In this document: piece by piece, positions 1 to 32,385 of the stretch | Numbering within the stretch: position 1 is the stretch's first letter | Layout of the letters: each line of letters begins with the position of its first letter | Origin: Gemmatimonadota bacterium | GTDB lineage: Bacteria; Gemmatimonadota; Gemmatimonadetes; Longimicrobiales; Longimicrobiaceae | NCBI GenBank assembly: GCA_007118565.1 | Contig: SKRI01000214.1 | Span: forward strand, 1-32,385 | Direction of reading: 5' to 3' | Length of the DNA: 32,385 nucleotides | Program-made: the position numbers and the translations under genes | Notes under the pieces: model-generated | What the model was told of the DNA's origin: nothing | What the model saw: the letters and a program-made list of their open reading frames with translations, nothing else | Databases searched by the model: none

Positions 1-76
1 CGAAGCCGCGGGGGAAGATTCCGCGGAAGCGGTGGAGGCCCTGGCTGACCTGGTAAACAACCATTTCGGAGAGTGA
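1..76 (+). CDS. ptsH: HPr phosphocarrier protein, C-terminal end (partial)
   Basis: The frame starting at base 2 encodes 24 residues ending in ALADLVNNHFGE before TGA at 74-76. This matches the last helix of HPr, the small phosphocarrier of the phosphotransferase system, which usually ends in an acidic helix followed by a (K/H)FGE-type tail. The His-15 and Ser-46 regions lie outside the window. The stop is followed four bases later by the ATG of an enzyme I start, the usual ptsH-ptsI order. GGAGAG at 68-73, inside the last codons, is well placed as the ribosome-binding site for that start. The call rests on a short piece plus synteny. Confidence 0.72.
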   Translation, partial: EAAGEDSAEAVEALADLVNNHFGE

Positions 77-356
77 TTTCATGGAATTGACGGGGATACC
101 CGCCGCGCCCGGAATAGCCATCGGGAGGGCGCGCCTCCTCGATTTCCCGCGGCGTCACCAGCCCGGTGTCGGGCGGGGCCTCGGGATCGTAGATCAACGT
201 GTCCGGCGGGGCGATCGGGGCGGGCGCCTCCACGGCGGCCGGATCGGGCTCGGGGGCCGGTGCGGCGGGCTCCGCGGCCGGAGCGCACGCCGCCGTGGTT
301 ACGAGGGCGCCGGCCAGGAGGGCCGAAGCCCCGAACCCCTTTCTGCCTGTCCTCAT
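3..356 (-). CDS. Putative lipoprotein, 3' end lost at a junction (partial)
   Basis: The minus-strand ATG (354-356) starts a protein with a basic N-terminus (MRTGRKG), a hydrophobic Ala/Leu stretch and a lipobox ending VTTAAC, so it should be exported and lipidated. A Pro/Ala/Glu-rich linker of about 30 residues follows, then a stretch reading DTLIYDPEAPPDTG and TPREIEE. The frame stays open to the window edge. However, beyond about 131-145 it runs antisense to the enzyme I start and HPr end, so only about 131-356 is probably native. The ATG overlaps the stop of the upstream Cys-rich gene as ATGA, which indicates translational coupling. The function is not recognisable. Confidence 0.55.
   Translation of the reverse strand, partial: MRTGRKGFGASALLAGALVTTAACAPAAEPAAPAPEPDPAAVEAPAPIAPPDTLIYDPEAPPDTGLVTPREIEEARPPDGYSGRGGYPRQFHEITLRNGCLPGQPGPPPLPRNLPPRL
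81..142 (+). pseudogene. ptsI: PTS enzyme I, N-terminal fragment, interrupted
   Basis: The ATG at 81 opens a frame beginning MELTGIPAAPGIAIGRA, the characteristic start of phosphoenolpyruvate-protein phosphotransferase (enzyme I), which phosphorylates HPr using PEP. Its position right after ptsH supports this. Resemblance ends at about codon 20: the frame continues into Arg/Gly-rich low-complexity sequence and stops at 413. From roughly 131-145 onward the DNA makes better sense as the complement of a minus-strand lipoprotein gene. The normal ~570-residue enzyme is therefore cut off. Either the chromosome was rearranged here or two contig pieces were joined wrongly. Confidence 0.7.
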
Positions 357-586
357 GCGCGGTCCCGCAGCTCCGTGGCTCCCTCCTCCCCGGCGCAATG
401 CGCGCAGCAGTAGATGTCTCCGTTCTTCTCTACTCCGTGTCCGATGATCCGGCAGTCGCAGTGCCTGCAGGTTGGGGCGAGCTTGGTAATGGCGCACTCG
501 AAGCTGTCGAAGGTGTGGGTCTCGTCACCGCGGGTCACGGTGAATGCCTTGTCGTACTCGTTGCCGCAGGTTGCGCATGCGGTCAT
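353..586 (-). CDS. Small Cys-rich metal-binding protein (metallothionein-like/zinc ribbon)
   Basis: This 77-aa protein begins MTACATCGNEYDKAF and contains FDSFECAI, CRHCDC and YCCAHC. Its ten cysteines fall in CxxC-type pairs, with a conserved-looking IGHGVE segment between the last pairs. The arrangement resembles small bacterial proteins related to prokaryotic metallothioneins and treble-clef/zinc-ribbon folds, so Zn2+ or another soft metal is the likely ligand. There is no signal peptide, so it should be cytoplasmic. A strong GGGAGG site lies five to six bases upstream of the ATG. Its stop overlaps the start of the downstream lipoprotein (ATGA). The acetyltransferase upstream ends 80 bp away. 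The physiological role is unknown. Confidence 0.82.
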   Translation of the reverse strand: MTACATCGNEYDKAFTVTRGDETHTFDSFECAITKLAPTCRHCDCRIIGHGVEKNGDIYCCAHCAGEEGATELRDRA

Positions 587-666
587 GGGTTCCTCCCTGG
601 TTGAGGTAATTTACGAAGCACCAGGCGTTTCTGCACGGTCCGCGCCGCCGTTTCGGCGAGAAACCG

Positions 667-1491
667 TCACCGGTTCTCGGTGTCGCTCCGCACGGTGGTC
701 TCGCGGTAGGCCTCCTTCGGAGCGTTGGGTTTGACCGTCACCGATTTGGCGGGAATTCCGACGTTCACGTGCCATGGCCGGACGTCCCGGGTCGCCACCG
801 CCATGGCCCCGACCATGGAATTCCTGCCCACCCGCGTTCCGGCCAGGACCGTTGCGTGGTAGGTGACCCGCACTCCCTCCTCCAGGGTGGTCACGGCGTT
901 GGTCACGTCGAGCTGATCGGTGATGGAGTGCGTGTGGGAGTAGATGTTGGCGTAGTCGGAGATGGAGACGCGGTCCCCGAGCACGATCCCGCCGCGGTCG
1001 TCGAGGAGCACGTTGCGATGGACGACCACGTCGTCTCCCGCCTCGATGTTGTACCCGTAGGAAAACTCCACGAAGTGGAAGGCTTTGAAGTTCCTTCCTA
1101 CCCGCCTGAGGATGTACGGCGCCAGGACCCGGCGGAAGCGTACGCCCAGATGGATGTTGCCGCCCAGCGGGGATCGGTCGAACATCTGCCACATCCAGAG
1201 GAGCGGCTTGCGATCCATGAACCGGTCGACGTCCACCTCGTGGTAGTACTCGGGCTCGAGCGTCACGTTGCGCGCGTCCATCTGCGCCAGCATGACCCGG
1301 GTCGCCAGGGGGAGATGGATCGGGTCCGCATCCGCCAGCTCCGGGTGGAAGATGCCGGTCAGCGTCCGGCGGCAGAGCTCCCACCGGTCGTCGCCGCGCG
1401 CGAGCGCGTCGGAGATCCCGCCGAGCCAGTCGTCGTAGAGGGCGGTGGCCTCGGCGGCCGGCTCCAGGGGGCGTAGCGGTCTGATCGGCAT
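667..1491 (-). CDS. Hexapeptide-repeat (left-handed beta-helix) O-acetyltransferase
   Basis: The protein has 274 residues from the ATG at 1489-1491 (MPIRPLRPLEP). The first ~120 residues are mainly helical with no motif I recognise. From about residue 130 the sequence turns into imperfect hexapeptide repeats of the [LIV]-G-x4 type (VVVHRNVLLDD, IVLGDRVSISDYANIYSH, VLAGTRVGRNSMVGAMAV). It closes with NVGIPAKSV, the usual C-terminal turn of the maltose/galactoside O-acetyltransferase (LbH_MAT) family. HTHSI supplies the likely catalytic His. The acceptor is unknown; sugars or envelope glycans are typical for the family. The open frame continues upstream to 1689, but that extension lacks family character, so the inner ATG was chosen although no Shine-Dalgarno precedes it. 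Confidence 0.8.
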   Translation of the reverse strand: MPIRPLRPLEPAAEATALYDDWLGGISDALARGDDRWELCRRTLTGIFHPELADADPIHLPLATRVMLAQMDARNVTLEPEYYHEVDVDRFMDRKPLLWMWQMFDRSPLGGNIHLGVRFRRVLAPYILRRVGRNFKAFHFVEFSYGYNIEAGDDVVVHRNVLLDDRGGIVLGDRVSISDYANIYSHTHSITDQLDVTNAVTTLEEGVRVTYHATVLAGTRVGRNSMVGAMAVATRDVRPWHVNVGIPAKSVTVKPNAPKEAYRETTVRSDTENR

Positions 1492-1600
1492 CGTTCGTCG
1501 GGAGGTGCGCGGTTCCGGTCGCACAAGCTGCCGCCGAGGGAGGGCGGCGTCAATCGTGCCGGTCTCGGAAGGCGACGCCGAATCCCGAAGGCGGAACGTG

Positions 1601-1631
1601 TTGAAACAAGTCGCTGCGGCACGCGTAATGT
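1601..1631 (+). promoter_or_regulatory. Possible promoter for the DUF2281-like gene
   Basis: TTGAAA at 1601-1606 and TAATGT at 1626-1631 are separated by 19 bp, in the 180-bp space between the divergent acetyltransferase and the small gene at 1674. Transcription would start about 35 bp before that ATG. The spacing is one base longer than in the three better promoters of this window, so the call is weak. Confidence 0.3.
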
Positions 1632-1673
1632 AGAGTAAGAGCGCTTTCCTTTGTCTCCGAGCTTCCACCTTCC

Positions 1674-2063
1674 ATGAACGACCTGACACGACAGCGTCTT
1701 CTGCGCAGCATCGAGGCCCTCCCCGACGCCCAGCTGTACCAGGCGCTCGACTATGTGGAGTTCCTCGCCGCCAAGCACGCGCGGGAGTCGGCGCGTTCTG
1801 CCACTGGGCTGCAGCGCTTCGGCGAGCGGCTGGAGGATTCGATGCGGGTTCACCGGGTCGGATTCCGTGCCCTGCGCGGAACCCTCGACCTGGTCTCGGC
1901 CGCGGATCGGGTCATGAACGAGATCGCGGAGACCGGCCGATCGATCGCGCGAGAGGTGGAGGAGGGGCTCCAGGAGAAGAAGCCGGTTGGGACCGAGGAG
2001 CAGCCGCGGCTCGCTGCCGGTCCGCTGCGCACACCGGCACCCGGAGAGGCCGGGGCCGGGTAG
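1674..2063 (+). CDS. Hypothetical protein, DUF2281-like N-terminus
   Basis: The protein has 129 residues. The first ~40 (IEALPDAQLYQALDYVEFL) follow the pattern of DUF2281/antitoxin-like proteins, where a short LPxxxxxEhLDYhEFL helix pair binds a partner or DNA. The middle is helical and charged (SMRVHRVGFRALRGTLDLV, RVMNEIAETGRSIAREVEE). The last 30 residues are Pro/Ala/Gly-rich and probably disordered. No toxin gene is adjacent, so a toxin-antitoxin role is not supported. No Shine-Dalgarno precedes the ATG; a C/T-rich leader (ccaccttcc) touches it. The opposite frames give only Arg-rich translations, which supports this frame. Function unknown. Confidence 0.6.
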   Translation: MNDLTRQRLLRSIEALPDAQLYQALDYVEFLAAKHARESARSATGLQRFGERLEDSMRVHRVGFRALRGTLDLVSAADRVMNEIAETGRSIAREVEEGLQEKKPVGTEEQPRLAAGPLRTPAPGEAGAG

Positions 2064-2152
2064 GGCGTCCTGCGTTGCTCCATCGGCTAAGAGGGCGCCT
2101 CCGCAGGCGTGAGCAGCGTGACCCCCGGGGCTCATTCCAATTCGAAAGTTGA

Positions 2153-3889
<1,737 letters not shown>

Positions 3890-4077
3890 ACGGGCTAATC
3901 GCCGCTGGCGGCTCGCGGCTCGCACCCAGGCCGTAGAGATCGGCGAAGCGGGTGCGCACGAGACCCGAGTGCTTCGATAGAGCACACGCCACCCGGCGTC
4001 CAGGGTGGCGCGAGCCGCGAACATCGAACCGCAAGTAGCGCAATTCTTTCGACCCTCATCCCGGATCTCCGACTTTC

Positions 4078-4425
4078 ATGCCCCGAATTCGACTCACAGA
4101 ACTCGCCCACGCCCGCTCGGGCGACAAGGGAGACACCGCCAACGTCGGGGTCATCGCCCTGCGTCCCGAGTTCTACCCGGTCCTGCGCGACGCCCTTACC
4201 CGCGAGCGGGTCAAGGAGCACTTCGCCGGAATCTGCCATGGCGAGGTCGAGCGTTTCGAGCTTCCCAACCTCGACGCGCTGAACTTCCTCCTGCACAACG
4301 CCCTCGGGGGAGGCGGCACCGTTTCCCTCAAGACGGATGCGCAGGGAAAGACCCTCTCCACCGCGATGCTCCGCATGGAGATCGACGTACCCGAGGAGAT
4401 CGCGCGGCTGGCAGCAGCGGGATGA
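4078..4425 (+). CDS. AtuA C-terminal-domain-like protein (stand-alone)
   Basis: This 115-aa protein starts MPRIRLTELAHARSGDKG. The AHARSGDKGDTANVGVIA block is the hallmark of the C-terminal ferredoxin-fold domain of acyclic terpene utilisation AtuA/DUF1446 proteins. In many genomes this is fused to a ~450-aa N-terminal domain; here it stands alone. AtuA-type proteins are found with acyl-CoA carboxylase and hydratase genes of branched-chain or terpenoid acid catabolism, but their reaction is not established. The stop overlaps the start of the enoyl-CoA hydratase gene by four bases (ATGA), so the two are co-translated. No Shine-Dalgarno is visible; a pyrimidine-rich leader precedes the ATG. The 188 bp between guaB and this gene hold no recognisable terminator. 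Confidence 0.85.
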   Translation: MPRIRLTELAHARSGDKGDTANVGVIALRPEFYPVLRDALTRERVKEHFAGICHGEVERFELPNLDALNFLLHNALGGGGTVSLKTDAQGKTLSTAMLRMEIDVPEEIARLAAAG

Positions 4426-5186
4426 GCGTTCTCGAGCGAGCGCCGGTCCAGGAAGGTGTCCTCTGGCTTACCCTTTCCCGGCCCGAGAAGCGCAACGCCC
4501 TGAATGATGCGCTCGTTACCGCCCTCAAGGCCGGCCTGCGGGAGGCGGAGGCGGACCCGGAAGTGCGGGTGGTGGGGATCCGCGGGGCGGGCACGGACTT
4601 CTGCTCCGGCGCGGATCTCGCCGCGCTGGAGAAGATCTCCCGGGCCACCGTGCTCGAGAACCTGGAGGATGTGGACAGCCTGGCGGAGCTCTTCCTGCTC
4701 CTCCGGAACCTCCGCAAGCCGGTGGTCGCCGCGGTGCATGGCCGGGCGCTCGCAGGGGGGTGTGGCCTGGCCACGGCGTGCGATCTCGTGGTCGCGGCCG
4801 AGAGCGCCCGCTTCGGCTACCCCGAGGTGCGCATCGGATTCGTGCCGGCGATGGTGATGGCGCTCCTGCGACGCAACCTCAGCGAGAAGAGGGCGTTCGA
4901 GCTGATCACCCTCGGCGAGGCGTTGGGTGCGGAGGAGGCGGAGAGGGTGGGGCTCATCAACCGACGCTTTCCGGACGACAGTTTCGAGAGCGAGGCGCAG
5001 CGATTCTCGGCGGAGCTGGCTTCGCGCAGCGCCTCGGCCGTTCAGCTCTGCAAACGCCTCCTTTACCAGACCGACGTGGTTTCCTACGAGACGGCGATCC
5101 GGGCTGGGGCGGACGTGAACGTGCTGGCCAGGATGACCGAGGATACGCGCGAAGGGGTCAAGCGCTTCCTCGCCGGCCGCGGCTGA
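4422..5186 (+). CDS. Enoyl-CoA hydratase/isomerase (crotonase) family protein
   Basis: This 254-aa crotonase-fold enzyme acts on acyl-CoA thioesters. SRPEKRNALND and DFCSGADLAAL give the CoA-binding and first oxyanion-hole segment. HGRALAGGCGLATACDLVVA gives the second. FGYPEVRIGFVPAMVM carries Glu135, matching the second catalytic Glu of rat enoyl-CoA hydratase (Glu164). The position of the first Glu (Glu144) is Gly115, so it may not be a standard hydratase; isomerase or other crotonase chemistry is possible. The PEVRIGFVPAMV pattern resembles methylglutaconyl-type hydratases. It overlaps the AtuA-like gene upstream by four bases and the small membrane gene downstream by one base, which suggests one operon for branched acyl-CoA degradation. 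Confidence 0.9.
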   Translation: MSVLERAPVQEGVLWLTLSRPEKRNALNDALVTALKAGLREAEADPEVRVVGIRGAGTDFCSGADLAALEKISRATVLENLEDVDSLAELFLLLRNLRKPVVAAVHGRALAGGCGLATACDLVVAAESARFGYPEVRIGFVPAMVMALLRRNLSEKRAFELITLGEALGAEEAERVGLINRRFPDDSFESEAQRFSAELASRSASAVQLCKRLLYQTDVVSYETAIRAGADVNVLARMTEDTREGVKRFLAGRG

Positions 5187-5434
5187 TGCCCTTCTTTCCA
5201 CGCTCCCGGCAGCCTCGGCCGGGGCAAGAGGCCCTGCTCGGCTGGAAGCTGACGGCCTTCTTCATCGGAGCCGTGCTCTGGATCATCGGAGCGGCGATCC
5301 GATCGGACCTCCTGACGGCCATCGCCATCATCGTCCTCCTCTCCGGACTCCTGTCGAGTCTCTTCCGGCCGCGGCGCGACGAAGTTGAGGACGATGTCGA
5401 GGACGAGCGGCATCCTGAGCAGGAAGAGAGGTGA
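5186..5434 (+). CDS. Small two-helix membrane protein
   Basis: This 82-aa protein has two predicted membrane segments (LTAFFIGAVLWIIGAAI and LLTAIAIIVLLSGLLSSLF), a short basic N-terminus and an acidic tail (EVEDDVEDERHPEQEER). Its ATG shares one base with the TGA of the crotonase gene (TGATG), so it is probably translated by coupling. I do not recognise a family; compact size and a charged tail are all that can be read. It ends four bases from the stop of the convergent lipoprotein gene. Confidence 0.65.
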   Translation: MPFFPRSRQPRPGQEALLGWKLTAFFIGAVLWIIGAAIRSDLLTAIAIIVLLSGLLSSLFRPRRDEVEDDVEDERHPEQEER

Positions 5435-5438
5435 GCGC

Positions 5439-6374
5439 CTACTCCCGGTCGTGCCGGGAGATGCCGAAGACCTCCCTTTCCTCCGTCGGGGTGCTGATCG
5501 TACCGGTCACCGAGTAGCGCACGGATACCACCCGCCGGCCCCGCCGCTCTTCGCCGACATCGACGTGGTGGGCAACCTGCCGGACATCCGCGCTCAGATG
5601 CAGCTCGGGAGCGTTGTAACGCCAGGCCACCGGCACCTCGCGGCGTGCCGCCTCCACGGTGAGCGCCTCGGTCCACGACACGTTGAGCCGGTCCGAGCTC
5701 TGCCGACCCTCCTCGTCGCGAGCCCAGGCCAGGGTGCCTTCCCGTCCGTCCTCCTCCCGGGAGGGCGTCACGAGGAGAATCTGGTGTCCGCCCTCCGCAT
5801 CCGTGAGGTAGGCCCAGTCGACGAGCGGGGGCGCCTCGGTCTGATCAGCCGAGGGAGCCCTGATGTGCTGGGCTTCCACGATCACCCCCTCGACCTCGCG
5901 GTCACGGTGGCGCAGCGTCCCTCCGAGGATCCGGAAGCGGGACGATCCCACGCGCTGCCACGGCATCTGCGTTCCGCTGACGGCGAGCCGGAGCTCATCT
6001 CCCTCACGGCGATAGGAGATGGCCTCGATCTCCGCGGCTCCACCCACCAGGACGCGGAGGGGACCGACCGGGACCAGCCGCCAGACCGAGCCTGCCGGGC
6101 CGGCCTCCCACTCCTCGTCGAGGAACATCTCCCACGACTCTCCGTGTGCCACCCAGCCGCGCGCCTGACGCCCGACGTCGCTTTCGCGATCGATCGCCTC
6201 GAAGGAGAAGGGCACCAGGAGCGGCTCTCCCTCCGCCGTCCCGACGAAGACCAGCTCACGGATGTACCGCGGATAGCTGTCCGCCGGACCGTGCGGCTCT
6301 GCCGGAGGCTCCTCGGGAATGGGAGCCTCGCAGGCCACGAGAAGGGCAAGGGCAAGTAGCAGAGCAGGGCGCAT
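5439..6374 (-). CDS. Hypothetical lipoprotein
   Basis: This 311-aa protein starts with a compact lipoprotein signal MRPALLLALALLVAC, with Cys15 as the lipidation site. An alternative ATG 12 bases upstream (6384-6386) would add MIYC and also works. The mature part is rich in beta-type segments (WRLVPVGPLRVLVGGAAEIEAI, RFRILGGTLRHRDREVEGVIVEAQHI, VVSVRYSVTGTISTPTEEREVFG) and looks like a beta-sandwich or lipocalin-like envelope protein. I cannot assign a family. It is convergent with the small membrane gene and divergent from the symporter gene, with a TATCTTTG -10 element 30-40 bp upstream. An outer or inner membrane location facing the periplasm is likely. Confidence 0.75.
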   Translation of the reverse strand: MRPALLLALALLVACEAPIPEEPPAEPHGPADSYPRYIRELVFVGTAEGEPLLVPFSFEAIDRESDVGRQARGWVAHGESWEMFLDEEWEAGPAGSVWRLVPVGPLRVLVGGAAEIEAISYRREGDELRLAVSGTQMPWQRVGSSRFRILGGTLRHRDREVEGVIVEAQHIRAPSADQTEAPPLVDWAYLTDAEGGHQILLVTPSREEDGREGTLAWARDEEGRQSSDRLNVSWTEALTVEAARREVPVAWRYNAPELHLSADVRQVAHHVDVGEERRGRRVVSVRYSVTGTISTPTEEREVFGISRHDRE

Positions 6375-6412
6375 GCAGTAAATCATGGTAGCGGCGGTCG
6401 ATCCCGGTCCCA

Positions 6413-6418
6413 AAGATA
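6413..6418 (-). promoter_or_regulatory. -10 element TATCTT(TG) for the lipoprotein gene
   Basis: On the minus strand TATCTTTG (bases 6418 down to 6411) matches the TAnnTTTG form of the FCB -7 element exactly and sits about 30 bp before the lipoprotein start. No good -35/-33 TTG is found at the expected distance, so the site is tentative. Confidence 0.35.
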
Positions 6419-6454
6419 GAGGTGCCGGCGAGCCGTAACCACCCGCAACGCGTC

Positions 6455-6484
6455 TTGCGACCAGCTGCGCAGGATCTCTATCTT
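6455..6484 (+). promoter_or_regulatory. Promoter for the symporter gene (TTGCGA-N18-TATCTT)
   Basis: TTGCGA at 6455-6460 is followed after exactly 18 bp by TATCTT at 6479-6484. This gives a predicted start near 6491 and a leader of about 36 nt. It has the same spacer length and -10 sequence as the guaB promoter. Confidence 0.55.
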
Positions 6485-6526
6485 CGGCGGCCCCATCGAT
6501 CGCGTCTCATCCCAATTCTCCGCTCC

Positions 6527-7840
6527 ATGCAGCTCTACACCAAGATCACCATCGGTCTGGTCCTCGGCGTGATCGTCGGCCTGGCGGTGAACCTCGCGGG
6601 ATTCACGGAGACCTTCGCCTGGCAATCCGTGGCCATGCCGGTGATGGACTTCGTGGGGAACGCCTTCATCCGGGCCATCATGATGATCGTGATCCCGCTG
6701 GTGGTGGCCTCCCTGACCGTCGGCGTCGCCTCGCTCGGCGACATGAAGACGCTGGGGCGCATGGGAGGGAAGACGGTAGCCTACTACCTCTTTACCACCT
6801 CTATCGCCATCACCCTCGGGCTCGTCCTTGCGCTGATGATCCGGCCGGGCGCGGGGTTGAGCCCCGAGGCGCGCGACTCGCTGGCGGGGGAGTTCGCCGA
6901 GCAGGCCGGTGGCGCGGTGGGAATCGCGGACGAGGCGCCGACCATCTGGGAGACGCTCATCGGGATGATTCCCAGCAACCCGGTGGCGGCCGCGGCCGAG
7001 GGGAACCTCCTGCCGCTCATCATCTTCGTGATCATCTTCGCCGCGGCCATCACGCGGGTGATCCCCTCGCGGCGAGAGACCATCCTCAGCTTCTTCCACG
7101 GGATCAACGACGCCTCGATGGTGGTGATCCACTGGATCATGAAGACGGCTCCGTACGCGGTGTTCGCGCTGATCACCGTCGTCATCAGCAGGTTCGGGCT
7201 GGAGGTGCTGCAATCGCTGGCAATCTATGCGGGGGTGGTGGCGATCGGCCTCATCCTGCACGCGACCATCACCTATGGGACGCTGGTGACCGTCCTTGCC
7301 CGGCTCAACCCGATCAACTTCTTCCGCAGGATCCGGGAGGCCCAGCTCATCGCCTTCTCGACCTCATCGTCGAATGCCACGCTGCCGGTGACCATGGAGG
7401 TCGCGCAGGAGAATCTCGGAATATCGAAGTCCACCTCGTCGTTCGTGCTCCCACTCGGCGCCACCATCAACATGGACGGCACCGCGCTCTACCAGGGGGT
7501 GGCCACCGTCTTCATCGCGCAGGTGTACGGTTTCGACCTGGGGATCGGGGCCCTGCTCACCATCGTGCTCACGGCCACTCTCGCCTCCATCGGGACGGCC
7601 GGGGTCCCGAGCGCCGGGATCATCATCCTGGTCCTCGTCCTGAACTCGGTCGGGCTGGGAGCCCAAGCGGCTGCAGGCATCGCCCTCATCCTGGGGGTGG
7701 ACCGGATCCTCGACATGATCCGCACCGCCGTCAACATCACCGGTGATCTCTCCTGCGCGGCGGTGGTCGGCCGCTCCGAGGGCGAGGTCCTGATCACCGG
7801 GAATCCGAAGGATGCGACCGCGGTTTCGCGTGCGGGGTAG
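6527..7840 (+). CDS. Dicarboxylate/amino acid:cation symporter (DAACS family)
   Basis: This 437-aa inner-membrane protein imports dicarboxylates, glutamate/aspartate or neutral amino acids with Na+ or H+. N-terminal MQLYTKITIGLVLGVIVGL is the usual first helix. The serine-rich re-entrant loop STSSSNATLPVTME (HP1), the NMDGTALYQG motif of TM7, GTAGVPSAG (HP2) and DRILDMIRTAVNITGD (TM8) are all present and intact. These are the substrate- and cation-binding elements of the GltPh/DctA fold. The start was placed at the ATG at 6527, just downstream of a promoter; the frame extends further up but the extension is not family-like. Substrate preference cannot be read from sequence alone. The end overlaps the next gene by 29 bp. 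Confidence 0.93.
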   Translation: MQLYTKITIGLVLGVIVGLAVNLAGFTETFAWQSVAMPVMDFVGNAFIRAIMMIVIPLVVASLTVGVASLGDMKTLGRMGGKTVAYYLFTTSIAITLGLVLALMIRPGAGLSPEARDSLAGEFAEQAGGAVGIADEAPTIWETLIGMIPSNPVAAAAEGNLLPLIIFVIIFAAAITRVIPSRRETILSFFHGINDASMVVIHWIMKTAPYAVFALITVVISRFGLEVLQSLAIYAGVVAIGLILHATITYGTLVTVLARLNPINFFRRIREAQLIAFSTSSSNATLPVTMEVAQENLGISKSTSSFVLPLGATINMDGTALYQGVATVFIAQVYGFDLGIGALLTIVLTATLASIGTAGVPSAGIIILVLVLNSVGLGAQAAAGIALILGVDRILDMIRTAVNITGDLSCAAVVGRSEGEVLITGNPKDATAVSRAG

Positions 7841-8213
7841 ACCGCTTCCGTCTCCGGTGCGGGCCTGGCTCGCGCCCCATCTACCGGCTGCGGACCTCGA
7901 TCGAGCACGACTCGTCGACGGTCTGCCGGCGTGGACGCGGCTGGCACCAATCCGGATCCGCGCCATTACTCTCGGAGGAACGATCCACCTGCGGGAGGGG
8001 GTCGAAACGGAATCGGCGAGCACCGCCCTTCTGGCCCATGAGCTCTGCCATGTGCGGCAGTGGCGTGAGCTGGGGCCCGCGCGATTCCTGTCGCGATACC
8101 TGGGGGCCTACCTGCGGAACCGCATGCGGGGGATGGGGCGCGCCGAGGCCTACCGACGCATTCCGCTCGAGGAGGAGGCGGTCCGCTTCGCCGAGAGTGT
8201 GATGCGCGGGTAG
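7812..8213 (+). CDS. Small HExxH protein (DUF4157-like putative metallopeptidase)
   Basis: This 133-aa protein contains TALLAHELCHVRQWREL, an HExxH zinc-metallopeptidase motif in the context seen in DUF4157-type domains (HELxHVxQ). The upstream TLGGTIHLREG also fits that fold. A downstream glutamate in IPLEEEAVRFAE could act as third ligand. No signal peptide is visible and the N-terminus is Arg/Pro-rich. The ATG lies inside the symporter gene (29-bp overlap); a GTG at 7830 is an alternative start. DUF4157 domains often accompany contractile injection-system or toxin proteins, but nothing of that kind is nearby. It is convergent with the DUF1499 gene, nine bases apart. Confidence 0.75.
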   Translation: MRPRFRVRGRPLPSPVRAWLAPHLPAADLDRARLVDGLPAWTRLAPIRIRAITLGGTIHLREGVETESASTALLAHELCHVRQWRELGPARFLSRYLGAYLRNRMRGMGRAEAYRRIPLEEEAVRFAESVMRG

Positions 8214-8222
8214 CGCAGCGGC

Positions 8223-8579
8223 TCAATCCTCGAGAAGCCGGGAGTCCAACGCATCCAGGAAACGCCGGATCCGCCGGGCATTGGCGCCGAGGTCGGCGAA
8301 TCCCTTCCGCGAGCTCGACTCGACGTCCACCCGGGTAAAGCCGTTCTCGTCAAGCGACATTTCCACGCGGACGTCGTGGGTGTGTTTCAGTTTCCGCGTG
8401 CGGACCTCGGCTCGGAGCGTTCCTGCCCGCGGATCCGTCCCGGTGATCGACCATCCCGGCCGGGTGGAGGCCTCGGAGCCAACAGCGCCCCACACCTCCG
8501 GGAAGGGGATAGGGTAGACACGCCCGCGTAAATCGGGATCCGGGTGGTCCAGCCGGGTGCGCGCCTGGGTGCGGATCAT
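8223..8579 (-). CDS. DUF1499 family protein
   Basis: The 118-aa protein carries a DUF1499-like pattern: FPEVWGAVGSEASTRPGWSI, then a TLRAEVRTRKLKHTHDVRVEM strand region, DVESSSRKGFADLGANARRI and a closing RFLDAL helix. The family is of unknown function, often encoded near membrane or stress genes. The ATG at 8577-8579 has GGAG six bases upstream. A GTG at 8603 overlapping the antiporter stop (GTGA) is an alternative that would add eight residues. It is the last gene of the antiporter operon on the minus strand. Confidence 0.8.
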   Translation of the reverse strand: MIRTQARTRLDHPDPDLRGRVYPIPFPEVWGAVGSEASTRPGWSITGTDPRAGTLRAEVRTRKLKHTHDVRVEMSLDENGFTRVDVESSSRKGFADLGANARRIRRFLDALDSRLLED

Positions 8580-8599
8580 TCTGCTCCAGAGCTTCCCGT

Positions 8600-10183
8600 T
8601 CACCGGGGACGGAGCCGACGCTCGTGCTGGAGTCCGACCTCCTCCGCCTGGTCGAGCCACCGGGAAAAGTCGTCCGCCGCCGCATCCGCGTACCGGACCG
8701 CGGTTCCTCCCAGCGCCTCTATGCGCCGGCCGTCCTCGTCGTCGAAGACCCGGACGAGTACGGGCACCTCCGGTAGCCGGCGCACGACCAGCTCCGCGTC
8801 CCGCACCCGACGCATGGTGGAAATCACCACCCGCGCCTCCTCTGCCCCCGCGCGGTGAAGGACGTCGTAGTCGGAGCCGTCGCCGCGGATGGCGGTCACG
8901 TCACCCTCCGCGAGCCGGTCGATCACGGCGGGGTCGTCATCCACGACGACCACCTCGTGGCCCGCCGCCAGGAGGGTCTCGAGGAGAGGCATGCCGTTAT
9001 CGCCGCATCCCAGAAGGAGGACGTGCCCCGTCGGGGTCGTGTGCGGCTCCTGCCGCTGTCGGACCGGGTGAAGGCGCATCAACCGCCACGTCATGGCGTC
9101 GGTTGCCAGGAAGGGCGTCAGCACCATGGTGATCACCGTAACCAGCGCCACCACCGAGAAGATCTCGGGCACGAGGTGTCCGACCACGAGTCCCTGCAGC
9201 GCGACGATCAGTGAGAACTCGCTGGTCTGCGCCAGGAGCAGGCCGCTCTCGATGGCGGGGCGGGTGGAGAGACCGTACCGCTCCCCCACGAAGGTGACGA
9301 GTGGCGGCGTGAGGATCACTACCAGGGCCGCCAGGGCCAGGGCACGCCAGAGGAACGGTCCCGCAGGAATGGTGATCAGCGCGCCGAGCGCGGTGAAGAA
9401 GATGGCCAAGAAGAAATCCGAGACCGAGCCGAGAAGCCCCCGGATGACCCCGCTCACCGGGAAGGAGGAGAGCGAGACGCCGGCCAGGAAGGCGCCAGCG
9501 ATGATGGGCAGGCCAAGGAGGGCGGACAGACCCACGAAGACGAAGAGAACCGCCAGGACCGCGAGCAGCAGGCTCTCCTCCTCCAGTCCCAGACGGAGCA
9601 CGAGGAAGGGGGTCACCCAGCGAACGCAGACGAAGGCCAGGACGGTGAGGGCGGCCGCGCCGAGGACTCCGGCCGCGACCGCCCCGGCGCCGTCGGGAAG
9701 CCTCGTCACCACCGGGATCAGGAGGATGATCAGCAGGTCCTGCAGCAGGAGCACCCCGATCACCGTCCGCCCGAAGGGCTCGAACAGCTGCTGCCGTGAC
9801 TGGAGGAGCCGAACCACGACCAGCGTGGAGCTCGCCGTGACCGCGAGGGCCAGGTAGAGCGAGGTGGTGAGGTCGAACCCCAGGAGCATCGAGAGTCCGA
9901 ACCCCGCGACTCCCAAAACGGTGAACTGCGCAAGTCCGACGCGCATCGCGACCCGGCGCTGCCCCCCCACCCGCCGGGGGTTGAGGTCCATTCCCGCTAC
10001 GAAAACCAGGAAGGTGAGGCCCAGGACGAGGGCGTCCTCGAGCATCCCGGTGTCGGGAAGGGTCCCGAGCAAGGGCAGGACCATACCCACGATGATCAGG
10101 ATCGGAATGGCCGGCAGTTTCAGCCACCGGCCGATTCCGAAACCGACCGCTGCCCCGATCAGGAGGACCGCGATCCCGGTCAC
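8600..10183 (-). CDS. CPA2 cation:proton antiporter with TrkA-N/RCK domain (second of pair)
   Basis: This 527-aa protein starts at a GTG (MTGIAVLLIGAAVGFGIGR). About 380 residues form a dozen hydrophobic segments of the Na+/H+ exchanger fold. LTFLVFVAGMDLNPR and the TASSTLVVV...GVLLLQDLLIIL helices are typical of KefB/KefC-like CPA2 proteins. A cytoplasmic Rossmann domain follows from about residue 395 (HVLLLGCGDNGMPLL, VVVVDDDP), giving nucleotide-dependent gating. The family exchanges K+ or Na+ for H+ across the inner membrane. Its GTG overlaps the stop of the paralogous antiporter by four bases (GTGA), and GAGGAG lies just upstream as ribosome-binding site. Ion specificity is not determinable. 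Confidence 0.9.
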   Translation of the reverse strand: MTGIAVLLIGAAVGFGIGRWLKLPAIPILIIVGMVLPLLGTLPDTGMLEDALVLGLTFLVFVAGMDLNPRRVGGQRRVAMRVGLAQFTVLGVAGFGLSMLLGFDLTTSLYLALAVTASSTLVVVRLLQSRQQLFEPFGRTVIGVLLLQDLLIILLIPVVTRLPDGAGAVAAGVLGAAALTVLAFVCVRWVTPFLVLRLGLEEESLLLAVLAVLFVFVGLSALLGLPIIAGAFLAGVSLSSFPVSGVIRGLLGSVSDFFLAIFFTALGALITIPAGPFLWRALALAALVVILTPPLVTFVGERYGLSTRPAIESGLLLAQTSEFSLIVALQGLVVGHLVPEIFSVVALVTVITMVLTPFLATDAMTWRLMRLHPVRQRQEPHTTPTGHVLLLGCGDNGMPLLETLLAAGHEVVVVDDDPAVIDRLAEGDVTAIRGDGSDYDVLHRAGAEEARVVISTMRRVRDAELVVRRLPEVPVLVRVFDDEDGRRIEALGGTAVRYADAAADDFSRWLDQAEEVGLQHERRLRPR

Positions 10184-11835
10184 GCGAGCTCCTCCTCGTC
10201 CTCAACCCTGTCGAGCGCTCCCGAGCTCCAGAGCTTCGCGGCCAGCCGCTTGATCCCGTCGTTCTTCGAGATCATGAGGTGCCCCACGCCGATGTCCCGC
10301 AGCTCCTGGATCACCGACTGGTCGAAGGCGTGGATGCTCGAGGGCACACCCGCTTCCCGGCAGCGGTAGGCCAGGAGGTTGTTGGTGTCCTCGATCTGGA
10401 GTGCGGAGACGAGGAGCTTCGCGCGTGGAAGCCCCACCTCCTCCAATAGGCTCATGTACTCGACGTTGCCGAGCGCCGTGAGTCCGGGGAGGTCGACGAG
10501 CTTCCCGGGGTCGGTATCGACGGCCATGACGGTCTCGCCGCGGTCGTGGAGGCGGCGGACGATCTCCCTGCCCAGCGCATTCATCCCCACCACGATCACA
10601 TGACCGCGCAGCTCGTCCTCCTCCTCGACCTCTTCCTCTGCCGAGGCCCGGAACGGACGAAGGATCCCCCACCCGCGAACCAGTGCATAGAGCCCATGGT
10701 TGTGGAGGATCATGTACGAGCTGGCGGCGATCGTCACCAGACCGACGAGGGCGATGAGGGAGAGGATGGCCTCGTCGATGAGCCCCGCGGCGAGGCCCAT
10801 GGCAGCGAAGATGAAGGAGAACTCGCTGATCTGCGCCACTGTCACGCTGGTCAGGAACGACGTCCGCTCTCCGTACCCCAGCCGGGAGATGATCACCATG
10901 AAGATGAGCGGGTTTCCGATCAGCACGAAGAGCGAGAGCACGACGGCCGGACCGAGCTGCGTCATGGCCGCGCCCAGCTCCATCTGGATCCCGAGCGATA
11001 CGAAGAACACCGCGATGAAGAAGTTCATCAGCGGGTGCACCCGCCTGCGCAGCTCATGGTTGTACGGGAGCTGCGCCAGGCTGATCCCGGCCAGGAAGGC
11101 GCCGATCTCCAGGGAGAGCCCCATCATCTCGGCGCCGAGTACCAGGATGAAGCACCAGCAGAGGCTCCAGATGAAGAGCGTCTCCCCGGAGCGTGCCGCC
11201 CAGGCGAAGGGGCGGGGGAGGAGCCAGCGGGAGGCGAGCAGCGAAAGGGCGAGCAGGAGCCCCATGCCCAGAAATGCGAGTCCGAGGCCGGATGCCACGC
11301 CGCCCATCTCCATCTCCGCCCCCGTTCCCAGCCCGGAAAGGAAGGTGAGGGCTACGATCACCACCAGATCCTGAACCAGGAAGATGCCGACCGCGATCCG
11401 GCCGTAGAGCGACTCCAGCTCCCCCTTCTGGTCGAGGAGCTTGACGACCACGACGGTGCTGCTGAAGGTCAGCGCGGTGGCGATGAAGACCGACTCCATC
11501 ACTGTGAACCCGAGGAGGAGGGCAATCCCGTATCCGCCCGCCGCGGTGAAGACGACCTGGCCGATACCGGCCGCGACCGCCACCTTGCCCACGTCGCGGA
11601 TCTTATCGAGGGAAAGCTCGAGCCCCACGAGGAAGAGGAGGAGGGCAATGCCCACCTCGGCGATGACCTCGATCGAGTAGGTCATCTCCAGGATCCCGGT
11701 CAGCGGACCGACGACCAAACCCGCGATGATGTAGGTCACGATCGTCGGCACCCGCGCCACACGCGCGATCAGCGCGAAGACCGCCGCCGCGACGACGATG
11801 ATCCCGAGGCCCTGGAGAAAGGTCTGGTCTACCAA
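10180..11835 (-). CDS. CPA2 cation:proton antiporter with TrkA-N/RCK domain (first of pair)
   Basis: This 551-aa relative of KefB starts at a TTG (MVDQTFLQGLGIIVVAAAVF). Key segments are IAGLVVGP in TM2, LFLVGLELSLDKIRDVG, TFSSTVVVVKLLDQKGELES and GIFLVQDLVVIV, all classic CPA2 antiporter features. After about residue 400 comes an acidic linker (EEEVEEEDELRG) and a Rossmann RCK domain (HVIVVGMNALGREI, MAVDTDP). It should exchange K+ or Na+ for H+. It is the first gene of a three-gene minus-strand unit with the second antiporter and DUF1499. No Shine-Dalgarno is seen at the TTG, so the exact start is uncertain. The gene is divergent from the nucleotidyltransferase gene, with 211 bp between. 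Confidence 0.9.
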   Translation of the reverse strand: MVDQTFLQGLGIIVVAAAVFALIARVARVPTIVTYIIAGLVVGPLTGILEMTYSIEVIAEVGIALLLFLVGLELSLDKIRDVGKVAVAAGIGQVVFTAAGGYGIALLLGFTVMESVFIATALTFSSTVVVVKLLDQKGELESLYGRIAVGIFLVQDLVVIVALTFLSGLGTGAEMEMGGVASGLGLAFLGMGLLLALSLLASRWLLPRPFAWAARSGETLFIWSLCWCFILVLGAEMMGLSLEIGAFLAGISLAQLPYNHELRRRVHPLMNFFIAVFFVSLGIQMELGAAMTQLGPAVVLSLFVLIGNPLIFMVIISRLGYGERTSFLTSVTVAQISEFSFIFAAMGLAAGLIDEAILSLIALVGLVTIAASSYMILHNHGLYALVRGWGILRPFRASAEEEVEEEDELRGHVIVVGMNALGREIVRRLHDRGETVMAVDTDPGKLVDLPGLTALGNVEYMSLLEEVGLPRAKLLVSALQIEDTNNLLAYRCREAGVPSSIHAFDQSVIQELRDIGVGHLMISKNDGIKRLAAKLWSSGALDRVEDEEELA

Positions 11836-12046
11836 CGGGTCAGCGGAGGCGGCGCAGAGAAGGTCTTCTCATATCGAGTAGTGGCGTACGCTGGAGTGGC
11901 AAGCTTCGGCAAGGGAGACTAGCCGCGGAGCCGGAGGCGCGAAAGCCCGCTCACTCGCACCGGCAAGGCCCGGACCCGCGGGCGGTATGGAACCTGCCCG
12001 CCGAGGTGCGCGACGCATCCGACCACCCTCAATCCAAGGAGCTCTC

Positions 12047-13045
12047 GTGAAAGTCGTCATCCCCCTGGCAGGAAAGGGCACCCGTCTCCGCCCCCACACC
12101 CACGTCACGCCCAAGCCGCTGATCAGGGTGGGGGACAAGCCGGTGATGAGCTATATCCTCGACGACCTTCGTGAGCTCGGCATCGACGAGGCCATCTTCA
12201 TCACCGGGCACCTGAAGGAGAAGGTCGAGGCGTACATCGGCAAGGAATATCCCGATTTCAACGCCCGATTCGTGGAGCAGAAGGTTCAGGACGGAACGGC
12301 CGGCGCCGTACAGCTCGCGCGGCCCTACGCCGAAGGGGACGACCTCCTCATCATCTTCGTCGATACGCTCTTCGATGCGGACCTCTCCATCGTGAAGACG
12401 CTCAGGGCGGAAGAGGCCGGCGTAATCTGGGCCAAGGAGGTCGAGGACTACCAACGGTTCGGGGTGATCGTCACCGACGATCACGGCTACATGGAGAAGA
12501 TCGTGGAGAAGCCGAGCGAGCCGATTTCCCGGCTCGCGAATATCGGCCTCTACTTCATCCGCGACTCCAAGCTCCTCTTCGAGGGGATCGAGCACACCCT
12601 CAACGAGCCGCCGGGGCCCTCGGGTGAGTTCTACCTCACCGATGCCTTCCAGTACATGGTCGACAAGGGGGCCCGCATCCGCACGGTCGGCATCGAGGGG
12701 TGGTACGACGCCGGCAAGCCGGAGACGTTGCTGGAGACCAATCGCCATGTCGTCTCCACCAGCCGGGCGAAGACGCCGCCGGCCCGCGAGGGCGTCACGA
12801 TCCACGAGCCGGTTCACGTGGCGGACGGGGTGGAGCTGGAGGATTCCGAGATCGGCCCCAACGTAACCGTGTCCGCCGGCTCGAGGATCCGCGGCTCCAT
12901 CCTGACGGACTGCATCGTGGGCGAGGAGGCCACCATCGAGGATTGTCGGCTGGAGCGCTCGCTGGTCGGCAATCACGCCACGGTCCGGGGAGTCCGTGGA
13001 GAGGTCGATGCGGGAGATCACACGAGGGTGGTCTGCGAGGGGTGA
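12047..13045 (+). CDS. Sugar-phosphate nucleotidyltransferase with C-terminal beta-helix
   Basis: This 332-aa enzyme starts at a GTG with AAGGAG (12036-12041) five bases upstream. The N-terminal Rossmann-like domain has VIPLAGKGTRLRPHTHVTPK, the signature of nucleotidyltransferases such as glucose-1-phosphate thymidylyltransferase, with metal-binding Asp in IIFVDTLFD and EKPSEP and GWYDAGKPETL further on. From about residue 265 it forms left-handed beta-helix turns (IHEPVHVADGVELEDSEIGPNVTVSAGSRI and following). It should make an NDP-sugar for polysaccharide or glycolipid synthesis; the sugar and nucleotide are not certain. It heads a plus-strand run with DUF445, PPTase and UPF0104 genes. Confidence 0.9.
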   Translation: MKVVIPLAGKGTRLRPHTHVTPKPLIRVGDKPVMSYILDDLRELGIDEAIFITGHLKEKVEAYIGKEYPDFNARFVEQKVQDGTAGAVQLARPYAEGDDLLIIFVDTLFDADLSIVKTLRAEEAGVIWAKEVEDYQRFGVIVTDDHGYMEKIVEKPSEPISRLANIGLYFIRDSKLLFEGIEHTLNEPPGPSGEFYLTDAFQYMVDKGARIRTVGIEGWYDAGKPETLLETNRHVVSTSRAKTPPAREGVTIHEPVHVADGVELEDSEIGPNVTVSAGSRIRGSILTDCIVGEEATIEDCRLERSLVGNHATVRGVRGEVDAGDHTRVVCEG

Positions 13046-13128
13046 CGCCGCCGCCCGGGCCGGCCTGAGCCGGTCCGGGCCCTCCACCTTCCCGGTCGCT
13101 CCCATCCGAACCCTCCTCTGCCCACCCC

Positions 13129-14808
13129 ATGGAATTCCTCGGCCTGACCCCCTGGGAGTGGATCCTCCCCATCATGATCGGGGTGGTGGCCGGTCTGGCC
13201 ACCAATGCCGTGGCCATCTGGATGCTCTTCCATCCGTATGAGGCCGTGCACCTGGGCCCGCTCCGCATCCTGCCGAAGGGGGCCATCCCCAAGGAGATCG
13301 ACCGCGTGGCCCGCAGGATCGGCGAGACGGTCGGCACTCAGCTCCTCACGCCGGACGACATCACCCGCACCGTCTCCTCGCCTGCGTTCCGCGACCGGTT
13401 CGACGCCACCCTCCGCGACGCCCTCCAGGGACTGCTCGACCGGGAGCTCGGCTCCCTGCGCGAGGTAATGTCCGAGGACCAGGCTGCGGGGATCGAGGAG
13501 GTTCTGGTCGTGATCTCGGGAAAGCTTCGGGAGGGCATCGCCCTCTATCTGGCCTCGGAGGAGCTGGAGGGGCGCGTCCGGGGAATGAGCGAGGCGCTGA
13601 TCACCGACTTCCGCGACCGACCCCTCTCCACCGTCATCACCGACGAGATGCAGGAGGATGTGGTGGAGGGGGCGCGGGAGCTGTGGGCCGGGGTCCGGGA
13701 GAGCCCGGAGCTACGCCGCTCGATCGACGACGCGCTCCGCGGCCCGCTGGAGCGCCTGCTCGTCTCGGAGAAGCCGCTGCGGAACTACGTGCCAGCGCGC
13801 GCCGTGAATCTGGGGGAAGCGTTCGTCTCCCGGTATCTGCCCATCCTCCTCGAGCGGCTCGGCGAGATGCTCGGCGAGGAAGAGACCCGGGAGAAGATCC
13901 AGGGCACGCTCCGCCGCATGGTGGACCGTCTGCTCGAGGAGCAGCAGGCGTGGAAGCGGCTGGTGGGACGTCTCGTGGTCACGGAGCGCACGCTCGCGCA
14001 GACGGTGCGTGCCATCGAGGAGGGAGGCGTGGACGAGATCGCTGCCCTGCTGCGGGAGCCGGAGGTCCAGCACCGGATTGCCGCATCGATCAACGAGGGG
14101 GTGGAGGAGCTGCTCGCCCGCCCGGTCCGGGAGCTGATCGGTGAGGTGTCTCCCGAGCGGTCCGCCCGGATCCGGGGAATGGTGGTCGACCGCATCCTCT
14201 ACATGATCCGGCACCCGAACGCCGAGGAGATCCTGGTCGGTCGGCTCGAAGGACTGGTCCGGCACGGGCGGGAGAAGACGCTCGGGGGGCTCGTCGATCT
14301 CCTGGGGACGGAGCGCGCGCACGAGCTGAGCGATCGGCTCGCGGACTGGCTTCTCTCCGCCCTGCGGGGGCCGCGCGCCAGCCGCTTCCTGGATCAGGTC
14401 GTCGAGCGCCGCACCTCGTATCTCCTGACCGTGCCGATCGGGCGGGTCGGCCAGTACCTTCCGCCGGATGCGGCGCGCCGGGCGGAGGGGCTGCTCTTCG
14501 ACCCGCTCTGGGACTTCATCCAGAGCCGGGTTCCGGCCGCGGTGGCCGAGCTGCCGGTCGCCGCCATGGTGGAGGAGAAGATCAAGGCATTCCCCATTTC
14601 CCAGGTGGAGGAGCTCATCTGGCGGGTGAGCCGCAACGAGCTCGTCCTCATCGTCTATCTCGGCGGCTTCCTCGGGGCGCTGATCGGCAGCGCCATGCTC
14701 TTCACCCTGAGCCCGCCGGCCGGGGCGGTGGCAGTGGGCTTCTTCCTGCTGGTCTCCTTCGTCTTCGTGAACGTGAAGGGGCGAGAGGCGCCGCCTCATG
14801 CAGGGTGA
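13129..14808 (+). CDS. DUF445 family membrane protein
   Basis: The protein has 559 residues, with one membrane helix at the N-terminus (WILPIMIGVVAGLATNAVAIWMLF) and a hairpin of two at the C-terminus (LVLIVYLGGFLGALIGSAML and AVAVGFFLLVSFVFVNV). The ~450 residues between are long charged helices. TNAVAIWMLFHP followed by GAIPKEIDRVARRIGE and QLLTPDDI is the DUF445/YheB-family pattern. The internal sequence repeats SxxLxxxV...LL(A/E)RP-type helices, suggesting an elongated periplasmic or cytoplasmic rod anchored at both ends. Function unknown, presumably envelope related. No Shine-Dalgarno; a C-rich leader precedes the ATG. The end overlaps the PPTase gene by 11 bp. Confidence 0.87.
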   Translation: MEFLGLTPWEWILPIMIGVVAGLATNAVAIWMLFHPYEAVHLGPLRILPKGAIPKEIDRVARRIGETVGTQLLTPDDITRTVSSPAFRDRFDATLRDALQGLLDRELGSLREVMSEDQAAGIEEVLVVISGKLREGIALYLASEELEGRVRGMSEALITDFRDRPLSTVITDEMQEDVVEGARELWAGVRESPELRRSIDDALRGPLERLLVSEKPLRNYVPARAVNLGEAFVSRYLPILLERLGEMLGEEETREKIQGTLRRMVDRLLEEQQAWKRLVGRLVVTERTLAQTVRAIEEGGVDEIAALLREPEVQHRIAASINEGVEELLARPVRELIGEVSPERSARIRGMVVDRILYMIRHPNAEEILVGRLEGLVRHGREKTLGGLVDLLGTERAHELSDRLADWLLSALRGPRASRFLDQVVERRTSYLLTVPIGRVGQYLPPDAARRAEGLLFDPLWDFIQSRVPAAVAELPVAAMVEEKIKAFPISQVEELIWRVSRNELVLIVYLGGFLGALIGSAMLFTLSPPAGAVAVGFFLLVSFVFVNVKGREAPPHAG

Positions 14809-15562
14809 CGGGGGGCTCTGGCCGCCGGGGCCGCGGCACCCCCGCCTCCGTTCCGGCGAGGTGCATCTCTGGTACGGACGGCTTGACGACCCGGGGACGG
14901 GGCGGGATGACCCGGACGCTTCACTCTCGACGGACGAGATCGAGCGGGCCGCGGCCTTCGGGGACCCGGAGCTACGCCGTCGCTTCCGGATCGGTCGGCA
15001 ACGGCTTCGTGCGCTCCTCGGCGTTTATCTCGGCCGGCCCGCCGGAGAGCTCCGCTTCGAGTACGGGGAGACGGGGAAGCCGTGGCTCCGCGATCCCCTC
15101 TCTGATCTCCGCTTCAACCTTTCCCACTCCTCGGAGCATCTGCTGATCGGCGTGGCGTCCGGTCTGGAGCTGGGGGTCGACGTCGAGGAGATCCGCCCGA
15201 TCCGGCGGCGGGAGGCGATTGCCCGGCGGGTGCTGAGCGCGGAGGAGCGTATGGCCATCTCCCGGTATGTGGGTGCAGATCGGGAGGTCGCGTTCCTTCT
15301 TCGCTGGACGGGGAAGGAGGCGCTCGTCAAGGCGCGCGGGGGTGGTGTCGCCACGCTTCTCGGCAGCGTGGAGGGCGGTGCGTCCGCGGGCCCGCTCGAC
15401 CTTTCCCCGGCGCTCGACGCCGTCGATCGCGCGGGGGAGGGGAACCGCTGCGGCTCCCTGGCTCCTTCGCCCGGATGCGTGGGGGCCGTGGCGGTTTGCA
15501 CCGACGAGCCGCTCCTGGCCAGGCGCTGGCGCCTCGATCCGCATCTCCCCCTCTCTCCTTGA
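14798..15562 (+). CDS. 4'-phosphopantetheinyl transferase (Sfp type)
   Basis: This 254-aa enzyme transfers the 4'-phosphopantetheine arm from CoA to a conserved Ser of acyl or peptidyl carrier proteins. RFNLSHSSEHLLIG, LELGVDVEEIRP (metal ligands Asp128 and Glu130) and LLRWTGKEALVKARGGG (Glu174 and the Lys motif) are the diagnostic Sfp/Gsp/HetI motifs, with normal spacing. The C-terminal third is Pro/Ala-rich and less conserved. The ATG lies within the last codons of the DUF445 gene; a GTG at residue 22 is an alternative. No polyketide or peptide synthetase is in view, so its carrier-protein target is unknown. Confidence 0.92.
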   Translation: MQGDGGLWPPGPRHPRLRSGEVHLWYGRLDDPGTGRDDPDASLSTDEIERAAAFGDPELRRRFRIGRQRLRALLGVYLGRPAGELRFEYGETGKPWLRDPLSDLRFNLSHSSEHLLIGVASGLELGVDVEEIRPIRRREAIARRVLSAEERMAISRYVGADREVAFLLRWTGKEALVKARGGGVATLLGSVEGGASAGPLDLSPALDAVDRAGEGNRCGSLAPSPGCVGAVAVCTDEPLLARRWRLDPHLPLSP

Positions 15563-15686
15563 CCGGCTCCGGTCGGGCTACGACCTTCGCCGCACCGCCG
15601 CGCCTCCCCGAGGGGCAGCCGCGGCTCTCGGCGGCCCGGCCGGCGAGGGAAGGGCCGAGACCACGCCTCCCGATTCGAGGGCACGA

Positions 15687-16709
15687 TTGAGCGCAGAGAA
15701 GCGGCCGGCTGACCCCCCAGCGGAGGAGAGGGTCGAACCGGTACCCGAGCGAGCCGTCCGGAAGTCGGGGCGGGGATGGTACATCCGCATGGGTGTGGGC
15801 CTCGCCGCGCTGGTCCTCCTCTTCCTCCTCGTCGATCTTTCCGAGCTGACGCTGACGCTGGACCGAGGTGCGGCCGCGGGCGTAGCCGCCTGTCTGCTCC
15901 TGCTCGGAGTCGGCCTCACCCTGAGCGCGCTGCGCTGGCGTCTCGTCCTCGGGCTGGGGGCGCCTTTCGGCTTTCTCTGGAAGCTCTACCTGATCGGCTG
16001 GTTCTGCAGCATGTTCCTCCCCACTTCGGTGGGAGGAGATGCGGTGCGAGCGGTGGGCATCGCTCGGTCCGGGCTCGGGTGGGGCACGGGCTTCGCCAGC
16101 ATCGTGGTGGAGCGATTTCTCGGCGTGGCGGCCCTCTTCTTCGTGCTCGGGATCGGCCTGGTGGTTGCGCCGGCGGTGTTCGGGGACGTCCTCGCCGCGG
16201 TGACCTGGAGCCCCCGATGGTGGTGGGCGGTCGCAGGCCTTTTCGTGCTCGCGGTGGCGTCGATCGTGGCGATCCGAGCTGCCCGGCGGTCGGATCCCCT
16301 CCGGCGGATGGCCAGGGAGGTTCGACAGCTGCTCGGCCGCTGCCGCGACGAGCCGCGCCGCATGGGGGCCGCACTGCTCGTCTCCTTCGGCGTGCAGAGC
16401 GTCTACGTGGCCGCCTGGGCGCTGCTCGCGAGCGGGCTGGGCCTGGACGTCCCGTTCGGTGCCTTCCTTCTCTTCGTGCCCGTGGTGAGCCTGGCCGGCA
16501 TGCTCCCGGTAACGGTGGGCGGGCTCGGCGTCCGCGAGGGGGCATGGGTGGCGCTACTCTACCCCTTCGGCATCTCCGCGGCCGACGCGGTCGGCTTCAG
16601 CCTCCTCTTCTACCTCTGCGGGGTGGGCATCGGGGTGGTTGGAGCCGTCCTCTTCATGACCTCGGGACTCAGCGACCCGGAGGTGGGACGGTCGGTGGAG
16701 GCGTCGTGA
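15687..16709 (+). CDS. Lysylphosphatidylglycerol synthase TM / UPF0104 family membrane protein
   Basis: The protein has 340 residues from a TTG preceded by GAGGG at a spacing of about five bases. After a Pro/Glu-rich cytoplasmic leader of about 35 residues come about eight membrane helices. LPTSVGGDAVRAVGIAR, VVERFLGVAALFFVLG and GMLPVTVGGLGVREGAWVALL are the family signatures of the LPG_synthase_TM (AglD-like/UPF0104) fold, related to flippase domains that handle lipid-linked substrates. There is no soluble MprF-like catalytic domain, so aminoacyl-lipid synthesis is not implied. Neighbouring nucleotidyltransferase and DUF445 genes suggest an envelope glycolipid role. A methionine at 15789 is a less likely start. 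Confidence 0.85.
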   Translation: MSAEKRPADPPAEERVEPVPERAVRKSGRGWYIRMGVGLAALVLLFLLVDLSELTLTLDRGAAAGVAACLLLLGVGLTLSALRWRLVLGLGAPFGFLWKLYLIGWFCSMFLPTSVGGDAVRAVGIARSGLGWGTGFASIVVERFLGVAALFFVLGIGLVVAPAVFGDVLAAVTWSPRWWWAVAGLFVLAVASIVAIRAARRSDPLRRMAREVRQLLGRCRDEPRRMGAALLVSFGVQSVYVAAWALLASGLGLDVPFGAFLLFVPVVSLAGMLPVTVGGLGVREGAWVALLYPFGISAADAVGFSLLFYLCGVGIGVVGAVLFMTSGLSDPEVGRSVEAS

Positions 16710-16814
16710 GGCGGCCCGCAACGGCCTCCAACGGAGGGCAGGGGATTTGCAGCAAGTCCAACCAGGCGGCGCCCGCCGGAAGGCGCCTCATGTTTCCCTG
16801 CAACACCCCATGAA

Positions 16815-17939
16815 ATGATCTCGAAACAGGATCTCGAGCGGCTTCTCGAACGTCCCTCGAACGGGAAGCAGATCGTCTCGCTCTTCCTCGACATGTCGGT
16901 CAACTCCAACAACAAGCGAACCCACAACATCTTCCTCAACCAGCGGCGTGCCCAGTTCGACGAGCTCGACAGCGATCGGCAGAACCACCACCGCGAGGCA
17001 ATCGGTGAGGTGTTCGCGCGCGTGGGTGACTGGCTCGATGACGGGTTCGACGAGGAGAACCGCGGCGTCGTCATCTACACCGAGGTGGGCGGACCGTGGT
17101 TCGAGGCGCTTCAGTTTCCGGTTCCGGTGAGGAACCAGTTCGTGATGAGCCCGCGCCCGGTGGTGGGGCCGCTCGCCCAGGTGCTGGAGAGCTACGACCA
17201 TCACGGCGTGGTGCTGCTCGACCGGGAGCACGTGCGCATCCTCAGCGTATACCTGGGGACTCTCCTGGACGAGTTCGAGGTCCACAAGGAGCCGCTGCCG
17301 ACCTCGCGGGACGTGCAGCCGGGTGGCTTCTCGCAGCAGCGCTTCCAGCGGAGGAAGCGCGAGGAGATCCGCCACTTCTTCAAGGAGTTCGCCGACGAGG
17401 TGGCCGGCTTCGTCCGGAGGGACCGGCCGGACGACCTGGTGATCCTCGGCACCGAGCAGAACGTGGCCAAGTTCATGGAGTTCCTGCCGGAAGAGATCAG
17501 GAAGAAGGTGATCCACACCGGGGCAATGGAGGTCGACGAGACCACCTCAGAGGTCCTCGGGAAGCTGCGGCCGCACCTGGATGCACATCGGGAGATGGAG
17601 GCCCAGGCCGCTCTGCAGCAGCTTCGGGAGCGGCTGGACCAGGATTATCTCGCGACGGCGGGGTACCAGAGCACGCTCACCGCTCTCCAGGAGGGGAAGG
17701 TCGACACGCTCGTCATGGAGCGCGATCATACCCGAGACGGCGTCCGCTGTAAGTCCTGCGGCTTCGTCTTCGCCCGGATGCTGAAGTCCTGCACCTTCTG
17801 CGATTCACAGGAGATGGAGGACGTGAACGCATCCGAGGAGGTCGTCCGCATGGCGGAGGGGCAGGGCGCGAACATCGAGTTCGTCGGCCCCGGGGTGATC
17901 TCAGACCTGCGTGGGGTGGGATCGATCCTGCGATTCTGA
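16815..17939 (+). CDS. Bacterial eRF1-like protein (baeRF / VLRF1-like peptidyl-tRNA hydrolase)
   Basis: This 374-aa protein looks like a bacterial member of the eRF1/Pelota/Vms1 superfamily. Residues 1-115 form an alpha/beta N-terminal domain (IVSLFLDMSVN, VVIYTEVGG). Residues 120-245 contain VVLLDREHVRILSVYLG and the loop PGGFSQQRFQRRKREEIRHFF (170-190). This loop corresponds to the Gly/Gln catalytic loop (GGQ in release factors, GSQ in Vms1). The C-terminal domain carries a zinc ribbon with Cys312, Cys315, Cys326 and Cys329 and ends GVGSILRF, like the eRF1 C-domain ending G(I/V)GAILRY. The likely role is ribosome-associated cleavage of stalled peptidyl-tRNA. It is followed after four bases by an unrecognised gene. 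A pyrimidine-rich leader precedes the ATG. Confidence 0.8.
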   Translation: MISKQDLERLLERPSNGKQIVSLFLDMSVNSNNKRTHNIFLNQRRAQFDELDSDRQNHHREAIGEVFARVGDWLDDGFDEENRGVVIYTEVGGPWFEALQFPVPVRNQFVMSPRPVVGPLAQVLESYDHHGVVLLDREHVRILSVYLGTLLDEFEVHKEPLPTSRDVQPGGFSQQRFQRRKREEIRHFFKEFADEVAGFVRRDRPDDLVILGTEQNVAKFMEFLPEEIRKKVIHTGAMEVDETTSEVLGKLRPHLDAHREMEAQAALQQLRERLDQDYLATAGYQSTLTALQEGKVDTLVMERDHTRDGVRCKSCGFVFARMLKSCTFCDSQEMEDVNASEEVVRMAEGQGANIEFVGPGVISDLRGVGSILRF

Positions 17940-17943
17940 CGTA

Positions 17944-18603
17944 ATGGCCGAACCGGACCGGCAGGATTCTTCGGATGCGATCGATGCCATCATCTCCGCC
18001 TCGGCCCTCTCCGATCTGCGCGCCATCGAGGGGGTGGAGGCGGTTTCGATCGAAGAAGAGCGGGGAAAAATTCACCTGATCTGCCGGTCCGAGGGAGGCA
18101 CGTCTTCCCCCATGGAGGTGCAGGCGCGCTCGATCCTCCTCGCGGACGGAATTCCCGACAGCTCGCTGCCGCAGCTCCAGGTCAGCTACCTCTTTCGACC
18201 CGAGGTGCACCGGCGGATCCGCATCGAAGGAATTTCGGTCGTCGCCATCGATGTGCGACAGTGGCGGGCGACCGTAGATCTGGAGTGGGACGGGCGGGTC
18301 GAGACCGGAGCCGCGCTCGGACCCCCATCGGAAGCCGCGAAAGTCCGTCTGGCCGCGGAGGCCACGCTCGATGGCCTGCGCCAGGTTGTGGAGGATCGTC
18401 TGCGATTCCGGCTGCTCGGCGTGAAGATCGTCAGCGCCTTCGATCACGATATGGTCGTCGCGCTCCTCCGTCCGGAGGTAGAACGGAGCTCGCGGCTCGT
18501 CGGAGTGGCGATCGCGGACGAGGGAGTCGAGATCGGAGCGGTGCGAGCGGTCCTGAACGCAACAAATCGTATCCTCGGCAACTACCTTACCGTCAGCGAA
18601 TAG
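17944..18603 (+). CDS. Hypothetical protein, partner of the eRF1-like gene
   Basis: This 219-aa protein starts four bases after the eRF1-like stop, so the two form an operon. It is soluble and acidic. The last 130 residues contain two similar units, each a beta-beta-alpha pattern: RATVDLEWDGRVETG with VRLAAEATLDGL, and MVVALLRPEVERSSRLVGVA with AVRAVLNATNRIL. This may be an internal duplication. The first 90 residues (LRAIEGVEAVSIEEERGKIHLICR) look like another alpha/beta module. I do not recognise the family. Its linkage suggests a role with the release-factor-like protein, perhaps RNA or ribosome binding, but that is inference. It ends 11 bp before the convergent transglycosylase gene. Confidence 0.78.
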   Translation: MAEPDRQDSSDAIDAIISASALSDLRAIEGVEAVSIEEERGKIHLICRSEGGTSSPMEVQARSILLADGIPDSSLPQLQVSYLFRPEVHRRIRIEGISVVAIDVRQWRATVDLEWDGRVETGAALGPPSEAAKVRLAAEATLDGLRQVVEDRLRFRLLGVKIVSAFDHDMVVALLRPEVERSSRLVGVAIADEGVEIGAVRAVLNATNRILGNYLTVSE

Positions 18604-18614
18604 CGTCGAGGCCG

Positions 18615-19340
18615 CTAACCTCCTTCATCCGGCGGGAGAAAAGCCCACTCCCGCGTTCCGAGCACCTTCCTGGAATATCCGTTTTCCGGGTTCCCGCCTT
18701 CCCTGAGCACCGAATCAATCGTGGCGGGTCCCCGATTGTACGCCAGCAGCGCGAGGCGAATGTCGCCGTCGTACCGCTCGATCAGGTAGCGGAGGAAGCG
18801 GAAACCGAGATCGAGGTTCGTCTCCCGGTCGAAGATCGTTTCGCGAGCGATTCCGGGTGAAAGGATGCGGGCGGTGGCGGGCATGACCTGGGCGTAGCCG
18901 AGGGCGCCGACCGGGCTCACCGCCCGCTTGCGGAACCCGCTCTCCACCCGGATCACCTCGAAGGCGAGGGTGGCATCGATCCCGTGGCGCGCCGCGGAGG
19001 TCTCGATGGCTTCGGCGAGGTCGACCGGGATGCCGTAGGTCGCGGATCGCTCGCGCAGCCGCTCGAGGCGGTCGAGTCGCTCGCGTTGCGCATCCAACGC
19101 CGCCTCCCGTCGATCGATCTCGTGCTCGGCGGCCACGAGCCGGCTCCGGATGTCCTGCTGCTGCGCCCGCGCCGTCTCGATCTCCGATGCGGCCATGCGC
19201 ATACCGAAGACCGTTCCCGCCAGCAGAACGACCGCCGCAACCGCCACCGCCATCACGGCGGGGGAAAGGGAAAGCGGCTCCGTCGTGACGGATTTGCGCT
19301 TCTCGATTTCCGCCTGGAGACGGTATAACCGCTGATCCAT
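18615..19340 (-). CDS. Membrane-anchored lytic transglycosylase (SLT domain)
   Basis: This 241-aa protein has a short cytoplasmic N-terminus, one membrane helix (MAVAVAAVVLLAGTVFGMRMA, about 30-50), a periplasmic coiled coil (55-100) and a soluble lytic transglycosylase domain. FEVIRVESGFRKRAVSPVG gives the catalytic Glu133. GALGYAQVMPATA and LALLAYNRGPATI are the other conserved SLT motifs. It should cleave peptidoglycan to 1,6-anhydromuropeptides at the inner membrane face. The coiled coil next to the catalytic domain suggests recruitment by a partner. It lies 40 bp downstream of moaC on the same strand; no terminator is seen between. Confidence 0.9.
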   Translation of the reverse strand: MDQRLYRLQAEIEKRKSVTTEPLSLSPAVMAVAVAAVVLLAGTVFGMRMAASEIETARAQQQDIRSRLVAAEHEIDRREAALDAQRERLDRLERLRERSATYGIPVDLAEAIETSAARHGIDATLAFEVIRVESGFRKRAVSPVGALGYAQVMPATARILSPGIARETIFDRETNLDLGFRFLRYLIERYDGDIRLALLAYNRGPATIDSVLREGGNPENGYSRKVLGTREWAFLPPDEGG

Positions 19341-19380
19341 GGGACGCCGCTCGGTTCAAGACGCCCGGCGGCCTCGCAAG

Positions 19381-19896
19381 CTAGGGGCCGGCGTCGCCGG
19401 GATCGTCCTCCGCCACCTGCCAGTCGCCGCTCGCTCCTCCGCTCTTGCGGAGGAGCCTGACTCGCTCGATCACCATGCCCCGGTCCAGCGACTTACACAT
19501 ATCATAGACGGTGAGGAGCGCAACCGAGACGGCGGTGAGCGCCTCCATCTCCACGCCGGTGCGGGCCTCCACGCGAGCCTCGGCGCGTGCGTGGATGCCG
19601 GGGAGCTCGGGCAGGGCGGAGAGCTCGAGCCTGACCCCGGAGATCGGCAGGGGGTGGCAGAGGGGGATGAGCTCCCCCGTCCGCTTCGCCGCCATGATCC
19701 CGGCGATGCGGGCGATCTGCAGCACATCACCCTTGGGGGTACGCGCCTCGGAGATGGCGGCGAGGGTTTCCGCCGACATGCGGATAACCCCCTCGGCGGT
19801 GGCGCGGCGCGCGGTCACATCCTTTTCCCCCACGTCGACCATGCGGGGCGCGCCGCTCTCATCCAGGTGGGTGAGCTTCCCGCGCTCTCCGCTCAT
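19381..19896 (-). CDS. moaC: Cyclic pyranopterin monophosphate synthase
   Basis: This 171-aa cytoplasmic enzyme converts 3',8-cyclo-7,8-dihydro-GTP to cPMP, the second step of molybdenum cofactor synthesis. [20 protein letters not shown] at the start, [31 protein letters not shown], the active-site [26 protein letters not shown] and a closing [10 protein letters not shown] region are textbook MoaC. The gene overlaps holB by four bases (ATGA), an unusual pairing, and no other moa genes are in this window. The C-terminus is slightly extended with Gly/Asp-rich residues. Confidence 0.96.
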
Positions 19897-21032
19897 CCGA
19901 CCAGGTCCCGGTGGATGCCGGCCAGCAGGTCGGCGAGGAGAAGCTGCGGATTTACGTTTCCTGTGGCCAGGTCGCGGGTATGATCCACCCGCTCGAGCGA
20001 CCGGGAGACGGCTGCGGGCGCGGGCTGGACGGAAGCCCGCTGGGCCACGGAGATCGCTGCCTCGTCCGCCGGCGAATCCGTTCCTCCGCCGGCGTTCCGC
20101 AGGAGACCCCGCAGCCCGGCGGCCAGGGCGTCGAGCGTATCGCCGAAGTCGCTTCCCCGGGCTCCGAAGGAGGACTGCGCATGCGCCAGCTCGAGCCGCT
20201 TCGTGGCGGCGGAGTCGAGGACCGCCGATAGGAGCGCTCGTACTTCGTCGGCCACCGCGGAGATCGGATCTCCGTCTCCACCCCCCGGACGGAGCCGGAT
20301 CGCGCGCGAGACGGAGCCCTCGGCGAGCCGGGCGGCGGAGCGCGCCTCGTCGGCCGAAAGCGAGGCCACCTCCTCGAGGAAGTCGGCAATCGCCCCGTCA
20401 GCCAGCGGCCGGAGGCGGACCGGCAGGACGCGCGAGCGGATCGTCGGGAGGAGCGAGCCCGGCCGAGATGAGGTGAGGATGAGCGTCGTTCCCGCCGGCG
20501 GCTCCTCGAGGAGCTTGAGGAAGGCGTTGGCGGCCTCCTCGGAGCCCTCCTGTGGAACCATGCGGTCGACATCTCCCACCACGAAGACAGCGTTGCTTCC
20601 GGTGGAGGGACGCATGGCCGCGTAGCCCTGAATCGTGCGAACGCCCCCCACGAAATAGGCGGGCGGGCGGTCGTACTCCGGGCGGTGTAGCGGGTTCTCC
20701 CGGCGCAGGGCCAGCTCCTCCGCACGATGGTCCTCCAGCGCCTCCCGGAGCTTTTCCGGGGAGGAGGCCTTCGGACGGGGGAGGGGGAAGAACCAGTGGA
20801 CGTCCGGATGCTCGAGGCGGAGCACGGAGGTACAGGAGCGGCAGACACCGCACGGGCCTTCCTCCGACCCATCCCCGCAGAGGAGGAGCTGGGCGAGCCA
20901 GAGCCCCAGCCGCTCCTTCCCGATGCCCGATGGACCGTGCAGCAGGAGCGACTGCGGAAGCCGATTCCGGCGGCGCGCGGAGATCAGCGACCGGCGAACG
21001 TCCTCGTGCCCGTAGAGGGGGGGGAGCGGCAT
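19893..21032 (-). CDS. holB: DNA polymerase III delta' subunit (clamp loader)
   Basis: This 379-aa AAA+ protein is part of the clamp loader that opens the beta sliding clamp. [20 protein letters not shown] is the start of DnaX/HolB-type proteins. GPSGIGKE (33-40) is a Walker A, unlike the degenerate loop of E. coli delta'. The zinc module is present as Cys52, Cys61, Cys64 and Cys67. Further motifs are [48 protein letters not shown] and the C-terminal helical domain. It is encoded between moaC and the envC-like gene with small gaps. Confidence 0.92.
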
Positions 21033-21049
21033 CGGATTCGTGGTCGGCG

Positions 21050-22306
21050 TCAGCGCCCGCGCGAGCGAAGCCAGCCGAGCGGATCCACGGCCTCGCCCCC
21101 CGGCGCGCGGATCTGGAACTCCATGTAGGGCGCCTCCTGCGGGCCACGGCCACCCACCCCGCCGAGCGCCTGCCCCTTCGTCACGGAGGCCCCCTCCCGG
21201 ACCCGAACGTCGTCGAGGTACAGGTAGAGGGAGTAGTATCCGCCCCCGTGGCTGAGAAAGACGCTCGGCCCGTACCCCTCGAAGGCGCCGGCGTGGACCA
21301 CCGTGCCTGCCTCCACCGAGCGCACCGGCGTCCCGCGGTCCGCGCCGATCCCGATGCCGTTCCGACGCACGACGGTTCCGCCGGGCTGATTCTCACGTCC
21401 GAAGCCGTACATCACCCGCCCCTGGACGGGCCAGTCGAGCGAGCCCATGTCCGCGGTGGTGACGGTGGGCTCGGCCGGATCCGCAGGGGTGGCCGGGCGC
21501 CCGGCGCGTCTCCGCTCCTCGGCGGCCCGCTCCGCCTCCCGCCGCCGCCGCTCGAGCGCCTCGATGAGAGACGCCACGCTCCGCTCGTCCTCCTCGAGCT
21601 GGCGCGCCCGCTGCGCCGCGGTCTGCTCGCGGCTTCGCAGCGTGCCGAGGGTGCGCTGCCTTTCCCGCTCGACCGTCTCCAGGTCCTGGTGCTCCCGCTG
21701 TCGCTCGGCTCGCAGCTCCTCCACCTGCTGACGCTGGCGGCGCAACAGCCGCTCGCGGCTCGCGAGCTCGGTCTCCATCTCCCGGACCTGGTTCACGATG
21801 TTCCGGTCGCGCTGAGCCATCAGGAAGAGGTACTTGTACCGGTTGATGAGATCGCTGAAGCTCTCCGCCGAGAGGAGGACCTGGACCTCGTGGAGCGGAC
21901 CACGCTTGTAGATGTCGCGGAGTCGCCAGTTGAGCGTCGCCCGCATCTCGAGGACCCGGTCGCGCGTGTCAAGCAGCTCGCGGGTGGTCGATTCGATGTC
22001 ACCCTGCACCTGCTCCATCTGGAACTCCATCTCCTCCAGGAGCTCTCCCGAGGTGGAGATCTGCGCCTCCAGATTCTGGAGCTCGCTCGATACGTCGGTT
22101 ACCCGGGAGCGGAGACCGCTCATCTCCTCGCGCAGACGTGCTCGCTCCTGTCGGATCTGCTCAAGCCGCTGCTGGCTCTCGGAGATCTCCCTGGCGCTGG
22201 GTGCCTGCTGGGCCTCCAGGGAGGGGGAGATGACGACCAGGCCGATGCCCACGGCGAGGGCGGCGAGCCCGCGGAGTCGAAGGAGGAAGGGCACCGGGCC
22301 GAGCAC
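21050..22306 (-). CDS. envC: EnvC-like murein hydrolase activator (degenerate LytM domain)
   Basis: This 418-aa exported protein has a GTG start, a signal sequence (RGLAALAVGIGLVVISPSLEAQ), a coiled coil of about 230 residues (35-270) and a C-terminal M23/LytM domain from about residue 290. Active LytM enzymes have HxxxD and HxH zinc ligands. Here the first is replaced by RRNGIGIGADRGTPV and the second by YMEFQIR, so the zinc site is lost. This is the same kind of loss as in E. coli EnvC, which is an activator of amidases, not an enzyme. The gene directly abuts ftsX (TAG then GTG, no gap), which fits the known recruitment of EnvC by FtsEX at the division septum. Confidence 0.88.
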   Translation of the reverse strand: MLGPVPFLLRLRGLAALAVGIGLVVISPSLEAQQAPSAREISESQQRLEQIRQERARLREEMSGLRSRVTDVSSELQNLEAQISTSGELLEEMEFQMEQVQGDIESTTRELLDTRDRVLEMRATLNWRLRDIYKRGPLHEVQVLLSAESFSDLINRYKYLFLMAQRDRNIVNQVREMETELASRERLLRRQRQQVEELRAERQREHQDLETVERERQRTLGTLRSREQTAAQRARQLEEDERSVASLIEALERRRREAERAAEERRRAGRPATPADPAEPTVTTADMGSLDWPVQGRVMYGFGRENQPGGTVVRRNGIGIGADRGTPVRSVEAGTVVHAGAFEGYGPSVFLSHGGGYYSLYLYLDDVRVREGASVTKGQALGGVGGRGPQEAPYMEFQIRAPGGEAVDPLGWLRSRGR

Positions 22307-23164
22307 CTACACCGCCCTCAGGTGGCGGCGCACGGCGAGGGCGCTCGCCGCAAATCCCAATGCCGTGCCGGCCAGCACGCCGAGCAGGACCCATTCGACC
22401 GGGATCCACGCAACCTCGATGAGGGCCACGGAGACGATCCGATAGGCGAGGAAGGTGAGCCCCACGGCCACGGCGCCGCCGAGGATGCCGGTGATCAGCC
22501 CCTCGAGCAGAAAGGGAAGACGGATGAAGCCGTCGGTCGCGCCCACCAGCCGCATGATGGAGATCTCGTCGCGCCGGGCGAAGACGGCCACCCGGACCGC
22601 CGAGCCGATGATGATGGCCGCGACTGCCGCGAATGCGCCACCGATCACGAGGGCGACCCCCCCGGCGATCCGACGGAGCACGAAAATCCGCTCCAGCCAT
22701 TCCTGTCCGAAGCGCACGTCCTCCACGAACGGGTAAGCGGCGAGCGTCGCGGCGAGCGCCTCGACGGTGGTCGGGTCCCGCGAGCCCGGCCGGAGCCGGA
22801 CCTCGATCGACGCTGGAAGGGGGTTCGCCTCCATGTCGAGGAAGAGGTCGCGGAACTCGGAGAGCTCCCGCATGGCGGTGGCCAGCGCCTCGGTCTTGGA
22901 GACGTACCGCAGCTCCGACACCTCGGGCATGGCGGCGATCTCCTCGCGCGCGATCCCGACCTGCGCCTCCGAGGCACTGTCGCGCAGGTAGGCGACGACC
23001 TCGACGCGCTCCTCCACGCCCGTGATGGCGAGGTGGATGTTGTACGCCGTCAGCCCGAAGAGCCCGACCACGAGGAGGCTGAAGGCGATGGCCACCACCG
23101 AGAGGGCGGTGAGGAGCGGGGCGCGACGGAAGGCGCTGAACGCTTCGCGAAGTGCGTAGGGCAT
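22307..23164 (-). CDS. ftsX: Cell division protein FtsX
   Basis: The protein has 285 residues. N-terminal MPYALREAFSAFRRAPLLTAL leads to the first membrane helix, followed by a periplasmic domain of about 130 residues (ERVEVVAYLRD, VSKTEALATAMRELSEF, PLPASIEVRLRP) and three more helices in the FtsX-like permease fold (VAVFARRDEISIMRLVGATDGFIRLPFLLEGLI). With FtsE it transmits ATP-driven changes across the inner membrane to EnvC-type activators. The start was set at the ATG at 23162-23164, two bases after the ftsE stop; the longer frame upstream is antisense-type sequence within ftsE. Confidence 0.94.
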   Translation of the reverse strand: MPYALREAFSAFRRAPLLTALSVVAIAFSLLVVGLFGLTAYNIHLAITGVEERVEVVAYLRDSASEAQVGIAREEIAAMPEVSELRYVSKTEALATAMRELSEFRDLFLDMEANPLPASIEVRLRPGSRDPTTVEALAATLAAYPFVEDVRFGQEWLERIFVLRRIAGGVALVIGGAFAAVAAIIIGSAVRVAVFARRDEISIMRLVGATDGFIRLPFLLEGLITGILGGAVAVGLTFLAYRIVSVALIEVAWIPVEWVLLGVLAGTALGFAASALAVRRHLRAV

Positions 23165-23166
23165 GC

Positions 23167-23859
23167 TCAGGCGCTCCCCGAGGTGCGGGGCTCCGCGGCG
23201 GAATCGAAGACCACCGCGCCCTGGTTCAGCTCGATGACCCGGTACTTCGGATGCCGGCGGACGAGGTCGAGATCGTGGGTGGCCATCACCACCGAGGTGC
23301 CCATGGCGTTGATGTCCTGGAAGAGCTTGAAGATGCCTTCGCCCGCCCATCCGTCGAGGTTGCCCGTCGGCTCGTCCGCGAGCAGGACGAGCGGGTCGTT
23401 CGCCAGCGCTCTGGCTACGGCGACGCGCTGGCGCTCCCCGCCGGAGAGCTCCTCGGGGTAGGCGCGCGCCTTGTGGGCCAGCCCCACCTGCGCCATCAGT
23501 CGCCCCACCCGCGGGGAGATCGACTGTCGCTTGGCGCCGGTGACCTCGAGCGCGAATGCCACGTTCTCGTCGGCGGTCCGGTCGCGCAGGAGCCGATACT
23601 CCTGGAAGACGACGCCCAGTCGCCGACGGAGCTGCGGGATGTCACGCGGGCGCATGAGGCGCGAGGAAAATCCCGAGACGCGAACCTCGCCCTCGGTCGG
23701 CGACTCGGCCATCTGCACGAGGCGGAGGATGGTCGACTTGCCGGCGCCGGAATGACCGGTGAGGAAGACGAACTCCCCCTTCCGGACATGAAAGGAGACG
23801 CGATCGAGGGCCGCGCCGGAGCGAGGGTACGACTTCGTGACGTTGGTGAACTTGATCAC
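23167..23859 (-). CDS. ftsE: Cell division ATP-binding protein FtsE
   Basis: This 230-aa ABC ATPase has every motif intact: GHSGAGKST (35-43, Walker A), VVFQEYRLL (Q-loop, Gln86), LSGGERQRVAVARAL (138 on, signature), VLLADEPTGNLD (Walker B, 158-169) and ATHD (His195). The sequence MIKFTNVTKSYP and the EYRLL/TADENVAF segment are typical FtsE. It starts at a GTG without a clear ribosome-binding site. ftsE-ftsX-envC run in order with gaps of two and zero bases. The pdxA gene lies 51 bp upstream on the same strand. Confidence 0.96.
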   Translation of the reverse strand: MIKFTNVTKSYPRSGAALDRVSFHVRKGEFVFLTGHSGAGKSTILRLVQMAESPTEGEVRVSGFSSRLMRPRDIPQLRRRLGVVFQEYRLLRDRTADENVAFALEVTGAKRQSISPRVGRLMAQVGLAHKARAYPEELSGGERQRVAVARALANDPLVLLADEPTGNLDGWAGEGIFKLFQDINAMGTSVVMATHDLDLVRRHPKYRVIELNQGAVVFDSAAEPRTSGSA

Positions 23860-23910
23860 TTCGGCAGGACCCGGGAGGGTGGGGGGTGAAAGCTGTTGCC
23901 CCGCCAGAAA

Positions 23911-24873
23911 TTACGGCGCCGGGGGCGGGGTGTCAAAGCCGCGGGTCAGCCGGGCCGCCAGCCGGATGGCCTCCACCATCGAGCCGGGGTCCGCCCGGTC
24001 CTGTCCGGCGATGTCGAGGGCGGTCCCGTGGTCCGGCGAGGTGCGGGGGAAGGGGAGCCCCAGCGTGACGTTCACGCCCCCCCCGAAGCTGACGGTCTTG
24101 AAGGCCGCCATGCCCACATCGTGATAGGGGGACACCACCGCGTCGAACTCGCCGCGAACCGCGCGCAGGAAGACCGTGTCCGCCGGGATCGGTCCGGAGA
24201 TATCGATCCCCTTTCCCCGGCAGGTAGAGACGACCGGTTCGAGCACCTCGGCCTCCTCGTCACCGAAGAGGCCTCCGTCCGAGGCGTGTGGATTGAGCGC
24301 GCAGAGGGCGATGCGGGGGGAGGGGATCCCCCAGTCGTCGTGAAGGCTCGCCTCCAGCAGCACGACCTGGCGGACGAGGCCGCCATAGGTCAGCGACTGT
24401 GGGACCTCCCGCAGCGGAATATGCGTGGTGGCGAGGAGGACGCGGAGCGGGCCGCCGAGGGCCGTCCGCTCGCTGTTCATAAGCATCCCGACCGTCTCGC
24501 TCTCGGTGAGGGTCGCGAGCATCTCGGTGTGGCCCGGATGCGTCCATCCCGCCTTCCGGGCGGCGGCCTTGTCGATGGGTGCGGTGACCAGAGCGTCCGC
24601 TCCGCCATCCCGGATCATCCGGACCGCGGCGCCGATGGCGCTCCCGGCGGCGCGGCCGGCATCGTCGTCCGTCCCCCCCGTCCACTGCCCGACCGAGGAG
24701 CTGTCCGCGTGCAAGCCTTCGAACGAGTCCGGCGCGGATCCAACCAGGACGATGTCGGCTGCGAAGTCTTCGCCGAGAGTCTCGAGCGCCTTCCGGGTAA
24801 CCTCCCCGCCGATCCCGCGCGGATCGCCGAGGGTGACGACGATCCGCGGCCGACGCGCGCCGGAGGCGTTCAT
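23911..24873 (-). CDS. pdxA: 4-hydroxythreonine-4-phosphate dehydrogenase
   Basis: This 320-aa enzyme of pyridoxal 5'-phosphate synthesis oxidises 4-phosphohydroxy-L-threonine with NAD(P)+ and a divalent metal. IVVTLGDPRGIGGEV opens the protein, THPGHTEML and ALNPHASDGGLFGDEE follow, then SPYHDVGMAAFK and PFPRTSPDHGTALDIAG. The three metal ligands of E. coli PdxA (His166, His211, His266) align with His151, His196 and His251 here. The usual YHDQG reads YHDVG, a minor variation. The start was set at the ATG just after the surA-like stop (19-bp gap); the frame upstream is shadow sequence. Confidence 0.94.
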   Translation of the reverse strand: MNASGARRPRIVVTLGDPRGIGGEVTRKALETLGEDFAADIVLVGSAPDSFEGLHADSSSVGQWTGGTDDDAGRAAGSAIGAAVRMIRDGGADALVTAPIDKAAARKAGWTHPGHTEMLATLTESETVGMLMNSERTALGGPLRVLLATTHIPLREVPQSLTYGGLVRQVVLLEASLHDDWGIPSPRIALCALNPHASDGGLFGDEEAEVLEPVVSTCRGKGIDISGPIPADTVFLRAVRGEFDAVVSPYHDVGMAAFKTVSFGGGVNVTLGLPFPRTSPDHGTALDIAGQDRADPGSMVEAIRLAARLTRGFDTPPPAP

Positions 24874-24892
24874 CCCGTAGCGGTCCTGCCCG

Positions 24893-26212
24893 TCAGAGAT
24901 AGACCTGGACGTGCGTGGTGCGGCGAAGCTCCTCGACGAGGTTCTCGACCATCTTCTGCTCCTCGAGCGCGTTGCGGACCTGATCCCGGACATCGTCCAG
25001 CGTGGCCTGACCCGGCTCGACACGCTCGGTGATGCGGGCCACCACGAACGAGGGACCGAGGGCGCCCTCGTCGGTCTCGAACGGGCCGACGACGTCACCT
25101 TCGGAGGCGTTCTCGAAGGCGTTCCGGTACTCGGACGGAAGACGGTCCAGCGGCTGGTCCTCCACGGACCTGCGCTCGTTCGGCGTCCCGTGCTGGCGTG
25201 CGAGCTCGAGGAGCGATGCACCTCCGCGGGTGGCCTCCGCCACCGACTCGGCGGTCTCTCGCGCCCGCTCCCGGTCCGCATCCGTGCGCTCGGCCCGGAT
25301 CAGGATGTGGCGAGCGTGCCGCTCCGCCCCCCGAGAGCGCTCGAGCTTGATGATGTGAACGCCGAAATCCGTGTCGACGAGCCCGCTGACCTGCCCTGGT
25401 CGGAGGTTGAAGACGACTTCCTCGAAGGGGCGGACCATCGCCCCCCGGCGGAACCATCCGAGATCCCCGCCGCGCTCCGCGGATCCGGTGTCGTCTGAGA
25501 AGCGGCGAGCGAGGTCCTCGAACTCCTCCCCGCCCTGGATCCGCTCCATGATCTCTGCGGCGCGCTCCCGGGCCTCGGCGCGAGCCTCCTCGGAGATCTG
25601 CGGCTGGATGACCGCCTGGCGGAAGGAGATCCGGGCGGGAAGCTCGCCGAAGGCCTCCCGGTTCTCCCGGAAGAAGGCCTGCATCTCCTCTTCGGTGACG
25701 CGTGGCCGCCGCGCCTGCTGGAGGCGCCCGCCGACGAACTCGCGCTGCAACAGCTGTCCGCGGTAGCGCTCGGTGAGCGTTTCCCGGTACTCCTCCATCG
25801 TGAGACCGGACTCGGCGAGCGCACGCTCCAGTGCCACCTCGGAGCCGAAACGCTGGCGCACCTCGTCGAGGTCGCGCTCGACCATCTGACGGACCTGCGG
25901 CTCGTCGATCTCCACCCCCGCCTCGCGGGCGGCGACCATGACGAGCATGTCATCGACCCGGGATGCCACGATTTGCCGTGCCACCTGCTCGAGCTCGCGC
26001 TCCGTGGTCGGCATCTGGAATCCCTGCGCCTGCATGGCGTCGAGCTCCGCGTAGACGTCGGAGAGGAGGAGAGTCGTGTCTCCCACCACGGCGACGACGC
26101 GATCCACGAGCTGCTCGCCCGCGGGGGCGGCCGGCGCCGGAAGCTCCTGTGCCAGGGTGGGGCCCGTGCTCAGGAAGAAGAGGCTCGCGCCGATGATGAA
26201 GGTCCGGATCAT
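24893..26212 (-). CDS. surA: SurA-like periplasmic peptidyl-prolyl isomerase/chaperone
   Basis: This 439-aa protein starts with a signal peptide (MIRTFIIGASLFFLSTGPTLAQ). A SurA N-terminal domain follows (LVDRVVAVVGDTTLLLSDVYAEL, about 34-170), then a parvulin domain at about 195-291 (FSDDTGSAERGGDLGWFRRGAM, GVHIIKLE). A second, degenerate parvulin-like region begins near 299 (ARHILIRAERTDADR) and a C-terminal helix closes the fold. SurA escorts unfolded outer-membrane proteins through the periplasm. The frame reaches up to 26440, but only the inner ATG gives a proper signal peptide. A C/T-rich leader precedes it, with no Shine-Dalgarno. The gene follows the lipoprotein PPIase gene after 145 bp. 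Confidence 0.9.
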   Translation of the reverse strand: MIRTFIIGASLFFLSTGPTLAQELPAPAAPAGEQLVDRVVAVVGDTTLLLSDVYAELDAMQAQGFQMPTTERELEQVARQIVASRVDDMLVMVAAREAGVEIDEPQVRQMVERDLDEVRQRFGSEVALERALAESGLTMEEYRETLTERYRGQLLQREFVGGRLQQARRPRVTEEEMQAFFRENREAFGELPARISFRQAVIQPQISEEARAEARERAAEIMERIQGGEEFEDLARRFSDDTGSAERGGDLGWFRRGAMVRPFEEVVFNLRPGQVSGLVDTDFGVHIIKLERSRGAERHARHILIRAERTDADRERARETAESVAEATRGGASLLELARQHGTPNERRSVEDQPLDRLPSEYRNAFENASEGDVVGPFETDEGALGPSFVVARITERVEPGQATLDDVRDQVRNALEEQKMVENLVEELRRTTHVQVYL

Positions 26213-26357
26213 GAGAACGGTGCCGATATCGAGGAAGCGGTGCCGGAAACTGTCCGGCATCCGAGCAGGATCAGGGTGCTCCGCGGGGCGCGCGTCTACA
26301 CGCATTCCCGCATCGAAGCAGTAGTACGTGGGATCGGGTGCACTGTTCCGACCGGAG

Positions 26358-27764
26358 TCACCGGGCGCCGAGCTCATCCGGTCCGGTCCTCTCCCGGACG
26401 CGGAGCTCCTCCACGCGCCGGGCGGTGCGATCGAAGGCACCCTCGTTGATCCGCGCGCCGTACACGTCCCTCAGCTGATGGCTGAGCCGGCCCAGGGGGA
26501 TGGGGGATCGGCGTCCCTCCACGACGTCCTGCAGGATCCCGTACGCCGGCCCGGCGGGCGACTCGGTCGCCTCTCGGCCGTTGTCGAGACCGGCCATCCT
26601 GACGACCTCCCGGATGGCTGAGCGAGCCTCGCTCCGCATACGCTCGACCTCCTCTTCCGGCACCTCGAGCTCGAGGAGACGAGCCTCCCGTCGCAGAAGC
26701 TCGTACTGGGCCTCCTGGCGGATCCGCTCCTCGATCTGCGCCTCCGTGGCACCCGCCATCTGCTCCAGCGCCTGCGGCGGCTGCAGCCGGAGCGAGCGGG
26801 CCATGTCCGCGGCGGTCAGGGTGCCGCCCTCGTACGTCGCCAGTACCCGCTCCCCCGTCCGGCCCGGGGTGCGCAGGTCGCCCCGGCGAGCCATCTGCCG
26901 CACCACCGCCGGCGCACCCGGAAGGACGTCGATGTCCGCGGCCCGGGTGAGCGAGTCGAGGTAGGCGAGCTCGGCATCGCGCTCCCGCTGCTCCAGGAGC
27001 TGCGCCCGGAAATCCTCCCTCTGGATGCCGAGCTCCGTCTCGCGCCGGTCGGTCACCATGATGAGGTGGTATCCGAAGGGCGTCTCCACGACGTCGCTCA
27101 CCTCACCCGGCTCGAGGTCGAAGGCGGCGTCCTCGAACGGCTCGACCATCCGTCCCCTTCCGAAGTACCCCAGATCTCCACCTCGCTGGGCGCTCCCGGG
27201 ATCCTCGGAGTACTCCTCCGCCAGCTCCGCGAAGTCCTCGCCCGCCATCGCACGCTCGCGGAGCTCCTGCGCCTGGGCGACGAGGCTGTCGCGCTGGCGT
27301 GCCGTCGGCTCCGCAGGAATCCGCAGCAGGATGTGCCGCGCCTCGACCTCGACACCGGGCCCCTCTCTCCGCCACGCCTCCTCCAGCTCCTCGTCCGAGA
27401 TGTCGGGATCCAGCTGGATGACGGCCTCGCGAAGGCGCCAGACGAGCGCCTGATCGCGCTCGGGCTGGATGAAGCGGTCGATGTCGAGCGCTTCCAGCGA
27501 GGGATCGTCCTCCAGGGCGGCCGCGAGGAGCGAGTAGTCTACCCAGAGGTCGGCCACAGCCCGGATCACCCGGGGCTCGGCCGAGATCTGGGCGTAGGGG
27601 GCAAGGAGCTCTGCCGCGGCATCGATGGTCAGCGTATATCCACCCGCCCGCGCCAGGACGTCGGTGTGGGCGGTCATCGCCTCGTGGAACCCCTCGCAGG
27701 CGGTCGCCGTGGTGAGGGCGACGAGGGCGGGGAAAACGGCCTTACGGATCGACTGGGTCTTCAT
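26358..27764 (-). CDS. Lipoprotein peptidyl-prolyl isomerase (parvulin, PrsA/PpiC-like)
   Basis: This 468-aa protein has a lipoprotein signal ([23 protein letters not shown], Cys23) and an N-terminal helical region. A parvulin domain spans about 141-245 ([48 protein letters not shown]). A long helical C-terminal part follows with acidic/Arg-rich segments. The parvulin motifs are complete, so it should catalyse proline isomerisation on exported proteins, anchored to a membrane. It sits between mfd (23-bp gap) and the SurA-like gene on the same strand and probably shares their transcript. Confidence 0.9.
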
Positions 27765-27787
27765 GAATCGTGTCGGTTGTCAAAGTC

Positions 27788-30700
27788 TCAGGCGGCTTTG
27801 GACAGGTGGGAGGCCAGGGTATCCAGCGCCCGGACCAGGGTGTGGACCATCGGCTCGGTGCCTGCGCGGCGCAGCTCGAGCGAAAGGGGATTGGTTCGGC
27901 GAACGAGCACCTCCAGCTGTGCCTCCCCGAGCGAACGCTGGAGGTCGGCCATGCGCGGGACCACGTTCGGGTGGAAGGTGAGGCGGGTCTCCCACCCCCC
28001 CACCAGGAGGCGCTCGATGCCGAGGTCGCTCCCCAGGAGGCGAAGCGCCGTCGTGTCCAGCAGCGTGCGCACCTCCGGCGGGAGCGGGCCGAAGCGGTCC
28101 CGCAGCTCCTCGCGCAGCCCCTCCAGCTCAGCGCGGCTCTCCAGCCGCGAGAGGCGCCGGTAGAAGTGGAGCTTCTGCGCCTCGTCCGCCACATACTCCT
28201 CGGGGATGAGTGCCGTTCCCTCCACCGAAACCTCGGTCTCGGGACGCTCGATTTCCCCTTCACCCGCCCTGATCCGGCGGACCGTCTCCTCGAGGAGGCG
28301 CGTGTAGGTGTCGAAGCCCACCGCGTGCACGAACCCCGACTGGGCGGATCCGAGGATGTTGCCACCGCCGCGGAGCTCGAGGTCCTTGAGGGCAATCCTG
28401 TGCCCGCTCCCGAGCTCGGTGTAGTGCTCGAGGATCCGCAGACGCTTCTCTGCGTCCTCCGGGATGTCGTCGGGGACCAGGAGATAGCAGTACGCGCGGT
28501 GGTGCGAGCGCCCCACGCGCCCGCGGATCTGGTACAGCTGGGCCAGACCGAAATGGTCGGCCCGGTTCACGATCAGCGTGTTTGCCCGCGGCACGTCGAG
28601 ACCGTTCTCGATGATCGAGGTGGCGAGCAGGATATCCAGCTCACCCTCCATGAAGGCGCGCATCACCTTCTCCAGCTCCCTCTCGGGCATCTGCCCGTGC
28701 GCGATGCCGATGCGCGCGTCCGGAACCACATCACCCACCCGCCGTGCCACCGTGCTGATGGTCTCGATCCGGTTGTGGACGAAGAAAACCTGCCCGCCCC
28801 GGTCGAGCTCGCGGCGGATGGCGTCCTCGATGATGGCGTCCGACCAGGGGAGGACGTGGGTGATGATGGGCTGCCGGTCCCGCGGCGCAGTCTCGATGAG
28901 TGTCATGTCCCGCAGCCCGAAGAGGGAGAACTGCAGCGTTCGGGGGATGGGGGTCGCGGTGAGCGTAAGGACGTCGACCGTGGCCCGGAGCTGCTTCAGC
29001 CGCTCCTTGTGCCGCACGCCAAAGCGCTGCTCCTCGTCGACGATGATGAGGCCGAGGTCGCGGAAGCGAACGTCCTTGGAAAGGAGGCGATGGGTGCCCA
29101 CGACGATGTCCACCTCCCCTGCTGCGAGCCGGCCGAGAACCTCGCGCTGCTCCTTGGCGGTGCGGAAGCGGGAGATGGCTTCGATGCGCACCGGAAAGTC
29201 TGCCAGCCGCTGTGAGAAGGTGAGGAGATGCTGCTCGGAGAGGATGGTGGTGGGGACCAGGACCGCGACCTGCTTCCCGTCCTGCACCGCCTTGAATGCC
29301 GCGCGGATGGCGACCTCGGTCTTGCCGAACCCCACGTCCCCGCAGACCAGCCGGTCCATGGGACGCTCCGACTCCATGTCCGCCTTGACGTCCTCGGTCG
29401 CCTGGCGCTGGTCCGGAGTGTCCTCGAAGAGGAATGAGGACTCCATTTCCCGCTGCCAGCGGGTGTCCTTGCCGAAGGCGTATCCGCGGGCCGCCTCGCG
29501 GGCGGCGTAGAGCTCGAGGAGCTCCGCGGTCATCTCCTCGATTGCCTGCTCGGTCTTGCGACGGGTGCGCGTCCACTGCTTCCCGCCGATGCGGTGGACC
29601 TTCGGCGGTGTCCGGCCCTCGGAGTCGTCCACCCATCGCTCGATGAGGTCGACGCGGTGGACCGGCACACGGAGCACCTCGCCGTTCGCGTACTCGATGA
29701 CCAGCGTCTCGAACTCCTCCGTGCCCAGGCGGACGCGCTCCATCTCCCGGAAGCGGCCGATCCCGTGGTCCATATGGACCACGTACTCCCCGGGCTTGAG
29801 CGCAGAGATGCTCTCCAGCGCGGCGCCGCCCCGGAAACGCCGCCGCCGGCGGATCCGCCGTGTGCGCCGGAAGATCTCGTGGTCGGTGAGGACTCGGAGC
29901 GGCGGCTCCGCTTGCGGCAGCCGGAAGCCCCCGGATAGGGCGCCGATGGCCAGCGTGACCTTCCCGGCAATGCGCATGTCCGCGAGCAGCTCGTCGAGCC
30001 GCTCGAGCTGCCCCTGGTTGTCGCAGAGGACGGTGGTCGCTTCTCCGGGAAGCGGGGGCTCGCGGAGGAGGGTGCCCAGCCGGGCGAGGTCCCGGTCGAT
30101 CGGCTCGGGCGGCTCGAAGCCGGTCCGGACGACACCGTAATCTCCGGACTCGACCTCCTCCTCGTCGCGGTGCAGGACGAGGCGCGAGCAGGCATGCAGG
30201 CGGTCGAGAACCGCCTCCGGGGGAAGGAAGAGACGCTCCGGGGCCTCCGGTTGGCGGCCCCGCTCCTTCTCGGCGCGATGCAGCCGCTCGATCTCCTTCC
30301 ACCCGTGGGTGAGCGCCTCGCCCACCTCCGTGTCGGGAAGCTGGATCACGACGGTGTCGGGCGGGAGCAGGTCCAGGATCGAGCGACGCTCCCTCAGCTC
30401 CTCCGGACGGGGTCCGTTGGAGCGGGCCGAACCCCGGAAGTCCACGGGGAGGAGGACGAGCTCGTCGACGCTCTCGGTGGAGCGCTGGGAGAGGACGTCG
30501 AAGCGGCGGATCGATTCGATCTCGTCTCCCCAGAACTCGAGGCGGGCGGGCTCGGCGGAGCCGACGCCGAAAACGTCCATGATTCCCCCGCGGAGCGCGA
30601 ACTGCCCTACCTCCTCGACGGTGGGAACGCGCTCGAATCCCATGGACTCGAGACGCTCCGCGAGGTCGGCCGGACGCCGTTCCTCACCGGCACGGATCTC

Positions 30701-31129
30701 GAGCCGGAGGTCGCGCACCTCGGCCGGAACCGGGGCCAGCTCCTGCACTGCCCGCGGAGTCGTGACTAGCACCGAGGCCCGGCCCGAGAGGACGGCCTCC
30801 ACCGCTTCGACGCGCCGCGCCCCGATCTCCACGTGCGGCTCGGAATCCTCGTACGGGAGGGACTCCCGCTGGGGGTAGTGGACGGCGGCCTCCTCGCCCA
30901 GCAGCACCTCGACGTCCGCGGCCGCCTGTTCCGCCGCTTCGGGATCGGCGCCGAGCAGGACCCAGATGCGCGCCGGCGCCACCTCGCGAAGACCCGCCAC
31001 CAGAAGGGCGGGGGTGGCGCCGGGGAGACCCTGAACATGGGTGACGCCGCCGCGGCCGGGCAGCGCCTTCAGGACCTCCGAGAAGGCGGGGGTCGATCGT
31101 ACGGCTCGAACCAGCGTAGGGTGCGACAC
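27788..31129 (-). CDS. mfd: Transcription-repair coupling factor
   Basis: This 1113-aa SF2 translocase displaces stalled RNA polymerase and recruits the UvrA repair machinery. The N-terminal part is UvrB-like (YPQRESLPYEDSEPHVE, RVPTVEEVGQFALRGGIMDVF). An RNA-polymerase-interaction domain follows near 440 (LKPGEYVVHMDHGIGRF). The motor carries a Walker A GDVGFGKTEVA near 600 and DEEQRFG near 700, then a RecG-like second lobe (VFFVHNRIETI, ATSIIENGLDVPRANT, QIRGRVGRS). A TRCF C-terminal domain ends the protein. The GTG at 31127-31129 was chosen because a promoter lies at 31180-31209, which rules out the in-frame GTG at 31204. No Shine-Dalgarno is evident. Confidence 0.96.
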   Translation of the reverse strand: MSHPTLVRAVRSTPAFSEVLKALPGRGGVTHVQGLPGATPALLVAGLREVAPARIWVLLGADPEAAEQAAADVEVLLGEEAAVHYPQRESLPYEDSEPHVEIGARRVEAVEAVLSGRASVLVTTPRAVQELAPVPAEVRDLRLEIRAGEERRPADLAERLESMGFERVPTVEEVGQFALRGGIMDVFGVGSAEPARLEFWGDEIESIRRFDVLSQRSTESVDELVLLPVDFRGSARSNGPRPEELRERRSILDLLPPDTVVIQLPDTEVGEALTHGWKEIERLHRAEKERGRQPEAPERLFLPPEAVLDRLHACSRLVLHRDEEEVESGDYGVVRTGFEPPEPIDRDLARLGTLLREPPLPGEATTVLCDNQGQLERLDELLADMRIAGKVTLAIGALSGGFRLPQAEPPLRVLTDHEIFRRTRRIRRRRRFRGGAALESISALKPGEYVVHMDHGIGRFREMERVRLGTEEFETLVIEYANGEVLRVPVHRVDLIERWVDDSEGRTPPKVHRIGGKQWTRTRRKTEQAIEEMTAELLELYAAREAARGYAFGKDTRWQREMESSFLFEDTPDQRQATEDVKADMESERPMDRLVCGDVGFGKTEVAIRAAFKAVQDGKQVAVLVPTTILSEQHLLTFSQRLADFPVRIEAISRFRTAKEQREVLGRLAAGEVDIVVGTHRLLSKDVRFRDLGLIIVDEEQRFGVRHKERLKQLRATVDVLTLTATPIPRTLQFSLFGLRDMTLIETAPRDRQPIITHVLPWSDAIIEDAIRRELDRGGQVFFVHNRIETISTVARRVGDVVPDARIGIAHGQMPERELEKVMRAFMEGELDILLATSIIENGLDVPRANTLIVNRADHFGLAQLYQIRGRVGRSHHRAYCYLLVPDDIPEDAEKRLRILEHYTELGSGHRIALKDLELRGGGNILGSAQSGFVHAVGFDTYTRLLEETVRRIRAGEGEIERPETEVSVEGTALIPEEYVADEAQKLHFYRRLSRLESRAELEGLREELRDRFGPLPPEVRTLLDTTALRLLGSDLGIERLLVGGWETRLTFHPNVVPRMADLQRSLGEAQLEVLVRRTNPLSLELRRAGTEPMVHTLVRALDTLASHLSKAA

Positions 31130-31179
31130 GGCGATGGATCGGGAAGACGGGCCGCGCCCGTCGGGATAGCAAGCGGCGA

Positions 31180-31209
31180 AAGGTATCCGCGCCGGCGGGA
31201 ACACGTCAA
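31180..31209 (-). promoter_or_regulatory. Promoter for mfd (TTGACG-N18-TACCTT)
   Basis: On the minus strand TTGACG (31209-31204) is followed after exactly 18 bp by TACCTT (31185-31180). A transcript would start near 31173 and give a leader of about 44 nt before the GTG at 31129. Spacing equals that of the guaB and symporter promoters. Confidence 0.6.
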
Positions 31210-31442
31210 TCGGTCATCGTGGTATACACCTGTGGCCGGCGCGGGATCTCGGTACGAGGCTCGCCGTCCTCCCCGGTGTCCGGGCGGTGTCACCGATCTT
31301 GGACGAGAGGCCCCGTTGGGTCGGCGGCCCGGTCGGTGAAGATCCGCTCTGGGGCGCGGATCAGCCGTGGGTCGGCCGGTCGTTTGCTTGGGAACGGGGC
31401 TTGCCCCCTCTCCGAGCGGATTCCCCCATTGGCAGGAAAGAA
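31210..31442 (+). other. Intergenic region with short inverted repeats
   Basis: This is the gap between the mfd promoter and the DUF4384-type lipoprotein gene; no gene is visible. GATCCGC (31341-31347) and GCGGATC (31356-31362) form a 7-bp inverted repeat with an 8-nt loop. GGGGC-TT-GCCCC lies at 31396-31407. Neither is followed by a T-tract. No convincing promoter for the lipoprotein gene was found. Confidence 0.35.
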
Positions 31443-32385
31443 ATGATCACCAGAATCGGCTCCCTCTCCATCGCGGTGGCCCTCTCCCTCCTGGCCGGAT
31501 GCTCGGCATACGCCCATGGTGGGACGGGGAGCGACGGCATCCTGCACAGGACGAGCGCGCCCGGTGCCCAGCTCGCCGGGATGTACGGCGCGCCCGACCT
31601 GCGGGTCCGGCTCTGGTCCACCGGCACGGGCGACGTCTACCGTGCGGGGGACGCGATGCGCCTCCGCTTCCAGACGACCCGCGACGCATACGTCGCGGTC
31701 ATTCACATTTCCCCGGACGGCGCGCTCGACTTCCTCTATCCCCACGCGGGTCTGGGGGACGGCCGGGTGCGGGCTGGCCGCAGCTACTCCCTCCCCGCGT
31801 CGAGCCATGGGGGCCTAAGCCGCATCTCCGCGCGCTCGGGGGTCGGCTATGTCTATGTGGTGGCATCTCCCACCCCCCTCGACTTCCGCTCCTTCCGCGG
31901 AGCGCGGGGCCTCGACTTCGGCCACTTCGGCCGCTATGTGCGGGGGGACCCGTTCTATGCCCTCGAGGTGATCACGGAGCAGCTCGTCCGGGACTTCTAC
32001 CGGTTTGGCTACGCCACCGACCTGTTGACTTACTACGTGGGCGGCCGGCACAGCTATCCCAGCTACGCCTGTTACGATCGATTCTCGGGAATCCAGCCGG
32101 GGTACTGGTACACCCACTACCGTCCCTGCTCGTCGGTTCAGCGTCTGCTCACGGCGTATCCGGGCTACTATCACTCGCATCGCTTTCGCGGGGACCGGCG
32201 CGCCTACAGGACCGCGCTGCGCCAGGTAGATTCGCCCTTCCGCGAGCACGAGTACAAGGAGTCTCCCGCGCGCCGCACGGTGGAGCGCCTGACGCCTCCC
32301 GCCGATCGCGCTCGACCCGAGCCGGCGCGTGCGGCGCCTCTGCGCGCTGCACCGGTCCGGCCCGAGGCGCGGCCCCAGGCGGATC
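31443..32385 (+). CDS. DUF4384-type lipoprotein, C-terminus beyond the window (partial)
   Basis: At least 314 residues, open to the window end. A good ribosome-binding site (AGGAAAG) precedes the ATG. The signal MITRIGSLSIAVALSLLAGC has lipobox LAGC with Cys20. VYRAGDAMRLRFQTTRDAYV and HISPDGALDFLYP fit the DUF4384 domain, seen in envelope and signalling proteins. From about residue 180 the sequence is rich in Tyr, His and Phe (YYVGGRHSYPSYACYDR, YWYTHYRP) and later in Arg, Pro and Ala, so the visible tail is probably disordered. Function unknown; an outer-membrane or periplasmic location is likely. Confidence 0.8.
   Translation, partial: MITRIGSLSIAVALSLLAGCSAYAHGGTGSDGILHRTSAPGAQLAGMYGAPDLRVRLWSTGTGDVYRAGDAMRLRFQTTRDAYVAVIHISPDGALDFLYPHAGLGDGRVRAGRSYSLPASSHGGLSRISARSGVGYVYVVASPTPLDFRSFRGARGLDFGHFGRYVRGDPFYALEVITEQLVRDFYRFGYATDLLTYYVGGRHSYPSYACYDRFSGIQPGYWYTHYRPCSSVQRLLTAYPGYYHSHRFRGDRRAYRTALRQVDSPFREHEYKESPARRTVERLTPPADRARPEPARAAPLRAAPVRPEARPQAD

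Follow-up and report, generated by a model that had tools for sequence, protein, structure and literature searches.

The 374-codon open reading frame at 16815-17939 (+) of the window, 32,385 nucleotides of a Gemmatimonadota contig (SKRI01000214.1), is a real gene, and its product, P0001, is a three-domain eRF1-type protein of baeRF family 10. Its nearest experimentally known relative is the hibernation factor Balon (MSMEG_1130). Two observations are new here. HPF/RaiA went undetected throughout the window's family, whose 21 genomes all carry the baeRF gene, and P0001 has a conserved partner, P0002, whose C-terminal half is modelled as resembling a regulatory domain of the LeuA/citramalate-synthase type. 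The features of the locus are as follows.

16815..17939 (+), baeRF family-10 (Balon-family) protein P0001, 374 aa (open reading frame; PF18854, 92.1 bits; Balon 8v9j, E 3.8e-21 with the A1 profile)
16815..17144 (+), N-terminal domain (residues ~1-110), corresponding in position to the decoding domain of eRF1 and lacking NIKS (aligned by profile with aRF1 4af1; match to 2llx)
17157..17564 (+), middle RNase H-fold domain, residues 115-250 (PF18854 match 115-250)
17322..17354 (+), GGFSQQRFQRR loop, residues 170-180; Q174 is at the VLRF1-type Gln position
17598..17936 (+), C-terminal eRF1_3/Pelota-type domain, residues 262-374 (PF03465, 25.8 bits)
17748..17801 (+), zinc ribbon C312-C315-C326-C329, an insert in the C-terminal domain
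17944..18603 (+), P0002, the partner gene (219 aa), without a Pfam match (adjacency conserved)
18211..18585 (+), P0002 residues 90-214, predicted to be like the LeuA/citramalate-synthase regulatory domain (AlphaFold2 model, structural alignment, sub-cut-off PF08502 matches in homologues)

The gene is present in one copy in its genome (G000; 2.9 Mb, 306 contigs, 93.6% complete). We compared it across the window's family (f1, the 21 genomes G000-G020) and the sister families f2 and f3. P0001 and its relatives make up 26 full-length proteins that can be aligned end to end (alignment A1, 18 rows from f1, P0001 included, and 8 from f2), with 42-65% identity to P0001; a second, wider alignment holds 16 f1 and 6 f2 rows together with proteins from lineages f10, f8, f7 and f4. 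The open reading frame, the GGFSQQRFQRR sequence at residues 170-180 and the four cysteines, all given in the preliminary description, were confirmed from the sequence, and their conservation across the 26 homologues is beyond chance. No relatives of P0001 were found on plasmids (tblastn) or viral contigs (profile scan), and a contig search returned only two, both from Gemmatimonadota.

P0001 matches the Pfam model of baeRF family 10 (PF18854) well above its gathering cut-off of 27.1 bits, as do all 26 A1 proteins at E<=0.001; its matches to baeRF families 2, 3 and 5 are weaker. Balon MSMEG_1130 (residues 22-375), scanned here, also matches PF18854 (124.7 bits). The ‘baeRF family 10' of the literature and the Balon seen by cryo-EM are thus one Pfam family, and the nearest known relative of P0001 is a hibernation factor rather than Vms1; neither ‘baeRF' nor Burroughs is mentioned in the searched text of PMC10901736. 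The best NCBIfam models for P0001 are three ribosome-hibernation-factor models and aRF1, each of which matches 26/26 A1 proteins, with P0001 scoring below the hibernation-factor equivalog cut-offs (83.8/480, 71/320 and 56.9/330 bits). In a sequence search of the PDB, the A1 profile ranked Balon (8v9j) above haloarchaeal aRF1 (4af1; 3e-14), Rv2629 (2.4e-11) and Pelota (1.8e-5), and the Balon match spans residues 18-374 of P0001. The eRF1-like nature of the protein proposed earlier is therefore borne out, and its proposed likeness to Vms1 gives way, in Pfam, NCBIfam and the PDB profile search, to a closer likeness to Balon. P0001 does match acVLRF1 in Pfam (PF18859, 43.8 bits; cut-off 27.1), but scores only 24 bits against the NCBIfam acVLRF1 model (cut-off 125). 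Its score with eRF1_3 (PF03465) is exactly that model's cut-off of 25.8 bits.

An AlphaFold2 model of P0001 made with 3 sequences was poor (mean pLDDT 56, pTM 0.32), so that structural matches serve only as agreement with the sequence, on which the fold assignment mainly stands. Foldseek with this weak model placed Balon first (3.7e-14) and aRF1 next (8.1e-13). A second aligner matched the model to both Balon (Z 11.6, rmsd 24.1, 321 aligned) and aRF1 (Z 10.4, rmsd 19.9, 307 aligned), with rmsd values so large that the packing of the domains in the model is unreliable. The N-domain, a low-confidence part of the model, matched the eRF1 N-domain 2llx (Z 8.6, rmsd 3.3, 118 aligned). In the profile alignment to 4af1, residues ~53-56 (SDRQ) lie opposite the NIKS of aRF1, and the NIKS motif is absent from P0001 in both its sequence and this alignment. 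P0001 is like aRF1/eRF1 in domain order, zinc-ribbon site and tail, but lacks NIKS and has Phe in place of the GGQ glutamine. Its likeness to Balon (8v9j/8v9l) extends to Pfam family, domain order, similar length, C-terminal tail and an end-to-end profile match. P0001 differs from Balon, however, in its GGxSQ loop (Balon is reported to be without GGQ), in its genuine Cys4 zinc ribbon where Balon has a beta-hairpin in the C-domain, in its different partner gene, in the lack of detected HPF/RaiA in its genome, and in its sub-cut-off NCBIfam scores.

The zinc ribbon of the preliminary description holds up. The four cysteines form a CxxC-x10-CxxC ribbon, of which C312, C315 and C326 are invariant in 26/26 A1 proteins, with Cys or Asp at the fourth position. 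Proteins from f10, f8 and f7 still have the ribbon; in those from f4 it is degraded. According to PMC6514570, many baeRFs have a two-strand insert at the ribbon site, perhaps a decayed ribbon. The clade of P0001 retains the ribbon there. The C-terminal GVGSILRF is present as described earlier, but is not specific to eRF1, because Balons end alike (GVAAVLRW and GVGALLRY). Second, more distant baeRF proteins are encoded in G027 (C746, 26% identical), G033 (C234, 24%) and several f4 genomes; the distant f4 proteins have Glu for the loop glutamine and a degraded ribbon.

We then analysed the loop. With G170 located by script, the loop of P0001 reads GGFSQ (170-174). It lies where eRF1 has GGQ, as had been proposed, but the motif is of the GGxSQ type: the GGQ triplet is absent, and Phe or Tyr occupies the position of the GGQ glutamine. 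The same motif is described in PMC6514570 for aVLRF-1 and acVLRF-1. P0001 shares this loop and the basic helix after it with acVLRF1/aVLRF1, members of the VLRF1 clade that includes yeast Vms1. In contrast to acVLRF1, reported to have lost the stop-codon-binding domain, P0001 has an N-domain; it also has a Pelota-type C-domain with a zinc ribbon, and its scores to acVLRF1/aVLRF1 are much weaker than to family 10. Single substitutions in P0001, used as probes of the Pfam columns, indicate that the Q174 column favours Gln in both the family-10 and acVLRF1 profiles: Q174A and Q174G cost 2.7 and 3.1 bits in the former, and 4.9 and 5.5 bits in the latter (PF18859), while F172Q had no cost in the family-10 profile.

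Among the homologues in the window's family, the loop is readable in 20/21 genomes (in G012 only the last 29 residues remain, at a contig end), and 19 of these loops have Q174, the remaining one His. Residue 175 varies freely, whereas 171, 176 and 178 are constant within f1 (16 f1 rows); G171, Q178 and K181 are invariant in 26/26 A1 proteins, Q178 sitting in the Arg/Lys-rich helix that directly follows the loop. The strong retention of Q174 beside a free residue suggests a chemical role, which Balon reportedly lacks. In f2, by contrast, only 2/8 homologues have the loop Gln, the others having Ala or His. The loop is GGWSQ in the outgroup G307 (f10) and AGWAE in f8, and f4 has Glu at the Gln position. 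On a 31-row tree built without the loop columns, in which outgroup branches are long and several forks are open, there are at least 5 changes in the Gln state. The simplest reading of these sequences is that Gln was ancestral to f1, f2 and f10 and was lost repeatedly in f2. Since most f2 homologues lost it and yet kept the gene pair, the common function of the pair does not seem to need Gln. We rejected the hypothesis that Gln persists solely in genomes without HPF, because Gln and HPF occur together in G307 and in G021 and G029 of f2.

HPF/RaiA (Ribosomal_S30AE) was found at E<=0.001 in 0/21 f1 genomes, in contrast to 9/10 in f2 and 9/10 in f3 (17 of these 18 above the curated cut-off), in draft genomes, 61-98% complete, in which genes may be hidden. 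The same search was positive in 11/14 control genomes. The Fisher value for 0/21 versus 18/20 is 9e-10 if the genomes are treated as independent, and the absence in f1 is probably one loss. A lineage-made profile of the 18 f2/f3 HPFs gave no convincing hit in the f1 genomes, the best one being partial (E 0.0066, 18.4 bits), and the long-HPF C-domain reached its cut-off in 0/41 genomes of f1, f2 and f3. The baeRF gene is present in all 21 f1 genomes (in G012 as the 29-residue piece), f2 has both baeRF and HPF, and no close baeRF homologue was found in the 10 f3 genomes sampled; HPF also occurs in 20/22 further genomes carrying distant baeRFs. Homologues also occur in the HPF-bearing lineages f2, f8 and f10, so that the factor does not simply stand in for HPF. 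Balon genes frequently, though not obligatorily, adjoin raiA or stress genes; the genes around P0001 encode instead an LPG synthase-like protein, P0002 and a lytic transglycosylase.

With confidence a little above even, we read P0001 as a Balon-type A-site factor whose main job is hibernation and which may still release chains. MSMEG_1130 is reported to bind the A site and to be without GGQ (Helena-Bueno 2024, PMC10901736). By likeness to it, P0001 would dock in the A site of the ribosome, its N-domain placed at the decoding centre, the middle-domain loop pointing to the peptidyl-transferase centre and the C-domain with its zinc ribbon facing EF-Tu, and would not read stop codons. Because the beta-hairpin of Balon is replaced by a true zinc ribbon, the contact with EF-Tu may differ. 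The putative role of P0001 would be to occupy and preserve ribosomes when cells are stressed or starved, in a lineage where no HPF/RaiA was detected. When docked, it may in addition free the nascent chain or remove peptidyl-tRNA, a possibility raised in the f1 lineage by the retained VLRF1-type glutamine; hibernation and release may both hold.

It is also possible, though appreciably less probable, that P0001 is mainly a peptidyl-tRNA hydrolase that would rescue stalled ribosomes independently of stop codons via Q174, by analogy with what is proposed for VLRF1. Burroughs and Aravind (2019, PMC6514570) single out family 10 for its well-conserved Gln and as possibly active, and P0001 carries the aVLRF-1/acVLRF-1 motif followed by the Arg/Lys-rich helix. 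Of the loop positions probed, Q174 is one of the costliest to change in both profiles, and nearly all f1 homologues keep it, as does the outgroup G307. In addition, NFACT_N/RqcH was not detected in G000 (93.6% complete), though found in most f1 genomes. However, 6/8 f2 homologues have lost the Gln while keeping the gene and mostly its neighbour, f8 and f4 have Glu there, and the closest relatives with solved structures are Balons, in which GGQ is said to be missing. SmpB, present in 38/41 genomes, is also encoded in G000 and already gives it a basic means of rescue. The preliminary description had taken the intact glutamines as a sign of a working hydrolase and had named a glutamine loop not conserved among homologues as refuting this: the sequences lend the claim half support, with the loop Gln conserved in f1 (19/20) and not in f2 (2/8).

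That P0001 is instead a Pelota/Dom34-like factor splitting stalled ribosomes without hydrolysis is, in our view, improbable. The common three-domain fold and the dispensability of Gln in f2 would agree with this, but Pelota scores far below Balon and aRF1, and the constraint on Gln in f1 would be left unexplained. A second termination factor reading stop codons was rejected as very improbable, because the similarity to the aRF1 profile (TIGR03676, 70.3 bits) is far below the cut-off of 234.7 and both NIKS and the GGQ triplet are absent.

The coupled second gene noted earlier is real. The ATG of P0002 is at 17944, 4 bases past the P0001 stop codon (17937-17939), and the gene is adjacent, downstream and on the same strand in 25/29 baeRF genomes (f1 18/21, f2 7/8), with 7-510 bases between the matches. 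It lies on another contig in G010 and G029, and no homologue was found in G008 and G011. A P0002 homologue (L054, G035:C16:2531-3109) occurs in an f2 genome where no baeRF homologue was found. A lytic transglycosylase gene often follows P0002, as do genes that, from their sequences, we take to encode MoaC, DNA polymerase III delta' and an M23 peptidase.

In the AlphaFold2 model of P0002 (mean pLDDT 74), residues 90-214 align with the regulatory domains of LiCMS, a citramalate synthase (Z 10.5, rmsd 3.3, 116 aligned), and LeuA (Z 8.2-8.8, rmsd 3.0-3.2, 107-109 aligned); the best Foldseek E value was 3.5e-5. P0002 would thus share their predicted (beta3-alpha)x2 fold, but has no catalytic barrel, and the similarity in sequence is only marginal. 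A Pfam scan of P0002 gave no match, PF08502 (LeuA_dimer, cut-off 24.9 bits) included. PF08502 appeared in 3/12 homologues at E<=1 (best 0.0027), two of which scored 21.0 and 18.3 bits, below the cut-off; hhalign to LeuA was weak (probability 19%), though collinear over 114 columns, and the P0002 profile found no convincing relative in the PDB by sequence (best E 0.055). The possibility that P0002 is an HPF in disguise was rejected (profile comparison probability 0.3%), as was its assignment to the DUF1876/Rv1738-type proteins (Foldseek prob 1.00, Z 6.1 and 5.8), a match weaker and shorter than that to LeuA/LiCMS. No LeuA_dimer domain was found across G000 (93.6% complete). The N-terminal alpha/beta domain of P0002 is weakly like the cytoplasmic domains of zinc transporters in structural alignment.

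P0002 probably modulates P0001; that it binds a ligand is a conjecture. As a long shot, the two genes might form a module operating without HPF, in which the factor, still hydrolysing peptidyl-tRNA by means of its GGxSQ loop, releases and then hibernates, gated by P0002 as a LeuA-like sensor of branched-chain amino acids. Amino-acid supply would then be read directly at the idle ribosome.

On peptide release by bacterial eRF1-like proteins of this clade, family 10 was predicted to be possibly release-active (PMC6514570), whereas its solved member MSMEG_1130 was reported as a hibernation factor lacking GGQ (PMC10901736). At the level of titles and abstracts in the PMC literature, we found no experimental test of hydrolysis by GGxSQ family-10 proteins and nothing on HPF loss in this bacterial group. 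The clade offers a natural experiment, in which close homologues that either have or lack Gln stand next to one conserved partner gene, and HPF is detected in some of their genomes and not in others. Release versus hibernation is thereby directly testable by one substitution, Q174A.
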